IMG/VR virus record: IMGVR_UViG_3300049259_000022
Coordinates: 1-55,505 of that record
Length of the DNA: 55,505 nt
Source: a virus
Strand: one strand, 5' to 3'
The notes under the pieces were generated by a model. That model made no database searches. It had not been told where the DNA came from and saw nothing but the letters and a program-made list of their open reading frames with translations. Numbering within the stretch: the first letter of the stretch is position 1; every line of letters begins with the position of its first letter. The position numbers and the translations under genes were made by a program. This document shows positions 1-55,505 of this stretch, one piece after another.

Positions 1-349
1 CGAGGATGGCCTTCCGCTTGAATCCGTAGGGTTCGAAGAGCTGTCGCGTGAAGACAAGCCACTCCTCCAATACCTGATGAGCCGTGAATACATAGATATC
101 TGACTCGTCATGCATACCCCCGATAAGTACCTGCATGACGTTAGTGAAGACTGCCATGGCAATCTCTGGCGACTCGTCGTTGGCGATCTTCCGAGCATTC
201 TTCTTGCCGTCCGCCGTGACCGCCATGTTGCTCTGGTTGTTGACACCGAAGGGCGGATCGGTGATCACGGAGCGGACGTTGCGCTTCCTGTGGAAGATGG
301 TGCACTTCTCGACCGAGTCTCCATGCCAGACATCCTGGATGAGTTTCAT
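1..349 (-). CDS. DNA methyltransferase, N-terminal part (cut by window edge)
   Basis: The frame is open from an ATG at 349 to the window edge, so the C-terminus is missing. About 116 residues are visible. The motif DPPFG near residue 35 is the catalytic motif IV (D/N/S-P-P-Y/F) of amino-methyltransferases acting on adenine N6 or cytosine N4. It is followed by a stretch that includes VNNQSNM. The start is supported by AGGAG six bases upstream, overlapping the stop of the preceding gene. The order of motifs I and IV cannot be seen, so the methylated base is unknown. It probably modifies phage DNA to evade host restriction (inference). Confidence 0.8.
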   Translation of the reverse strand, partial: MKLIQDVWHGDSVEKCTIFHRKRNVRSVITDPPFGVNNQSNMAVTADGKKNARKIANDESPEIAMAVFTNVMQVLIGGMHDESDIYVFTAHQVLEEWLVFTRQLFEPYGFKRKAIL

Positions 350-357
350 GCGTTCTC

Positions 358-669
358 CTACCAGGGCATATCAGCTGAGTCGGGAGGGGGTCCAGGCATG
401 GCGACAGGTACCTCCGGAACCGCGACGACTTCCTGCTTGGTCTCGATGTCACAGGTATGTACACTGTTGTGCTCGCACACAGGACAGCATACGACCCAGG
501 TAACCTCGCCGTGAGTGAGAACGGATTCCAGGGAGGGCATCAGTTCGACCTGGACTGTCACGCCTTCCTGGTCAGCCTCTACGACGACCAGGCGAACACC
601 CTTGATCTCCTTGCCATCGGATAGCAGGCGGGGACGCTGGGCGTAGTCATACCTGAGTTCCAGTGGCAC
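358..669 (-). CDS. Hypothetical protein with one CxxC
   Basis: 103 residues from a GTG start, with GGAG ten bases upstream. The start lies inside the 3' end of the RusA-like gene (23-base overlap). A single CPVC motif near residue 63 and a later cysteine suggest a possible metal site, but there is no full zinc-ribbon pattern. The C-terminus is Pro/Ala rich. No family recognised. It lies between the resolvase and the methyltransferase in the same leftward operon. Confidence 0.65.
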   Translation of the reverse strand: MPLELRYDYAQRPRLLSDGKEIKGVRLVVVEADQEGVTVQVELMPSLESVLTHGEVTWVVCCPVCEHNSVHTCDIETKQEVVAVPEVPVAMPGPPPDSADMPW

Positions 670-1141
670 GGTCCATCAACTCCCAGATTTCCTTGGGGAT
701 CTCGTTCGGATCGAAGCCGGTATACTCTTCGACCTTGACGACAATCACCGGATGAGTGATGTCGATATCTTGCGACACCATGACCGACCGGACTTCCAGG
801 TTGTCCTTGTCGTTGTGGTACAGGAACCCCTGGAACGCATCCTCGATAGCTTTGAGGGCGTTTGTCGCGTCGATCTCGTGCTTGCGAGCTGTCCGGGCCT
901 GGGGGGTGACGTACTCGGCGCGCTGCCTCCAGAAGAAACAGCTGAGCTTGAGCTTGACCCCCTTCTCGAACCAGAGCTGACCCTTCTCGGTGCCGAGGTA
1001 TTCGCGGATCGCTTCCTGGTAGGCGCGCAGCTGCTGGTTCGGTCCGACCGCAGCACGCATACCTCCCTTGCGGATAACGTACGCCTCGCCAACCGCCCAG
1101 GGCTCAGGATTGATCGGAAAGACGAACCACTTCTCGGTCAC
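647..1141 (-). CDS. RusA-like Holliday junction resolvase
   Basis: 164 residues. The segment from residue 87 reads HEIDATNALKAIEDAFQG, followed by NDKDNLEVRSV. This matches the RusA pattern of acidic residues (D-x-x-N-x-x-K-x-x-x-D-A-x-x-G, then a second aspartate pair) that binds the catalytic metal. The family is dimeric and cuts four-way junctions during recombination or before packaging. The GTG start overlaps the upstream stop as GTGA, so translation is probably coupled. Length is somewhat above the ~120 residues of E. coli RusA, as in many phage homologues. The call rests on this motif alone. Confidence 0.75.
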   Translation of the reverse strand: MTEKWFVFPINPEPWAVGEAYVIRKGGMRAAVGPNQQLRAYQEAIREYLGTEKGQLWFEKGVKLKLSCFFWRQRAEYVTPQARTARKHEIDATNALKAIEDAFQGFLYHNDKDNLEVRSVMVSQDIDITHPVIVVKVEEYTGFDPNEIPKEIWELMDRATGTQV

Positions 1142-1731
1142 CGGTCATCCCGCTCGTGAACATTCTTGGCGTAGGTCACGTCTCCAGCCAGCGCGCCGAG
1201 CTTGGAAGTCAGCTGCTGGAGGACCATGTCCGCGTCGTAGTAAGGCTTCATCTCCTCGGTGATCGTCATCTCCAGCTCGATCTTGACGCCGGTCTCGTCA
1301 CTGTAGGCGACCTCGATGCGAGGGCCATCCGGACGCCAGTCGGTCTCTCCGCTGTCCCGGATGGTGGCGACAGCCTCGAGTGGAGGGTTGACCATGAGGG
1401 GTTGGAGCTTGCCGATCGCCGTCATGTACTGATTGGTCTCGATGTTGTTCGGCAGACCTTCCGGCGAGATCGAGAAGTTGTCCGGGCGCTCAAGCTTGAC
1501 GATCGCGTCGACCGGCATCCCAGACTGGCTGTAGCCCCAGGGGGTGTCGCCGTACGTGGCATCGTGAATGCTTACGGCTCGGTCAGCGATGTTCTGTGCG
1601 CGGGAGGCTACCCTGGTCAGAAGCTCGTCGGTTACCGCGACACCGTCATCCGGCAGGGGGTTATGCGTCGCGTCAAAGCAGGCGCCGAGGTGATCTCGGT
1701 CCTCAATAGCGCAGTACTTGTGATGCTTCAT
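1138..1731 (-). CDS. Hypothetical protein
   Basis: 197 residues, with its ATG overlapping the stop of the sliding clamp gene (ATGA). The N-terminus has His and Cys residues (MKHHKYCAIEDRDHLGAC) that could bind a metal. The rest is a mixed alpha/beta sequence rich in acidic residues and I recognise no family. Its position between the clamp and the resolvase suggests a role in replication or recombination, but nothing in the sequence shows one. Confidence 0.7.
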   Translation of the reverse strand: MKHHKYCAIEDRDHLGACFDATHNPLPDDGVAVTDELLTRVASRAQNIADRAVSIHDATYGDTPWGYSQSGMPVDAIVKLERPDNFSISPEGLPNNIETNQYMTAIGKLQPLMVNPPLEAVATIRDSGETDWRPDGPRIEVAYSDETGVKIELEMTITEEMKPYYDADMVLQQLTSKLGALAGDVTYAKNVHERDDR

Positions 1732-2852
1732 ACTGATTCAGCCTTTCGTTCTTCGCGTGGCACTCCGATGGAGATGTAACCAGACCCGCCGTCAATCTTC
1801 CAAGGCTTGACCGGGTCGTCAGGGTTGTAATAGATCACGACCTTGTCATCTGGCGCGTTGTTGATGCCGTCGAGGATGTTCTGGGGTGTGAACTTGTAGG
1901 TGACACGAGCATGATCTGCCTGCGCACCATTGAGCATGATCGAGCTACCGAGCAGACCCATCTCGGCGTCCGCTCCCATGGCCGCAAACTCGCCTCGCCC
2001 GATGATGATGCTGACCGTGGGAGTATCCCGCTCGTTCTGGGTCATGATGATTGCCTGTGACAAGATACTCAGTGCGAGATCCTTGTTAACCTCGATCATC
2101 GCGGGCGGTGTGTAGGTTGCGTAAGTCCCGATGTTCGGATACTGTACATCGTAGATGACAGTACGGATCTGAGTCGCCTCGTCGGGCATCAAGAGCAGGG
2201 TATTCTTCACCATGCCCATCTTGACATCGGCTTCAGGTCGAATCACGGCACCCAGGAGCCCCGACGGGATGGTCACGGGCGCGTCTAGCGGCACGCTACA
2301 CGGGATCATAGCGAGCCTGTATTTGTCCGTGGCCGCTATGGCGTGTCCGTTCAAGTGAACCCCCGTATAGGGCGGTTCACCACGCTTGGCAGCTGCCCAT
2401 TCGACCGCCGCGATCAGGGCTCCGAACTTCTCCACCGTGGCAAGATTCTCAGGAGGCACAGCATCCCACTGTGGATAGCCTTCAGCGCGCATCATATTGA
2501 GGCGTCCTCGTGAGCGCCCCTGTGTGAAGTGAATCTGAGTGTCCTTCTGTTCCAGGGTAACTGTCTGGCCGGAGCCCAAAGGGAACGAGTTCACGATCGA
2601 GGCGAGGATCGATGAGCTCAGTCGCCACACGGTATACTGGTCCACGGCGACCTCGAGGGCTGGTACGATCTCCAGGTAGAAGACTTCGAGGTTGGTAGCC
2701 TTGAGTGTAATCTGTCCTGGGTACTGCGGGCTGATCTCGAAGATGAGCCCAGCCGAGCTATCGAGTGCCTTTCCGGCCTTCGTGGGCGCAATCCGGCTGG
2801 CCTTCTTGATGGCGGCAGCCAGGGCGGCGACCTCGAATCGCAGCTTGGTCAC
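1728..2852 (-). CDS. dnaN: DNA polymerase III beta subunit-like sliding clamp
   Basis: 374 residues, close to the ~370 of bacterial DnaN. The middle domain has the pattern GVHLNGHAIAATDKYRLAM (about residues 164-182), which matches the conserved beta-clamp signature (G-V-x-L-x-x-x-x-L-x-A-T-D-x-H-R-L-A). In bacteria the clamp dimerises around DNA and tethers the polymerase. A phage-encoded copy would load a phage or host replicase. The GTG start overlaps the exonuclease stop (GTGA). No polymerase or clamp loader is visible in this window. The call depends mainly on the central motif; the N- and C-terminal domains are divergent. Confidence 0.85.
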   Translation of the reverse strand: MTKLRFEVAALAAAIKKASRIAPTKAGKALDSSAGLIFEISPQYPGQITLKATNLEVFYLEIVPALEVAVDQYTVWRLSSSILASIVNSFPLGSGQTVTLEQKDTQIHFTQGRSRGRLNMMRAEGYPQWDAVPPENLATVEKFGALIAAVEWAAAKRGEPPYTGVHLNGHAIAATDKYRLAMIPCSVPLDAPVTIPSGLLGAVIRPEADVKMGMVKNTLLLMPDEATQIRTVIYDVQYPNIGTYATYTPPAMIEVNKDLALSILSQAIIMTQNERDTPTVSIIIGRGEFAAMGADAEMGLLGSSIMLNGAQADHARVTYKFTPQNILDGINNAPDDKVVIYYNPDDPVKPWKIDGGSGYISIGVPREERKAESV

Positions 2853-3433
2853 GCGTTATCCCAGGAGTCCTCAGCGACGGCCAGGTAGTGGTCGAGCATC
2901 CAACGGTACCGGGCGATGCTGTCCTCGAGGTCTGGACGGACGCGGTGCTTCTCGCGACCAGGACAGTCGATTTCCATCTTCGTGAACAGATTTGGATTGA
3001 CGATCTTCATCGTCTCGATCATCGAGGTTGTGTCGATGTTCCGGTAATGGAAGCGCTCAACCAGGGGATCTGGAGCGTGCCATTCCATGAACGAGCGGTC
3101 GAACTGGATCGAGCTCCCGCACATCGGATGCCGGTTGATGTTGTGCTCGATAAGGAAGACCTCTAGCTCGCCCCAGGCGATATCCTCGCGCTGACCTTCC
3201 TTCTTGTTGATGACCTGCTGGAACAGGCCGGAGTTCGCGTGCATGGTCTTGACGAACGGCTCGCAGCTGATATCCCAGTTGTACTGCTTGGGATCATACT
3301 TGACCAGGGTATCGAACCAGTCGAGCTCCAGACCCCACTGATCGGTGATCATGCAGCCGATCTCGAGGATGATCTCCGTCTGCGGGTTGAGACCACTGGT
3401 CTCCAGGTCGATCCAGAACATCTTGTGAATCAC
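2849..3433 (-). CDS. Oligoribonuclease-like DEDDh exonuclease
   Basis: 194 residues. The DnaQ-fold exonuclease residues are all present: D-x-E in FWIDLETSGLNP near the N-terminus, an aspartate in SIQFDRSF, and H-x5-D in EKHRVRPDLEDS. The segment HYRNIDTTSMIE closely resembles oligoribonuclease (Orn), which degrades 2-5-nucleotide RNAs. Proofreading-exonuclease use with the neighbouring clamp is an alternative. GTG start overlapping the upstream gene. It is slightly longer than E. coli Orn (~180). Confidence 0.82.
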   Translation of the reverse strand: MIHKMFWIDLETSGLNPQTEIILEIGCMITDQWGLELDWFDTLVKYDPKQYNWDISCEPFVKTMHANSGLFQQVINKKEGQREDIAWGELEVFLIEHNINRHPMCGSSIQFDRSFMEWHAPDPLVERFHYRNIDTTSMIETMKIVNPNLFTKMEIDCPGREKHRVRPDLEDSIARYRWMLDHYLAVAEDSWDNA

Positions 3434-3630
3434 GTCTTACTCCCGTACGTGTTATTGACCAGGCGGCTTGCCTCGGTCTTGGAAATCCTGTAGTCGCCTC
3501 GTTCACCAGGTAGGCGGATGGCCTCGATGGTCTTATCCTTGATCCATCGACGCACGGTGTAAGGCTTCACACTGAGCATCTTGGCGAGCTGCGCAACAGA
3601 ATAATACTGCTCGATAGGCTCCTCGCTCAC
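3430..3630 (-). CDS. Helix-turn-helix DNA-binding protein (excisionase/MerR type)
   Basis: 66 residues from GTG 3630, which overlaps the helicase stop (GTGA) and has AGGAGGACGA just upstream. A longer in-frame extension into the helicase gene is not needed. The sequence YSVAQLAKMLSVKPYTVRRWIKDKTIEAIRLPG is a textbook winged HTH of the excisionase/helix_turn_helix_17 type. It is probably a small regulator or recombination directionality factor. The tyrosine recombinase lies 7 kb away in the same transcription direction, so a functional link is only a guess. Confidence 0.8.
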   Translation of the reverse strand: MSEEPIEQYYSVAQLAKMLSVKPYTVRRWIKDKTIEAIRLPGERGDYRISKTEASRLVNNTYGSKT

Positions 3631-5174
3631 TCGTCCTCCTCCTCTTGCAGGGCGGCGATGAGCTTCTTCTTGAAGCTTCCCTCGTTGACAGTCATGCCGA
3701 TGAGGTTCGACTTTGTCTTGAGAATCTGCTCTACTCGAGACTCGATCGTTCCGCGACACATGTACTCGTGAATCTGTACTGGCTGCGTCTCGTTCGCACC
3801 GATGCGATGCATGCGGTCGATCGCCTGCTGGTTCATGCCAGGCGTAAATAGCTTGTCGATGAAGAATCCGTGCCGAGCTGCAGTCATATTCAGACCGACG
3901 CCAGCAACCTGGAGCATACAGACGATGACGTTGCCGAACTCGACTATCTCACCGACCGCGTTCCGGCCAGAGGCGTTCGTACCAGACCACTCGCGAACAA
4001 CTCCCTGACGATCCGCCTTGTCTACATCGCCGTGGAGCTCCCAGATCTTTGTTGACGGAGATTGCTCATCGAGGCGCTGGGCGAACTGCTCTAGCACATC
4101 CCTGAACTGGGTGAAGACAACGCAGCGATGTCCGTTGTTGGAGACCTGCATGACATCCTCGACAACCGAGTCCAGCTTGGCACTGATGTCCTTGCCGTTG
4201 AAGGTCATCGTCGTTCCGCAGACCTGCTTGAGGCGCAAGAACTTGGTGAGGGCGTTTTCGATCTCTTCAGGGTTATCGAGGTTGGCGCGTTCTACTTGCA
4301 GCTCGTTCTTGATCTGTTCGTAGATGCGACGCTGCTCGGCGTGGAGGTCCACCGTGTGTCGGATGATCTGGACCTCTGGTAGGTTCAGTACCTCCGACTT
4401 CATCCGGCGAACCATCCAGCGAGAAAGGCGTTCGCGGAGTTCCTTCTCGTTCTTGATGCCGATGATGGACTTGTCCTGGTAGCCGCCGAAGACTGCATAC
4501 CGATTGACGAAGCTCCAGTACTTCGGGAATTCCATCGGAGCTACCGAGTGTAGTAGACTCCATAGCTCGTCAACCTTGTTCAGCATTGGCGTACCGGTCA
4601 TCGGGAAGGTGCGGGGTGCCCGAAGTGCATGCCAAGCCTTGGTGCGCTTTGCCTTGTAATTCTTGATGAGGTGAGCTTCGTCAGCAATCCGATGACTGAA
4701 CTCCATCTCATTGAAGTCATTGACGTGCTGCACGAGCATCTCGTAGTTGACGACCATGATCTTGGGTGTCCAGCCGGATGCTGCCTGCAGTCCCTCGATT
4801 TCCATGAAGGACTCCAGTTGCTTCCTGCGGGCAGCTGGTGTGAGTTTCTTTGATCGACCATGATCGTCGTACTCAATCCCGCAGATCATCACGGGGAACC
4901 GAGTGAAGTTCTTGATCTCGTCATACCAGTTACCCAGCAGACCTGCTGGGCAGACGACGATGGCATTCTTCGCCCAGGGGACATCCGGAGTGGACCGGAT
5001 CACGTCAGCGGCATACACAGTCAGCGCCTGCAAGGTCTTACCGAGTCCCATGTCATCGGCCAGGATGAGGGACTGCTGACGAAGCATGCGTCGCACCCCG
5101 TCCAGCTGGTGCGGGTAGTACTCGATTGAATCGAAGAGCCAAGGCTCGAGACTCTTGCGGTGCGCCAGGCTCAC
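3627..5174 (-). CDS. SNF2-family DEAH helicase/translocase
   Basis: 515 residues with the ordered SF2/SNF2 motifs: Q-like YPHQLDGV (residue 20), Walker A MGLGKT (42-47), DEAH (165-168), TGTPMLN (motif III region), VFTQFRD (motif IV) and QAIDRMHRIG (motif VI). The family couples ATP hydrolysis to translocation on duplex DNA. Phage members are thought to remodel protein-DNA complexes or aid replication and recombination. The C-terminus ends in an acidic run. It overlaps genes on both sides and is co-transcribed with the clamp and exonuclease. Confidence 0.9.
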   Translation of the reverse strand: MSLAHRKSLEPWLFDSIEYYPHQLDGVRRMLRQQSLILADDMGLGKTLQALTVYAADVIRSTPDVPWAKNAIVVCPAGLLGNWYDEIKNFTRFPVMICGIEYDDHGRSKKLTPAARRKQLESFMEIEGLQAASGWTPKIMVVNYEMLVQHVNDFNEMEFSHRIADEAHLIKNYKAKRTKAWHALRAPRTFPMTGTPMLNKVDELWSLLHSVAPMEFPKYWSFVNRYAVFGGYQDKSIIGIKNEKELRERLSRWMVRRMKSEVLNLPEVQIIRHTVDLHAEQRRIYEQIKNELQVERANLDNPEEIENALTKFLRLKQVCGTTMTFNGKDISAKLDSVVEDVMQVSNNGHRCVVFTQFRDVLEQFAQRLDEQSPSTKIWELHGDVDKADRQGVVREWSGTNASGRNAVGEIVEFGNVIVCMLQVAGVGLNMTAARHGFFIDKLFTPGMNQQAIDRMHRIGANETQPVQIHEYMCRGTIESRVEQILKTKSNLIGMTVNEGSFKKKLIAALQEEEDE

Positions 5175-5554
5175 AAGTTCTTGCCTCCGTGACGGAACGC
5201 TCGCGTCTTGTTGTACTCCATCTTTCGACGCGTCTCGGCGATCAGGTCGATGTCATGTACAGCCGAGTAATGGAGCAGCCGGATGAAGATGTCAGCGAAC
5301 TCACTGCCGACACCCTCGGGCTTTGGAAGGCTGCCGGTGCCACGCGCACTCTCCTGGACAGTGGTGTCATCGAAGCCCCAGTTCCGGAACGCCTCAAAAG
5401 CCTCACTGACCTCCGAATGCAACAGGGCGATCTCGTCACCGAATGTACGCTTCGGGTCTGGCTCCCAGCCGAGCTTGATGCAGTTCTCTACGATCTCGGC
5501 GGTGATCTTCTGGATGGCCACCTTGAGGGTGCCGTCGTTACACTCCTTACACAC
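5171..5554 (-). CDS. MazG-like nucleotide pyrophosphohydrolase
   Basis: 127 residues from GTG 5554, chosen because AGAAGGA lies a normal distance upstream and it overlaps the preceding stop; an in-frame ATG at 5572 is the alternative. The motifs LHSEVSEAFEAFR and EFADIFIRLLHYS give the E-x-x-E and E-x-x-D metal-binding pairs of all-alpha NTP pyrophosphatases. Phage MazG proteins hydrolyse (d)NTPs and may lower host ppGpp. An N-terminal CKEC motif is an unusual addition. Assignment is by these motifs. Confidence 0.8.
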   Translation of the reverse strand: MCKECNDGTLKVAIQKITAEIVENCIKLGWEPDPKRTFGDEIALLHSEVSEAFEAFRNWGFDDTTVQESARGTGSLPKPEGVGSEFADIFIRLLHYSAVHDIDLIAETRRKMEYNKTRAFRHGGKNL

Positions 5555-5834
5555 GCTGTTTCCTTCTCTCATCCCACTCGTCTGGCGTGATCTCGCCGTC
5601 ATGCAACTTGCGACACAGCTCGGAGCATACACCCGTGCCCCTGAAGATCTGCATCTGAATCTCGTCGCGGCACTCAGTGCAGAAATACCCTGGAATGACG
5701 CGAATGGTCATCTTAGGCTCCCCCGGCCACAGCACGAAGTCCTCCTGCCTCAGAGGTGTCGCGAACAGCTCCCGGAGAGCCTCCATCGCTCGGCTGTACT
5801 CCTCGAACGTCCTGAATGGACTCTGGCTCGACAT
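5547..5834 (-). CDS. Hypothetical zinc-binding protein
   Basis: 95 residues from ATG 5834 with GGAG eight bases upstream. The C-terminal half has C-x2-C (FCTECRDE) and C-x3-C (CSELCRK) spaced by about 17 residues, a likely zinc ribbon. The first ~120 bases overlap out of frame with the 3' end of the upstream gene, which is unusually long for this genome. No family recognised. Confidence 0.65.
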   Translation of the reverse strand: MSSQSPFRTFEEYSRAMEALRELFATPLRQEDFVLWPGEPKMTIRVIPGYFCTECRDEIQMQIFRGTGVCSELCRKLHDGEITPDEWDERRKQRV

Positions 5835-6054
5835 TGAGTGTCTCCACAAGATTGTTCCACAGGTCGGGATACTTCTCGATCACCTTCTGCAGCAACATCG
5901 CCTGCGTAGTGATCTCATCCATGGATGTAACCAAAATCTGAACCTCGCGAGGAACAAGATACACAGGCATGGATCGGAGAGCTCTGCCGCTCAGCTTCTC
6001 AACGAGACGGCTCCACTCTCGCATTGCCTTCTCCGTCTCAGTAGGACCTGCCAT
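5713..6054 (-). CDS. Hypothetical protein, overlaps next gene
   Basis: 113 residues. The ATG shares a base with the upstream stop (TGATG), which supports translation. Residues 1 to about 78 form a helical, ordinary-looking domain. The last ~35 residues (QDVRGVQPSDGG and beyond) are Gly/Ala/Ser rich and lie over the start of the next gene in another frame. They could be a true overlapping tail or the result of a lost stop codon. No family recognised. Confidence 0.55.
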   Translation of the reverse strand: MAGPTETEKAMREWSRLVEKLSGRALRSMPVYLVPREVQILVTSMDEITTQAMLLQKVIEKYPDLWNNLVETLNVEPESIQDVRGVQPSDGGSPGAVRDTSEAGGLRAVAGGA

Positions 6055-6284
6055 CAGAACAACGGCTCCTGTCCTGGGACCTGCTCATCAGCCATCTGCT
6101 GTTCGGTCTTAGTGTCCCCATTGGTCTTGCGGACGCAGTTACCGTGCGCCGCCTTTCCGCTTGGACGCTCGACCATAGCTGGCTTTAAGCGTCCTCCGCG
6201 CCGACGATACCAAGGTGTGATCTCTTCGAACACATCCTTGTCATCGTCAGATATCTCTTGAGTACATAGCGAGCACGTCCGCAT
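6054..6284 (-). CDS. Small CxxC protein
   Basis: 76 residues from ATG 6284. This start has a near-perfect ribosome site (AAGGAGG, five bases upstream), so the seven-residue in-frame extension is rejected. The N-terminus MRTCSLCTQEI has one C-x2-C and a later HGNC, together a likely four-ligand zinc site. The C-terminus is polar and probably disordered. No family recognised. Confidence 0.65.
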   Translation of the reverse strand: MRTCSLCTQEISDDDKDVFEEITPWYRRRGGRLKPAMVERPSGKAAHGNCVRKTNGDTKTEQQMADEQVPGQEPLF

Positions 6285-6432
6285 GTCGCCTCCTTCTACA
6301 GTCACATGTTAGTTTGGTGCGACCAGCGCGAGTGCGGGCGATATCGATGCAGTGCTCGCAGTCATCATCCTGGCAGAAGGTGCAACTCCAGGGGACCGAT
6401 GAGATATCATGACGCTGATCATGGCGTTTCAC
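6247..6432 (-). CDS. Small Cys/His-rich protein
   Basis: 61 residues, starting at ATG 6432 inside the stop of the upstream gene (ATGA). It has C-x2-C (CTFC), C-x2-C (CEHC) and C-x-C (CDC), suggesting zinc binding. The last ~13 codons overlap the next gene out of frame. Start coupling and cysteine spacing support it; no family recognised. Confidence 0.5.
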   Translation of the reverse strand: MKRHDQRHDISSVPWSCTFCQDDDCEHCIDIARTRAGRTKLTCDCRRRRHADVLAMYSRDI

Positions 6433-7022
6433 TGTTTGTCGGGCGGGGGGAACTTAACACCCTTGCCAGCGAACTGATGGCATCCAGAGCAGTCGTCCGG
6501 AGCGTTCACCATCCGGTCATCCAGGTTCGGATACCTCATGTTACAGTTCTTGCAGAACACCTCGCCGTCCTGCTCGATGTTCGAGGTGACGTTATACTCG
6601 TTGCACAGGCGCAGGTACTCAGGGAAGTTCCGGCCGATGATTTTCTGCGCCTGCGCCTCGAAGGCCGCCGCGTCGCCCACATGAAAAGGTGAGCCGGGAA
6701 TCTTGGTCCCCTCGGTGGTCATCTTGGCGTGTTCCGCGTCGATGACCTCCTGCTGCTCCTTGTCGTGATTCACGCCACAGACTACACAGCGTCCATACTT
6801 GAACTTCCGCGTAGCTTGGAGGATGCCGAGCATCTGCGCACCCCAGCCGTTGAAGTTCATGGCAGCCCACATGAGACTGCCGATCTTGTCGAGGGCCTCG
6901 TCGTCTTGCTGATCCAGCCAGAGATGCACCTCATGCGAGATGGACTCGTTCATCACCTGCTGATGCTCGACGAACTGCTGATATTGAGTCAGCGGATCTT
7001 CTTCGTTGCCAGCGGTTGTCAC
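6429..7022 (-). CDS. Hypothetical protein with two zinc-knuckle pairs
   Basis: 197 residues. The N-terminal ~75 residues are helical. A CVVC motif sits near residue 80 and CKNC plus CSGC near residues 157-180, so two metal sites are possible. The centre is charged. It is the first gene after the hairpin at 7041-7084, so it may begin a new transcript or be read through from the SSB-like gene. No family recognised. Confidence 0.7.
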   Translation of the reverse strand: MTTAGNEEDPLTQYQQFVEHQQVMNESISHEVHLWLDQQDDEALDKIGSLMWAAMNFNGWGAQMLGILQATRKFKYGRCVVCGVNHDKEQQEVIDAEHAKMTTEGTKIPGSPFHVGDAAAFEAQAQKIIGRNFPEYLRLCNEYNVTSNIEQDGEVFCKNCNMRYPNLDDRMVNAPDDCSGCHQFAGKGVKFPPPDKQ

Positions 7023-7040
7023 TTGTCTCTCCTAAGAGAC

Positions 7041-7084
7041 GACGGGGACACGAGGGTAGCAGCTCTAGGACTCGTGCCCCCGTC
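7041..7084 (-). terminator. Hairpin after the SSB-like gene
   Basis: The 14-base arms 7041-7054 and 7071-7084 pair with one mismatch around a 16-base loop, just beyond the stop at 7097 in the leftward direction. No strong U-tract follows, so it may be a Rho-dependent terminator, an attenuator or an mRNA-stabilising stem. Confidence 0.5.
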
Positions 7085-7096
7085 TGGGGAGGTGGA

Positions 7097-8425
7097 TCAG
7101 AAGGGAAGGTCGTCGTTGTCAGCGCCAGGGGCAACCGGGACGGAGGCTGCTGGGACAGCTGGGGATGTGGGCACCTGTGCAGACGCAGTAGGAGCCGGTG
7201 CCGCTACAGCCTGCGAGGGGGCAGGCTGCGGAGTAGGGGCCGCGACAGCTGCGGGCGCAGGTGCCGGGACCGGAGCGGGTGTAGGAACGGCCGCTGGAGC
7301 CGGTGGGGTGACGGGTGCGGATGCCACCGGAGCGGGCGCTGGTGGTGCCACAGCGGCCGGTTGCGGTGCGGGTGCGGGCTCCGCTACGGGAGCCGGGGTC
7401 GGCGTTACCGGGGCGGCCTGTGGGACAGGCTGCTGGATAGCAGCAGGTGCCTGCATCGGCTCCTGGTTCGGGAAGGTCTGACCGGCCCACGGGTCGGCAG
7501 AGTTCGGAACAACCTCTCCCTGGACGGGAGCCTGTGCTGCTGGTGCGGGCTGAGCCACAGGAGCAGGTTGCGCGACTGGCGCTGGCTGGGCGGGCTGAAC
7601 GACGGCAACAGGCTGGGCCATTGGCTGCGCTGCGACAGGCTGTGGAGTCGCTGCAGCCGCAGGCTTATCCTCGAATACCCGAGGTTCGCGGGCCAGGAAG
7701 TTCCGCATCTCGATGTAGAGACCGGACCACTCGGCCCAGTTCACGGAGTCCGTCGCGGCGGCGCGCTGGAAGGTGATGTTCGAGTACTCGTTGTCGCCGC
7801 GCTTCAGGAGCTGGAGGCTGATCGTGGTGATGGCCGTGAAGGCCGCCGTCTCTGCTGCCTTGAATCCGCCCAGGTAGTGCTTGGCCGGGGTGATGTTGGT
7901 CTTCGACAGGTTCAGGACGGCCGGAAGGTACTGGCCGGTGCCGAACGGGTCCATCAGTAGAGGAAGCGACCAGACCTCGTTGCAGTACGGCTTGCCGCCC
8001 AGAGGATGCGTATCCCACTCCTTGAGCTTGCAGTCCGCGCAGTTGAATACCAGCTGGCCGTCATCACGCGGCTGGACGTGAGCCTGAGTCAGTTCCGCCC
8101 TGTCATACGGGAACGGCGAGATGGTCTGCTTCAGATTGACGAAGCCTTGTGCGAAGTCGTTCGATCGGCACATCGGCTGCGACTGCTGACCAGCCGGAAC
8201 CTGAGCGGGCCACAGCGTGCGCTGCTTGACCAGCCCGAGGATGATGACGTTCAGCGACTGCATCTTGTTATTCGACAGGCTGTCGCGGAACATTCCCTCC
8301 TTGTTGACGATCTGCAGCCGGGGAATGCTGAGATCCGCCTGGGTCATGTCATCCAGGCCGGTGTTGAACTGGTCGGCCTGAGGTACGGCAACTTGAGTGC
8401 CAGGACCAACGGGTGATACCGTCAT
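7097..8425 (-). CDS. Probable single-stranded DNA-binding protein with SSB-type acidic tip
   Basis: 442 residues. Three parts are visible: a globular N-terminal domain (about 1-245) with a putative metal site (CADC then PYCNEVW); a ~190-residue linker made almost only of Pro, Ala, Val and Gln; and the extreme C-terminus DNDDLPF. The tip closely matches the conserved SSB tail (D-D-D-I/L-P-F) that recruits replication and repair proteins. The N-terminal domain is not an obvious OB fold, so ssDNA binding is inferred from the tip and the replication context. The repetitive linker also opens long spurious frames on the other strand. Confidence 0.65.
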   Translation of the reverse strand: MTVSPVGPGTQVAVPQADQFNTGLDDMTQADLSIPRLQIVNKEGMFRDSLSNNKMQSLNVIILGLVKQRTLWPAQVPAGQQSQPMCRSNDFAQGFVNLKQTISPFPYDRAELTQAHVQPRDDGQLVFNCADCKLKEWDTHPLGGKPYCNEVWSLPLLMDPFGTGQYLPAVLNLSKTNITPAKHYLGGFKAAETAAFTAITTISLQLLKRGDNEYSNITFQRAAATDSVNWAEWSGLYIEMRNFLAREPRVFEDKPAAAATPQPVAAQPMAQPVAVVQPAQPAPVAQPAPVAQPAPAAQAPVQGEVVPNSADPWAGQTFPNQEPMQAPAAIQQPVPQAAPVTPTPAPVAEPAPAPQPAAVAPPAPAPVASAPVTPPAPAAVPTPAPVPAPAPAAVAAPTPQPAPSQAVAAPAPTASAQVPTSPAVPAASVPVAPGADNDDLPF

Positions 8426-8439
8426 TCTTTCTCGCTTCC

Positions 8440-8883
8440 CTAGGGTTTGGTGACTGGGGCGACAGCTTCAGCTTTCATGATCTCGAACAGGAAGGGGAAG
8501 TACCCTCCCAGCTGAATCATTCTTGCGGTCGCTATGGAGATTCGGTTCTGACAGGCCTTGATGCTCTGCTCATGCATGTCCTCTGTGGACTGAGCTTCCT
8601 GTAGGCCACGGCGAAGGTCTTGCAAGGTTGGATCAGTACGACGTTCCAGCTTCGCTTTTCCGTCCAGGGCGGTAGCGGAAAGCTCTGGGTGTTTATCGCG
8701 AAGCTCCCTCCAGATGATAGCTTCACGATCAGCGATTTCTTCCGTCAGCCGACGACGCATATCCTTGGCTTCAAGAAGATTGGAATGATAGCCAATCAGT
8801 TCGCCGTTTGCGCTCTGAGCCTCAACGTAAACCTCGTGCACACCGAGCTCATTCTCGGCGTAGGTACGCATCTTACTGGCCAT
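8440..8883 (-). CDS. Hypothetical coiled-coil protein
   Basis: 147 residues, mostly helical with heptad-like spacing from about residue 35 to 120 (LEAKDMRRRLTEEIADRE). It ends 14 bases before the SSB-like gene in the same direction, so the two are probably one transcription unit. The start is uncertain; the second Met (8871) is possible. No family recognised. Confidence 0.65.
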   Translation of the reverse strand: MASKMRTYAENELGVHEVYVEAQSANGELIGYHSNLLEAKDMRRRLTEEIADREAIIWRELRDKHPELSATALDGKAKLERRTDPTLQDLRRGLQEAQSTEDMHEQSIKACQNRISIATARMIQLGGYFPFLFEIMKAEAVAPVTKP

Positions 8884-8918
8884 GATGTCAACCTATCATT
8901 TCCTACGAATTGTGCCAA

Positions 8919-9188
8919 TCACACGGCGCTATCGGCGGGCGCGTCGGGGGCCTTGACGTTCCATATCGACAGCCCCGAACGAAGAGACAGCTTGTCGTAG
9001 TCAACCGCATTGTGCCTCTCGGTCGCCATCGGGACGAAGACTGCCGCCTCAACGCCCTCTTCGATCTCAATGATCGGAACGAGGGCGGTACTGAATGCGA
9101 CGATCACCTCGCCGTCATGCTCGAGAGAGTCAATTATCGTAACGTCAACTCGACCATTAGTCTCATTGCGATTGAGCCTAATTCTCAT
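8919..9188 (-). CDS. Hypothetical protein
   Basis: 89 residues from ATG 9188, chosen for AAGGAGG upstream and for overlap with the previous stop. A longer start at 9227 lacks a ribosome site. The sequence is beta-rich and acidic (VPIIEIEEGVEAAVFV). No family recognised. Confidence 0.65.
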   Translation of the reverse strand: MRIRLNRNETNGRVDVTIIDSLEHDGEVIVAFSTALVPIIEIEEGVEAAVFVPMATERHNAVDYDKLSLRSGLSIWNVKAPDAPADSAV

Positions 9189-9658
9189 TCCGGATGTACC
9201 TCCTTGTTCGACTTGGCGAATCTGCAATTCAGGCAGATTGCCGGATTCTCGTCCATCGGGTTATACTTGTGTGGCTTGACTCCAGCTTTGATGTGGGTCA
9301 GCTCGGCTAGAGAAGAGTGACCCTGACGACGGTTCTTCTTGTCTTCACCCAGGAGAAGTTCGGTCAGCTCATCAAAGCGTCTGTAGGTTCGTTCAGTACC
9401 GCCATCGATGGCGGCAGTGAGGGCCTCATGGAAGGTCTCGAGACCAGTTGCAACTGCTTCTGCTATCCGCGTATCGATCGCCTCCTGGGCGGCCGCCTCG
9501 AGTTCCTTGCGATATTGCTTGGCCTCCCGCATTACCTCGCGAACGCCCTGGATTGCCTCGTTGGCCTCTCGGGTCGCTTCCTTGATAGCGGCGAGCTTCT
9601 TGTCGAGCTGAGTGAGCAAGCCGTCCGGATCGATACCTCCTGGATTTTTTCGAGACAT
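9185..9658 (-). CDS. Hypothetical coiled-coil protein with C-terminal CxxC
   Basis: 157 residues. Residues 10-110 are strongly helical and charged (coiled coil, for example LDKKLAAIKEATREANEA). The C-terminus carries CLNC near residue 142. The coiled coil suggests oligomerisation and the cysteines a metal site or a disulphide. No family recognised. It overlaps the next gene by four bases. Confidence 0.65.
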   Translation of the reverse strand: MSRKNPGGIDPDGLLTQLDKKLAAIKEATREANEAIQGVREVMREAKQYRKELEAAAQEAIDTRIAEAVATGLETFHEALTAAIDGGTERTYRRFDELTELLLGEDKKNRRQGHSSLAELTHIKAGVKPHKYNPMDENPAICLNCRFAKSNKEVHPE

Positions 9659-9963
9659 CAGTGCACGAACCCTCTCTCGTAGTACTTGTATCCCTTGTAG
9701 CGTAGGAACCGGATGATCTCACGTTCTGAGCAACGCCATTCAGGCTTTGCTCCATGGGGGGCGATGTTGCGAAAGACGATTCGATCTGATGTTGGAACGC
9801 CGATCGACCGTCCCTCCCAGTGGGCGTATTCCAGCTTGACGTATTTTTCGGAGACAGCCAGAAGCATAGCTACCTGATCGAGGGTATACAGGAACGGGCG
9901 AGTGGGCAGGCCAACCGAGACGCGATCCGATTCGGACTGGTTACCTGGCCTTATCTCGGTCAC
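9658..9963 (-). CDS. Putative HTH DNA-binding protein
   Basis: 101 residues. The segment LYTLDQVAMLLAVSEKYVK (about 25-43) has the first two helices of an excisionase/MerR-type HTH, and the C-terminal WRCSEREIIRFLRYKG could be the following wing and helix. No cofactor domain is present. It may be a small repressor or a recombination cofactor. Moderate confidence in DNA binding, none in the target. Confidence 0.6.
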   Translation of the reverse strand: MTEIRPGNQSESDRVSVGLPTRPFLYTLDQVAMLLAVSEKYVKLEYAHWEGRSIGVPTSDRIVFRNIAPHGAKPEWRCSEREIIRFLRYKGYKYYERGFVH

Positions 9964-10643
9964 CGATAACCTCGATCCGCCTTAGCCTTGTTGATTCGGC
10001 GATCCTGTTCCCACTTGTACTTCATGAAGTCGATCCCCTTCTCGCGACCAATGGCCGTAAATCCACCGAACGCAAGAGGATCCTGCTTGAGCATTGCGAA
10101 GTTGTACTTCATCCAGCGAAGTACTACCTCACGAATCGCGCCGACAGATGGTGGCTCATGCTCGTTGATCTGGGTTGCGATAAAGCTCAGTGGGAGATTG
10201 ACTGGGCCATCTCCACGGTCCCAGTCGTTGCACACCTTCATTACTTCAGCCTCGAGCTGTCCGCGTGCGCGATACCCGGACGGGGTCGGCGCGAATGCCC
10301 GCTCAGAGGACCGTGACGCGTCCTCTACGGTCCATTCACCATTCCCTGGGGTAGCGGTAGTGTCCCCGTCCCGCTCGGCCCGCAGCGCGGCCAGGAATTC
10401 CGGCGATGGCATCCAGAATGGTGACACTGACGGTTCATATTCCGGATTGACCGCCAGTACTCGCTCGATACCTGCCATCTCGCACATCTCGGAAAGCTCT
10501 TGGTGGCAGTGGCAGGGACACGTCAGCCAGTATTCACAGGTCTTGAGAGGCTTACCTGAAGGACTCTTCGGCCGCTGTCCTTCATGCTGGCCAACAGTAC
10601 AGAAGCCGGATCGCATCTTGGACTTCACGATAACGCTTGTCAC
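9960..10643 (-). CDS. Hypothetical protein
   Basis: 227 residues from GTG 10643, overlapping the previous stop. The N-terminus has a Cys/His cluster (CEYWLTCPCHCH) suggesting a zinc site. Residues 85-125 are polar and probably disordered. The C-terminal ~90 residues form a helical domain (AIREVVLRWMKYNFAMLKQ) that could be a winged helix. No family recognised. Confidence 0.65.
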   Translation of the reverse strand: MTSVIVKSKMRSGFCTVGQHEGQRPKSPSGKPLKTCEYWLTCPCHCHQELSEMCEMAGIERVLAVNPEYEPSVSPFWMPSPEFLAALRAERDGDTTATPGNGEWTVEDASRSSERAFAPTPSGYRARGQLEAEVMKVCNDWDRGDGPVNLPLSFIATQINEHEPPSVGAIREVVLRWMKYNFAMLKQDPLAFGGFTAIGREKGIDFMKYKWEQDRRINKAKADRGYR

Positions 10644-10822
10644 TAACCTCTCCTCAGAAGAATCGCTGCTTCGAACCCAGGCTGACGCTGTCGGGTGATC
10701 TCGGTCACCCGGTAGATATGATCCTCGGCTGCCATGTAGACCTGTTGGCGGATGACTGGCATATCCTTGAACTCGACAACCCTGTTATTTAGATCGCGGG
10801 GCATTCTCACGAAGATCTTCAC
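10643..10822 (-). CDS. Small hypothetical protein
   Basis: 59 residues from GTG 10822, which shares a base with the integrase stop (TAGTG). Its own TAG overlaps the next GTG the same way. The frame fills the gap exactly. The sequence (VKIFVRMPRDLNN at the N-terminus) is beta-rich with no known motif. Evidence is the perfect fit at both ends; function unknown. Confidence 0.65.
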   Translation of the reverse strand: MKIFVRMPRDLNNRVVEFKDMPVIRQQVYMAAEDHIYRVTEITRQRQPGFEAAILLRRG

Positions 10823-11658
10823 TAGAACTCGACCGCCTTCTTCATGGCTTCCATCTGCGTCTCGGTGTAGATCTGTGTTGTCGTGATCGAGGCATGACCC
10901 AGGAGTTCCTGAACGACTCGGATGTCCTTCGTGTTCATCTGGATGATAGTCGCGAACGTAGCGCGCAGGTCATGACTTGCAATCTCGCACTTGAGACCTG
11001 CGGTCCGACCCATGCGCGTTACAAGACTCCGTGCGGCACGATCCGAGATGGGGCACAGGAGACTGTTATCCTCGAAGGACTCCACGACCGCGCCCATGAT
11101 GGCGGACCAGGCGACGGGTGACACCGGCACATAGCGAACCTTGTCACCCTTGCCATAGACGGTCAGGATCATCGTCTGGATGTTCAGATGGGACGGGCGG
11201 ACCCTCCGTGCCTCGCCTACCCGTAGCCCAACGAGACCACACAGGCCGATGATCGCCTCTTCGTGACAGGACTTAGCTACCGCCAGCAATGACTGGAGGG
11301 ACGACAGGAGCCCCGGGATTGGGTGAGGCAGGGATCGAGGGGGCGTCGGAGCTTTGTACTTCACTAGGACTGGTGGGATCTCCGCCCAGGTAGCTAGGCT
11401 CTTCAGACTCGTGATACGCCTTCTCGTAGTCCTCGGAGAAGCGATCTTCCTCTGGATCGCCAGCCATTCCCGACTCTTCTGATCCAATTCCTCCATCGGC
11501 AGCATCACCATCTGAGGCTTCACTCCCTGTTGCTGCGCCACCCACTCCAGGAACATCCTCAGATCCGACTCGTACCCCTTCGCCGTCGCTTCCGCTAGGC
11601 CATCGTCTAATAACGAACTGCGGTACTTGGCGATAATTTCTTGGGTTAACGTCGTCAC
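10822..11658 (-). CDS. int: Tyrosine recombinase / integrase
   Basis: 278 residues from GTG 11658, which has GGAG seven bases upstream; longer in-frame starts run over another gene and lack support. The N-terminal SAM-like core-binding domain is visible (EATAKGYESDLRMFLEW). All catalytic residues are present: Arg in GLRVGEARR, Lys in YGKGDKVR, H-x-x-R in SHDLRATFA, His in LLGHASITTTQ, and Tyr in QIYTET. The family cuts and rejoins DNA through a 3'-phosphotyrosine. It could integrate the phage or resolve genome multimers. No attachment site was identified. The first 386 bases are overlapped by another open frame. Confidence 0.9.
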   Translation of the reverse strand: MTTLTQEIIAKYRSSLLDDGLAEATAKGYESDLRMFLEWVAQQQGVKPQMVMLPMEELDQKSREWLAIQRKIASPRTTRRRITSLKSLATWAEIPPVLVKYKAPTPPRSLPHPIPGLLSSLQSLLAVAKSCHEEAIIGLCGLVGLRVGEARRVRPSHLNIQTMILTVYGKGDKVRYVPVSPVAWSAIMGAVVESFEDNSLLCPISDRAARSLVTRMGRTAGLKCEIASHDLRATFATIIQMNTKDIRVVQELLGHASITTTQIYTETQMEAMKKAVEF

Positions 11659-12019
11659 CAGATGTCTCCAATGCTTCTCGGGCTTCTCTGTCCCGGAGTT
11701 GAACAACAGGCCTCGCCCATTGAAAGGCGAGGTCCAGCAGCTGTTGAAGCTCGTCGAGCTCGCGCTCATTGAGGTTCGTCAGCATGAGCGTGATACCACT
11801 TCTGGCCCTGGTCGGATTGAACTGCACATGCACATTGTCACCCACACCGAAGTGAGAGTAAGTAGTAAGCGGAGTGCCATCCTCGGCGAACAGGTTTGCC
11901 GGATCCTGAACGAAGACAATAGTCTCGCCTTCGTAGTTATTGACCCAGGCGTATCGCTCGTCTAGCTTCTCGCGAGGAGGACGACGAGGACCTGGTTTCC
12001 ACCTTCTATTGACGGGCAC
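11273..12019 (-). CDS. Hypothetical protein with long acidic tail overlapping the integrase
   Basis: 248 residues. Residues 1 to ~125 look like an ordinary folded domain (basic N-terminus; VHVQFNPTRARSGITLML). From about residue 135 the protein is Gly/Ser/Asp/Glu rich and encoded in a different frame over the integrase start region (386-base overlap). The tail looks like a plausible disordered acidic segment, yet it could be an accident of frame. The start at 12019 is close behind the upstream stop. No family recognised. Confidence 0.6.
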   Translation of the reverse strand: MPVNRRWKPGPRRPPREKLDERYAWVNNYEGETIVFVQDPANLFAEDGTPLTTYSHFGVGDNVHVQFNPTRARSGITLMLTNLNERELDELQQLLDLAFQWARPVVQLRDREAREALETSGDDVNPRNYRQVPQFVIRRWPSGSDGEGVRVGSEDVPGVGGAATGSEASDGDAADGGIGSEESGMAGDPEEDRFSEDYEKAYHESEEPSYLGGDPTSPSEVQSSDAPSIPASPNPGAPVVPPVIAGGS

Positions 12020-12027
12020 AGGAACTC

Positions 12028-12237
12028 CTATAGCTGGTAGGCGGGCGCGTCATGTGAAGCAAGATTCCACACTGGATCCTTACCGAGGCATTCTGGACAT
12101 AGCCAGTGTGTGGTGCGAGATTTGATGACCCTCGCTCCGGAGCCGGGCGGCAGGAACTGAACTCTTACGACCGTAATCTGCTCGCGAGGAAAGATCTGAT
12201 TGCATGCTGTGCACTTGTATGGCTTTCGGTAAGCCAT
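12028..12237 (-). CDS. Zinc-ribbon protein
   Basis: 69 residues with two C-x2-C pairs, CTAC (residues 9-12) and CPEC (about 47-50), about 34 residues apart: a classic zinc ribbon. The start at 12237 overlaps the upstream stop. Its role (DNA binding or structural) cannot be told from the sequence. Confidence 0.7.
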   Translation of the reverse strand: MAYRKPYKCTACNQIFPREQITVVRVQFLPPGSGARVIKSRTTHWLCPECLGKDPVWNLASHDAPAYQL

Positions 12238-12854
12238 TAGAGACTTCCTAGGCCACTGGCTGCAGAACCAGCCTTAGTGTTAGCAGCTCCACGATTCCAC
12301 ATGCAGACGATGCACGAGCTGGTCTGTAACTTACTGAGCAGATCCCACATTCGCATCATCGGCTTGTCGTCCAGGAAGGGCGCGAGGAAGTTGAGCTCGT
12401 TCTGCGTGCTCATCTTATGAGACGGACCATTGCAGTTGCCGAATCGATCACCAACCTGATAAACGACCTGGCTGTCAACAAACTCCTGAGTCGTCTCGTA
12501 GATTGAGACGATCGCATCCTCGGGATTCAGCATCATAAGGAAGTGTTCGCCCTCCGTGGTCGGGAGGTGAATGGATCGAGTGCCGTAGCTGTTCAGTGGA
12601 GAACTAACCGCGACATCGAAGCTGCCCACTTTCTCCTCGGTAAGCTCTTTTGATCCACCTTCCCCTAGACCGGCCCAGTTAGGAAACTCTCCGGCCATAG
12701 GGAGGCGAACAAGACCTTCTGGAATGACGAGTTCCTCCGGAGGGGCGGATGTCATGAGATCGAAGGTGTGCACGCAAGCTATGAGTCCGTCACATGAAAT
12801 CATGTCGCACACCAGAGCTGTGCCATCTCCGATTGACTGCCAACTAACAGTCAC
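12237..12854 (-). CDS. Hypothetical protein
   Basis: 205 residues. Cysteines occur near both ends (CDMISCDGLIAC and CIVC), which may form a metal site in the fold. The middle is mixed alpha/beta. No family recognised. It overlaps neighbours at both ends, so it is part of the leftward operon. Confidence 0.65.
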   Translation of the reverse strand: MTVSWQSIGDGTALVCDMISCDGLIACVHTFDLMTSAPPEELVIPEGLVRLPMAGEFPNWAGLGEGGSKELTEEKVGSFDVAVSSPLNSYGTRSIHLPTTEGEHFLMMLNPEDAIVSIYETTQEFVDSQVVYQVGDRFGNCNGPSHKMSTQNELNFLAPFLDDKPMMRMWDLLSKLQTSSCIVCMWNRGAANTKAGSAASGLGSL

Positions 12855-13081
12855 AGGTACGTACTCCAGTCTTCAGGATTGAGACCCATTCGCCTGAGGG
12901 TCCTTTTGAGCCAGGCTACATCGCCGCCCAGTCGGTGCATCCGTACGTAATTGCGGATGACGAGCTGGCGACGGATGGCATCGACATTGCGCGGCACGGA
13001 TTGACGGGTCGTCGCCTCCTCGAATGAGATGACATCCTTGCGATCCAGTCTGCGTCTGGGAGGTTTAGGATTCTGACGCAT
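12851..13081 (-). CDS. Small basic hypothetical protein
   Basis: 76 residues with a basic N-terminus (PKPPRRRLDRKD) and a helical C-terminal half (VAWLKRTLRRMGLNPEDW). The charge suggests nucleic-acid contact (inference). It overlaps the upstream gene by 17 bases and the downstream gene by four. Confidence 0.6.
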   Translation of the reverse strand: MRQNPKPPRRRLDRKDVISFEEATTRQSVPRNVDAIRRQLVIRNYVRMHRLGGDVAWLKRTLRRMGLNPEDWSTYL

Positions 13082-13568
13082 TGCGCTTCCTCCACTCGAC
13101 CAGGCGCTTCATGATGCTCTTTGGTACCTTGGCATCAATTCGATCGCGATGCTTACGCTGATCGTCGACCGACAGGAGACCAGCGTCATTCAGTGCACGG
13201 ATCGCATCGCGGAGCATCACCTCATCGCCGTCCAGGATGATGGGCTCGATCTCGACAGGCTTGTCGGAATTGAAGTAAACGAATGCCTGCGACTCGACCT
13301 TGATCTCGCCTACTCCTGTCGGCATGACGATCGGTCGCTGCTTTTTCATCTCTTCGTCGAATCGCTCCCTAAAGTCCTCCACTGTAGGAGGATTGTCGTC
13401 GTCAAACGGTTCTTGCCACTTGTCAGGGACGGGCAATACTGGGGACGACTGGGATGGCAGGAACTGTGGCTGGAACGATGGGGACTTGTGTGGGAGCTGG
13501 TTGGTCTTCTTCTGACTCAGAGTATCCTCCGGAAACAGGGAGGAGTCCGGCGAGTTCTTCTTCGACAC
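13065..13568 (-). CDS. Hypothetical protein
   Basis: 167 residues from a GTG at 13568. The first ~60 residues are Ser/Pro/Gln rich and probably disordered. The rest is acidic, then basic, with a helical C-terminus (IMKRLVEWRKRN). The first ~145 bases overlap the 3' end of the upstream gene out of frame. No family recognised. Confidence 0.6.
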   Translation of the reverse strand: MSKKNSPDSSLFPEDTLSQKKTNQLPHKSPSFQPQFLPSQSSPVLPVPDKWQEPFDDDNPPTVEDFRERFDEEMKKQRPIVMPTGVGEIKVESQAFVYFNSDKPVEIEPIILDGDEVMLRDAIRALNDAGLLSVDDQRKHRDRIDAKVPKSIMKRLVEWRKRNASES

Positions 13569-13800
13569 GGTGAATCAGTCTCCAGTCTTGCTGTCCCTTG
13601 TCACGCTTTTCGACAAGCATGACCTTCGTCCTTGGGTACCATTTGTTGACTTGAGCGACGTAGTCGATAGCCGCTTCGTCTTCCTGTGGAACACTCGACA
13701 CATGGAGAACTACGAAGTTAATGCTGGTGTAGCGGTACCCGCATTGAGCTCCGAGTGGTACTCGATACGTCTTGTCCACAAAGTCACTGAGGAATGTCAC
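13423..13800 (-). CDS. Hypothetical protein, 3' end overlaps next gene
   Basis: 125 residues, with its ATG overlapping the upstream stop (ATGA). The first ~85 residues look folded (YTSINFVVLHVSSVPQED; WYPRTKVMLVEKRDKG). The final ~40 are Pro/Val/Ala rich and overlie the next gene. This is one of three genes here with a low-complexity tail in an overlap. No family recognised. Confidence 0.55.
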   Translation of the reverse strand: MTFLSDFVDKTYRVPLGAQCGYRYTSINFVVLHVSSVPQEDEAAIDYVAQVNKWYPRTKVMLVEKRDKGQQDWRLIHRVEEELAGLLPVSGGYSESEEDQPAPTQVPIVPATVPAIPVVPSIARP

Positions 13801-14315
13801 CTGAACGCCTCCACATCCTGGACAGAAACCTTATAGAGGTTGGCCAGTGTGTTTGCATCGAAGCCTGCGGCCAGGCCGTTGCGGATCTGCTTCTCAGTCT
13901 CAGCTGAAACGTTCGGCTTGCTGATATTCTTGAAGCCTTGCGGGGCGCGCAAGATGGGCAGCGGATTGTATCCGTTGCAGCCCACCGTATCAGGCATTGG
14001 CTCGCCAGTTGATGCCGCCTGATAGCGACGCAGGGCATGCTTGGCTACCGCGTTTGGCGCGTCATACCAGGGTGCCGACCATTGCTGGATAGCAAAGGCG
14101 ATCCCGCGCATCTCGCCCTGGAGGGATGTAAGTTCTCTGGCTTCAGCCCAAGGTGCCGTTACGGATGGTGTCATGACAGCTTTTTTGCTGAGGTACTCAG
14201 CGAGGAGCTCGTCCATCTTGTACCAGAGGATCTCGAACATCGTCGGTCCTACCTTCTGGTAGGTAATGGTATCGGAAGCCTTCACAACTCTTCCGATGTC
14301 TGTTGGCTGCGGCAC
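13797..14315 (-). CDS. Hypothetical protein with C-terminal HTH-like segment
   Basis: 172 residues from GTG 14315 behind a clear AAGGAG. The C-terminus (GLAAGFDANTLANLYKVSVQDVEAF) resembles a simple helix-turn-helix such as those ending Lsr2-like or sigma-like proteins. It is the first gene after a palindrome and terminator at 14368-14455, so it likely heads the leftward operon. Possible DNA-binding protein; no family assigned. Confidence 0.65.
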   Translation of the reverse strand: MPQPTDIGRVVKASDTITYQKVGPTMFEILWYKMDELLAEYLSKKAVMTPSVTAPWAEARELTSLQGEMRGIAFAIQQWSAPWYDAPNAVAKHALRRYQAASTGEPMPDTVGCNGYNPLPILRAPQGFKNISKPNVSAETEKQIRNGLAAGFDANTLANLYKVSVQDVEAFR

Positions 14316-14367
14316 GGGTCTCCTTAACTCGCTAAGGGTAAAAATATACTACCGAAATTTTCCAAAC

Positions 14368-14383
14368 ATGATAGCACTATCAT
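14368..14383 (-). promoter_or_regulatory. 16-bp palindrome, candidate operator or extended -10 promoter
   Basis: ATGATAG-CA-CTATCAT, perfect 7-bp arms, lies 53 bases upstream of the GTG at 14315. On the minus strand it reads TAGTGCTATCAT, which contains TGnTATCAT, an extended -10-like element. The same half site occurs at 36396-36411 and 36868-36883, both in gene-free DNA. It could be a promoter or a repressor site. Confidence 0.5.
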
Positions 14384-14392
14384 TGAGTCTAA

Positions 14393-14455
14393 CGAAAGCC
14401 GGAACCACCTGACGAGAAGGTCCCCGTGAGGGGCTCCGGTTGGTTCCGGCTTTCG
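14393..14455 (-). terminator. Strong hairpin, terminator between leftward units
   Basis: The 15-base arms 14393-14407 and 14441-14455 are perfectly complementary. An inner CCCC-GTGA-GGGG stem sits in the loop. It lies between the gene ending at 14673 and the new unit starting at 14315. Confidence 0.6.
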
Positions 14456-14670
14456 GTCAGCAGTTTCGAGCTTGGCTAGCACGCTCCAGGGAAGTGCTGA
14501 CTCAACCTGACCACTATGAGTTTTACGAGTCATCCTTTACAGGGACTTCTCGCGCCCCCGCGCCGTTGGTCAACAAGCTTGGGGCAGGACCGGTACAGTG
14601 GTCATCGGTCCTGTCTGACACTGCCTGCTGTGGCCGCACGGGGTCTGTGAGACGGCACGAGCAGGCAGTG
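14456..14670 (-). other. Gene-free segment with three more stem-loops
   Basis: No convincing gene. Three inverted repeats are visible: 14456-14462 with 14495-14501 (7 bp), 14586-14592 with 14606-14612 (7 bp) and 14619-14629 with 14660-14670 (11 bp, perfect). The last ends three bases past the stop at 14673 and is probably a terminator. The chain of stems could also be a small structured RNA. Confidence 0.45.
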
Positions 14671-14672
14671 AA

Positions 14673-15086
14673 TCAGGCAGCGGCTGGTTCCGCTTCGGCC
14701 TTCGCGGTCGACTTCTTGTGATCGTGTCCGAGCTTGTCGTGGTTCAGATCGGTGTTATGCCAGGCCAGCGCCTGCTCTGGCGTCATGGCCTCGATGGCCT
14801 CGACCTCGTAGCCGTGGCGGTCCACGAGGTGCTGACGGATGTTGTCGAGGCTGGCGGGCAGCATGGACTTGCGCGTGATCTTCTTGACCACGGCCGCCGC
14901 CTCGATCGAATCGATGTCAGACGGCAGGACGATGATGGAACCCTTACCCTTGGGCTTGAAGGCGACACCCATCGTGGACGCAGCCTCAACCTTGCCCTCG
15001 CCGGACGACGCGGCATACTCGCCAGTCAGGACGATGTTGACATTCTTGCCAGCGTAGTCGGCGAGTGTGTTCGGGTCGACAGACAT
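14673..15086 (-). CDS. Hypothetical protein, stand-alone gene
   Basis: 137 residues from ATG 15086 with a good AAGGAG upstream. The N-terminal ~65 residues are beta-rich (NVNIVLTGEYAAS; GKGSIIVLPSDID). The C-terminal part is helical (IRQHLVDRHGYEVEAIEAM) and ends in a His/Lys/Ala-rich tail. It sits alone between a tRNA gene and a terminator, which suggests independent and possibly strong expression. It looks like a conserved actinophage protein, but I cannot name a function. Confidence 0.75.
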   Translation of the reverse strand: MSVDPNTLADYAGKNVNIVLTGEYAASSGEGKVEAASTMGVAFKPKGKGSIIVLPSDIDSIEAAAVVKKITRKSMLPASLDNIRQHLVDRHGYEVEAIEAMTPEQALAWHNTDLNHDKLGHDHKKSTAKAEAEPAAA

Positions 15087-15117
15087 ATCTTTTCTCCTTG
15101 GAGGCGACGTTACTTCG

Positions 15118-15190
15118 TGGCGGGAGTGGGTCTCGATCCCACGACTTCCGGATTATGGGTCCGGCGTTCTGCCTGCTGAACTATCCCGCG
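15118..15190 (-). tRNA. tRNA-Met (anticodon CAT)
   Basis: Full cloverleaf on the minus strand: D stem GTTC/GAAC, anticodon stem CCGGA/TCCGG with loop CCCATAA, T stem GTGGG/CCCAC. The acceptor pairs at positions 2-7, but position 1 (C) faces C72 and does not pair, as in bacterial initiator tRNAs. Position 33 is C, not the near-universal U. No CCA is encoded (the gene is followed by CGA). It could serve initiation or elongation. Confidence 0.85.
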
Positions 15191-15304
15191 TCATCGTCGG
15201 AGGATGACTACGGGTAGCCCGCAACCGCCACCCCAGGCATCCTCCGACGGGGCAATCATGCCCGATCACCCCGCATCCGTCCAGCCACGAGCGGGCGTCG
15301 GGTG
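15191..15304 (-). other. Structured intergenic segment
   Basis: A perfect 12-bp inverted repeat (15195-15206 with 15238-15249) encloses a small CGGG-TAG-CCCG hairpin, followed by GGGCA-ATCA-TGCCC. It lies between the end of the 968-residue gene and the tRNA. It may be a terminator, a tRNA-processing structure or a small RNA. No open frame of note. Confidence 0.45.
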
Positions 15305-18211
15305 CTATCGGTGTATTCGGGTTAGTTCGCCCTCAAGGTGCTTGACGACTTTACCAATGTCACCCTTGTTGTCGATCCGTACAGTGTCCAGGCCATAACT
15401 CTTGGGTGAATCAGTTCCGACTCCTACACCAACGAGCACGATACCCAAACGCTTATAGGTTTCGATCTCGCGCTTGAGGACTTCGAGCTCATCCTCGTAG
15501 TTTGCCGCAGGCATCTCGCCATCAGTGTAGTACAGCAAGATCTTGTCGGTCGCATCAGTCATCATCAGACGCTTCCGCAGGAACTCGAGATTGTGGCCGT
15601 CCAGGTTGGTCTCAACGGCGTGCAGCCAGGAGAGACCTTCCTGTTGCTTCTCGTTCCACGGATCAGTCCAGCCCTTGATCTGATTCATCACCATTTCGAA
15701 GTCTGGCTCTACGTCATCGTTACCCTTACGACGAGCTTGCATGTACGCCTCGCCAACCTCGGCAGTGTGCGCCCAGACCTCGAAGGCGATACCCATACGG
15801 TGCAGGAGTTCAGACTGGGCGAACATTGCCTGCTTCGTGACCACCATCGTCTTGCCGAGGTGCTGCGACCAGGAACAATCACCAGCGACGATGACTGCAT
15901 AGTCACGCTTCTTCGGACGATCCCGCTTCTTGTAGAGACGATCGTCGTCACCCTTCCAGGCGCGCTTGCCGAGCGCTCGCCCATCGAGCTTACCTCGCTT
16001 GAGGTTGCGCGCATCTCGAGTACGCCTGTTATCCGAGAATACCCTACTCATCTCGAACATGGCTGGCTGCAGGATGTCTTCCGGAGTCCGGAGTATGTCC
16101 CACTGGTCGCGACCCTGACGGTCCGTACCTCCGATGCGGATAGTCAGGTCGATGGATTCACGCATGCCTTTCCAGGCTTCACACCGTCTGTCATCCTTCG
16201 GCCAGGTATAGACCCTAAGGTTGGAAACGCTAGCCGTTGGCGCATCGAAGTGCTTGTTCTGCACGATCGCCTTATCGACGGCCTGTTCTACGGCAGGGTC
16301 TGCACCCTGTAAGGCTGGCATATGCTCATCGTCATCGTGAGTGTGTCCAGTGAAGTCCTGGATCAACTCAGCAACATCATCAGCGGAACCGTGGTCAGGA
16401 AGATCCTCTGATTCTGGCTCAGGAGTTCCTGTTCCACTATCTCCGCTGAGACTCGCCTCTGTATTCGGTGCGACGTTTGCCTCATCAGGAGTGGCCAGGT
16501 CCGAAGTCGTTTCGCCTGATCCATCATCGTCAACTGGCGATCCAGGGTCGCCAGATCCCACAGACTCAGATCCTGACTCAGATTGAGGAGCAGGTGAACC
16601 TCCCGCCTCGCTTCCGGTTTGATCAGCTCCATCTGTAGACTCTCGTCCAGGATCCTCCAGAGGTTCAGCTGGTCCGGCCTCGGTGGAATCGGATACGTCG
16701 TCTCCTTGATCACTTTCGTCAGACGCGCCGCCATCGCCTCCGGTCCCGGAAGGATCAGCTTGTTCTTCAGGTTCGGTTCGAGTACCTTCTCCTGGTGAAT
16801 CTTCTGCATCGCTTCCAGGATCAGGTTCTGCTTCTGAGGTAGGGTCAGCTTCTTCTTCTTCGGAGGGTTCGCCTGAGCCTCCACCAGCTTCTCCAGGCTC
16901 GCTACCTCGTTCCCCAGCTTCACCAGGATCTTCGCCGTCTCCGTCGCTGTCTGATCCGCTGCTTGATGGCTTGGGAACTCCAGCGTCTGAAGTCTCGCAA
17001 GATCCTTCGTCATGCTCTGTGCTCGGAGTTCCAGATCCGTCCAGATCCTCGTCACCTGTTGATCCGTTCCCGGACCCACCAGGATCTTGTTCAGTGCCGT
17101 CTGCGCCTTCTTTAGATGATTCCTCAAACCCTCCATCGTCAGCGGAACTACCCTGATCGCTGGAGTCATCAGCTGTCCCTTCGTCCCCTTCGGAGGAGTC
17201 ACTGCCACCTGATTCTTCCTTTGGCTCGGGTTCATCCTTGTCATCTTGCTCTTCGTCCTGTGGCGGGTCAGGCGGTGGCGGCGGTGGCTCGTATGGAGGA
17301 GGTTCTGGCATATCTTCGGGTGGCTCGCAGTAACCAAGCTCCCAGAGGCGTACGAGGCACTCAATGGTGAGCGCTGCGATCTCGAGCGCACTGCCGGATC
17401 GGTTGACTCGAAGGCAGACATCCTGCAGGATCGGATCTTCAAGATCCTGTTTAACCTTGTCGTGAAGCTCGCCTAGACCAAACCCCTCAGCCTTCCAAAG
17501 CAATCCGATGATGATCTGAGCATTGAGTGGGCGCTCGGACCAGCGGATCACCTCGCCGTCCAGGTCTACGGACCCTACTGTCGACATACGCTCGGCTGCA
17601 GACGCGAACATCTTACGAACGCCAGGACGAGCCTGGAACATCTTAATATCGATCCGAGCGTCCTCGAGAGCCATGATCGTCAGGCCAAGGAACGGTGACA
17701 TCTTGAACATCATCACCTGAGGATCATCGCCCCACTGAACCTTACGCATGCCTGCTTCTAGGTGCGCTCGGGCGATGGGGTTCTGTGCGTACATCACGGC
17801 GCGACGAAGTGCAGTCTGCTGCTGATCGGGCGTGGACTTCTGAAATGACCCTCCGACGATATGCGAGATCTCGTGAGTGATGCTTCTCTCGACCATCTCC
17901 CTGGCCGAGCAGGCGGGGCAGGTCAGGTGTCCAGCGGCGTTCCGGCGGTCGCACTGGTTGCGGATGTGCGGGGACGGATCGCCTAGCAACAGCGGGGGAC
18001 GGTAGTAGATCGTGGTGCCGTCCGTGCGGGGTGTACCGCCCGACAGCACCACGCGTACGGCCGGATTACCGGTCAGAACGCGAGCGAACGCGGTCCACAG
18101 GTATTCCATGTTCTGGAAGGTCTTAACTGCCCGTCGAGCCCACTCGTCTCGCTCTTCAGGAGCCAACCGCTCGATGCGGTCAGTGAGATGGAGCTCAAGT
18201 GTGTCGGTCAC
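15305..18211 (-). CDS. Zincin-like plus VWA domain protein, partner of the MoxR ATPase
   Basis: 968 residues from GTG 18211 (GGAGGAG upstream; GTGA overlap). Domains in order: an N-terminal domain with HEISH at 113-117, the H-E-x-x-H zinc-peptidase motif, preceded by C87, C98 and C101; a helical part to ~300; a ~330-residue acidic, Ser/Gly/Glu/Asp-rich linker; and a C-terminal VWA domain with a MIDAS-like DCSWS (near 785) and a later TDG. This resembles CobT-like and VWA-peptidase proteins that work with MoxR/CobS AAA+ ATPases, and such an ATPase lies four genes away (19621-21165). The target is unknown. The linker creates a long spurious frame on the same strand. Confidence 0.8.
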   Translation of the reverse strand: MTDTLELHLTDRIERLAPEERDEWARRAVKTFQNMEYLWTAFARVLTGNPAVRVVLSGGTPRTDGTTIYYRPPLLLGDPSPHIRNQCDRRNAAGHLTCPACSAREMVERSITHEISHIVGGSFQKSTPDQQQTALRRAVMYAQNPIARAHLEAGMRKVQWGDDPQVMMFKMSPFLGLTIMALEDARIDIKMFQARPGVRKMFASAAERMSTVGSVDLDGEVIRWSERPLNAQIIIGLLWKAEGFGLGELHDKVKQDLEDPILQDVCLRVNRSGSALEIAALTIECLVRLWELGYCEPPEDMPEPPPYEPPPPPPDPPQDEEQDDKDEPEPKEESGGSDSSEGDEGTADDSSDQGSSADDGGFEESSKEGADGTEQDPGGSGNGSTGDEDLDGSGTPSTEHDEGSCETSDAGVPKPSSSGSDSDGDGEDPGEAGERGSEPGEAGGGSGEPSEEEEADPTSEAEPDPGSDAEDSPGEGTRTEPEEQADPSGTGGDGGASDESDQGDDVSDSTEAGPAEPLEDPGRESTDGADQTGSEAGGSPAPQSESGSESVGSGDPGSPVDDDGSGETTSDLATPDEANVAPNTEASLSGDSGTGTPEPESEDLPDHGSADDVAELIQDFTGHTHDDDEHMPALQGADPAVEQAVDKAIVQNKHFDAPTASVSNLRVYTWPKDDRRCEAWKGMRESIDLTIRIGGTDRQGRDQWDILRTPEDILQPAMFEMSRVFSDNRRTRDARNLKRGKLDGRALGKRAWKGDDDRLYKKRDRPKKRDYAVIVAGDCSWSQHLGKTMVVTKQAMFAQSELLHRMGIAFEVWAHTAEVGEAYMQARRKGNDDVEPDFEMVMNQIKGWTDPWNEKQQEGLSWLHAVETNLDGHNLEFLRKRLMMTDATDKILLYYTDGEMPAANYEDELEVLKREIETYKRLGIVLVGVGVGTDSPKSYGLDTVRIDNKGDIGKVVKHLEGELTRIHR

Positions 18212-18507
18212 TTACGCTCCTCCGGATTATAGCAGATGATGCACTCGTCGTGACGAACATCATTAGCACGATACCAGCAGGTACCGTTAGGCGAGTCCTT
18301 GCAGGGCCAGACTGTACCCATAGTCGGACGGTTATTGAGACCGAAGAACTTCTGAGCCTCTCCTTCGACCTTCTCTCTAGTGAGTCTGATATCCTGATCG
18401 AGCTTGGAGGTGACTATGTAGCGAGCCGATATCATGTCAGCGATGTCACTCGTAAGGCGCTGCATCCTGTTACTGTGACGCTTCAGGCCCGGTGTACTAC
18501 TTCCCAT
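18208..18507 (-). CDS. Hypothetical protein
   Basis: 99 residues from ATG 18507; the ATG at 18516 sits directly on the AGAGG ribosome site and is less likely. It has C-x2-C (CIIC) and earlier cysteines (WPCKDSPNGTCW) that may form a zinc site. The stop overlaps the GTG of the VWA gene. No family recognised. Confidence 0.6.
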   Translation of the reverse strand: MGSSTPGLKRHSNRMQRLTSDIADMISARYIVTSKLDQDIRLTREKVEGEAQKFFGLNNRPTMGTVWPCKDSPNGTCWYRANDVRHDECIICYNPEERK

Positions 18508-18712
18508 CGTTCTCATCCTCTTCCAGGGGCACCATGATCAACTCGACTTCGTAGACGGAGATGATATACTGGTTGCCCTTCTCGTCGCACACCAGTATCG
18601 TGGCCTGGGAGCGAGACCTTTTATGAAACCACTCCATCCATTCGCCGACGGTCCAGGGGTGCTCGACGAAGATCTGCTTCTGGGACTTTAAGTGCACAAT
18701 TGCGCGAGGCAT
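18497..18712 (-). CDS. Small hypothetical protein
   Basis: 71 residues from ATG 18712, two bases from the upstream stop, with AGGAGG before it. The longer open frame upstream is Arg-rich noise over the preceding gene and is rejected. The sequence is beta-rich with a Trp-rich middle (WTVGEWMEWFHKR) and an acidic C-terminus. No family recognised. Confidence 0.65.
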   Translation of the reverse strand: MPRAIVHLKSQKQIFVEHPWTVGEWMEWFHKRSRSQATILVCDEKGNQYIISVYEVELIMVPLEEDENDGK

Positions 18713-18713
18713 C

Positions 18714-19172
18714 TCACTCCTCCTGTTCCACGGTCTCAGCGCCAGGTTTCTGTGGAGGTACTGGTACGATGGGCACGGAGATCGTCTGTCCCGGTGCGAG
18801 TTGCGGCTCGACCGGAGCAATCTCCTTTGGTGCAGCCGCTGCCTTCTTGGCTGGATTGCCTGACCTAGCGGCCTTCTTTCGCGGGAGAGCCTTGCGCGGC
18901 TCTCTGGCCGGAACCTGCTTAACCGTGACTGCAACCTCTTGGCGAACCTCGCCTGTCTCTGCGACCTGGTCGAAGTACCGATCGAAGGTCTCGGGGTCCT
19001 CGGTGATCAGTTCAGCCATAGTGTGCAGCGCCTCGCGCTGAGCCTTGAGCTCATCGTCCAGCTGTGCATACTCGTAGGGCGCTTCGGGATGTTTCACCTT
19101 CTTTACGGCCGCCGCATTGAGCTGGTTGGCGGTCGGGGCAATCACTGCGCTGATGCGCTTTGCTGTCGTCAT
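18714..19172 (-). CDS. Hypothetical protein with basic, Pro-rich C-terminus
   Basis: 152 residues. The N-terminal ~75 residues are helical. Residues ~88-115 are Lys/Arg/Ala rich, like a nucleic-acid-binding tail, and are followed by a Pro/Val-rich end. It may be a small DNA-associated protein (inference from charge). It lies between the MoxR and VWA genes. Confidence 0.6.
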   Translation of the reverse strand: MTTAKRISAVIAPTANQLNAAAVKKVKHPEAPYEYAQLDDELKAQREALHTMAELITEDPETFDRYFDQVAETGEVRQEVAVTVKQVPAREPRKALPRKKAARSGNPAKKAAAAPKEIAPVEPQLAPGQTISVPIVPVPPQKPGAETVEQEE

Positions 19173-19190
19173 CTCGTCCTCCTGGAACGG

Positions 19191-19631
19191 TTATCGCTTC
19201 TCGGTTCTGCCTGGATCTGGGAACCTTGTGGCAGGCGGTGGGGGTGGTGGTGCAGGAAGAATCGGTATAGCCTTACGTTGACCAGACATGTTCGGCGCTG
19301 GAGGCAAGTGCATCATCTGTCCGTTGCGCATCTGGCGCAGGAAGTTTGGATTGCAGGCAGGATCAACGCAGTCCTTGACATCGTGTGACCAGGACTCCTC
19401 TGAGAACATCTCGTGCTCCATGCGGGCAATCGACCAGCGCACCTGGGGCCAGGAAAGCTTCGTGTTAAAGCGCTTCTGGTTAGGTGTACGGCGCTCGATC
19501 TTGTGCGGACGAGAAAGCCACAGAAGGCCGGACTTCATCCCATTCCAGATCAGCTCAATCCAGTTGTAGCAAATCTGGAGAATCCAGCCAATGACGAAGC
19601 AGGTACCAAAGATTATGATGTCAGCTGACAT
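19191..19631 (-). CDS. Predicted single-pass membrane protein
   Basis: 146 residues. Residues 4-30 form a hydrophobic segment (IIIFGTCFVIGWILQICYNW), likely one transmembrane helix or an uncleaved signal anchor. A charged cytoplasmic-type domain follows, with a Pro-rich C-terminus. The start overlaps the end of the MoxR gene by 11 bases. A membrane protein in the MoxR-VWA interval could be part of that system, but no direct evidence shows it. Confidence 0.65.
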   Translation of the reverse strand: MSADIIIFGTCFVIGWILQICYNWIELIWNGMKSGLLWLSRPHKIERRTPNQKRFNTKLSWPQVRWSIARMEHEMFSEESWSHDVKDCVDPACNPNFLRQMRNGQMMHLPPAPNMSGQRKAIPILPAPPPPPPATRFPDPGRTEKR

Positions 19632-21165
19632 TACCCCTCACAGCCGTTAGGAGTGACTCGCGGGTCACTGGGTCAAGGTTGTTCGCCACAGCCTGTCGGT
19701 ATGCCTCGATAGGGCTGAAGTACCGCAGCGCTCGGGCTACCTTGATCTGTGGCCGCAAGCCCCAGGTGATCGACGCCAGCGGTCCGGCCTGGATCAGCCC
19801 ACGAATCTCGGTGGCAATGTTCATCACCATTTCGGCTTGCATGTTGTTCAGCTGCCAGCCATCGTGCGACACATGCTTCTGGATGATACCGAGCTCAACG
19901 GCATCCTCAGGCATCGGGATCTCGATGTGCATCAGCCGGTTCGTGTCGGCATCCGCCAGCGATTCTGCGCCCACATTACGAAGGTCCCAGGCTGGGTTCA
20001 TCGCGAAGCCCATGTACGTGAAGTCGGTGGGCCTAATCGTCTCGCCTACGTTGACATCCATGATGAGCTGCTTGGAGTTGTCGATCAGCGGCCGGAAGAA
20101 CTGCTGGACATCCTTTGGTCCGAGGTTCCACTCGTCCACACACAGCCAGCATATAGTCTGGTATGCTTGTACGAACCGACCATAGGAGAAGAAGGTCCCC
20201 TTCTCGGGTGAGAAGTGAGGTCGACCAGCCAGGTCGTCGAGTTCCGACGAGCCTGTGATCGTGAACCTCTCGAAGGGCATTCCGCACATCCAGGCTAGGT
20301 GACGGAACAGTTCCGTCTTGCCGGTACCAGGCTCGCCCCATACGCCAGGAGCCATGCCGAGCTTGGTGATGTGTACCGAGACCGCATACACGCCGCCGAA
20401 GTGATCGACATACTCGTCTGGGTGTTCCTTCTGGCCGCTGCGTGGGATCTTTGCCTGGGCAGCCTCGCCAAAGATACTGTCCGTGAAAATAGGGAGGTAG
20501 ATCTCCTGGCCGGGCGTCTGCTCGAAGTCGGGATCAGGGTTCTTGATCTCCCGCCATGCGATGATGCCCTGCGCCTTGTCTAGATCCGACAACTCCTTAT
20601 CAGAGTTGTAGTCCCTGGGGTCCCCAACGAGGAGGTCTGCGATCCCGGACGCCTCAGCTCCACCAAAGTTCTCCATGAGCTCAGGGAACAGCGTTACGCC
20701 GTTAGTAGACCTGTCGATCATCCCGGTCTGACCTTCAGTGCAAGCCTCAGCGGCGGCGCGAAGCTCAGTACCTAGAAGGAGTTCACCCTTCTTCTTGCAA
20801 AGAGGTGTCGTCCAGCTGAGTTCCTCCATGACCACATCCTCGGGCGCGTAGAACTTGCACGCGGCACACGAGGGAGGCTTAGAAACAATCGGCGGTACGC
20901 CACCAGAAGATGAGGCGAAGAGTCCGATGGCGATCGGAAAGACATTGACGGCCTTCTTCTGCGGACGCGCCTGTCCATACTGGTCACAAGTCGCCGCATA
21001 GAACTCTGCAAGCTTTCTTGTGCTTCGGTCGGGGAGTCCGATCTTTCCGAACACCTTGCCGTACCTGGCGCAGACTGGTGCACCGATCGACTTTCCGAAG
21101 TGCGTAGCGGCCTGTTGCTTCGTGAGATAACTCGGGCAGTTCTCACATGACAGTGCGGATGACAC
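19621..21165 (-). CDS. MoxR/CobS-like AAA+ ATPase with N-terminal cysteine modules
   Basis: 514 residues. The AAA+ core has Walker A GEPGTGKT (277-284), the following FTITGSSELDDLAGR typical of MoxR proteins, Walker B with VDE (343-345), and a downstream arginine-rich helical lid. The N-terminal ~150 residues hold two similar cysteine modules: C7-x2-C10, C32, C60 and C100-x2-C103, C123, C142. These suggest two metal or Fe-S sites, an unusual addition. MoxR ATPases act as chaperones that load or remodel targets with a VWA partner; the zincin-VWA gene is encoded just downstream. Confidence 0.85.
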   Translation of the reverse strand: MSSALSCENCPSYLTKQQAATHFGKSIGAPVCARYGKVFGKIGLPDRSTRKLAEFYAATCDQYGQARPQKKAVNVFPIAIGLFASSSGGVPPIVSKPPSCAACKFYAPEDVVMEELSWTTPLCKKKGELLLGTELRAAAEACTEGQTGMIDRSTNGVTLFPELMENFGGAEASGIADLLVGDPRDYNSDKELSDLDKAQGIIAWREIKNPDPDFEQTPGQEIYLPIFTDSIFGEAAQAKIPRSGQKEHPDEYVDHFGGVYAVSVHITKLGMAPGVWGEPGTGKTELFRHLAWMCGMPFERFTITGSSELDDLAGRPHFSPEKGTFFSYGRFVQAYQTICWLCVDEWNLGPKDVQQFFRPLIDNSKQLIMDVNVGETIRPTDFTYMGFAMNPAWDLRNVGAESLADADTNRLMHIEIPMPEDAVELGIIQKHVSHDGWQLNNMQAEMVMNIATEIRGLIQAGPLASITWGLRPQIKVARALRYFSPIEAYRQAVANNLDPVTRESLLTAVRGNVS

Positions 21166-21199
21166 TGAGGGTCTCCATCATCTAATGGGAAGTTGGTAT

Positions 21200-21760
21200 T
21201 CAGGCGGACATGCGACGTTCGTACTGTTCTCGCCTTTCGGCGGCCTGGTGTGTAGGGCATAAGAAGATTGGCAGACCCTTGTCGAACATCAGGGCGAGAT
21301 CACTGGTTCTACCACAGCGCTCGCCTACGCTACCAACTTCGAGCCACCATCCGCACCTGTTACCGTTGCGCTGCACGGGAGCGTAGATAGCCCCTCCGGT
21401 GCGTTCGGTGTTGTGCTGATCGAGGCGAATGGACCACGCCTGGACTATCTGCATCTTCTTGAGTTCGTAGCGAGCGCGCTTCAGGTCCATGAAGAAGTCG
21501 ATAGGAATGTTACAGCCGACCTGAAGCTTGATCTCAATCAGTCGCGTCGAGTGATGCGAGGGGTCGAGAGTGTTGAACCGACTGACGTCATACTCGGTGA
21601 ACAGCTCGAAGAATGGTCCGTACTGCACGACAGCAAAGTCGTCACCATACTCCTTGCGCTTTGGGTTGCGCAGAGGCTCCTCGATACCGACTATAAGGTA
21701 CGGCCTGGCGCGTACCCCCCAATCCAGAGGGTCCATGACCTGGAACCGTGTAATCTTCAT
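21200..21760 (-). CDS. Hypothetical protein
   Basis: 186 residues from ATG 21760 with GAGGAG upstream; the 13-residue extension is rejected. It is beta-rich with a segment NRCGWWLEVGSVGERCGRTSDLAL and a late LCPTH that may form a C/C/C/H zinc site. No family recognised. It is upstream of the MoxR gene in the same direction. Confidence 0.65.
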   Translation of the reverse strand: MKITRFQVMDPLDWGVRARPYLIVGIEEPLRNPKRKEYGDDFAVVQYGPFFELFTEYDVSRFNTLDPSHHSTRLIEIKLQVGCNIPIDFFMDLKRARYELKKMQIVQAWSIRLDQHNTERTGGAIYAPVQRNGNRCGWWLEVGSVGERCGRTSDLALMFDKGLPIFLCPTHQAAERREQYERRMSA

Positions 21761-21812
21761 GACTGACTCCTCGGGCGAGTGGGATTGGGGGGCACACATG
21801 GTACGCCGCCTT

Positions 21813-22349
21813 CTACTTGATGTCGAATCGGCTGCGGAGCATCGCAGCGTGCTTCTCGAGTTCAGTGACCTCGATACTCAGCCACTCCTTGTCGGAATCC
21901 TCAGGCTCTTCTTCGCCCGCCAGAATTGCATCGCGGCGAAGCTCCTCGTACTTCTTCTCGAGGTCGACGGGGAAGAGGAACTCCTCAAATACCGGAGTGA
22001 ACACTTCCCAGAAGTGCTTGAGGTCGTTCTTCTTCTGACCCGGCACGAAGATCTCGGTCCAGGCTGCGTCGAGAACCGGGAACAGGGTAGTCTCAACCTC
22101 GAACGCTGGCACGCCAACCACGGAGGTCAGTCGATCGCCGTAGCGTTCCACCCGCGCCCAGGCGATGTACACCTCGAAGGACTCGGCAAGGGCACTGCGG
22201 AACCCTCGACCGTATTCCTCGCGCTTCTTGAACGCCTGCGTCGACTCGCCGTCCTTCTGCTCGGGGTACATCTTTGACCAGTTGTTGATGTACTTACTAA
22301 CGAACAGGTCACCCCCGCTGAACTCTTCCACTTCGAAGCGCAGCTCCAT
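21813..22349 (-). CDS. Hypothetical protein
   Basis: 178 residues from ATG 22349, with GGGAGG eight bases upstream. The protein is acidic and mostly helical (WEVFTPVFEEFLFPVDLEKKYEE). No metal site, signal or known motif. Part of a run of five small genes between the DUF4352-type and MoxR regions. Confidence 0.65.
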   Translation of the reverse strand: MELRFEVEEFSGGDLFVSKYINNWSKMYPEQKDGESTQAFKKREEYGRGFRSALAESFEVYIAWARVERYGDRLTSVVGVPAFEVETTLFPVLDAAWTEIFVPGQKKNDLKHFWEVFTPVFEEFLFPVDLEKKYEELRRDAILAGEEEPEDSDKEWLSIEVTELEKHAAMLRSRFDIK

Positions 22350-22362
22350 ACTGCGCACCTCC

Positions 22363-22773
22363 CTACTGGATGCGACGAAGGACCGTGAGTCGATCGTCGG
22401 ACTTCATGGACAGATTGGCCGTGCTGTTCTTGAACGTGAAGTGTCGATACTCCACCAGCTCATCCAGCTCGGACGTTGGAACGATCTCGGCATACTTCTT
22501 CTCGATGTCGACGCTGTCCACCGAGCCTCCGTTCATCAGCGGAAGTCGATCGTCCACCTGGACATCCCCAGCCGTGACCAGCAGCTCATCGTAGCCGACG
22601 GATAACAGGGCGACCCTTCGAGCCTCGACGGCGAAGTCCACCACCTGCTGAACGTCGGAGAACTGGAAGCGCTCCATCTCCCGGCCCTCCATCCAGGTGT
22701 CCAGGAAATAGCCGTCCGGGTGCGGCGTGAGGGTGACACTGTTCAGGACAGGGATGGCAACCTTCTTGGGCAC
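22363..22773 (-). CDS. Hypothetical protein
   Basis: 136 residues from GTG 22773, chosen because AAAGGAG precedes it and it shares a base with the upstream stop (TAGTG). It is beta-rich with alternating hydrophobic residues (VALLSVGYDELLVTAGDVQV). No family recognised. Confidence 0.65.
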   Translation of the reverse strand: MPKKVAIPVLNSVTLTPHPDGYFLDTWMEGREMERFQFSDVQQVVDFAVEARRVALLSVGYDELLVTAGDVQVDDRLPLMNGGSVDSVDIEKKYAEIVPTSELDELVEYRHFTFKNSTANLSMKSDDRLTVLRRIQ

Positions 22774-23126
22774 TACTGCTCCTTTGCGTTGAAGAACTGC
22801 TGCTTCCATTCGCGGGGCATCTCACCGGCGGCAATCGCCCTGTCAAGCTCATTCCAGGTGTCAGCGAGGTGTTGCTGATGAATCCCCTCGTTGCCGTCAT
22901 CCTCGTTAATCGACGCCTGCAGTTCGGCAAATACGGTGCGCATCTGCCGGAGATACAGGTCACCACGATTCAGGCCATCCTGACGTGGTGTCACTTCCGA
23001 GCGGAAGATCGCGTTGCCGAGCTCCTCGGTCATGTCCTGGTTGCCGCCAGGCCAGTTGCGATACAGGTACTCGTAGAGCTCGTGAGCTCGCCTGTTGTCA
23101 TCGATAATCCAGATGATGCGAGCCAT
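22773..23126 (-). CDS. Hypothetical protein
   Basis: 117 residues. The N-terminus MARIIWIIDDNRRAHELYEYL resembles the first strand and helix of a Rossmann-like or receiver fold, but no full signature follows. The rest is helical and polar. It is coupled to both neighbours by overlaps. Confidence 0.6.
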   Translation of the reverse strand: MARIIWIIDDNRRAHELYEYLYRNWPGGNQDMTEELGNAIFRSEVTPRQDGLNRGDLYLRQMRTVFAELQASINEDDGNEGIHQQHLADTWNELDRAIAAGEMPREWKQQFFNAKEQ

Positions 23127-23857
23127 CAGATGGTGCCGTCGAAGCTGCCGATGACCTTGCTGTGAACGGTACTGGCCTGTACCTTGGTCGCCGCGTCGGC
23201 GAACGACTGCGCCAGGAACTCCGCGCCCTTTTCAGTGACGGCCTTCAGGACGGCGGTCTTCGCATCGGTCATCGTTGCCTTGAGATCTTCGTTGAACTTG
23301 CGGTCGAGCTCGGTACCGATGAACTTCTTGAGCTTGCCCTTGTGACCGTCGCCCCGGTCGTAGTCGTGGCGACCTGGCTCGGCCAGCGCCTCGGCGAGGA
23401 ACTTCTCGGTCTGAGTACTGACGACCTCGGCCAGCGTCGTTGGGTCACCCTTGGGCTTGCCGGTCCAGTCGACTGGCTGGAATGAACGCTCGAGCGCCTC
23501 GTCCACGATCCGTCCGAGTCGAGCACTGATCTCGGCGTCGAGTCGGTCCTTGAAGGACTTACCCTGGAGGGATTGCTTGACGAGCTGGTCGGCTACCATA
23601 CCCATGATCTGAGACCTGATGTCGCCGCTCGGCGTGCCCGTCGGGCCATCCTCGTCGTACTCCATGCCGAAGTACTGCATGACCTCGTCGAGGTTGACGT
23701 TGAAGGTGACCGGAGCGAAGGTATGTACAACTCGCTTCGGCTCGTCAGCTGGAAGCTCCGGCGGCAGCTCGTTGTTCGGAGTCGAACGGGGCCAGGGAGC
23801 CTCGCTGGTTGGCTCGTTGGCGATCCCGAACCACTCGTCCTTGTTATCGTCACTCAC
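23126..23857 (-). CDS. Hypothetical protein
   Basis: 243 residues. A ~40-residue disordered Pro/Ser-rich N-terminus is followed by a largely helical, charged region. The repeated Ala/Glu/Lys pattern in the last 80 residues suggests an elongated or oligomeric protein. No family recognised. Confidence 0.65.
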   Translation of the reverse strand: MSDDNKDEWFGIANEPTSEAPWPRSTPNNELPPELPADEPKRVVHTFAPVTFNVNLDEVMQYFGMEYDEDGPTGTPSGDIRSQIMGMVADQLVKQSLQGKSFKDRLDAEISARLGRIVDEALERSFQPVDWTGKPKGDPTTLAEVVSTQTEKFLAEALAEPGRHDYDRGDGHKGKLKKFIGTELDRKFNEDLKATMTDAKTAVLKAVTEKGAEFLAQSFADAATKVQASTVHSKVIGSFDGTI

Positions 23858-24084
23858 TTGCTGTTCTCCTCGTCTTCATCGTCGTACTCTTCCGGGTCAT
23901 CCTGACCCAGATACTCCTCGCCACCTTCACCTGAGATCCGCACGGTCGCAGGTCCCATCTGAGACACCTCGGCAGCATACGTCTCCATCTCACCCGAGAT
24001 GGCGGTGATGACGTGATGATCAGGGTTGAACTCCCGGAGCTTCTCGATGAGCTCCTTCACAGTGATCTTTTCGGGTCTGCTCAC
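23854..24084 (-). CDS. Small acidic hypothetical protein
   Basis: 76 residues from GTG 24084 (AGAAGGAGAG upstream; GTGA overlap). The segment ITVKELIEKLREFNPDHHVI followed by a short beta segment resembles a common small phage/plasmid fold in which a helix precedes a strand. The C-terminus is a run of Asp/Glu. Function unknown. Confidence 0.65.
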   Translation of the reverse strand: MSRPEKITVKELIEKLREFNPDHHVITAISGEMETYAAEVSQMGPATVRISGEGGEEYLGQDDPEEYDDEDEENSK

Positions 24085-24578
24085 TTGCTCTCCTTCTGGC
24101 ACAGCTGCCACTTGGCGGTGAACTGCGGATAGATGATCGCGTACGCTTGCTTGGCCTTGAGGGTGTTAGCGTTCAGCTTGGACACCTTCTCGGCCGCCGC
24201 GTTCATCACATTCTTGTCCTGTGAGTACAGGGCAACTCCGGCCTGCTTCATTGCGTCGATGAGGGGCTCGGAAGAATCTGCCATCGTGACGGCGTTGGTA
24301 GACAGCGCCGCAGCCAGTGCAATAGCATCCTTACACGACTGCGGCTGCTGGACCTCGATGATCTTCTCGGGAACGGGCTGCTTGGCAGGCACGTACACGG
24401 TGTGAACAGGCCCGACCTCGTGCTTGACGATCGTCTTGGGCGGACCCCAGATGCTCATACCAGCACCGAAGCAGATGATCCCAAAGGCGGCATACCACTT
24501 CAGGTGTTGCTTCCACCAGGAACGCGATGGTCCAGCTGGTGGAGTAGTGCCCGTGTATCGTTCGGTTGGGAGGTTCAT
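24081..24578 (-). CDS. Membrane-anchored hypothetical protein
   Basis: 165 residues from ATG 24578 (GAGGAGG upstream); the Arg-rich in-frame extension is noise. A transmembrane helix follows a basic stretch (about residues 28-45, YAAFGIICFGAGMSIWG), giving a cytoplasmic N-terminus and an extracytoplasmic domain with two cysteines that could form a disulphide. Candidate cell-surface or envelope protein; no family recognised. Confidence 0.7.
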   Translation of the reverse strand: MNLPTERYTGTTPPAGPSRSWWKQHLKWYAAFGIICFGAGMSIWGPPKTIVKHEVGPVHTVYVPAKQPVPEKIIEVQQPQSCKDAIALAAALSTNAVTMADSSEPLIDAMKQAGVALYSQDKNVMNAAAEKVSKLNANTLKAKQAYAIIYPQFTAKWQLCQKESK

Positions 24579-25192
24579 TCGCTGTCCTCCTCTTCCTTGC
24601 CGTCGACGTACTCGATGACCTCGGGGTGATCCTTCTCGCAGTCCGGGCCGATGCCGTAGTGGATGGACCTGGGGTCTGTGAGGGTCTTGCCGCAGATCAT
24701 GCACCGACCGAGCTCGGAGGCATACGCCTGGCCTGCGCCCATCGGGTCGACAATCGCCAGGATGAGATACGACTGCATGTTGGGTTGGCCGACCCACAGC
24801 CACTCGTCCTTACGAAGCGCGTTCTCGGAGTTGAGAGGGCGGTACATCAACAGTGGCTTCAGGTTGTCGCTGTGCTGGGACTGTACCTGGATGCAGCCGA
24901 GCCACTTAGACCGCTTGCCGAACCGGCGACTGATGCGCAGGAAGCGGTAGTGATCCCTCTCGTCCTGGCGTACGGCGTAGTACCCGTCCGGGGTCGTCTC
25001 CAGCATAGCCAGCGGCACGGTCGTGCGGGGCTGCATGGCATGTGGGACGGCCGCTGGGGGTGTCGGCGGGGGATTGGTCACCCCGACCGGAGCGGACGCG
25101 TTAGACGGGCTCGTAGCGGCCCAGCACTGACGCGATTCCTCGACGGACCCATGCCTGTGTTCGAGTCCATTCTTGCATAGTATACTAGCCAT
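24575..25192 (-). CDS. DUF6011-like zinc protein
   Basis: 205 residues from ATG 25192 with AGGAGG upstream; the longer frame runs into a structured leader and is rejected. The C-terminus reads GRCMICGKTLTDPRSIHYGIGPDC, the hallmark of the DUF6011 domain common in actinobacteria and their phages (C-x2-C then a distal C). The N-terminus has CKNGLEHRHGS, a second Cys/His cluster. A Pro-rich linker lies between. DUF6011 function is unknown; nucleic-acid binding is often assumed. Confidence 0.75.
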   Translation of the reverse strand: MASILCKNGLEHRHGSVEESRQCWAATSPSNASAPVGVTNPPPTPPAAVPHAMQPRTTVPLAMLETTPDGYYAVRQDERDHYRFLRISRRFGKRSKWLGCIQVQSQHSDNLKPLLMYRPLNSENALRKDEWLWVGQPNMQSYLILAIVDPMGAGQAYASELGRCMICGKTLTDPRSIHYGIGPDCEKDHPEVIEYVDGKEEEDSE

Positions 25193-25218
25193 ACTTCTCA
25201 TCCTCCTGGGATGGTAAG

Positions 25219-25339
25219 GTGAATAACCTTCTAGGGCAGTACGGACGTGGCCAGGCGGGGGGGGTAATGCCTGCGCCATGCGAGGGGTGTCGGGGGAGGC
25301 ACCACACTCTCGCCCGTACTGCCTTAGTAAGCTATTCAC
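25219..25339 (-). promoter_or_regulatory. Long inverted repeat in the leader of the DUF6011 gene
   Basis: The 26-base arms 25219-25244 and 25314-25339 are complementary at about 22 of 26 positions, enclosing a G-rich loop of ~69 bases. It lies just upstream of the start at 25192, so the leader RNA would fold into a long stem. Attenuation or processing is possible. The G-run inside the loop is unusual. Confidence 0.5.
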
Positions 25340-25342
25340 AAG

Positions 25343-25400
25343 TCACGCCAGGCGGGTGACGCGTGTCCGGACTCCGCTAGTGCGGTCCGCCTGGCGTGAC
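25343..25400 (-). terminator. Strong hairpin, probable terminator
   Basis: Perfect 14-base arms 25343-25356 and 25387-25400 with a secondary stem in the loop, nine bases past the stop at 25410 in the leftward direction. It separates the basic protein gene from the structured leader. No clear U-tract. Confidence 0.6.
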
Positions 25401-25409
25401 GACTGTGGG

Positions 25410-25706
25410 TTACATCAGTGAAGCGGGCACCTTGCGGCGCTTGGCGATCGGCCGCGACTTGCGAGGCGGCGTCGGCTTCTCGGGCTCCTGGTTCGGGTGC
25501 TCCTGATCGAACAGACGCTGCCGGATCTTGCTTGCCTCCTTGCAGTCACCAGCGCCCCGTTCGTTCAGGAGTTGGAGTTGTACCTCGTCGGAACGCTGAT
25601 TGCGAGCTGTACGACGAGCCGAAGCTTCATTGCGCTTCTGCTCTCGCAGTGCACGTCGGATGACTGGCTTTCGACTGCCAGCGGGATTTGGGTTCTGACT
25701 CTTCAC
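25410..25706 (-). CDS. Small basic protein
   Basis: 98 residues from GTG 25706. It is very rich in Arg, Lys, Gln and Pro (VIRRALREQKRNEASARR; KPTPPRKSRPIAKRRK). It has no cysteine pair or hydrophobic core and is probably disordered and nucleic-acid binding (inference from composition). It lies between a strong terminator and a short membrane peptide gene. Confidence 0.55.
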   Translation of the reverse strand: MKSQNPNPAGSRKPVIRRALREQKRNEASARRTARNQRSDEVQLQLLNERGAGDCKEASKIRQRLFDQEHPNQEPEKPTPPRKSRPIAKRRKVPASLM

Positions 25707-25732
25707 GGCTTTACCCTTTCACGAGAGTCTTG

Positions 25733-25831
25733 TTACATTCTACCGGAAAACATGATCGAGCTCAAAACGGCCAAGATGCAAACCGTTAGAGCAATGACTG
25801 TAAGCTCAGTCTTGTGTTGCCGCCAGCCCAT
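25733..25831 (-). CDS. Short single-pass membrane peptide
   Basis: 32 residues, too short for most gene finders. ATG 25831 has AAGGA about 12 bases upstream, right after the stop of the lipoprotein gene. After a basic N-terminus (GWRQHKTE), residues 10-28 are hydrophobic (LTVIALTVCILAVLSSIMF), one predicted membrane helix with the N-terminus inside. Possible small regulator or superinfection factor. Confidence is limited by length. Confidence 0.5.
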   Translation of the reverse strand: MGWRQHKTELTVIALTVCILAVLSSIMFSGRM

Positions 25832-25846
25832 GGTGCAGAAGGTTCC

Positions 25847-26422
25847 TTACTTCGTGAAGATGGTGGAGTCGTACTCGAAGCTGGGAGTCAGCTCGAAGAC
25901 GACATCTTTCGGGTTGGCGACGCCGAATACTACACGGTACTTCCCCTGGCGTCCATTGAGGATCTTGGTGTCGAGCGAGCCGTCGATCCCCTTCGCCGAG
26001 TCGAACACCTGGCCACCCTCGACATCCGCGCTCTGGACGGACTCCTGTGTCATCGACGGGTCGAACGGCTTGCCAGTCTTGTTGACCAGCGTGACCGTGA
26101 AGACGACGAAGTACTTGAAGCTTCCGTCGGCCGAGGCGGTGTCCGAAGGCTTGTACGCCTTGGGAGCGGACACGGTTGCGGACAGCCCGTTCTCCCAGGT
26201 GTACGCCTTGTCGAACTTGACCGTACCGTCGTCGGTCGGGGTCGGGGTGGGCGTCTCGGACGGCTCTGTCACGGCGACATCCGGCGTGCTGGTCGGTGCA
26301 GACGAAGGAGCAGCGTTCGTACCGGTGGGCTGCGTGGAGGCAACCTCTCCGGTGACGCCACCGCAGGCGGCCAGCAACACGAGGGACAGACTGGATATTG
26401 CGAGGATACTGATGCGCTTCAT
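25847..26422 (-). CDS. Lipoprotein with DUF4352-like domain
   Basis: 191 residues. It has a clear lipoprotein signal: MKRIS, a hydrophobic stretch, then LLAAC at residues 16-20, where Cys would be lipidated. A Thr/Pro/Ser-rich spacer follows. The C-terminal ~120 residues (KYFVVFTVTLVNKTGKPFDPS) resemble the beta-sandwich DUF4352 domain found in Gram-positive lipoproteins. It would sit on the outer face of the cell membrane. Phage lipoproteins are often superinfection exclusion factors; here that is inference. Confidence 0.8.
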   Translation of the reverse strand: MKRISILAISSLSLVLLAACGGVTGEVASTQPTGTNAAPSSAPTSTPDVAVTEPSETPTPTPTDDGTVKFDKAYTWENGLSATVSAPKAYKPSDTASADGSFKYFVVFTVTLVNKTGKPFDPSMTQESVQSADVEGGQVFDSAKGIDGSLDTKILNGRQGKYRVVFGVANPKDVVFELTPSFEYDSTIFTK

Positions 26423-26458
26423 TTCGTTCTCACTCTCCTGGAATGGTTGTGTACTGCG

Positions 26459-26532
<74 letters not shown>

Positions 26533-26535
26533 TAA

Positions 26536-26569
26536 GCCGTCCCCCCTCCCGCCCAGAAGAGGGGACGGC
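26536..26569 (-). terminator. GC hairpin upstream of tRNA-Pro
   Basis: Perfect 9-base arms (GCCGTCCCC, 26536-26544, with 26561-26569) between the small lipoprotein gene and the tRNA. It may end the upstream transcript or help process the tRNA 5' end. Confidence 0.5.
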
Positions 26570-26574
26570 GGTCT

Positions 26575-26694
26575 TCAGTTCCAGCCGCCTGCACCCGGAG
26601 AGGGTTCACAGGCTACTGCCGCCAGGGCCATGATGCCCAGTGCGACGATGGTCAGACGCACGCCCGAGGGAAGGCGCATGAATGCGCTGATCAT
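26575..26694 (-). CDS. Very small putative lipoprotein
   Basis: 39 residues. The ATG at 26694 overlaps the stop of the upstream secreted-protein gene (ATGA), so translation is coupled. A basic N-terminus, a hydrophobic segment (VRLTIVALGIMALAAVAC) and Cys29 form a lipobox-like site, leaving only ~11 residues after the cysteine, like entericidin-type or lysis-associated peptides. Confidence is moderate because of size. Confidence 0.55.
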   Translation of the reverse strand: MISAFMRLPSGVRLTIVALGIMALAAVACEPSPGAGGWN

Positions 26695-27293
26695 CCGTCA
26701 GTCGACTGCAGGTACGTCTGGGTCACCGGAAGGCTGAGACCCGGGACGCACAGCGCCCAGACCTTGACCTTCAGCGGCGGGCTGTCGCTCGTCGCGCCCG
26801 CGTTCCCGCCGAACTGAACGACCCAGCCGTCGAGACGGTTCGCCTTCGGCAGGTTCGTGGTCCAGTCCATCCGGCCCGGGAACGACGAGCTGACCGGGGT
26901 GTTGCGCGCCAGGCTGGTCGCGTCCACGAGGGTCTGTGCGCCGCCGCTGATGGCCGTATCGGTGACCTTCTTGCAGGCGACCGTGGCGATGGCTCCCGCG
27001 TTCGTGTCGCCCTTGTCGTAGTAGGCGACCGAGTAGTACGCGCCAGTGAGGGTGTCGCCGTCCTTCAGGAACGCATCCCGGTCGGCCGGAACGATCTTCG
27101 ACTTCGGCAGCGAGTTGTCCACGACCTGGGCGGCCGCGACGGAACGATTGCAGAGTGGATACGTCAGGGTCTTGCAGTCCGGCTTGACGGCGGCCGACGA
27201 GATGGCGACGATGCCGACGGTGCCCATTGCGGCGACGGCACCTGCGACGACCAGTCGCTTCCAACCCTTGTTGATCAGGTTCTTGACCTGCAT
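26691..27293 (-). CDS. Secreted or membrane-anchored hypothetical protein
   Basis: 200 residues from ATG 27293 (AGGAGATGAAGC upstream); the 17-residue extension into the leader hairpin is rejected. A signal/anchor is visible (KRLVVAGAVAAMGTVGIVAISSA). The exported part has four cysteines (DCKTLTYPLC, VACKKV, ALCVPG), consistent with two disulphides, and is Thr/Ala/Asp rich. Possibly a cell-surface protein. No family recognised. Confidence 0.7.
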   Translation of the reverse strand: MQVKNLINKGWKRLVVAGAVAAMGTVGIVAISSAAVKPDCKTLTYPLCNRSVAAAQVVDNSLPKSKIVPADRDAFLKDGDTLTGAYYSVAYYDKGDTNAGAIATVACKKVTDTAISGGAQTLVDATSLARNTPVSSSFPGRMDWTTNLPKANRLDGWVVQFGGNAGATSDSPPLKVKVWALCVPGLSLPVTQTYLQSTDG

Positions 27294-27325
27294 TGCTTCA
27301 TCTCCTAGATGAGAACAGTAGGACA

Positions 27326-27391
27326 GCTCGCATCGTCCGTGCATCCTGGGAGGTTCCGAATCCAGGTGCGTACAACACGGACGATGCGAGC
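27326..27391 (-). promoter_or_regulatory. 16-bp perfect inverted repeat in a leader
   Basis: Arms 27326-27341 (GCTCGCATCGTCCGTG) and 27376-27391 pair perfectly, with a smaller CCTGG/CCAGG stem in the loop. It lies 33 bases upstream of the start at 27293 and downstream of tRNA-Gly, so it could separate tRNA from mRNA or control the secreted-protein gene. Confidence 0.5.
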
Positions 27392-27460
27392 CTTGGTAGA
27401 ACAGAACTGCGTTAAGTGTGGGGCTTGAGCCCCGATTTTATTAGTGTCTCACGGACACCG

Positions 27461-27534
27461 AGCGCCGGGCAGGACTTGAACCTGCTTGCTCTCACCTGGA
27501 AGGTGAGCGCTCATTCCATACGAGCATCCGGCGC
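27461..27534 (-). tRNA. tRNA-Gly (anticodon TCC)
   Basis: Complete cloverleaf: acceptor GCGCCGG/CCGGCGC, D arm GCTC/GAGC, anticodon stem CTCAC/GTGAG with loop CTTCCAG (TCC at 34-36), T arm GCAGG-TTCAAGT-CCTGC, discriminator T as usual for tRNA-Gly. It reads GGA (and GGG). No encoded CCA. A small GTGTC/GACAC stem follows the 3' end. Confidence 0.93.
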
Positions 27535-27909
27535 ACATTGAGGGTGACTCACTGCGTGAGGCGGCAGGTCTGTCACCCTCATGCCTGGCGCGCACAGCAC
27601 CAACCTGAGTCGACGCGCCAGATCCACGAACCTACCTACCTGAATCCCTCAGCCGCCGTACTACCGACGATACAGGTCGCCTCCAGGGGAGGGCGGGGTG
27701 ACCGGTGGCCCGGTCTGGAAGCACTCCCACCACCTCGGTTCGTGGAGGTATTCAGTTGTGTTACAAGACGAGGTGCAGCCTGCATCCTCGCACGGCCGGT
27801 AGCGAAGTCTCCTTCTGTGATCCCGCACCATCCCCGCAGGGTGAGTAGGTGCAGCTGGAGTTCATTCACTAGCTGCTACAGGCCACACCTCGCCCGGACC
27901 AGCTGCGGA
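27535..27909 (-). other. 375-base gap with hairpins, no convincing gene
   Basis: Contains a 9-bp inverted repeat (27539-27547 with 27573-27581) and several weaker stems near 27771-27900 downstream of the next gene, which may end its transcript. A 77-codon minus frame (27636-27869) has no ribosome site and noise-like composition. A non-coding RNA is possible. Confidence 0.4.
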
Positions 27910-28869
27910 TCAGCTCTTGCGAGCGCCCTTCGGCTGGCCGTCCTTGGCGTCGACCGGCTCGACGCCCTCGAGGGTGCACTTGCCGGAACGCGGGAACAGA
28001 CGGGCCGACACCGCACCCGGCGACGGAGCCTCGTTGCCGTACTCCTCCGAGTGGTGCGTGACGATCTGCGCGATGGTCAGGAAGTCGCCGGACGCCTTGT
28101 CCGCGAACGCCGCCTGAATGTGCTTGCCGATGTCCCGACGCGTGCCGGTGAAGGGGGCCTTCGGGCCGCCCCCGCCGCCACCCTTGACGCTCTTGCCCTG
28201 CGCCAGCTTCAGCGCACGCTGCGCCAGGGCCGACACCTCGGGCTTCTCGCCCTCGCCGGTGTACTTCGCCAGGGTGTCGACCTCGTTGACGGTCTTCTGC
28301 GCCAGCTCGTTGGCCTTGGTCTGCCAGTCGTCGGACACACCCTCCGGGACGTTCTGCGTCACGTAGCCGTACGCCAGCTGGAGACCGACAACCTGCTGCA
28401 CGAATGCCTCGGTCGGGTCGGACGGGGTCGCGTCGGCCTTCTTGCCCCCGCCGCGCGACTTGGTCAACTCCTGGCGGATGGTGTTGAGCGCCCGAGCGTT
28501 CGGGATGTTGCCGTGCTCGGGGTCCAGGGCCTCCTTGACGCCCTGCTCGATGCTCGCCCGCACCTTGGCCTTGGCCTTCGAGCCGTCGAGCTCGTGGTAC
28601 GCCTTGATGACCGGCTCGAGCTGGGCGGGCGCGAGGGTGCCGGTGGACTGGTCCATCTCGGCCAGCGCGACCTTCAGGGCCTCGTCGAAGCCGGTGGTGT
28701 CGATGACCTCAGGCGCAGCGGCGGCCTGCGGCTCGGTGTTCTCGGTGTTCTGTGGGGTGCTCTGCGCCTGCTCGTCGGCTGGCGCGGTAGCCGTGGTAGT
28801 CACGGTCTCCTCCTTGTTAGATGCGGCGGCCTTCTTGGCAGCTGCCGTCTTGGTTGGCTGACGCGCCAT
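27910..28869 (-). CDS. Paralogue A: helical protein with C-terminal conserved domain, function unknown
   Basis: 319 residues from ATG 28869. The N-terminus is basic and Ala/Lys rich (ARQPTKTAAAKKAAASNK). The body is helical. A Gly-rich linker (KGGGGGGPK) precedes a ~75-residue C-terminal domain. That domain, and much of the body, aligns with the protein at 33223-34014 (shared pattern HI..A....G..LT.AQ+..H.S..YG...PS.GA+.A), so the two are full-length paralogues. Both stand alone with strong leader or terminator structures and a GC-rich codon choice, suggesting high expression. A nucleoid-like or regulatory DNA-binding role is a guess. Confidence 0.75.
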   Translation of the reverse strand: MARQPTKTAAAKKAAASNKEETVTTTATAPADEQAQSTPQNTENTEPQAAAAPEVIDTTGFDEALKVALAEMDQSTGTLAPAQLEPVIKAYHELDGSKAKAKVRASIEQGVKEALDPEHGNIPNARALNTIRQELTKSRGGGKKADATPSDPTEAFVQQVVGLQLAYGYVTQNVPEGVSDDWQTKANELAQKTVNEVDTLAKYTGEGEKPEVSALAQRALKLAQGKSVKGGGGGGPKAPFTGTRRDIGKHIQAAFADKASGDFLTIAQIVTHHSEEYGNEAPSPGAVSARLFPRSGKCTLEGVEPVDAKDGQPKGARKS

Positions 28870-28915
28870 TTCGATAACCTCCTGCGATACCGGGCGTCGG
28901 ATATTGCGTGATCGT

Positions 28916-28975
28916 CGGCTTGACCATCTGTGATGACAGCGAACCTAGCGCTGACACGGACACATGGTCAAGCCG
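28916..28975 (-). promoter_or_regulatory. 12-bp inverted repeat with candidate promoter before paralogue A
   Basis: Arms 28916-28927 (CGGCTTGACCAT) and 28964-28975 pair perfectly, with an inner CAGCG/CGCTG stem. Read leftward, one arm contains TTGACC and 18 bases later TAGGTT, a possible -35/-10 pair. The repeat could be an operator over that promoter or a leader hairpin. Confidence 0.4.
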
Positions 28976-29271
28976 GGTAGTGGAGTTGAATGTTCTAACT
29001 TGCTATCGGAGACCAGCCCTCGACTCAAGCGTTCATTCGACTGGGAGACTTACTCCTGCACTCCGTGTGTACTTGTAGGGTATCCGGCTAGGACTTCTGG
29101 TCGATCAGCCACCCCATAATGTCACCTCCCAGCTATACCCTTCGAGGGTTACGTGCTGGGACCTTCACGCACCTGGTTAGAGGGCGTGCGGTATCCCCAC
29201 GCAACAAACATTACTCAGCTGATAGGCTGATGGGAAGCATTTTGCGGTATGGACTTTGCCGGGCGTGTTGA
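28976..29271 (-). other. Gap with a TTCG-type hairpin
   Basis: No gene seen. At 29128-29160 a CCCAGC/GCTGGG outer stem encloses ACCCT-TCG-AGGGT, a stable nested hairpin. It lies 112-144 bases beyond the stop at 29272 in the leftward direction, so it may terminate the upstream operon. Confidence 0.4.
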
Positions 29272-29574
29272 TCAGAACGGCGCATCTGGCTCGTTATTCG
29301 TGAGACCTGCCAGGACAACAGCTACCTCGTTCGCGTCGAGGATGAGCTCCACGATGCCGCCGCCTGGGCCATCGAGCTGCATCCATTCGGTGAAGGTGCC
29401 GCAGTGATGACAGCGTCTGATCACGATATACAGACCCATGGCATGACTGGGATCGGTGCATCGGTGCGCCTGGCGGAAGAAGCTCCACGTATCGTGAGGT
29501 GTAGACTCGAGCTCGATCTTGCACTCCATTGGAGCGTAATCGGGCTCGTCATATGGAATCAGGTGAAGGGTCAC
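29272..29574 (-). CDS. Hypothetical protein
   Basis: 100 residues from GTG 29574, sharing bases with the upstream TGA and with GGAG eight or nine bases upstream. Cys and His residues (HRCTDPSH, RRCHHCG) could form a zinc site. The C-terminal half is hydrophobic and beta/alpha (VELILDANEVAVVLAGL). Last gene of the leftward cluster that starts at 32549. Confidence 0.65.
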   Translation of the reverse strand: MTLHLIPYDEPDYAPMECKIELESTPHDTWSFFRQAHRCTDPSHAMGLYIVIRRCHHCGTFTEWMQLDGPGGGIVELILDANEVAVVLAGLTNNEPDAPF

Positions 29575-29708
29575 TGGATACGCTCCGAAATGGTCTTGTA
29601 CTTCTCGTCGTCGGACAACGGTGGCAGAGTGTAACCTTTGATGGAGCGTACGATAGAAGCTCCAACGTAGACTGCAAACGCGAATAGGATTACTATTGCG
29701 AGTGCCAT
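29571..29708 (-). CDS. Small single-pass membrane protein
   Basis: 45 residues from ATG 29708 with GGAGAG upstream. Residues 2-20 are hydrophobic (ALAIVILFAFAVYVGASIV), one membrane helix at the very N-terminus, followed by a charged cytoplasmic tail. Its TGA overlaps the next GTG. Function unknown. Confidence 0.6.
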   Translation of the reverse strand: MALAIVILFAFAVYVGASIVRSIKGYTLPPLSDDEKYKTISERIQ

Positions 29709-29720
29709 TGATCTCTCCAG

Positions 29721-29900
29721 CTAGGAGGTGAGACTTCCGTTCAACAGACCCTCGCGGATCTTGGCGTAACGAGTGTTAGCAATATGCTTGACCTCGCCAG
29801 TATACAGGTACCATCTGACGTTGCGAATGGTGATCGGCGAGTGGTCTTGGGTCTCGTAGCCGTGTGTTACCAGGTTGCGCATTACTACGGTATCAGTCAT
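29721..29900 (-). CDS. Small hypothetical protein
   Basis: 59 residues. The ATG at 29900 shares the A of the upstream stop (TGATG) and the frame fills the gap to the next ribosome site. The sequence (VRWYLYTGEVKHIANTRY) is beta-rich with no motif. Supported by tight coupling. Confidence 0.6.
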   Translation of the reverse strand: MTDTVVMRNLVTHGYETQDHSPITIRNVRWYLYTGEVKHIANTRYAKIREGLLNGSLTS

Positions 29901-30376
29901 CAGGCTCGCCGCGCCGCCTCTCGGGCATCCCGTTCGATCCTGGGTGACAGTACCGCACCCATGTGATACGGACTGCGGAACTCCCAGGTACCCTCTAGGC
30001 GGTAGATCAGCGACGGGTGATGGACATCGGGCAGTTGATAGAAGCCCCGGTAGCCGTCGAGCCCCTGGTCGTATGGTCGCAGCCAGGAGAGGAGCAGCGG
30101 GATCTCGTTCGTGTGCTTGAAGCTGCTGTTCACGATCAGCTGGTAGCGCTCGGTATAGGAGTCATACCTGAACTCCGTGGTCGCCGTCATGTGCGTATCC
30201 GAGCTGAGTACCAGCATCGAACGCCACTTGATCGTGTCGAAGAACGGGTGATCCGGAAGCTGGTTGCGCTCCTTGGCTGGCTCGCCAGACAGGTCAATCA
30301 TGTGCTGAATGATCGGGACGGCAGGGTTACCGACCTTGAACTCGGCGGTGAGGTAGAACCAAGTTGGGTCACCCAT
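29900..30376 (-). CDS. Hypothetical protein
   Basis: 158 residues. Beta-rich with many aromatic residues (FYLTAEFKVGNP; FRYDSYTERYQLIV) and a basic helical C-terminus. No signal, metal site or known motif. It is coupled to both neighbours. Confidence 0.65.
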   Translation of the reverse strand: MGDPTWFYLTAEFKVGNPAVPIIQHMIDLSGEPAKERNQLPDHPFFDTIKWRSMLVLSSDTHMTATTEFRYDSYTERYQLIVNSSFKHTNEIPLLLSWLRPYDQGLDGYRGFYQLPDVHHPSLIYRLEGTWEFRSPYHMGAVLSPRIERDAREAARRA

Positions 30377-30636
30377 CAGAACACATCACCCTGCGGGCGC
30401 TCGACGTACCACCACATCTCGGCGTCACCGACCTGGGTTCCCTCGTAGAAGCCAGCCTCGCCGTGCGTGATCGGGAAGGAGAACTTGTTACCTTCCTCGT
30501 CGTACAGCTGGACCCCCCGACCGAGCAACTCGCAGGTCATAGTCTTGCCTGCGACATTGAGGTGCATGCACACCTCCGACCAAGGCATGATGACCTTGAT
30601 CTTCTCTCCAACCTTAACGCGGACTTTGTCCGGCAT
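30376..30636 (-). CDS. Hypothetical protein
   Basis: 86 residues from ATG 30636. The ATG three codons earlier abuts AGGAGG with no spacing, so the second ATG, nine bases from it, is preferred. Beta-rich (KVRVKVGEKIKVIM), possibly a small barrel. No family recognised. Confidence 0.6.
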   Translation of the reverse strand: MPDKVRVKVGEKIKVIMPWSEVCMHLNVAGKTMTCELLGRGVQLYDEEGNKFSFPITHGEAGFYEGTQVGDAEMWWYVERPQGDVF

Positions 30637-30658
30637 TTCTCTCATCCTCCTGGATGGA

Positions 30659-31018
30659 TTACTTGTTGTTAGCGGAGCCCTTTTTGTACCAGGTCGGGCA
30701 GTCGAGCGTGTAGAAGTTGTATCCCTCGTATCCGGAGTACATCACGAAAGTTTGCTCGCGAGGCACTTTGATGCCCTTCACCTTCGCTTCACCGTGAGCG
30801 AGAAGGGTGCCACCCTTCATCTTGTCTGACACCCACCACCTGCACTTCGCAGAAGGTGTAACGCCAGGTGCAGTGTCGTACTGCGATCCGACGAAGTCCT
30901 TCACGATCTTGACTCCGTGGTCGGCATCACCTGTGAGCTGATCTGGACCATTACCACATGCGGCCAGGGTGAATGCGAGTCCTACGGTTCCCCCGACTGT
31001 CAATACTGTGCGCTTCAT
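30659..31018 (-). CDS. Putative lipoprotein
   Basis: 119 residues from ATG 31018 (AGAAAGG upstream). The signal is classical: MKRTVLTVGGTVGLAFTLAAC, with Cys21 as the lipidation site. The exported domain has two further cysteines and many Lys/Tyr. With the lipoproteins at 25847 and 26575 this makes three in one accessory region. Exclusion of superinfecting phage is a reasonable hypothesis, not shown. Confidence 0.78.
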   Translation of the reverse strand: MKRTVLTVGGTVGLAFTLAACGNGPDQLTGDADHGVKIVKDFVGSQYDTAPGVTPSAKCRWWVSDKMKGGTLLAHGEAKVKGIKVPREQTFVMYSGYEGYNFYTLDCPTWYKKGSANNK

Positions 31019-31054
31019 GAGCGACCTTTCTCCCCTGATCCGGGGCGGCACACC

Positions 31055-31072
31055 TCACTGCAAGAGTGAAGC
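31055..31072 (-). terminator. Weak hairpin upstream of lipoprotein gene
   Basis: A short TCACT-GCAAG-AGTGA stem between the stop at 31085 and the lipoprotein start at 31018. Flanking GATCC/GGATC bases could extend it. Possible attenuator or weak terminator. Confidence 0.3.
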
Positions 31073-31084
31073 GGCCGTGCTGGA

Positions 31085-31297
31085 TCAGGACTTCCTGGTA
31101 CGTACTGTCTGACCAGTGAAGCTCATCGGCATCACCGAGAAGATGATGTCAGTCTCGATGGGGTGATTCTCCTTGAGCTCTTTCTCGGTGAGCCAGCGTG
31201 TCTCGCCTGTGTTGCGCGTCTTGTAGACAGCGCCATTCCTCCACTCGGTGATCTCCCACACCTCGTAGAGCGACTCGATGTCATCAATGGTCGGCAT
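31085..31297 (-). CDS. Small hypothetical protein
   Basis: 70 residues from ATG 31297, one base after the upstream stop (TGACATG). The long Arg/Thr-rich frame upstream of this Met is noise over the previous gene. The sequence (YEVWEITEWRNGAVYKTRN) is beta-rich and ends in a basic tail. No family recognised. Confidence 0.6.
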   Translation of the reverse strand: MPTIDDIESLYEVWEITEWRNGAVYKTRNTGETRWLTEKELKENHPIETDIIFSVMPMSFTGQTVRTRKS

Positions 31298-31298
31298 G

Positions 31299-31781
31299 TC
31301 AGTTCCAGTACCTCTCCATTGCTGGGGTCGTGTAACCCTCCGCCGTTCGATCGGCATTGTCAAGGGGGAACCGACCCCCACCTGGGCGATGACAGTCTGC
31401 CTCATAGACGCGGCGGTCGCGTTGCTGGTACTCATCGCGGTGCTCCCCCGCAGCCTCGTAAACAGCGTGTGGCCGGAACCGTACATCCGGGGCCGAGAAT
31501 TGGTCCGTACGCGACCAGACGCCATCGTCGCGGGTGTAGACATCCAGAATGCGTTCCGCCGCGTTGTAGCGCGTCTCACGGGACATGACTGTCACGTCAT
31601 ACTTGATGTACGACACGCCCAGCCTGTCCTCCTCCACGAGGATGCTATCCACGGTCGAGTGGAAGGGCAACTTGATCTTGATGCCGATGTGAGCCTCGCC
31701 TGCGGCCACTAGTTGGGCGGACGTGAGGTCATGCTCGACACCGTGACGGCCGTGCTCGACCTTGATGAGCGGGTTGATCAT
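31299..31781 (-). CDS. Hypothetical protein
   Basis: 160 residues from ATG 31781, behind AGGAGGAAG. The N-terminal ~95 residues look folded (HIGIKIKLPFHSTVDSILVEED). The C-terminal part is Arg/Asp/Tyr rich and polar. No family recognised. Confidence 0.6.
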   Translation of the reverse strand: MINPLIKVEHGRHGVEHDLTSAQLVAAGEAHIGIKIKLPFHSTVDSILVEEDRLGVSYIKYDVTVMSRETRYNAAERILDVYTRDDGVWSRTDQFSAPDVRFRPHAVYEAAGEHRDEYQQRDRRVYEADCHRPGGGRFPLDNADRTAEGYTTPAMERYWN

Positions 31782-31809
31782 CTCTTCCTCCTGGGAAGGG
31801 TTGATACTG

Positions 31810-32085
31810 CTAGTACTGACAGACTGCGATGATGTCGGACTCATAAGCCCAGATGTGGTTATTCTCGTCAATCTCGACCCACTTGCCCTCGCCGTCCTTG
31901 ACGAGGGCAGGCTCACCTTCCTCGCGAACACCTTCCCACCTGACTGGCTCGAGGTGCGTCCAGATCTCGGTGACTGCGGCTACCTCGGGGTGACCGTTGC
32001 GCAGGTAGCGAACAAGACTGCCCTCGGTGTACGTCAGGCTTGTACCGGGAATGGTGCGAGGCTCGGTTGCGCCTGGCTGGGTCAC
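31810..32085 (-). CDS. Hypothetical protein
   Basis: 91 residues from GTG 32085, overlapping the upstream stop (GTGA). Longer in-frame starts are within the previous gene and are rejected. Beta-rich and acidic, with a C-terminal segment resembling a small all-beta domain (VKDGEGKWVEIDENN). No family recognised. Confidence 0.6.
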   Translation of the reverse strand: MTQPGATEPRTIPGTSLTYTEGSLVRYLRNGHPEVAAVTEIWTHLEPVRWEGVREEGEPALVKDGEGKWVEIDENNHIWAYESDIIAVCQY

Positions 32086-32549
32086 TTGAACTCGCCCCTG
32101 TGGTATTTCTGGATCATGGTGCCGTCCATAGCAGAGGAGCTCCTGTACAGCACCTCCCACTCGAGGCGCGTGACAGGCTTGGAGAACTTCCCGAAGGCAC
32201 CCTGCCAGACCGCGTCTCCGTAGTCACGCTGATGCTTCGGCAGGTTCATCCAGCGCGCCTGGTAATCAACCGGGCCAACCGGCGGCGTGGGCGGCGTGCG
32301 TGTGAGCTCCACGAGCTTCGAGACATGCAGGTACAGGTGCGGGTCACGCAGTACAGCGTCCATCAGGAGTGACTGGACCTCGTCACCGATCTCATCGCCA
32401 TTCTCGTCCAGATCCTGCGGGCTACTGTGCCCCGCCTGATACAGGAACTCCACAACCAACTCGGACGCCTCGTCAACGCGTTTCTGCGACAGGTCATCCA
32501 ACGCCACCCATTGGGCGGGCAACTTCGGCAGCTTCATGGTTCCATTCAC
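32082..32549 (-). CDS. Hypothetical protein, first gene of a leftward operon
   Basis: 155 residues (ATG 32549 after GAGGGG; ATG 32537 is an alternative). Helical and acidic in the first 80 residues, with a Pro-rich middle and a polar C-terminus. No family recognised. The ~650-base gap upstream suggests a promoter close by. Confidence 0.65.
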   Translation of the reverse strand: MNGTMKLPKLPAQWVALDDLSQKRVDEASELVVEFLYQAGHSSPQDLDENGDEIGDEVQSLLMDAVLRDPHLYLHVSKLVELTRTPPTPPVGPVDYQARWMNLPKHQRDYGDAVWQGAFGKFSKPVTRLEWEVLYRSSSAMDGTMIQKYHRGEFK

Positions 32550-32559
32550 CCCTCGTCAT

Positions 32560-33172
32560 CTGTGGCCAGGTCATGGGGCTGGCCCACATGTCCATTCTAC
32601 GGCACACTGGTTAGGCTCTCCTAACAACCGATAGCATACACTTTACTATCGGTGACCAGAGTGTGACAGGCACAGCTAGTTGCCTAGCGCAACCAGTTAT
32701 CGCCTGGCCACGGTAGACAGTGTTCTACGCCGGGTGCCGGGGGTACGTCATGCCTGAACCAGGTGCCGTTGGGTGGTCGGCTAGAACATGGCCTGACTGG
32801 CCCGCAATGGGGGCTAGGAGACGCGTTCACGCCTTCCCGGTAGGTGGGGGCCGGTACGGGGGTTGAGTCCGCCAGGCGGGCACACACGGCGTGTGATGTG
32901 GGGACCGGTGGTGATGTCGGCGGGCTAGCGGCTAGGGCATGTGGTGATCGGGCCACAATGGGGCCGCTAGGGGGCGCTGGGCGGGTGATGCACACATGGG
33001 CGTAGGTGGCATGTAGCGACCCGTTAGGACGGCACGTAGGGGCTAGGCGTCAGGTGTGCATGAGGCGTGTGGATTGTCCACGGGATGCTGGACATTGCAT
33101 ACTGGATACACCAGGTGTGTCGGCGGGCACGGGGGTCGTATGCGGGAGACTGTATACAGTCACATGACAGAG
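32560..33172 (-). other. Gene-poor 0.6-kb gap with hairpins and one iteron-type palindrome
   Basis: No convincing gene; a 103-codon minus frame (32684-32995) is Pro/Ser/Arg rich without a ribosome site. Stem-loops: TTAGG-CTCT-CCTAA (32611-32624) and ACCGATAG/CTATCGGT (32627-32634 with 32646-32653). The plus strand of the rest is strongly G-rich. The region probably holds the promoter of the 32549-29272 operon. Confidence 0.4.
32679..32693. repeat. Satellite copy of the iteron palindrome
   Basis: GTTGCCTAGCGCAAC matches the GTTGC-n5-GCAAC half-site structure of the array at 36026-36316. It lies in non-coding DNA. It supports a sequence-specific binding protein acting at several sites. Confidence 0.6.
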
Positions 33173-33207
33173 ACAAACCCACCTGGCTGGTGACCAGGTG
33201 GGTTTGT
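33173..33207. terminator. Strong terminator of paralogue B gene
   Basis: Perfect 14-base arms 33173-33186 (ACAAACCCACCTGG) and 33194-33207 with a 7-base loop. It is 16 bases beyond the stop at 33223. Leftward it ends in TTTGT, and the AT-rich base allows termination in either direction. Confidence 0.75.
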
Positions 33208-33222
33208 TACTTACCTGATGGG

Positions 33223-34014
33223 TCAGGCGAGCCGGTAGCCCTTGACCTTGGCGTCGTTGACGACGGACTCGATGCCGTCCATCTCACGGCCGTACGCCGC
33301 ACCGATGGCACCGACCGAGGGCGAGTCGTCCGGACCGTACGCGTCGGACCGGTGGTTGCGCACCTGGGCGCAGGTCAGGATGGTGCCCTTGGGGGCCGCG
33401 TCCAACGCGGAACGGATGTGCGCCTCGACGGACCGCTGCGGGCCGGTACGACGCGAGCCGGACTTGACGACGGCCAACTTGGCGGCCAGGGACTGCGCCG
33501 ACTTGCGCTCGTCATCGGTCAGGTTCGTCAACCGCTCGAGCATGGCGTTCGTGACCTCGTCGCCGTGCGCCTCACGGAACGTGGCCCGTGCTGTGGCGGA
33601 TGCCATGGACAGCGCGGCCAGGTGGATCACGTAGCCGTCGGCGGGGTCAACCTCGACGGGTGCCTTGGTGGTCACCATGACGGCCAGCACGTCGCGCAGC
33701 ACGGCCAGCTTGTCCATGTTGAGCTCGTTCAGCGCGTCGGTCTGGAACTTGTTCCACGCGGACCGGATGGCGGCCTTGCCGGACTTGTCGGCGGACCGGT
33801 ACGCCTCGCCCACGGTGGCCACGTACGCGGCCTGGTCGGTCTCCCAACCGGTGGGAATGACGTAGGCGGGGGTAGCGGCCTGATCGGTCTCAACGGCCGT
33901 CACGGTGGCATCGGTGCCCTGTGCGTTCGGCGCGGCCTGGACGGGTGCCGGGGTCGCGTTCGGCGCGTCGGCGGGGGTGGAGGTGGTGCTGGCCTTGCGG
34001 GTACGTGCGGTCAT
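33223..34014 (-). CDS. Paralogue B: function unknown
   Basis: 263 residues from ATG 34014, with TAGGAG nine bases upstream in a leader shared with the next gene. The first ~50 residues are Ala/Thr/Pro rich and disordered. The remainder aligns with paralogue A at 27910-28869: the helical segment around AYRSADKSGKAAIRSAW and the C-terminal domain AHIRSALDAAPKGTILTCAQ. It is a single-gene unit with a strong terminator and is probably highly expressed. The C-terminal domain may be a small winged helix (guess). Confidence 0.75.
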   Translation of the reverse strand: MTARTRKASTTSTPADAPNATPAPVQAAPNAQGTDATVTAVETDQAATPAYVIPTGWETDQAAYVATVGEAYRSADKSGKAAIRSAWNKFQTDALNELNMDKLAVLRDVLAVMVTTKAPVEVDPADGYVIHLAALSMASATARATFREAHGDEVTNAMLERLTNLTDDERKSAQSLAAKLAVVKSGSRRTGPQRSVEAHIRSALDAAPKGTILTCAQVRNHRSDAYGPDDSPSVGAIGAAYGREMDGIESVVNDAKVKGYRLA

Positions 34015-34039
34015 GATCTCGGCTCCTAGCCGGTAGGTG
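34012..34039 (-). repeat. 28-bp leader repeat, copy 1
   Basis: The 28 bases covering the ribosome site and start codon of paralogue B (on the plus strand beginning catgatctcggctcctag) recur exactly at 34575-34602 before the next gene. Shared translation control or a recent duplication is likely. Confidence 0.7.
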
Positions 34040-34130
34040 GTGCGCGGCGGGCACGGTGCCCGCCTAGAACCAGAATGGGTGCTGATGGGGTGCGGTGTCA
34101 AGCTAGTCCGTATGGTGGACTGGTGGGACT

Positions 34131-34145
34131 GTTGCCGGGGGCAAC
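34131..34145. repeat. Satellite copy of the iteron palindrome (perfect)
   Basis: GTTGCC-GGG-GGCAAC has perfect 6-bp arms and equals the consensus of the array at 36026-36316. It is in the gap between the genes ending at 34170 and starting at 34014, where an operator would be expected. By the same reasoning it could be an isolated binding site of the origin or partition protein. Confidence 0.65.
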
Positions 34146-34169
34146 GAATTACCCCCGGCGTAGTGCGTA

Positions 34170-34577
34170 CTACGGGATGACTGGCAGCCAGTCGTAGTCG
34201 TTACCGGTCCAGACGCGCAGGCATGAGTCCTCGGTGGGGCATGTGCGTGTCGGGTGCCACTCCGGAGGGTTGCTGATGGGTGCCTGCTGGTCGTGGACGA
34301 TGCGGTCCACGTAGGCGGACATCTGGACGGCTCCTAGGCCGGACACGCACGCCACCATGACGCCCAGGGCCAGCCATCCGGCCAGGCGGGTGATGAACGA
34401 CGGGCGGGAGCCCCGACCGGACTGGCGGCCCATGCGGCGCATCATGCGTCGGTGCTGGCGACGGGACTTGCCCGTGTCGTGGGCGGCCATGGTGCGGGCG
34501 ACGTGAGGGTAGGACTGGGGATCCGGCATGGTGGATGCGGCGGTCAGGTGGTTCTGGCGGGTGGTGTGTGTGCGCAT
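34170..34577 (-). CDS. Predicted membrane protein
   Basis: 135 residues from ATG 34577, behind the same 28-base leader as paralogue B. The N-terminal half is basic (SRRQHRRMMRRMGRQSGRGS). One transmembrane helix follows (about 65-90, LAGWLALGVMVACVSGLGAV), then a short external domain with two cysteines. N-in topology by the positive-inside rule. Function unknown. Confidence 0.65.
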   Translation of the reverse strand: MRTHTTRQNHLTAASTMPDPQSYPHVARTMAAHDTGKSRRQHRRMMRRMGRQSGRGSRPSFITRLAGWLALGVMVACVSGLGAVQMSAYVDRIVHDQQAPISNPPEWHPTRTCPTEDSCLRVWTGNDYDWLPVIP

Positions 34578-34602
34578 GATCTCGGCTCCTAGCCGGTAGG
34601 TG
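34575..34602 (-). repeat. 28-bp leader repeat, copy 2
   Basis: Identical to 34012-34039. It supplies the AGGAG ribosome site and start of the membrane protein gene. Confidence 0.7.
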
Positions 34603-34641
34603 CCCCGCTACGGGGCTGATGGGTGGTCGGTGGGTGATTGG

Positions 34642-34680
34642 GTGTGTGGGCACCTGATAGGCCGGTAGGTGCCCACACAC
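34642..34680. terminator. Strong hairpin after the lysine-free protein gene
   Basis: Perfect 14-base arms 34642-34655 (GTGTGTGGGCACCT) and 34667-34680 with an 11-base loop that itself contains part of the 28-bp leader sequence. It begins 16 bases beyond the stop at 34696. Probable terminator. Confidence 0.65.
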
Positions 34681-34695
34681 AGCGTGTGGTGGGTG

Positions 34696-35862
34696 CTAGA
34701 TGGAGTAGTGCGCGTCCAGGGTGTCGGAGTAGGCGGGGTAGTGGACGTTGGCGGGCTCGTAGGTGTCGTAGGGCATGCCGATCACTAGGGCGGCGTACGC
34801 CTGGCCGTCGGTGCGGAACGGGTGACCGAACGCGGCCATGAGGTCGGTGTAGTCGTGCACCATGGCTGCCACGTCGACGCGTAGGACCGTGCGGTAGGTG
34901 TCGCGGTGCATGGGTACGCGGGTGACTACGCGGGTGTAGGTGGCGGGGGCTACGGGGCCGAGCTCGCCGTAGTTGAATCGGTGCGACGTGCCGGTGAACT
35001 CGTTGCCGTTGGCATCGATGTGCTCGGCGTGCGTGTGGCCGAACGGGGCGATGCACGCGCCGTAGCCCGCGTAGGTGTGGCTGCACGTAGGTGCCCCGGC
35101 TTGCGCCCAGGAGACGGCCGTGACCAGGGTTGCCTCGAGGTTGCGTGCGTAGGTGCGGTAGTAGGCGTGGTCTGCGGCGACGTAGGTGATGGTGTCGCCG
35201 GTACCGTCGTCGGTGGCAACCCAGGCGTGGTTGACGTCGGTGCGCGTGGTGACGTAGGTGCCGTCGTCGTAGGTGTAGGTGCGGGTGACGATGCCACCAC
35301 CGGCGATGGCGGTGTAGTCGGTGCACGTGGACCGTACGCCGTCCATGTACCGGGCCAGGCTAGTGGTACCGGTGTAGGTGGTGTAGGGAGTCATGGTGGC
35401 ACCAGCGGCCTGCGGGGTGGTGTTGGTGATGATGCGGACGGGTGCCAGGTCGGTGTCGAAGGTCGGTGTCGCGGCGTGTGCGGGAACGGTCGGCGCACCG
35501 TAGGTGTCGTGTCCGGGCATGGGGGACGCGTAGCCGTAGCCATCAGCGGTCTGGATGAACGACCTGGCCGCGTCCACGGTGGTGATGGCAACGCCGTAGC
35601 GGGTGCGTAGGGCGATGGGCTCGTCGGTGTAGGTGGGTGCGGGAGGCGGGGTAGGCACGGTGCCGTCTGATTGGCCATCGATGGTGTCGCACACGATCTC
35701 GTAGGTGTCGGTGCCGGGGGTGGCCTGTGCGCCGTAGCAATGGCCGCTAGGGGCCTCGTGGGTACGCATCCAACGGTGTGCGCCGTCGTAGGTGCGGTAG
35801 CCGCTACGGACAACCACGGGTGCGGTGTGGTCGGTGGTGTGGGTGTGTGTGTGGATCGCCAT
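34696..35862 (-). CDS. Lysine-free, Thr/Tyr-rich protein of unknown function
   Basis: 388 residues from ATG 35862 (AGGGGCACAACC upstream). There is no lysine anywhere and leucine is scarce. Thr, Tyr, Ala, Asp and His dominate. About fourteen Thr-Tyr dipeptides occur, encoded by repeated ACC-TAC. The N-terminus is MAIHTHTHTTDHTAP. No signal, membrane helix or known motif. Cysteines are few. The plus strand here is strongly G+T rich, unlike the rest of the window, which points to a distinct origin or selection against certain codons. The open frame, ribosome site and terminator support a real gene. Confidence 0.7.
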   Translation of the reverse strand: MAIHTHTHTTDHTAPVVVRSGYRTYDGAHRWMRTHEAPSGHCYGAQATPGTDTYEIVCDTIDGQSDGTVPTPPPAPTYTDEPIALRTRYGVAITTVDAARSFIQTADGYGYASPMPGHDTYGAPTVPAHAATPTFDTDLAPVRIITNTTPQAAGATMTPYTTYTGTTSLARYMDGVRSTCTDYTAIAGGGIVTRTYTYDDGTYVTTRTDVNHAWVATDDGTGDTITYVAADHAYYRTYARNLEATLVTAVSWAQAGAPTCSHTYAGYGACIAPFGHTHAEHIDANGNEFTGTSHRFNYGELGPVAPATYTRVVTRVPMHRDTYRTVLRVDVAAMVHDYTDLMAAFGHPFRTDGQAYAALVIGMPYDTYEPANVHYPAYSDTLDAHYSI

Positions 35863-36025
35863 GGTTGTGCCCCTAGGTGTGTAGGTAGGTGGTGGTGCAT
35901 GTGTGTGCCTAGGAACAACGTAGGCGTCAGGCGTAGGTGTGTGTAGGTGCGCGCACCTTATTCACAAGATCGATACCACATCGTGACCTGACGATCAGTC
36001 ATGTGGTGGTGGCTGTGTGTGCTTA

Positions 36026-36316
36026 GTTGCGTTAGGCAACAGTATGAGGAGTTGTTGCAAAGGGCAACGAAAGTCTATCTATTCTTGCCTTTGGCAACGA
36101 CTTTGTTGTAGACATCCCACAACTCGATGCCTTGGGCAACAATGCACCTTATTGATGCCTTTGGCAACGATTACGCGTGCCGTAGGCAACTGTTGCTAAA
36201 GGCAACCGATAACGTACATTATCGGCGGGTTATATGATGCCTTATGCAACGAGTTTGATTGCCGATGGCAAACACCTTGGTTGCCCTTGGCAATCGATAT
36301 GGTTGCACCTGGCAAC
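36026..36316. repeat. Array of eleven 15-bp palindromes (iteron-like)
   Basis: Copies start at 36026, 36054, 36084, 36126, 36154, 36176, 36192, 36236, 36258, 36280 and 36302. The consensus is GTTGCCnnnGGCAAC; most copies keep the right half GGCAAC exactly and vary in the left. Spacings are 28, 30, 42, 28, 22, 16, 44, 22, 22 and 22, so most sites lie on one helical face (22 is about two turns). The array is gene-free and is followed by AT-rich DNA. Read as origin iterons, or a centromere-like or operator array for a phage protein. Confidence 0.8.
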
Positions 36317-36395
36317 AAAGAAAATTCCGACCGGGGGTATGTGCGCGCGCCCTTAGGCGCCTCGTCCACATATCAAACTTTTCGGCTCTAAGACT

Positions 36396-36411
36396 ATAAT
36401 AGTACTATCAT
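36396..36411 (+). promoter_or_regulatory. Copy of the TAG-TR-CTATCAT motif
   Basis: ATAATAGTACTATCAT differs from the palindrome at 14368-14383 at only a few positions (right half identical). It is between the palindrome array and the TA tract. Possible promoter or operator. Confidence 0.4.
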
Positions 36412-36867
36412 CTATCTGTACAACAGGTCCCGTCCATGTGAACGATCTAGCGTCCAGGAGACAAGAAGAGGACTGGTCACTGTAGTATATATATATATAT
36501 ATATATTACTTATATTTCTTACATTTATTTGGGGTATATTTCCCGGGTGATTTCTAGGCGTGTTTCCGCAGGTCACGGCCATGTTCTCGGTTTGTTCCGG
36601 TTTCCTCGGACACCATACATCCCCGGCACCTTGTTCATCAGGCGACAGTCTTCCCTATGGCCGCATTCACTCAGCAGTTGTCGCCTCTTTTTCTTCTCTC
36701 TTTCTTGGTGCTCTTGGGTATCTATTAGGACCCCGAAATATTAAATTCGATTTTCGGCCCAAAGGTGCCCCGTGACCTGCACAGATGTCCGAAAATGACC
36801 GCCCGGATTTATTCCCCATAAAATGCTTCTGGGCACCCCACTTTATCGCCCGGACTAAACTGACTGT

Positions 36868-36883
36868 AGGTTAGTGCTATCAT
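36868..36883 (+). promoter_or_regulatory. Copy of the TAGTGCTATCAT motif
   Basis: AGGTTAGTGCTATCAT carries the same half site, with TGC before TATCAT as in extended -10 promoters. No gene follows rightward before 37 kb, so a non-coding transcript or replication primer is possible. Confidence 0.4.
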
Positions 36884-37019
36884 TAATCCACCCTAAAAAC
36901 CACCAGTTGAATAAAATGGGGTATAAATCCGGGCGATACTCCCCGAAAAAACCCTTACGGGTCACTTTATACTCGTTCTGTAGTGTTTTTGATGCCTTGT
37001 TAGACTCGTTTCTGGGCAA

Positions 37020-37068
37020 AGAAACAGCCCTACAGACACCTGTTTCGAGGTGTCGTAGGGCCGTTTCT
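37020..37068. terminator. Strong terminator of the replication operon
   Basis: Arms 37020-37041 and 37048-37068 pair along about 20 bases with few mismatches around GTTTCG. It sits nine bases past the stop at 37077 and has U/A runs on both sides, so it may stop transcription in both directions and isolate the origin region. Confidence 0.75.
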
Positions 37069-37076
37069 AGGGTGTG

Positions 37077-37307
37077 TTAGGGAGCCTGTTCGCCTGTTCC
37101 TTGGCCGGTTGAGGGGGTGCTATCGACCAGAATCTGAAAGGCGACCCCGTCCAAAATACACGGACACTCGACAGAATCGTCCAGATGATGGCACTTCATG
37201 GGCGCAAGAATGCCCCCATCGTGCTCAGCTCCGAGGTGTGTGCACTCTGGACAGGGGATAAAGTCCCCGATGATGATGTACTGGATTTTCTTGGCTTGAT
37301 TTGTCAT
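37077..37307 (-). CDS. Small zinc-binding protein
   Basis: 76 residues from ATG 37307, overlapping the upstream stop (ATGA). It has C-x2-C (CPEC), then KCHH and a C-x-C (CPC), a probable zinc site. It is the last gene of the replication operon. No family recognised. Confidence 0.65.
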   Translation of the reverse strand: MTNQAKKIQYIIIGDFIPCPECTHLGAEHDGGILAPMKCHHLDDSVECPCILDGVAFQILVDSTPSTGQGTGEQAP

Positions 37308-37501
37308 CTGTTTGGACCTTCCCAGGGTTTGGCCTGTAGGAATTCTGTATAGTTGGGGTACTGGCCTGCCCAGTCGCGGAGCCAGCCTGCAATGCACCAA
37401 AGTCCGGCTGGAGTGGTGGTTGCGCCGTTACCCTGGCAGTTCATAGTTGTCTGATCGGTGTTGATTGAGTCGGCTCCACAGCCCGACATCACACACTTCA
37501 C
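37304..37501 (-). CDS. Small Cys-rich protein
   Basis: 65 residues from GTG 37501. Four cysteines (KCVMSGC, NC, WC) and an aromatic middle (WCIAGWLRDWAG). It overlaps both neighbours. No family recognised. Confidence 0.6.
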   Translation of the reverse strand: MKCVMSGCGADSINTDQTTMNCQGNGATTTPAGLWCIAGWLRDWAGQYPNYTEFLQAKPWEGPNR

Positions 37502-37995
37502 GAGACGGCTACCTTGTCGGCCAGGAACGGTGTCAGGGAAGCTCCTTGTCGCTCAAAGGCTTGTTCGACCTCCTCTAGCAGCTCATCTGCAGCTGCATAT
37601 TTGGGGCTGCGCTTGGTGCCCTGATGGATGCGCATGCCTTCCCGATGGGCGCGACGGCAAAGAAGACCTCGACACCCCATCGTGTAGGTAGACCGTGATG
37701 CGTGCTGATTGAATCCAGGCTGACGGATCTCACTGATGATGTGATCGATCATTCGCTGGCGAATTTCTCCGCGAGACTGCAAGATGTAGGTGTCTATGCT
37801 TGTCGCAGGAAAGATGTCTTGCGAGCCATCTTCACGAGGAAAAACTGCAAAGTGGATGTTCTGAGTGGGGTCCCAGACAATCTCGCACTTGGTGTACGAG
37901 CAAGCAAGGCGGATGATATCATCGGCATCTTGGGCGAGTTTTGAGTGGCGTACGGCTACCTCTCCAAGCCAAAGAAGATTTGAACTGTCAGGCAT
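37498..37995 (-). CDS. Hypothetical protein of the replication operon
   Basis: 165 residues from ATG 37995, overlapping the helicase stop by eight bases. Helical, with CRGLLCRRAHREG near residue 110, a C-x4-C plus His that may bind metal. The C-terminus is helical and acidic/basic. Its location suggests a replication accessory role only. Confidence 0.65.
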   Translation of the reverse strand: MPDSSNLLWLGEVAVRHSKLAQDADDIIRLACSYTKCEIVWDPTQNIHFAVFPREDGSQDIFPATSIDTYILQSRGEIRQRMIDHIISEIRQPGFNQHASRSTYTMGCRGLLCRRAHREGMRIHQGTKRSPKYAAADELLEEVEQAFERQGASLTPFLADKVAVS

Positions 37996-40063
37996 GCTTG
38001 ACACTTTGGTATCCCTGGGGAGGGCGACCACGGGTACCGGTCGCAAGTTTGAAGGGTTCGACCTGGTCGGCGTCCATGAGTTGTTTGAGTGCATCATTCA
38101 CCTGCTTATCGCCGATATTCTTGGTTTTAAAGGCGTCGCGGATTTGCGTCCGCGTAGGACCGCGACCCATCTCGAGCTCTTTGCGGCGGATATAGTTAAA
38201 GATTCTGTCGATGAATTCTTGCTGCTGTGATTTGCCAATTTGCGCACCGACGAGCTTGAATGTCGCGAGGACATAAGGGTGAAGACGCTCCACGAACAGA
38301 ACATCTTGTATATCAGCAAAAAGGGCACGTCGATTGATCGCGTGACAGAACATTAGCTTCTTGTAGTGAATTTCCAGGCGACTCAGCATGTCGTCGTCTG
38401 TTATTTTGAGCATGGCCTCAATCGGCCGGAAGAACCTCTTGAATTCAGCTCGCGCACTATCCGTCACGCCGACGACGACCGGAGGGTCTGTCGGATTCTT
38501 CTTGAGGTGTGCGATGTGGATGCCGTTAAGAATGAGCTCGGCGGGGCGTAGATTGACGTTCGTATCATTGAAGTAATCATCGCGAGGCTTCGACGGACCG
38601 GCTACATACAACCATCTGTTCAAATAGCCTGACGCCGAGTCCTGGCCGTCCAGGAGCTTGCGGAGTGCTCTCGGCTGGCTGGAAGTACTAAAGGCGGCGA
38701 ACGCATTATAGGCTACTTTCCGTCCATGCGTCTGGCTTGAATTGGAAATTTTCGGCTTACCGTCGATGAAGTCCATGATCTTCGTTTTCAACGTTGATCC
38801 CTGGACGGAAGACTTTGCAAGAAGGCCAGATAGCTCACTGAACTCTACATAGCCGCGAATAGGCACATGCCCAGTAGCTGACCCCTTGACGATTTGCTGG
38901 AATTCACCAATCAGCGCTTCGCCAGATGCTACTTCACCAACCTCGCGAACACCCTCGACCAGGATTCCTAGGTCGTTCTCTGGCATTGCAAAGTTAAGAG
39001 CTCGAGAAACGAAAGCCTGTGCGGTTGACTTGCCTGATCCGGTGCGCCCTAGGTAGCAGATTGCCAGATTAGGCATGACGGGGCGAGTGCCATCCGCCAT
39101 AAGAGTATCTCGCCCAACGGCTAGCCCAAGAAGCATGAGACCACTGAAGAAGTGATACTCCTCTGGGCTATAGTCCAGACTAGTGGCATCGCACCACTTG
39201 TATAGGAAGGTTTCCTCGTAGCCCGCCAGTGCTTCTCGCCAGTCGAAGCTCAGCGAATATGACTCCGAATCCAGCTCCGGATCGTATGCGTCGACTTCGG
39301 GATCAATGCTGATGACTTGCGCGACAGAGTTATCAGCAGGCTGATCCACCTCCTCTGGAGCTTGTACAGGTTCGGCGAGTGGGATCTGTGGCACAAGAGA
39401 CAGGTGAGATCCAGTCGGCGGGACGGGCGGCAATACAGCTTGATGAGGGGCAGGCAATGACGCTTGTTGTGGGGCAAGTACCGGAGGGGGTGGAGCAGGT
39501 GTAGATACAACGACCGGCGGTACGAGGTCATACCCGCCTCCTAGCTTTTCCTTGAACGAATAGCCCAGGTCTTCGCCCATGGCACGCCTGAGCTTGTGAA
39601 ATAGTGCGCCCCTCTTGTAATCGGGAACCGGGAGACCGTGATGATATGCAGCGATGTCGTAAATATCGCCGCCTTGCATTCCGCAAGGTCCACAGACCCA
39701 TGTATTATTCTCAGTATTGGCCCATGCCGATGGATTACTGTCTCGATGTCCTGGAATAGGACATGAGATCTTGATACCTTCGGTTCGGCCGGATGTGATA
39801 ACTGGTGTCATCTTTCCGCACCAGCGATTATACGCTTCAATGATCCCGATACCCTTGAGGATTCTGTCGAGTTCGAGTTCCTCTTCGCTGCGTTCGCGAG
39901 ACGAATCAACATCAGGAATCAAGACTGGATCAAACTGATGAACAGAGGGGGCTACTGGAGGTGTAGGAGATAGTTCTGGTGCTTCAGTAGAGGTTTGTGC
40001 GGCTCGTTTGGCATCTTCTCGAGCCTGATACTCCATGGCTTTCTTGAGAAGATCACTTGGCAC
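37988..40063 (-). CDS. Primase-helicase: zinc finger plus P-loop ATPase
   Basis: 691 residues from GTG 40063. A CHC2-like zinc finger is visible at C101, H106, C124, C127 (CPIPGH ... CGPC), as in DnaG- and T7 gp4-type primases. A Pro-rich linker (about 180-240) follows. The ATPase region has Walker A GRTGSGKST (339-347), and downstream text resembles DUF3987-type replicative helicases. It probably recognises DNA or a primer through the zinc finger and unwinds DNA at the fork. It is preceded by a primase-polymerase-like gene, so primer synthesis may be split between the two. Confidence 0.8.
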   Translation of the reverse strand: MPSDLLKKAMEYQAREDAKRAAQTSTEAPELSPTPPVAPSVHQFDPVLIPDVDSSRERSEEELELDRILKGIGIIEAYNRWCGKMTPVITSGRTEGIKISCPIPGHRDSNPSAWANTENNTWVCGPCGMQGGDIYDIAAYHHGLPVPDYKRGALFHKLRRAMGEDLGYSFKEKLGGGYDLVPPVVVSTPAPPPPVLAPQQASLPAPHQAVLPPVPPTGSHLSLVPQIPLAEPVQAPEEVDQPADNSVAQVISIDPEVDAYDPELDSESYSLSFDWREALAGYEETFLYKWCDATSLDYSPEEYHFFSGLMLLGLAVGRDTLMADGTRPVMPNLAICYLGRTGSGKSTAQAFVSRALNFAMPENDLGILVEGVREVGEVASGEALIGEFQQIVKGSATGHVPIRGYVEFSELSGLLAKSSVQGSTLKTKIMDFIDGKPKISNSSQTHGRKVAYNAFAAFSTSSQPRALRKLLDGQDSASGYLNRWLYVAGPSKPRDDYFNDTNVNLRPAELILNGIHIAHLKKNPTDPPVVVGVTDSARAEFKRFFRPIEAMLKITDDDMLSRLEIHYKKLMFCHAINRRALFADIQDVLFVERLHPYVLATFKLVGAQIGKSQQQEFIDRIFNYIRRKELEMGRGPTRTQIRDAFKTKNIGDKQVNDALKQLMDADQVEPFKLATGTRGRPPQGYQSVKHA

Positions 40064-40328
40064 GCTCTTCCTCCGTTAGTGAAACGGCCTTTGTGACATC
40101 AGGCATAATCCTTGAGAACCAATCAGCGAAGCACCAAAGGTGCATCCTGAGGATAACTTTATCGAACTCCCATTCCCAGGATTGATGCTTTCGTTTGATC
40201 TTCTTCCTACACCAAGTACAGTGTCCACCTGATTCATTAAGCTCGATACCGATAGTGGAGATGCGGTCAGATGGTGTGGCAGGAGCGATAAGTTGAGTAA
40301 TCAACTCATCGAAGCTCTTTCTAATCAC
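40053..40328 (-). CDS. Small zinc-binding protein between primase genes
   Basis: 91 residues from GTG 40328, overlapping the primase stop. C-x2-C (CTWC) and a later LWC with His give a probable zinc site. The N-terminal part is helical. It may be a primase cofactor by position. Confidence 0.65.
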   Translation of the reverse strand: MIRKSFDELITQLIAPATPSDRISTIGIELNESGGHCTWCRKKIKRKHQSWEWEFDKVILRMHLWCFADWFSRIMPDVTKAVSLTEEERAK

Positions 40329-41151
40329 GGAAAGGGTCCCCCATTTCAAGCACTCTAGCCTGGTCGGCATGCGGTCGAAGGTCCGTCATTCTCCCCCCCA
40401 TATCGATGAAGAATGTTGGATCAGTTGTTTTACGGTTTCTGCCCAGCGGCAGGCGCATCAGATTCCCTAGATCCTTTCCAGCGAGGGAATCCTGTTTGGG
40501 GAATACCTCGATTTCAAAGTTTGCATATCCGGAAGTAGGATCTTCATTGACGTGTTTATAGAAGTTGTCGCCCCGCGTGGGTGTATACTCTCGAGAAGCC
40601 ATGATTGCGATCTTCGCCGCTTCTCGCACCTCGGAAGCAGCCATGAGACCAGTGAATCCATAGACATGGATTCCTTTGCCGCCGGTGTACGTCACTGCGC
40701 AGGGTAATTGAAGATCTCTGGTGATAATCTTTGCGAACTTAGTTCCGATCATCTTCATCTGATACTTATACCAGGCGCGCGAAGGATGCGAGCGGTCGCG
40801 CCACTCATCACGGGGCGAGCCCGAATAGATCTGGAAAGCCTCGCCTTCGCGAAAGTCGATCCAGGTTCCCGCGCCCTTTACGAGGTCAACATCGAAGGCA
40901 AAGAGCTTGCAGTTTCCGTCCTGATCAAGCATGTAATGCCCGTAGGTACGCTCGCCGGACAGATGCTGCTGCAGATGAGTCATCTTGAATCCGACGGGGC
41001 CGTAGGGGGCGAGTTTATTGGTCCCCTTTTCGGCGTCGATCTCTGCAAGGCGGCTATCGGGGCAGTAAGTGCCATCATCGAATTGGATCGCCTTGACATC
41101 CCGCCTTGTGATAAACTTTTTGGCGAGTTGAACAGCGAGATCTTCTGCCAT
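40321..41151 (-). CDS. Archaeo-eukaryotic-type primase/polymerase (AEP) domain protein
   Basis: 276 residues from ATG 41151 (GGAG upstream). Two AEP signatures are visible: FAFDVDL near residue 95 (the D-x-D metal site) and TGGKGIHVYGFTG near 165 (the G-x-x-G-x-H-V nucleotide-binding motif of LigD-Pol/PriS-like enzymes). Such enzymes make primers and can act as polymerases. It heads the leftward replication operon, with the zinc finger/helicase protein downstream. Confidence 0.82.
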   Translation of the reverse strand: MAEDLAVQLAKKFITRRDVKAIQFDDGTYCPDSRLAEIDAEKGTNKLAPYGPVGFKMTHLQQHLSGERTYGHYMLDQDGNCKLFAFDVDLVKGAGTWIDFREGEAFQIYSGSPRDEWRDRSHPSRAWYKYQMKMIGTKFAKIITRDLQLPCAVTYTGGKGIHVYGFTGLMAASEVREAAKIAIMASREYTPTRGDNFYKHVNEDPTSGYANFEIEVFPKQDSLAGKDLGNLMRLPLGRNRKTTDPTFFIDMGGRMTDLRPHADQARVLEMGDPFRD

Positions 41152-41228
41152 TGATACTCCAGGGAAGAGGCGACCGATATTTCAAACGGGCGTTGCAAGC
41201 GTGACGCTACTAGATCGGTCTCGTCAAT

Positions 41229-41257
41229 GTCAAACATTGCTGTCGGCAATGCTTGAC
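41229..41257. promoter_or_regulatory. Palindrome in the divergent intergenic region
   Basis: The 12-base arms 41229-41240 and 41246-41257 pair with one G-U-type mismatch; the core CATTGC-n5-GCAATG resembles the iteron half site. It lies between the divergent primase and structural operons and overlaps the -35 of a rightward promoter, as an operator would. Confidence 0.5.
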
Positions 41258-41281
41258 TATCGGCACCTGCATCCCTACCCT
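41253..41281 (+). promoter_or_regulatory. Candidate rightward promoter for the structural operon
   Basis: TTGACT (41253-41258) and TACCCT (41276-41281) are 17 bases apart, a good sigma-A-type match (TAnnnT). The first gene starts 178 bases downstream, leaving a long leader. Confidence 0.5.
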
Positions 41282-41458
41282 GGGTGCACCTCCTTGAATC
41301 TGCGATCGGGCGACGGCAGATGAGGCAGTAGGGGACGGCGGTTCGGTGAGCTCTGGAGGGGAAGCCAGGCACCGGGCCGCCGTTGCTTCTCTGTAGCGGG
41401 TTGGTCGTGTACCGTTACTCGGGACGCCCGCGCACGCCTAGAGATATCGGATACTTCC

Positions 41459-42802
41459 ATGGAGCGAGTCTGGTTTCGTAACCCTAACAGAATTGCCGGT
41501 GAGATTGGTGAGGTGGGACATCTTTATGTGTCCTGGAGTCGCGTCGAGCTGAATAAGTCGAAGACAGACCCGAAAGCCTTCGGCAATCTTCACTGGGGGA
41601 CGAGCTCTAAGTGGCAGGGTCTGATTATTGGCCAGGGGTCCGCCGTTCACGTGGACGCAGAGCATGGTCTAGAGAATCCTCGCGCTGTATACCCGGTCTG
41701 GGAGTATGGCGAAGAGTGGAATGTTCTAGAAGAGCTCGCATCGAGACCTATTGGCGAGAATGAGGCTGTCTGCTCCGATCCTGTGATCGATCAGGCGTGG
41801 CGGCCAGTATTTGGCCAGGAGCACGTAGTATTCATTACAGGCTTGCCAGAATTTACTACTGGCGTTGGCAAGTCGATCGTTCGCAGGCTCAATGAGTTTC
41901 AGAATGATTTCCCTGAGTGCTGCGTGTATATCGACGGCAGTTACTCGTACAACGTCTTGTTCGGGATGGCCTTTCGGGCAGGTAACGTGGATACGTTTGA
42001 GTCCGCTAAAAGTAACGAGGTCATACTTCCCTCGGGGCGGCGCGCTAAGAATCACTCGTTTCCACAGCATCAGAAGTGGATTCACCTGCTCGGAGCAAGT
42101 ATTCCTGAACTCAACGACCAGGGTAAGCGAATCAGGTATAACTGTAAGTCCGCTCTCTGGGCGGCTGAGAACTTCAAGAGAGATATTGCCTTCAAGACGC
42201 AAAAACCTTCTGGACAAGTTGATCCTGACGCCCTGGTGCACGTACCTGAGCATGGCAGCAATCAGATTGGTGCTGGCATTGATGGCGATAAGATCAACTG
42301 TGATACCTGTTCGCTGGCTTTGCAGTGCAAGTTTTACCGTCTGGGTTCGGTGTGTACCTTGCCGAAGACCGAGACAAAGGACCTCGCAAAGATGTTCGGA
42401 ACTCGCGATGCCGATACAATCGTAGATGCCCTCGGAGCCCTCGTCGGCCGCCAAGCACAGCGAGTTGAGCGAGGCATGGCGGAAGAGGAAGTCCTCGGAG
42501 TCCTTGATCCCGAGGTCAGTAAGCAGCTGAACTCTACGATTGATAATGGGATCAAACTTGCCAAAATCATCGACCCATCGAGGGCCGGGGGCACCAAAGT
42601 TCAAGTCAACGTCGGTCAAGGCGCGGCGAGCGCGACGCAAGTCCAGATGGTCAACCCTGATCAGATGGTTGGGCAGATTGTTCGGGAGATCACCCAACGT
42701 ACCGGTATCCCAGCCGCGCAGATCACCCAAGAAATGATCATGCAGCAACTCATGCTCATGGGTGGCGGGGCGCAGGTTGTCCAGGGAGAAGTGATGCCGT
42801 GA
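41459..42802 (+). CDS. Unassigned protein preceding the terminase, possible small-terminase or fusion
   Basis: 447 residues; ATG 41459 lacks a strong ribosome site. The N-terminal ~250 residues are a novel-looking domain (HLYVSWSRVELNKSKTDPKAF; NHSFPQHQKWIHLLG). Residues ~278-300 hold a cysteine cluster (CDTCSLALQCKFYRLGSVC), a likely metal or Fe-S site. The C-terminal ~120 residues are helical and Gln/Met rich. Its position just before the large subunit suggests DNA recognition for packaging, but no small-terminase HTH is evident. Confidence 0.7.
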   Translation: MERVWFRNPNRIAGEIGEVGHLYVSWSRVELNKSKTDPKAFGNLHWGTSSKWQGLIIGQGSAVHVDAEHGLENPRAVYPVWEYGEEWNVLEELASRPIGENEAVCSDPVIDQAWRPVFGQEHVVFITGLPEFTTGVGKSIVRRLNEFQNDFPECCVYIDGSYSYNVLFGMAFRAGNVDTFESAKSNEVILPSGRRAKNHSFPQHQKWIHLLGASIPELNDQGKRIRYNCKSALWAAENFKRDIAFKTQKPSGQVDPDALVHVPEHGSNQIGAGIDGDKINCDTCSLALQCKFYRLGSVCTLPKTETKDLAKMFGTRDADTIVDALGALVGRQAQRVERGMAEEEVLGVLDPEVSKQLNSTIDNGIKLAKIIDPSRAGGTKVQVNVGQGAASATQVQMVNPDQMVGQIVREITQRTGIPAAQITQEMIMQQLMLMGGGAQVVQGEVMP

Positions 42803-44655
42803 GTCAACCGATCTTCGATCCGGCTGCGATTCAGCGAAGCCTTAAGTTCCTTCAGGATTACCCCTGGTTCCAGGAGCGCCCAGCAAGTATTGCGGAGTTC
42901 CTCGGTCCACAGTATTTGAACATCGAGAAGCGTGTTCGGCCGGGGATCAGGGAAGAACTTCTCGAGATTTTCGGTCCTGAGCCGAACCCTCACCGTGTAG
43001 CGGTGTACGAAGAGGCTATGTTTACTGGTGCGATCGGCATCGGCAAGACTACGATGGCCTCGATCGTCATTCCGTACATGGTGCACCATACTCTGTGTCT
43101 CAAGGACCCCCAGGATTACTACGAGCTCATGTCCGGCTCGCGTATCGCCTTCATGCAGATGTCCACGTCGGACTCGCAGGCGAAAGAGACGCTGTTTGGT
43201 GATATCAAGGCGCGTATTCAGTATTCTCCGTGGTTCATGAACGCCTGGATGTATGACCCGAACTACAAGAACCAGCTGAGGTTCCCGAAAGATGTCTGGG
43301 TCTTGCCGGGCAACAGCCAAGAGACTACTTTTGAGGGTTACAATATTCTCGGTGGCATCCTGGATGAGGCTGATTCGCATAAGGTGACCGAAGAGAAGGA
43401 CTACGCCGAGCAGGGCTTCACTACGATCGACTCGCGTATTCGGTCGCGGTTCCAAGATCGCGGATTCTTGATGGTCGTCGGCCAGATGAAGAAGGCTGAC
43501 GGCTTTGCGGCGCGCAAGTATGCAGATATGAACAAGAACGACAAGGCTCACACGGTGAGAATGTCGATCTGGGAGTCCCTGGGATGGCATAAGTTCACGC
43601 TCCCGAATGGTGAGCGTAACAGCTTCTTCTATGATACGCACCGTAAGGTGGTCGTGCCGAAGGAAGCTGTCCCGCTACTCAAGACGACCGATTATCTGAT
43701 CGAGATTCCCACTGTTTACCAGAAACCGTTTGAGAATGCTCCTGAAAAGGCTCTCCGAGATCTGGCTGGCATCCCACCGGCGATCGATGACCCATTCATC
43801 TCGCTGATTGACCGCATCACGGACTGTCAGGACAGGTGGGTCGAGATCTTCGGACAAGAGTCTCCCGTTGACCAAAGTCCGACGCGACCTCAGTTCTTTG
43901 ACTGGTTTACCTGCAAGGACGGTCTTAAGCGAGCTCTCGCCATCGATACGGCTATTTCTGGTGATGGGGACGCCCTCGGAATCGCCATGGGGCACGTTCG
44001 TGAAGTCGTAGAGATGGACGGCGAACTTAAGCCTTTCATCGTCTTTGATTTCTTGATGCGCATCAAGGCCGCCAAGGGAACAGAGATCATGCTCGGAGAT
44101 ATACGCCAGACTGTCTATCATGCCTCGGATGAGCTTGGATTTAAGATCAAGACCATCACCATGGATGGATTCCAGTCGACGGATTCGCTTCAGCAGTTCC
44201 GTAAGCGTCACTACCAGGCAGACTACCTTTCGGTTGACCGGAATAAGCTACCTTATGAGGATCTTCGTGACGCGATTTACGAGGGCCGGATGGCCTTTCC
44301 TCGATACCTCACCAAAGTCCGAAAAGGTGAAGACGAGACAGTCAACATCGCGTTCAAGGAGCTTTCGGAGCTCTCGGATAACGGAAAGAAGATCGATCAC
44401 CCGCCAACGGGCAGCAAGGATGTAGCAGATGCCATGGCGGCCGTCACCTATATGCTAATGGGTGACAGGAGTTTCAGGAAGGGAGTAGTCTCCGTCTCGT
44501 TCAGTTCAGAGAATGAACTTCAGCCAGTAGGTGCGGCTGGACCAGGCGAAGCTCTTCTGCATCCTGCACTCGGCAGTTTCGGTAACTTGATGGCTCCGAT
44601 CCCGCCTTCTCAAGATGTACTTGGCTTCTTCCCTGTTCCCAAGGCGCCACAATAG
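42799..44655 (+). CDS. terL: Terminase large subunit
   Basis: 618 residues from a GTG that overlaps the upstream stop (GTGA). ATPase: Walker A GAIGIGKTT (77-85) and Walker B ILGGILDE (183-190). Nuclease: the first RNase H-like aspartate in LAIDTAISGDGDALGIAMG (near 383) and later acidic residues in DRNKLPYEDL and GSKDVADAMA. The protein pumps DNA into the prohead and cuts the concatemer. The Walker A motif is of the G-x4-GKT type with Ile, a little unusual. Confidence 0.9.
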   Translation: MSQPIFDPAAIQRSLKFLQDYPWFQERPASIAEFLGPQYLNIEKRVRPGIREELLEIFGPEPNPHRVAVYEEAMFTGAIGIGKTTMASIVIPYMVHHTLCLKDPQDYYELMSGSRIAFMQMSTSDSQAKETLFGDIKARIQYSPWFMNAWMYDPNYKNQLRFPKDVWVLPGNSQETTFEGYNILGGILDEADSHKVTEEKDYAEQGFTTIDSRIRSRFQDRGFLMVVGQMKKADGFAARKYADMNKNDKAHTVRMSIWESLGWHKFTLPNGERNSFFYDTHRKVVVPKEAVPLLKTTDYLIEIPTVYQKPFENAPEKALRDLAGIPPAIDDPFISLIDRITDCQDRWVEIFGQESPVDQSPTRPQFFDWFTCKDGLKRALAIDTAISGDGDALGIAMGHVREVVEMDGELKPFIVFDFLMRIKAAKGTEIMLGDIRQTVYHASDELGFKIKTITMDGFQSTDSLQQFRKRHYQADYLSVDRNKLPYEDLRDAIYEGRMAFPRYLTKVRKGEDETVNIAFKELSELSDNGKKIDHPPTGSKDVADAMAAVTYMLMGDRSFRKGVVSVSFSSENELQPVGAAGPGEALLHPALGSFGNLMAPIPPSQDVLGFFPVPKAPQ

Positions 44656-44664
44656 AAGGGAACA

Positions 44665-46368
44665 GTGGTGGCAGGCTTTCAGGCTTACGACCGCCATAAT
44701 CGTCCGATCAGTGACTCGGCTTTCAAGAAGTCGAAGCCACCAGCGATGGGCGAGAAGTACGGTAACTGGTCTGGCGACACTAACCTGGTGACTCAGTTCC
44801 CCGGTGGTGGAGCCATGGTGTTTAACCTGGATCGGCTTACCCTTCAGGACTTCAGGTCGATGCGTGATCACTACCAGATCAATGCATCCTTGTCGGTCCT
44901 GACGTTCATGCTACACCAGCTGTCGTGGCACATCGAGTCGGACGAGAAGAAGATTGCTGTCCAGTGCCAGGATATCCTCCAGGATGTCTGGACGCGCCTC
45001 GTTCGCGCCAAGTCGACAGCTTTCTGGGCCGGGCGCTCTCCGAATGTGCTCCAGTGGGAGAATAACAGCATCAAGCAGCGCGTCGACCTCACTAAGATCA
45101 AGGACCTCATTCCAGAGGATTGCACTGTCAACTGGAAGCAGGTCGACGGCGCGACCTCGAAGAATGGGGTCACGCAGAAGCTCAAGATCTACGACGGCAT
45201 TCGTCAGATAGGCTGGCATGAGCCGATTCCGACGAAGGCGACGTACTGGTATCCACTCCTGATGGAGAACGGAAACTACTACGGCAAGAAGATCTTGCGA
45301 TCCGCCTTCGTGCCGTGGTTCTTCTCGAACCTCATGCACTTGTACTCGAACCGGTATTACGAGCGCTTCGGTGAACCTCTCCCGATCGGTCGTGCACCCT
45401 TTGATGAAGAAGTCGACGTAGAGGGCAAGAAGGTTCGCGGTAATCAGCTCATGGGTGCGATCATGCAGCAGATTCGAAATCGTTCGGTCGCGGTACTGCC
45501 GAACACTCGAACTGCAGCCTCCATGAACGAGACGAACCCAGAGTTCGACTACCAGATTGAGTATCTCGAATCCCAGATGCGTGGCGTCGACTTCGATCGC
45601 TACATCACTCGCCTGGACGAAGAGATTACGCTTGGTCTGTTCACTCCGCTCCTGGTGACTCGCACTGCGGATGTCGGCAGCTATAACCTCGGCGTTGGCC
45701 ACATGCAGACGTACCAGTGGATGCTGAACGCGATCGCTATGGACTGGACGGAGTACATCAACAAGTACATCCTTGGCCCGATGGTAGACTTCAACTTCAG
45801 TGAGCGGGCTCCTCGGGCACGCATTGTCTTCCGGAAGCTCGGCGCAGAGTCGGCTGACACGATCCGTGCTATCGTTACTGCGCTCATCGGGAAGGGCTCG
45901 ATCAAGCCTGACATCATTGAGCTCGGAGAGATGGCGGGCCTTACGTTGACGGAGGTCCAGCAGGTTACAGCAGATCCCAACGCTGACCCCAATGCCGACC
46001 CGAACGCTGATCCCAACGCCAATGACCCGGCAAACCGTAGGCGCAGCGGGCCGCGTGGAACCGATGAACCACGCGCTACGACTAAGGATGTGACCGCTCG
46101 TGTCCGCAGGCAGGCTGAAAAAGCTTTCAAGTCCGGCGAGTTCGGGCCTGGGTTCACGCCTAAGTTCGGCTATGAGAAGCAGCTTGCGGAGAGCCTCAGC
46201 ACTGCTGGCGTTGACGATGCAGCAGCAGCTGTCAAGCGACTCTACGGACGCCTCGGTGCGTGGACTGGTGACGTAACTCAGGTCACGCAATACAACTCGG
46301 TTGACAGCTTCATGACGGAGTTCGAGAAGGCGATGGACTATCAGCTGGAGGAGCTGGTAGCGGCATGA
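44665..46368 (+). CDS. Portal protein (DUF935/Mu gp29-like)
   Basis: 567 residues from GTG 44665 (GAAGGG upstream). The middle has the DUF935 features: YWYPLLMENGNYYGKKILRSAFVPWFFSNLMHLYSNRYYERFGEPLP is replaced here by those blocks at about residues 193-240, followed by the helical stem and a D-E-E-I-T-L-G region. A four- to fivefold Asp-Pro-Asn-Ala repeat occurs near 435-455. The portal dodecamer forms the DNA gate at one capsid vertex. Operon position between terminase and protease supports it. Confidence 0.85.
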   Translation: MVAGFQAYDRHNRPISDSAFKKSKPPAMGEKYGNWSGDTNLVTQFPGGGAMVFNLDRLTLQDFRSMRDHYQINASLSVLTFMLHQLSWHIESDEKKIAVQCQDILQDVWTRLVRAKSTAFWAGRSPNVLQWENNSIKQRVDLTKIKDLIPEDCTVNWKQVDGATSKNGVTQKLKIYDGIRQIGWHEPIPTKATYWYPLLMENGNYYGKKILRSAFVPWFFSNLMHLYSNRYYERFGEPLPIGRAPFDEEVDVEGKKVRGNQLMGAIMQQIRNRSVAVLPNTRTAASMNETNPEFDYQIEYLESQMRGVDFDRYITRLDEEITLGLFTPLLVTRTADVGSYNLGVGHMQTYQWMLNAIAMDWTEYINKYILGPMVDFNFSERAPRARIVFRKLGAESADTIRAIVTALIGKGSIKPDIIELGEMAGLTLTEVQQVTADPNADPNADPNADPNANDPANRRRSGPRGTDEPRATTKDVTARVRRQAEKAFKSGEFGPGFTPKFGYEKQLAESLSTAGVDDAAAAVKRLYGRLGAWTGDVTQVTQYNSVDSFMTEFEKAMDYQLEELVAA

Positions 46369-46664
46369 CCGTAACGACGAGCAAGAAGACGACGCATGAC
46401 TTGAGGTGTTCTTGTCGGCGTCGTCCCTTGCTCGCCCTGTATGGCGTGGATGACCATGGTCGTCTGTATATCGAGATGAAGGTGTATAAGCAGCAGATGG
46501 TTTACGGCCACATGGTGGCCATTCTGCGTAGCGGTGAGGTCAAGCTTTTCTGTCGCGAGTGTCATAGATGGTATACCGTAACTGTGACTGAAGAGACGAC
46601 TGCAGTCCTCCAGGAGATCGACAGTCCTGTACAAGAAGAAGCGTCGGATAGCGAAAATCCGTAA
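46365..46664 (+). CDS. Com-like zinc-finger protein
   Basis: 99 residues, ATG overlapping the portal stop (ATGA). The N-terminal C-x-C (RCSC) and later C-x2-C (FCRECHRWY) framing a beta-rich middle resemble the Mu Com family, a zinc finger that controls translation of the mom gene. The C-terminus is acidic. Here it may bind RNA or DNA; a structural role is also possible. Assignment by cysteine spacing only. Confidence 0.6.
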   Translation: MTVTTSKKTTHDLRCSCRRRPLLALYGVDDHGRLYIEMKVYKQQMVYGHMVAILRSGEVKLFCRECHRWYTVTVTEETTAVLQEIDSPVQEEASDSENP

Positions 46665-46707
46665 TGCTTGCCGGGGCAACATCCTACCGAGTAAGGTATG
46701 CGACGAG

Positions 46708-47940
46708 ATGAGTACTACAGGAACGTTGAGCCGAAGTGACCGGATGAACTCTGTTTTGTTCTCCGGCCAAAGCTTTGCGCCCGTCGATGTCGGCACCGAG
46801 ATGTTCAAGAAAGACAACGGTGTTCTCGTCGTCAAGCGCAAGCCGGTTTTCCGCTCCGGGACCTTCCGCGACAGCATGGGCATTCAGTCGACGTGGGAAC
46901 CTCTTCACATCGACATGATGATGAATCACTTCAAGATGCTCCGAGACCGGAACATCTTGAAGGACGTACCCGTGCGAGATGGGCATCCCGGCTGGATCAT
47001 GTCTGGCCAGGAGGGCAACGGAAAGGTCATCGGCTGGCACACCGACCTCACTTCCGAAGAGCTCGATATCGAGCAGGGGAAGTTTACCTTCCTTCTTGCT
47101 GATTACGAGATCACGGACGAGGAGGGTAAGGCCAAGGAGCAGAGCGGTACCTACCGCAACAGGTCTTCCGAGATCGGCGAGTATCACACCAACGACGAAG
47201 CGATGTTCTGGCCTGTCTATATGGGCGTGGCCATGGTCGACTTCTCGGCGGTCGAGGGATTGAACTTCTCGAAGTTCAGTTCCACGAGTGAACTCAAGAC
47301 CCCTGAGGGCAGAGTTTTCCACGTGTTCATGGACGAGAAGGAGGCACCTGCAGTGAGCGGCGCCCAAGCACTACCCACCGGCCAGGCGGCGCCAGCTGCA
47401 CCGCCCGTGGTTCCAGCAGTCCCAGCGGTCCCAGCCGGACAGCAGCACGCTGCTCCCCCGGCTCAGCCGTTTCAGTTCACGATGAACGGACAGGCGACCA
47501 CGGATTTCGCGGCCGTCCAGACCCACATCAACAACCTCGAGCAGTTCCGCAGCGAGACCGAGAGCGCGGCCGTCGAGAACTTCGTCAGCCAGCTGGTCAG
47601 CGACAACAAGCTCCTCGCGCCACAGAAGGTCGCAACGATCGCCTGGGCCAAGACCCAGACGCCCGAGCAGTTCGCGGCCTGGAGGGCGATTCAGGAGCAG
47701 GTCCCGGCTCACCCGATTGTCGGCCAGCAGTTCGGAACCACCAATCAGGCCAACGAGGGAACCGGCGCGCAGACCACGCCCGAGGCGGCCGCCCTGCTTC
47801 AGCAGTACGAGGACGCCTGCGAGGTCGTGCGGATGCACGAGCGCGGCGGCATGAAGCGGGAGGTTCTCGAGAAGACCGAGTCCTTCACGAAGATGAAGGC
47901 ACTCGAGTCCAAGGTCCAGGCCGCGCAGGCGCAGAGCTAG
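46708..47940 (+). CDS. Capsid maturation protease with fused scaffold
   Basis: 410 residues. The N-terminal ~215 residues resemble Mu gpI-like head proteases: DGHP near residue 91 (catalytic His region) and TYRNRSSEI near 150 (nucleophile Ser region). A Pro/Ala-rich link (216-260) leads to a helical C-terminal scaffold-like part (LEQFRSETESAAVENFVSQL). Such fusions assemble the prohead and then cleave themselves. The start could also be ATG 46744. Confidence 0.82.
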   Translation: MSTTGTLSRSDRMNSVLFSGQSFAPVDVGTEMFKKDNGVLVVKRKPVFRSGTFRDSMGIQSTWEPLHIDMMMNHFKMLRDRNILKDVPVRDGHPGWIMSGQEGNGKVIGWHTDLTSEELDIEQGKFTFLLADYEITDEEGKAKEQSGTYRNRSSEIGEYHTNDEAMFWPVYMGVAMVDFSAVEGLNFSKFSSTSELKTPEGRVFHVFMDEKEAPAVSGAQALPTGQAAPAAPPVVPAVPAVPAGQQHAAPPAQPFQFTMNGQATTDFAAVQTHINNLEQFRSETESAAVENFVSQLVSDNKLLAPQKVATIAWAKTQTPEQFAAWRAIQEQVPAHPIVGQQFGTTNQANEGTGAQTTPEAAALLQQYEDACEVVRMHERGGMKREVLEKTESFTKMKALESKVQAAQAQS

Positions 47941-47952
47941 GAGATCTGAACT

Positions 47953-48438
47953 ATGCCAAGCTTCAGCAAGCAGGACGTGGCCGATCGGTCGCCGTTCGGC
48001 ATTCGCGAGTACCTTCGCTCCACTGAGGGGATGAAGTTCGAGTCGTACACGCTGGCCGCCAGCACGATCCGTACTCAGACCACCGATGGAGTTCCAGGCA
48101 TGAAGATCGCCCAGCGCGGTCTCGTCATCGCCAAGATCACGAGCGGTGGCGACGCTGGCAAGGTCGGTCCGTTCGCCAGCCCGACGACCGATGTCGCAGA
48201 TGGTCGTCAGACCGTCGCGAACATCGTCGGCATCCTCGAGACCTTCCTGCCGTGGCAGACGATGGATCGAGATGTCGAGGTGGCCGTGAACTACGAGTGC
48301 GCCGCGATCCAGGCCTGGTGCCTGGAGTACACCGGCAACCTCGCCGCAACGACCGAAGTTGCCCTGTCGAACACGACTGCGGCGGCCATGATCGGTGGTG
48401 GCGCTGCAGGCAAGGGCGTTGCCATCCTGTTCAAGTAA
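47953..48438 (+). CDS. Head decoration protein
   Basis: 161 residues, with AGGAG nine bases upstream of ATG 47953. The pattern DVADGRQTVANIVGILETFLPWQTMDRDVEVAVNYEC at about residues 77-113 is typical of decoration proteins found just before the major capsid gene in siphoviruses. It would bind and stabilise the expanded capsid. Supported by family pattern and position. Confidence 0.82.
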   Translation: MPSFSKQDVADRSPFGIREYLRSTEGMKFESYTLAASTIRTQTTDGVPGMKIAQRGLVIAKITSGGDAGKVGPFASPTTDVADGRQTVANIVGILETFLPWQTMDRDVEVAVNYECAAIQAWCLEYTGNLAATTEVALSNTTAAAMIGGGAAGKGVAILFK

Positions 48439-48454
48439 GGGAGGTAGCCTCGAA

Positions 48455-49747
48455 ATGGGTAACACCACGCTCGCTACGCCGAGCAACATGAACGCCTTTG
48501 CGGCTGCGATGGCTGCCTTCTCGGCCGCCGGTGGCGATCCGACTCAGTTCGCGAACTTCGCGCCCAGCCCGATCGGTGCTGACCGTCTGGTTCGCAAGGA
48601 GGTGGCTCTCGGTGTCATCCGTGAGATCCTCCCTCCGGACAACCACATCGGCCTCACCCTTGTCCCGTGGCTGGAGGTTGCGTCTGACGACGTGATCTTC
48701 GCCTACGCCAAGGGCCTGACGGACGGTCTGGCCCCGGCGCGTGCCGAGGATGCCGAGTCTGAGCTGTCGATGAAGGACGACATCTTCCCTGGTCAGGGTC
48801 GTGCGTCGATCATCGACTGGGCGCACAAGACGCGCTACTCGGCGTCGGACGTGACGCGCTACCGGGAGATGAACCGCATCCTGGAGCAGATGCGGGACAC
48901 GAACTCGCTGCCACTCACGGTCACCTCCATGATGGAGGACTGGGCCACCAAGGTCGCCAAGGACACCGCGCTGCGCCGTCGGAAGCTCGACAACCGGCTC
49001 GAGTGGATGATCATGACCTCGTTCGGTACGGGCACGCTGGCGTACAACGATGGCAAGATCAAGTTCACGATCCCCTGGGGTCGGCCTGCGGCACAGGAAG
49101 CTGGCAACGCAGCGAACGACATTGCAGGCTTCGTCGTTGATGGTGCGGTTGACTGGCAGACGACCACCTTCGATCCGATCGGCTTCATCCTGGCCGTGCA
49201 GGAGTACATGTACGACACGTACTCGGTGCACATCACTCGGGCGATCACGTCGCGCAAGGTTCTGAACCGCATCGTCGCGTCGGACAAGTTCGCGCAGCGG
49301 TCCGGTCTGATCGTGCCAGGTCTCACCGGCGGAACGATCGCCTCGGCTGACCCCAACTACGTCATGGACGGCTGGGGACCTTCGGCGGCGGTGCAGGTGG
49401 TTGAGAACAACACCGGCCTGAAGTTCATCGAGTACGACTCGGTCTACCGGACTCGTGCCCTCGGTGGCACGACCGTCACGGCGAACCGGTTCCTACCGCA
49501 GAACGAGATCATCTTCCTGCCGGACGAGTCGGACATCGCGGACTTCGATGAGACCGAGATCGGCTTCGGCAAGATGCTGACCGCTCCGCACCCGGAGGGC
49601 AACTGGACTGCCGGGTTCTACGAGTGGGAGAAGGAGCGGTCGGACCCTTGGGGTTACGACGTCGGTACTGGCGTCAAGGCCTTCCCGGTCCTTCCGCACA
49701 TGGACAAGACCTACGCGGTCAACGTCACCGGCGTTGCGGCCAGTTGA
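48455..49747 (+). CDS. Major capsid protein
   Basis: 430 residues from ATG 48455 with GGGAGG upstream; the 20-codon upstream extension is rejected. HK97-fold capsid of the lambda gpE/Mu major head type: a Trp-rich N-terminal arm, a SIIDWAHKTRYSASDVTRYRE segment (E-loop/spine region) and a beta-rich A domain with VITRAITSRKVLNRI-like helices. Its place after the decoration gene fits. No obvious delta-domain cleavage site was found. Confidence 0.9.
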   Translation: MGNTTLATPSNMNAFAAAMAAFSAAGGDPTQFANFAPSPIGADRLVRKEVALGVIREILPPDNHIGLTLVPWLEVASDDVIFAYAKGLTDGLAPARAEDAESELSMKDDIFPGQGRASIIDWAHKTRYSASDVTRYREMNRILEQMRDTNSLPLTVTSMMEDWATKVAKDTALRRRKLDNRLEWMIMTSFGTGTLAYNDGKIKFTIPWGRPAAQEAGNAANDIAGFVVDGAVDWQTTTFDPIGFILAVQEYMYDTYSVHITRAITSRKVLNRIVASDKFAQRSGLIVPGLTGGTIASADPNYVMDGWGPSAAVQVVENNTGLKFIEYDSVYRTRALGGTTVTANRFLPQNEIIFLPDESDIADFDETEIGFGKMLTAPHPEGNWTAGFYEWEKERSDPWGYDVGTGVKAFPVLPHMDKTYAVNVTGVAAS

Positions 49748-50052
49748 TGGCTAGTGGTGACGTGGTCCTCGACGTGAGTTGTGCTGCAAAGTATACTCGC
49801 GTCGAGGATAATCCTGACATTCCAGGGACATCTGCCGAGCGGTGGGTTGCAGAGTTTTCAGGATCTATGCCGCATGCGGGGGCTACGATTCCCAACCTGT
49901 GGAATACTGATCACAAGGTGACTGTTACTGGAACCATTCCACCGGCCACCATCACTGACACCTACACCTCACCTGCAACTGTTTTTCATCCGGAACAAGA
50001 TGTCCCGTTCGAGCGCGAGAAGCAGTACCGAGTTCAGATCACGGAGGTCTGA
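49747..50052 (+). CDS. Hypothetical protein, possibly a head accessory
   Basis: 101 residues; ATG 49747 shares a base with the capsid stop (TGATG). Beta-rich and Thr/Pro rich (HKVTVTGTIPPATITDTYT), like small Ig-like phage head or tail accessory proteins. No named family. Confidence 0.65.
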   Translation: MASGDVVLDVSCAAKYTRVEDNPDIPGTSAERWVAEFSGSMPHAGATIPNLWNTDHKVTVTGTIPPATITDTYTSPATVFHPEQDVPFEREKQYRVQITEV

Positions 50053-50053
50053 C

Positions 50054-50245
50054 ATGGCAAAGAACAGCAGCAGCCGCCGAGGTGGTGGGGTTGTCATCCG
50101 GAGGACTCAGGGTCGTCCGGGCGGCACGAACACCAGCCTCGGCAAAGCGGTCGGAGTCCGCGCCATCGGGAGTCCGACTTCGAGCACCGGCAAGCACGGG
50201 ATCGACAAGAAGACCACGGTGGCGCCTCGCAAGACCGCGTCCTGA
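50054..50245 (+). CDS. Small basic protein
   Basis: 63 residues, Arg/Lys/Ser/Gly rich (AKNSSSRRGGGVVIRRTQG), one base after the previous stop. Likely disordered; may bind DNA inside the capsid or be a small head protein. It ends just before a strong hairpin. Confidence 0.55.
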   Translation: MAKNSSSRRGGGVVIRRTQGRPGGTNTSLGKAVGVRAIGSPTSSTGKHGIDKKTTVAPRKTAS

Positions 50246-50250
50246 TCACA

Positions 50251-50290
50251 CGAAAGGGGAGGCTGGAGAAGTCTCCAGTCTCCCCTTTCG
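50251..50290 (+). terminator. Rho-independent-like hairpin in the head operon
   Basis: CGAAAGGGGAG pairs with CTCCCCTTTCG (11 bp), with an inner CTGGAGA/TCTCCAG stem. It may reduce transcription after the capsid genes or act as a processing site. A few T bases follow. Confidence 0.65.
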
Positions 50291-50310
50291 CTTCGAGAAA
50301 CGAGAGGCAA

Positions 50311-50721
50311 ATGGCACAGAGCAAGAAGGTCGAAGACGAGCCGCAGGACGTGAGTGCCTACATCGGCACGGATCCGATCTACCAGAACTACTCTGACGAT
50401 CGCAACAAGCCCTTCAAGGCCGAGGCGGACGAAGACGAAGACGGCAACGACAACGAGGATGTTCTCGCTGCCGAAGGGCGTGCCTACGAGATCCAGGGTC
50501 AGCAGCGCGAAGCGGTCGGCCAGGACCCCGAGACGGGCGAGCAGGTGCTGACCGAGGAGGAAGTCCTCGAGCGCAACGCTCAGCTCAACGCTGGTCCGAA
50601 CATCCCATCGCGGGCGACTGGCGTCGAGGGCATCGAGCCGCACCTGACCCAGCCAGCCGAGGAGCCGGTGGAGTCCACCCCGCCACCTGCGCCGTCGGCT
50701 CCGACCGCCGACAACCAGTAG
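50311..50721 (+). CDS. Acidic disordered protein
   Basis: 136 residues, very acidic, including ADEDEDGNDNEDV. A Pro-rich C-terminus ends PPPAPSAPTADNQ. No globular core; possibly a head accessory or a DNA-mimic-like protein. First gene after the terminator. Confidence 0.55.
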   Translation: MAQSKKVEDEPQDVSAYIGTDPIYQNYSDDRNKPFKAEADEDEDGNDNEDVLAAEGRAYEIQGQQREAVGQDPETGEQVLTEEEVLERNAQLNAGPNIPSRATGVEGIEPHLTQPAEEPVESTPPPAPSAPTADNQ

Positions 50722-50734
50722 TCAGGAGACTGGG

Positions 50735-51238
50735 ATGGCCTACTGCGAAGCGAGCGACCTGCTCATCGGGAACATTCCCTTGTCGTCTCAGTATGGAGAC
50801 GGCACTGGGTTTGTTGACACTGCAACTGACGAGATGGACGTTGTCCTCGGTCAGCTGTACGAGACTCCGATCGTGCTGGCCGACACGCCTGCAAATAGGC
50901 CATCCCAGCTCTGGCTGAAGACGTGTAACAAGTTCATTGCTAGTGGCCGTCTGATTCTGGATATCGCCATTGCGGCCGAGGATGACAACCTGAATGCATA
51001 CGGTCTTAGTATGCTGAATCAGGGCCTCGCTATGCTGAAGGCGATCCAGGATGGGGCAGCTTCTATCACTGGAGCCACTCCACTCGACCCAAATGCTGGT
51101 GCATACCAGACTGGTCCTGTAATCTTCAATGAAGACTCGGAAAGCCTTGTCAAGGCTGGATATGAGTTCTTGCTTGACCCATGGGCTACTTCTGAATGGC
51201 CTCCGCACTTCGGTTCTGACGTAAGCCCGTACAGCTGA
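50735..51238 (+). CDS. Head-tail connector (DUF1320/Mu gp36-like)
   Basis: 167 residues from ATG 50735 (CAGGAGACTGGG upstream). A helical protein beginning MAYCEASDLL, as in DUF1320 and gp6-like connectors that cap the portal ring. Its location between head and tail completion genes supports this. Distant similarity only. Confidence 0.65.
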   Translation: MAYCEASDLLIGNIPLSSQYGDGTGFVDTATDEMDVVLGQLYETPIVLADTPANRPSQLWLKTCNKFIASGRLILDIAIAAEDDNLNAYGLSMLNQGLAMLKAIQDGAASITGATPLDPNAGAYQTGPVIFNEDSESLVKAGYEFLLDPWATSEWPPHFGSDVSPYS

Positions 51239-51759
51239 TGGCAAAGGGTAGCGGTTACGTCGATATCGACCTTACTGGAGATTCTCAGTATGTCGAGAAG
51301 ATGATCACCCATTTGGACCAGAAACTTGGCCCGCAGGGTCTGGTTTCGTTTCTTGCGATGAGTGTCTATCCATATCTGATAAAGCGCGCCAAGGAGCGAT
51401 TCCAGGGTGAAGGCGATGATGTGGTTGGTAAGTGGGCTCCTCTCGCGCCTGCTACGGAGGTCATCCGGCAGACGATGGGCTACGGGGGGGCTCATCCCAT
51501 CAACGTCCGGACTGGAGAGCTCGAACGCTATATTACTCAGGGCTCCGTTACCTCGTCAGTGCAAGCATCTGGACTCGGCGCCTTCCTGCAGCATCCAGCA
51601 AGTCCGCCTACCGGAAAGCTGAAGAGCAAAGTCAAGACTGCACAGCAAGGTGATCCATCGTTCGGGCGAGGTGTTCCGCCTCGTCCTGTTCTCGGCATGA
51701 ATGAGACTGATCTTGGTTTCATTATGACTGCCCTAGCCTTCTTTGTGGGGACGCCATGA
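51238..51759 (+). CDS. Virion morphogenesis/tail completion protein (Mu gpG-like)
   Basis: 173 residues, ATG sharing a base with the previous stop. The pattern FLAMSVYPYLIKRAKERFQGEGDDVVGKWAPLAPATEVIR at residues 38-77, then NVRTGELERYI and HPASPPTGKL, is typical of phage virion morphogenesis proteins needed for head-tail joining. Good match by pattern. Confidence 0.78.
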   Translation: MAKGSGYVDIDLTGDSQYVEKMITHLDQKLGPQGLVSFLAMSVYPYLIKRAKERFQGEGDDVVGKWAPLAPATEVIRQTMGYGGAHPINVRTGELERYITQGSVTSSVQASGLGAFLQHPASPPTGKLKSKVKTAQQGDPSFGRGVPPRPVLGMNETDLGFIMTALAFFVGTP

Positions 51760-52247
51760 TTGTTCCAGACACCGAGATCTTCCCTAATAACATCATCGAG
51801 CGCATGAGGGTTCGCATTCCCGTTGCGATTGATCCGGACGTAACAGTCGTACTTCGACCTCTTCGTCCTTCCGATCCGAATCAGTCGATCGGTCTATACC
51901 CCGACACCTGGGCGCCAGACGAGGAATCATTTGAGATGGCGCCTCAGATGAAAAACATTCCCACCCTGCAGGACTACCGGGTGTTTGTTCAGTCCTTTGT
52001 GAAGCACCAGGACGAGGCAACTGCAATTGGCACTCACGCTGTAATGGCAGAGCGCATCCGGGCAATGCTTTACGAGGATCAAACACTGCAGCTAGCATTC
52101 GGCGAGTTGATTGCCACGAGTGGCGGTAGGACTCACAAGGCAATGCGCTGGGGGCCTCGAGCTCAACGCTTCATGTCGAATGAGGTGCAGGGCTCTTTTC
52201 TTCAGAGCACCATCACCGAATTCTGGCTGCAAACCGCTACTCAGTAA
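51756..52247 (+). CDS. Tail terminator-like protein
   Basis: 163 residues, ATG overlapping the upstream stop. Alpha/beta protein with the layout and location of tail terminators (between the completion and tail tube genes), which cap the tail tube and bind the head. Sequence evidence is weak; the operon order carries the call. Confidence 0.55.
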   Translation: MIVPDTEIFPNNIIERMRVRIPVAIDPDVTVVLRPLRPSDPNQSIGLYPDTWAPDEESFEMAPQMKNIPTLQDYRVFVQSFVKHQDEATAIGTHAVMAERIRAMLYEDQTLQLAFGELIATSGGRTHKAMRWGPRAQRFMSNEVQGSFLQSTITEFWLQTATQ

Positions 52248-52259
52248 GGAAGGATTGAG

Positions 52260-52679
52260 ATGCCAACCAGCGAGCAAGACCTGGAAGCCCTGCATGATGC
52301 AAATCAGGATCTCCGCGAACAGATCGCGCAGGCCCAGAGTGCGCAGGCGCAGGCGCAGAACCAGGCGGAACTCGACACGCGTGCAGCTGACTTGAAGGTC
52401 GAGCAGGCCCGCTTGCAGGCCGAGCTCGACTCGGCTCTGGCAAATGTGTCGGTTACGGTCGAGGCGGCTGATGCGGCGGCCGAGAGAGCTGACGCTCCCG
52501 TCGAGACCGCGTACGAGAAGATGATGCGCGAGTCCGAGGAACTCAATGCGGCCGCTCAGGCGGAAGCTGACAAGGCGGCGGGCGTAAAGCCCAAGGCTAA
52601 TGGCTCCAGTAATGGCAGTCAGACGCCGCCGCCTGCTCCGAACGCCGGAACTGGCGACAACGGAAACGGAGGGCAGTAA
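52260..52679 (+). CDS. Coiled-coil protein upstream of tail tube
   Basis: 139 residues from ATG 52260 (AAGGAAGGATTGAG). Residues 5-100 are Gln/Ala/Glu-rich coiled coil; the C-terminus is Asn/Gly/Pro rich. Function unknown; possibly a tail assembly factor. Confidence 0.6.
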   Translation: MPTSEQDLEALHDANQDLREQIAQAQSAQAQAQNQAELDTRAADLKVEQARLQAELDSALANVSVTVEAADAAAERADAPVETAYEKMMRESEELNAAAQAEADKAAGVKPKANGSSNGSQTPPPAPNAGTGDNGNGGQ

Positions 52680-52682
52680 GCC

Positions 52683-53693
52683 ATGGGGTACTCTTCGCAG
52701 GCCGGTGCCGTAGGCTTCATGACGCAGGCCACGCCGGACACCTTCCCCGCGACTTTTGATACGGCGTCGCGGTTCATGAAGCTCCGGTCGGGTCAGCTGT
52801 CCCCGAATCGTGAGCTTCTGGTGACCGATCCCGAGATCGGTGGCGGTCGCGACACGGTGGACGCGTACCTCGGAGCGGTCGCCTACTCTGGGGACTACGA
52901 GGCGTACGTACGTCTCGAGGCACTCTGTACCATCATGAAGGCTGCCTTCGGAACGGCCGTGAGTGTCACCACGACTGGTGTTACCACGCATACCTTCACG
53001 CCTCTCGACAGCGCTACCCTGCCTTTCCTGGCGGTCCAGGAGAACATCGGCGGCGGACTCGAGAAGTTCAACTACACGGATGCTGTGGTCAACACCCTCC
53101 ACGTGGAGTGTGACGCCAACGGTTACCTGATGTGCACGTTCGGGATGATCGCTCGGAAGCAGACGGCTGGTATTACGCCGGATGCGACTCCGAGCTTCGA
53201 TGACAGCTTCCTGATCGTCGGCACGAACATCTCGGTCACGTATGGCGGCGTGACCCTTCCAGCGAAGTCGTTCTCGTTCGACATGACGAACAACTTCGAG
53301 GATGACGACTTCCGGCTGGGATCGTTCTTCATCGGTGATCTGACGGCGAAGTCGCGGGAGTTCACGGGTTCCGTCAGTATTCGCCCAACTGACTCCGTCC
53401 TCTGGAAGAAGGCCGTGAATGGCGCTGCTTCGGCGGTTGTTCCCGGTGGTCTGACTAACAAGGAGCAGTTGGTCATCACCATGACCACCTACGAGGATAT
53501 CGTGGCAGGTACGCCACTGACCAAGGAGTCGTTGACGCTGACGCTTCCCAAGGTGGCGCTGGAGCCGTATGGCCTCGAGCAGTCGGGTGACGACATCATC
53601 GAGAACGACATCAACTGGCGCGGCCTGCGGCCGGTGTTCGCGACTCCCGCGTGCACCGCCGTGATCAAGAATGGCCTCGCTGTGATCGTGTAG
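52683..53693 (+). CDS. Major tail tube protein
   Basis: 336 residues, with GGAGGG upstream of ATG 52683. Beta-sandwich-rich sequence with repeated Thr/Val strands (VSVTTTGVTTHTFTPLDSATLPFLAVQENIGGG) and an FSFDMTNNFEDDDF segment typical of long siphovirus tube proteins. Its hexamers form the tail tube. Followed by a terminator, as expected for a highly expressed gene. Confidence 0.82.
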   Translation: MGYSSQAGAVGFMTQATPDTFPATFDTASRFMKLRSGQLSPNRELLVTDPEIGGGRDTVDAYLGAVAYSGDYEAYVRLEALCTIMKAAFGTAVSVTTTGVTTHTFTPLDSATLPFLAVQENIGGGLEKFNYTDAVVNTLHVECDANGYLMCTFGMIARKQTAGITPDATPSFDDSFLIVGTNISVTYGGVTLPAKSFSFDMTNNFEDDDFRLGSFFIGDLTAKSREFTGSVSIRPTDSVLWKKAVNGAASAVVPGGLTNKEQLVITMTTYEDIVAGTPLTKESLTLTLPKVALEPYGLEQSGDDIIENDINWRGLRPVFATPACTAVIKNGLAVIV

Positions 53694-53705
53694 GACCGAT
53701 AGCAC

Positions 53706-53740
53706 ACCGGACCAGGATGCCGTTAGCTTCCTGGTCCGGT
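53706..53740 (+). terminator. Terminator after the tail tube gene
   Basis: Perfect 12-base arms 53706-53717 (ACCGGACCAGGA) and 53729-53740 with an 11-base loop, 13 bases past the stop. Flanking AGCAC/GTGCT adds pairing. Confidence 0.7.
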
Positions 53741-53795
53741 GCTGTGTTACCCTCCATCAACCAGATCCACGAAGCCTTTGAGAAGGGGCACCAGG

Positions 53796-54350
53796 ATGAC
53801 TGCACCATACACCGAACATGAGGGCGGCCTCGACCACTCGGGACACACCGTCGTCTCCGATAGCGAGCCGGGTCGCGAGCCTGAGGTTACGGTCTACGAG
53901 GACTACTGGGGCACCAAGGGCGAGAAGTTGCACTACATGCCCGACGGCAAGCAGTACTTCAAGATCAAGAAGATGAACGAGGGTGACCGGGCGAAGTACC
54001 AGTTCGAGTCTGGCATGCAGATGACCTCGATGCGGAAGACCGGCGACACCAAGATCGACATCAACCAGGCTAAGGATCGCGAGGCTCTGGTGTGCGCGGC
54101 GGTCATCGACTGGAGTCTGTTCAAGGATCAGTCGCCGGTGCCTTTCAACAAGGGCAGTCTGCGCGCCTGGATTCAGGGTGCCGACCCGAAGCTCCTCGAC
54201 AAGCTCCTCATGGACATCCGCAAGTTCAACCCGTTCCTGCAGGAAGATCTGTCGGTCAAGGAGATCGACGAGCAGATGCAGGAGCTGCGAGAGCTTCGTG
54301 ACGTTGCGGCGAAGCGCGAGGCTGAGGCGGATTTTTCACCGGCCAAGTAG
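53796..54350 (+). CDS. Tail assembly chaperone, zero-frame product
   Basis: 184 residues from ATG 53796 (GAAGGGGCACCAGG). Helical, acidic/basic (KKMNEGDRAKYQFESG; KEIDEQMQELRELRD). It precedes the tape measure gene, the standard place for the lambda gpG-type chaperone that coats the tape measure protein before tube assembly. The frame contains a slippery site at 54331-54337, so a longer frameshift product is expected. Confidence 0.8.
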   Translation: MTAPYTEHEGGLDHSGHTVVSDSEPGREPEVTVYEDYWGTKGEKLHYMPDGKQYFKIKKMNEGDRAKYQFESGMQMTSMRKTGDTKIDINQAKDREALVCAAVIDWSLFKDQSPVPFNKGSLRAWIQGADPKLLDKLLMDIRKFNPFLQEDLSVKEIDEQMQELRELRDVAAKREAEADFSPAK

Positions 54351-54574
54351 ACCTGTTCGTCAAGAACTCGCCAATCCCTGATCAGTGGCATGGCGCACTC
54401 GTTCTGATCAACTGGATGGTCATGACTCAGTTTGCCGTCTGGCCGGAAGCCGGTGGAATTCTGGATCAGGATCCTCTGTTCCTTCGAAGGCTACAGCAGT
54501 ATACGGCAGTCAAGAATGAACATGACAAGAAGGAGCGCGCCGCCGAGGAAGCGAAGGCGAAGCGTAAGAAGTAG
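53796..54574 (+). CDS. Tail assembly chaperone, -1 frameshift product (gpGT-like)
   Basis: At GAT-TTT-TCA (54330-54338) a Phe-tRNA on TTT (54333-54335) can slip back one base to TTT (54332-54334) and continue with TTC-ACC-GGC, adding 79 residues to a TAG at 54574. The extension (VKNSPIPDQWHGALVLINWM, later KKERAAEEAKAKRKK) has no start of its own, as in gpT domains. Programmed -1 frameshifting here is highly conserved across siphoviruses. The exact slip site is inferred. Confidence 0.8.
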
Positions 54575-54576
54575 AT

Positions 54577-54610
54577 CGCCCGGCATTGCTTGACAGAGCG
54601 ATGTCGGGCG
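54577..54610 (+). terminator. Hairpin before the tape measure gene
   Basis: CGCCCGGCAT (54577-54586) pairs with ATGTCGGGCG (54601-54610) with one G-U, then GTTTATCTTA. A partial terminator that would lower tape measure expression relative to the tube protein. Confidence 0.65.
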
Positions 54611-54684
54611 GTTTATCTTATCGCCTGCATTCGGGTACAGTGGAGACCCATAACTGGACCTTAAGGTCAGCGAGGAGATCCACT

Positions 54685-55505
54685 GTGCAGGGCTACATGA
54701 ACATTACCGTTCGTGTTGCGGCAGCTCGAGCCCAGGCGCAACTGAAGGCGCTTCAGGGCCAGGTCGCTTCCCTTGAGAAGGAACTCGGGAAGGGCAGTTC
54801 TGCAGCCGGTGGCTTCATCGGAGATAAGCACATCTCCGCGATGGCCAAGTGGGGTAATCAGGTCCAATGGACTGGCAGACAGATCAGTTACAACTTTACT
54901 CTGCCACTCGCTATCGCTGCTGGCGCTGCCGTAAAGTGGCAGCTTGCAAACGAGAAGGCCTTCACGCAAGTCCAGAAGGTCTATGGCGACACGCAGGCTG
55001 CTGCTGCCTTCTACATGAAGACCCAGAAGGGTCTTTCGCAGGAGATGGCAAACCAGAAGGCCACTGAGACATTCAATAACGAGCTCACTGCCCTTCAGAA
55101 GAACTTCAAGGCACTGAGTAATTACTACGGCGTAAACCAGGCCGAAGTAATTAACGTCGCCGCAGCTTGGGCTGCCGCTGGAGCGTCCGGTAAGGATCTC
55201 GCGGTAGCGACCGAGGCTACTATGAAGGCGATCATCCTCGGTGATATGGACTCGGCCTCTGCTACGCAGGCCTTGATTTCCATTCAGTCGCAGTATCAGC
55301 TGAACAGCGAAGAGTTGATGAAGACTCTTGCTCAGCTGAACGCAGTTGAGAACCAGACCGGCATTAGTATGCAGGGTCTGATTGAAGGCTTTGAGCGTGC
55401 AGCTGGAACGGCTCGGACGGCTGGAGTTTCCACTCGAGAACTCGCCGCCATGCTGGCCGCCCTCACGCCTGCTACCGGTTCCGCAGCCAATGCCGGTAAC
55501 GCACT
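54685..55505 (+). CDS. Tape measure protein, N-terminal part (cut by window edge)
   Basis: Open from GTG 54685 (GAGGAG seven bases upstream) to the window end, 273 residues visible. Starts with a helical, Ala/Gln-rich segment (VRVAAARAQAQLKALQGQVASLEKELGKG), then TLPLAIAAGAAVKWQLANEKA and a repetitive helical region with AAAWAAAGASGKDLAVATEA and TRELAAMLAALTPATGS, features of siphovirus tape measure proteins (TP901 family). It sets tail length and has a transmembrane-like segment. Most of the gene lies beyond the window. Confidence 0.88.
   Translation, partial: MQGYMNITVRVAAARAQAQLKALQGQVASLEKELGKGSSAAGGFIGDKHISAMAKWGNQVQWTGRQISYNFTLPLAIAAGAAVKWQLANEKAFTQVQKVYGDTQAAAAFYMKTQKGLSQEMANQKATETFNNELTALQKNFKALSNYYGVNQAEVINVAAAWAAAGASGKDLAVATEATMKAIILGDMDSASATQALISIQSQYQLNSEELMKTLAQLNAVENQTGISMQGLIEGFERAAGTARTAGVSTRELAAMLAALTPATGSAANAGNA

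Follow-up and report, generated by a model that had tools for sequence, protein, structure and literature searches.

A palindrome array around a conserved core in a phage genome: a probable site-specific recombination locus

The window analysed here, meaning the whole stretch of DNA, is a 55,505-bp IMG/VR virus record in which a run of short palindromes lies in non-coding DNA, with a helicase operon on one side and a leftward gene starting at 35862 on the other. The question raised by this locus is what such a run of palindromes is for. The initial annotation had proposed a new replication origin or a partition site. The two features on which the answer turns are:

36026–36316, no strand assigned: array of eleven GTTGCC-N3-GGCAAC sites, proposed accessory or operator sites around the core, with homologous arrays in G001 (L005), G002 (L008) and G014
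36206–36225, no strand assigned: proposed 20-bp recombination core, CCGATAA-CGTACA-TTATCGG, with conserved arms and a variable 6-bp centre

The palindrome array and the element in its gap

The 15-bp element, GTTGCCNNNGGCAAC, is present eleven times in gene-free DNA, as had been annotated, with one or two mismatches in each copy (starts at 36026, 36054, 36084, 36126, 36154, 36176, 36192, 36236, 36258, 36280 and 36302). No copy within the array is perfect, and one perfect site is found outside it, at 34131. The count is far above chance, as 2000 dinucleotide shuffles of 35900–36480 gave a mean of 0.033 copies and a maximum of 2, against the 11 observed. The better conservation of the right half was also borne out; over three related arrays the half-site mismatches number 14 in one half and 34 in the other, the right half (+ strand) being the better kept. 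The site spacings are, in order, 28, 30, 42, 28, 22, 16, 44, 22, 22 and 22 bp. Thus, the two spacings of 28 and the one of 44 had been read correctly, whereas 22 occurs four times and not five. As 16, 28 and 30 are not whole turns, the even helical phasing claimed for the array is limited to its inner part.

Among the changes in the GTTGCC copies, 46 are one-sided and none is compensatory. This pattern argues for protein sites on duplex DNA rather than RNA hairpins and, at the level of sequence, fits a protein dimer on duplex DNA. RNA hairpins were rejected on the same count, and the only Rfam matches are tRNAs. Clustering far above chance, conservation in four genomes and one-sided changes together support a cis-acting, protein-bound site for DNA transactions, which is the part of the earlier proposal that stands; a role of the array as origin or partition site was not supported.

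Protein searches yielded two close relatives, L005/G001, with a helicase 64% identical, and L008/G002, with a primase 82% identical; in both, the array occupies the position that it has in the window. The more distant G014 (primase 48%, TerL 58%) was found by the array motif alone, in a blind search for exact site pairs. Its array, with 10 sites in 6401–7300 against 0.06 simulated, adjoins the lowest-GC DNA of that genome.

The 44-bp gap in the array of the window is filled by a further palindrome, CCGATAACGTACATTATCGG (36206–36225), which had been overlooked. In the alignment of the window, L005 and L008 it is this palindrome, and not the array, that is the best-conserved element of the region. 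A scan of relatives recovered CCGATAR-N6-YTATCGG in the window, G001, L008, G003, G005, ReqiDocB7, Perlina and GordDuk1; L010 has a degenerate version, and in every case the palindrome occupies the non-coding gap downstream of the helicase. The arms are near-invariant, their sole variation being a symmetric A/T to G/C change adjoining the centre (GordDuk1 has perfect arms of 12 bp), and the 6-bp centre has 11 different sequences among 12 phages. The core is unique in the window genome. In Xer and Cre systems the arms are bound by the recombinase and the centre needs only to match that of the partner site. Conserved inverted arms around a variable 6-bp centre therefore point to a tyrosine-recombinase core of the Xer type (dif/lox-like), and on these sequence features the palindrome is very probably a tyrosine-recombinase site.

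Core and array also appear to be spaced as one unit. The distances from the core centre to the sites are kept in the window, G001 and L008 at −93.5, −71.5, −49.5, −27.5, +16.5, +32.5 and +53.5/54.5, with the −93.5 site missing in G001, the +16.5 site abutting the core arm and the outer sites drifting. In G014 the core sits inside that genome's own array, which is looser in arrangement and departs from the fixed distances. Elsewhere the core is flanked by other palindromes, namely TTAGAAC-N4-GTTCTAA in G007, CGACTAGTCG in G003, AATG-N6-CATT in ReqiDocB7 and GACTTAC-type repeats in L010. No obvious array of the GTTGCC kind accompanies the core in GordDuk1, GMA3, Camerico and Jumbo, and an array is thus not a requirement in all lineages. 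Judging from these patterns we lean, with modest confidence, towards an array that is accessory to the core.

The tyrosine recombinase and its co-occurrence with the core

A core of this type calls attention to one gene of the window:

10822–11769, minus strand: Xer/Cre-like tyrosine recombinase of 315 aa with R-K-HxxR-H-Y catalytic residues, the proposed enzyme for the core

Its product matches Pfam PF00589 (E 1e-24) and is the sole tyrosine recombinase encoded in the window. It also matches the NCBIfam XerC, XerA and XerD models, below the equivalog cut-off, and its nearest solved structures in the PDB are XerC-like, XerA and XerD. The full catalytic set is kept in all 11 of the aligned phage recombinases. 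There is one PF00589 match per phage genome, in place of the two cooperating recombinases, XerC and XerD, that mark Xer/dif; a partner may come from the host.

Judged by primase and helicase, the nearest named phages infect or are named for Gordonia, Rhodococcus and Tsukamurella and have genomes of 73–84 kb, ReqiDocB7, GTE7, TIN2 and Monty being examples. Recombinase and strict core occur together in 13 genomes, three of which are closely related phages, and in all 13 the core has the same location, on the downstream side of the primase-helicase operon; both G007 and G014 have the pair. Seven genomes, with GTE7, TIN2, GMA7 and Monty among them, have neither. No large genome has the core alone, and four (Reynauld, Trogglehumper, Mbo2 and G006) have the recombinase without a strict core, a convincing variant being seen only in Reynauld and Trogglehumper. 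For eight genomes the outcome was predicted beforehand from the presence or absence of a homologous enzyme, and all eight behaved as expected: both elements were found in Camerico, GMA3, Jumbo, Gmala1 and GordTnk2, and neither in SteveFrench, Austin and Adgers. Fisher's test on the first 23 genomes gave p 0.0013, a value uncorrected for the kinship of these related genomes. When 58 window proteins were compared, only the recombinase was both shared by all ten of the large relatives compared that encode such an enzyme and missing from GTE7, TIN2 and Monty; the fragment G001 gave no match for it.

A tyrosine recombinase with a single site in the genome could also be the integrase of a temperate phage, with core and array as its attP. 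The enzyme does belong to the integrase family and the site is unique, as noted. This makes little headway against the other observations, as the recombinase gene (10822–11769) is 25 kb away from the site (36206) and so is not adjacent to it, the enzyme is small and Xer-like, and the centres differ among phages. Moreover, no lysogens could be obtained of GordTnk2, Gmala1 and GordDuk1, phages with the same core and enzyme, and their XerC-like gp72 was suggested to be a general recombinase in replication and not an integrase (PMC4563357). We regard the attP reading as very improbable.

Terminal repeats and the origin question

In two isolates the core is found twice. The direct terminal repeats of Camerico (316 bp) and Jumbo (370 bp) are exact, and each repeat contains one core. 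The terminal repeats of Reynauld and Trogglehumper, which are mentioned in PMC13313380, hold core-like palindromes, GGCGGATA-CAGCGG-TATTCGCC in the 362 bp of Reynauld and CGCATAA-CGATGG-TTATGCG in the 330 bp of Trogglehumper. Therefore, two of the four exceptions have a variant at the expected place. Monty, which lacks the recombinase, has a 191-bp terminal repeat with no core. In all five isolates the repeat ends 43–44 bp past a GGGA[CT] block, a possible packaging-cut signal, and a comparable block is found in the window:

36320–36337, plus strand: conserved block GAAAATTCCGACCGGGGG at the array edge, a possible packaging-cut signal by analogy with the GGGA[CT] block of the five isolates

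By the same analogy the physical end of the window phage would lie near 36360, with the array filling the terminal repeat. No terminal repeat was found at the ends of the window record, which may be incomplete.

What the sequences themselves show is the core with its conserved arms and variable centre, the way its occurrence follows that of the recombinase, its presence in each terminal repeat of two isolates and the fixed array-core geometry. On this basis, array and core are probably a phage site-specific recombination locus that circularises the genome or resolves multimers, with the array as an accessory. The core, with its two inverted arms and 6-bp crossover region, would be bound and recombined by the phage's own enzyme. 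Two copies of the site would arise through terminal repetition of the linear genome, predicted for the window phage, or through multimers, and recombination between them would close the incoming genome into a circle or resolve the multimers. Dimers of a winged-helix regulator, encoded by host or phage, would occupy the GTTGCC-N3-GGCAAC sites to either side of the core, where they may build a synaptic complex or license recombination.

The surroundings of the array speak to the question of an origin. The elements concerned are:

36396–36411, no strand assigned: conserved, separate palindrome ATAATAGTACTATCAT (ATGATAGTACTATCAT in relatives)
36480–36530, no strand assigned: AT-rich stretch within the island of highest AT content in the window, a candidate unwinding element for an origin module of its own
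36568–36575, minus strand: TGACCTGC element, forming an inverted pair with a second copy at a distance of about 205 bp
36773–36780, plus strand: TGACCTGC element, the other arm of the pair
37988–40063, minus strand: helicase gene adjoining the non-coding region (context)
40321–41151, minus strand: AEP-type primase gene (context)

Under an origin reading the copies would be iterons for a phage initiator that melts the AT-rich DNA and loads primase and helicase, and the core would be unrelated. The annotated setting held up, as these directional repeats adjoin the most AT-rich DNA of the genome, downstream of the primase-helicase operon. In each large relative checked the most AT-rich 300 bp lies in this region, recombinase-less phages included. 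The TGACCTGC element occurs in this non-coding DNA in 13 of 14 genomes, whether or not they encode the recombinase, and frequently as two inverted copies 164–254 bp apart beside the AT-rich island. Against an origin role of the array stand GTE7, TIN2, GMA7 and Monty, which have the same primase and helicase families and the AT-rich island and lack the core and any comparable palindrome array in the sequence examined. As these phages keep the replication genes without the array, the array tracks the recombinase and not the replication genes. No initiator-type Rep gene was recognised, DnaA boxes are not in excess, and GC skew as an origin mark was inconsistent and confounded by gene strand. Thus, the most likely role of the region is, on the sequence evidence, circle closure or multimer resolution, with a replication origin less likely, and the iteron reading of the array itself is unlikely. 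The AT-rich part of the non-coding region, as distinct from the array, is a plausible candidate for an origin.

A centromere or partition site of a plasmid-like phage is suggested by phased repeat arrays, which are generally known from such sites. Neither a ParB_N (PF02195) nor a ParA-type AAA_31 (PF13614) match was found in the window or in four relatives, and we give this reading hardly any weight.

Other features of these regions were observed in passing. L005 has repeated copies related to the 36396–36411 palindrome, and in the close relatives of the window the sequences flanking TGACCTGC seem to be complementary for about 20 bp, and L008 shows matching changes there. LexA-like boxes, CGAACNNNNGTTCG, occur in or beside such non-coding regions in ReqiDocB7 (70117), Perlina (67057) and Monty (340) and also in L010 (about 12324), L020 (about 4261) and L021 (about 2822); the window has none.

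Candidate binders and relation to known systems

Sites of the array type are also found singly, and one phage protein was considered as a binder:

32679–32693, no strand assigned: isolated site with 1 mismatch, about 130 bp upstream of the gene at 32082–32549
33223–34014, minus strand: PHROG 6708 protein with a winged-helix-like C-terminus, weak candidate array binder
34131–34145, no strand assigned: perfect GTTGCC-N3-GGCAAC site standing alone, upstream of the PHROG 6708 gene

At the place in L008 homologous to the 32679 site there is a perfect pair with 22-bp spacing. These sites suggest that the array binder also regulates transcription, and GTTGCC sites, single or paired, that precede other genes or occur in other phages fit a transcription regulator. 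The array could accordingly be a plain operator cluster, in which a regulator controls the leftward operon from 35862, the sites at 34131 and 32679 are further operators and the core is a separate matter. In favour of such a cluster are the perfect or near-perfect sites that stand singly before other genes, the pairs of this motif ahead of MFS-transporter or MarR genes in actinobacterial chromosomes, and the recurrence of AATG-N6-CATT-like sites in ReqiDocB7 intergenic regions. What it accommodates poorly is eleven sites over 290 bp in a rigid geometry centred on the core and not on a promoter, together with unrelated palindrome arrays around the same core in other lineages. We therefore consider an operator cluster rather unlikely, and return to a recombination locus as the preferred reading.

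The chromosomal pairs are exact, 26–29 bp apart, and were seen upstream of MFS-transporter and/or MarR genes in L107, L115, L123, L129, L130, L132 and L139. On account of these pairs GTTGCC-N3-GGCAAC can be called MarR-operator-like. E. coli marO has a similar half-site. The array differs from MarR-family operators in its eleven copies, and no phage-encoded MarR (MarR_2, PF12802) was matched in the 12 records searched, so that a host regulator is a possible binder. PHROG 6708 was rejected as a universal binder, since it also occurs in the array-less GTE7 and TIN2, and other lineages do not have their own array motif upstream of its gene. Its predicted model is poor outside the winged-helix-like C-terminus, with non-significant PDB matches. 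The window has two paralogues (27910–28869 and 33223–34014), and the family is present in most of these phages. In another phage group, L020, L021 and L141 have intergenic pairs or clusters of the motif at 22-bp spacing near a TTGACCT element; the terminase of L021 is nearest to Streptomyces phages, and no such core was recognised in the sequence seen of these three.

In phage P1, the tyrosine recombinase Cre acts at loxP in the terminal redundancy, and recombination circularises the genome. From what is generally known of that system, the locus is alike in having a phage-encoded tyrosine recombinase and inverted arms around a short variable spacer; a site in the terminal redundancy is shown by position for Camerico and Jumbo. 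It differs from loxP in its 6-bp rather than 8-bp spacer, its shorter conserved arms and an enzyme nearer Xer than Cre; the recombinase gene is also far from the site, and the core is flanked by a palindrome array, which loxP does not need. The 6-bp centre and the ATAA...TTAT inner arms are as generally known for dif, and by analogy the accessory DNA around the core may resemble the regulator-bound accessory DNA of plasmid cer and psi. Unlike these Xer sites, which use XerC plus XerD, the locus would use one phage recombinase; its arms are nearly symmetric, and accessory sites of a lineage-specific motif lie on both sides of the core.

A long non-coding region with multiple inverted repeats was described in 2015 in GordTnk2, Gmala1, GordDuk1, GTE7 and ReqiDocB7, where it was called unusual and given no function, and no lysogens were reported (PMC4563357). 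It is the same genomic place as the region studied here, and four of these five phages, all but GTE7, have the core. The core, the recombinase link and the 22-bp array are not described in that paper. Our literature search, with subscription journals largely outside its reach, returned no paper linking recombinase, core and terminal repeats in these phages.

Taken together, we raise as a tentative proposal, held with rather less than even confidence, that these loci form a widespread, undescribed class of circularisation loci: in a large group of actinobacterial phages the terminal repeats would contain an Xer-like core of fixed arms, which several lineages would each have surrounded with a different array of regulator-type operators, here MarR-like, and a possibly host-encoded regulator would control or build the complex. 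The recombination reading offers a testable function for the non-coding region noted and left unexplained in 2015, and connects it to a recombinase that carries an integrase annotation although no lysogens could be obtained of the phages concerned. If this reading is right, Cre/lox-like circularisation would be common in this phage group, accessory arrays would be exchanged around a constant core, and the phages would be a source of new, small recombinases paired with sites of differing centre for use as genetic tools.
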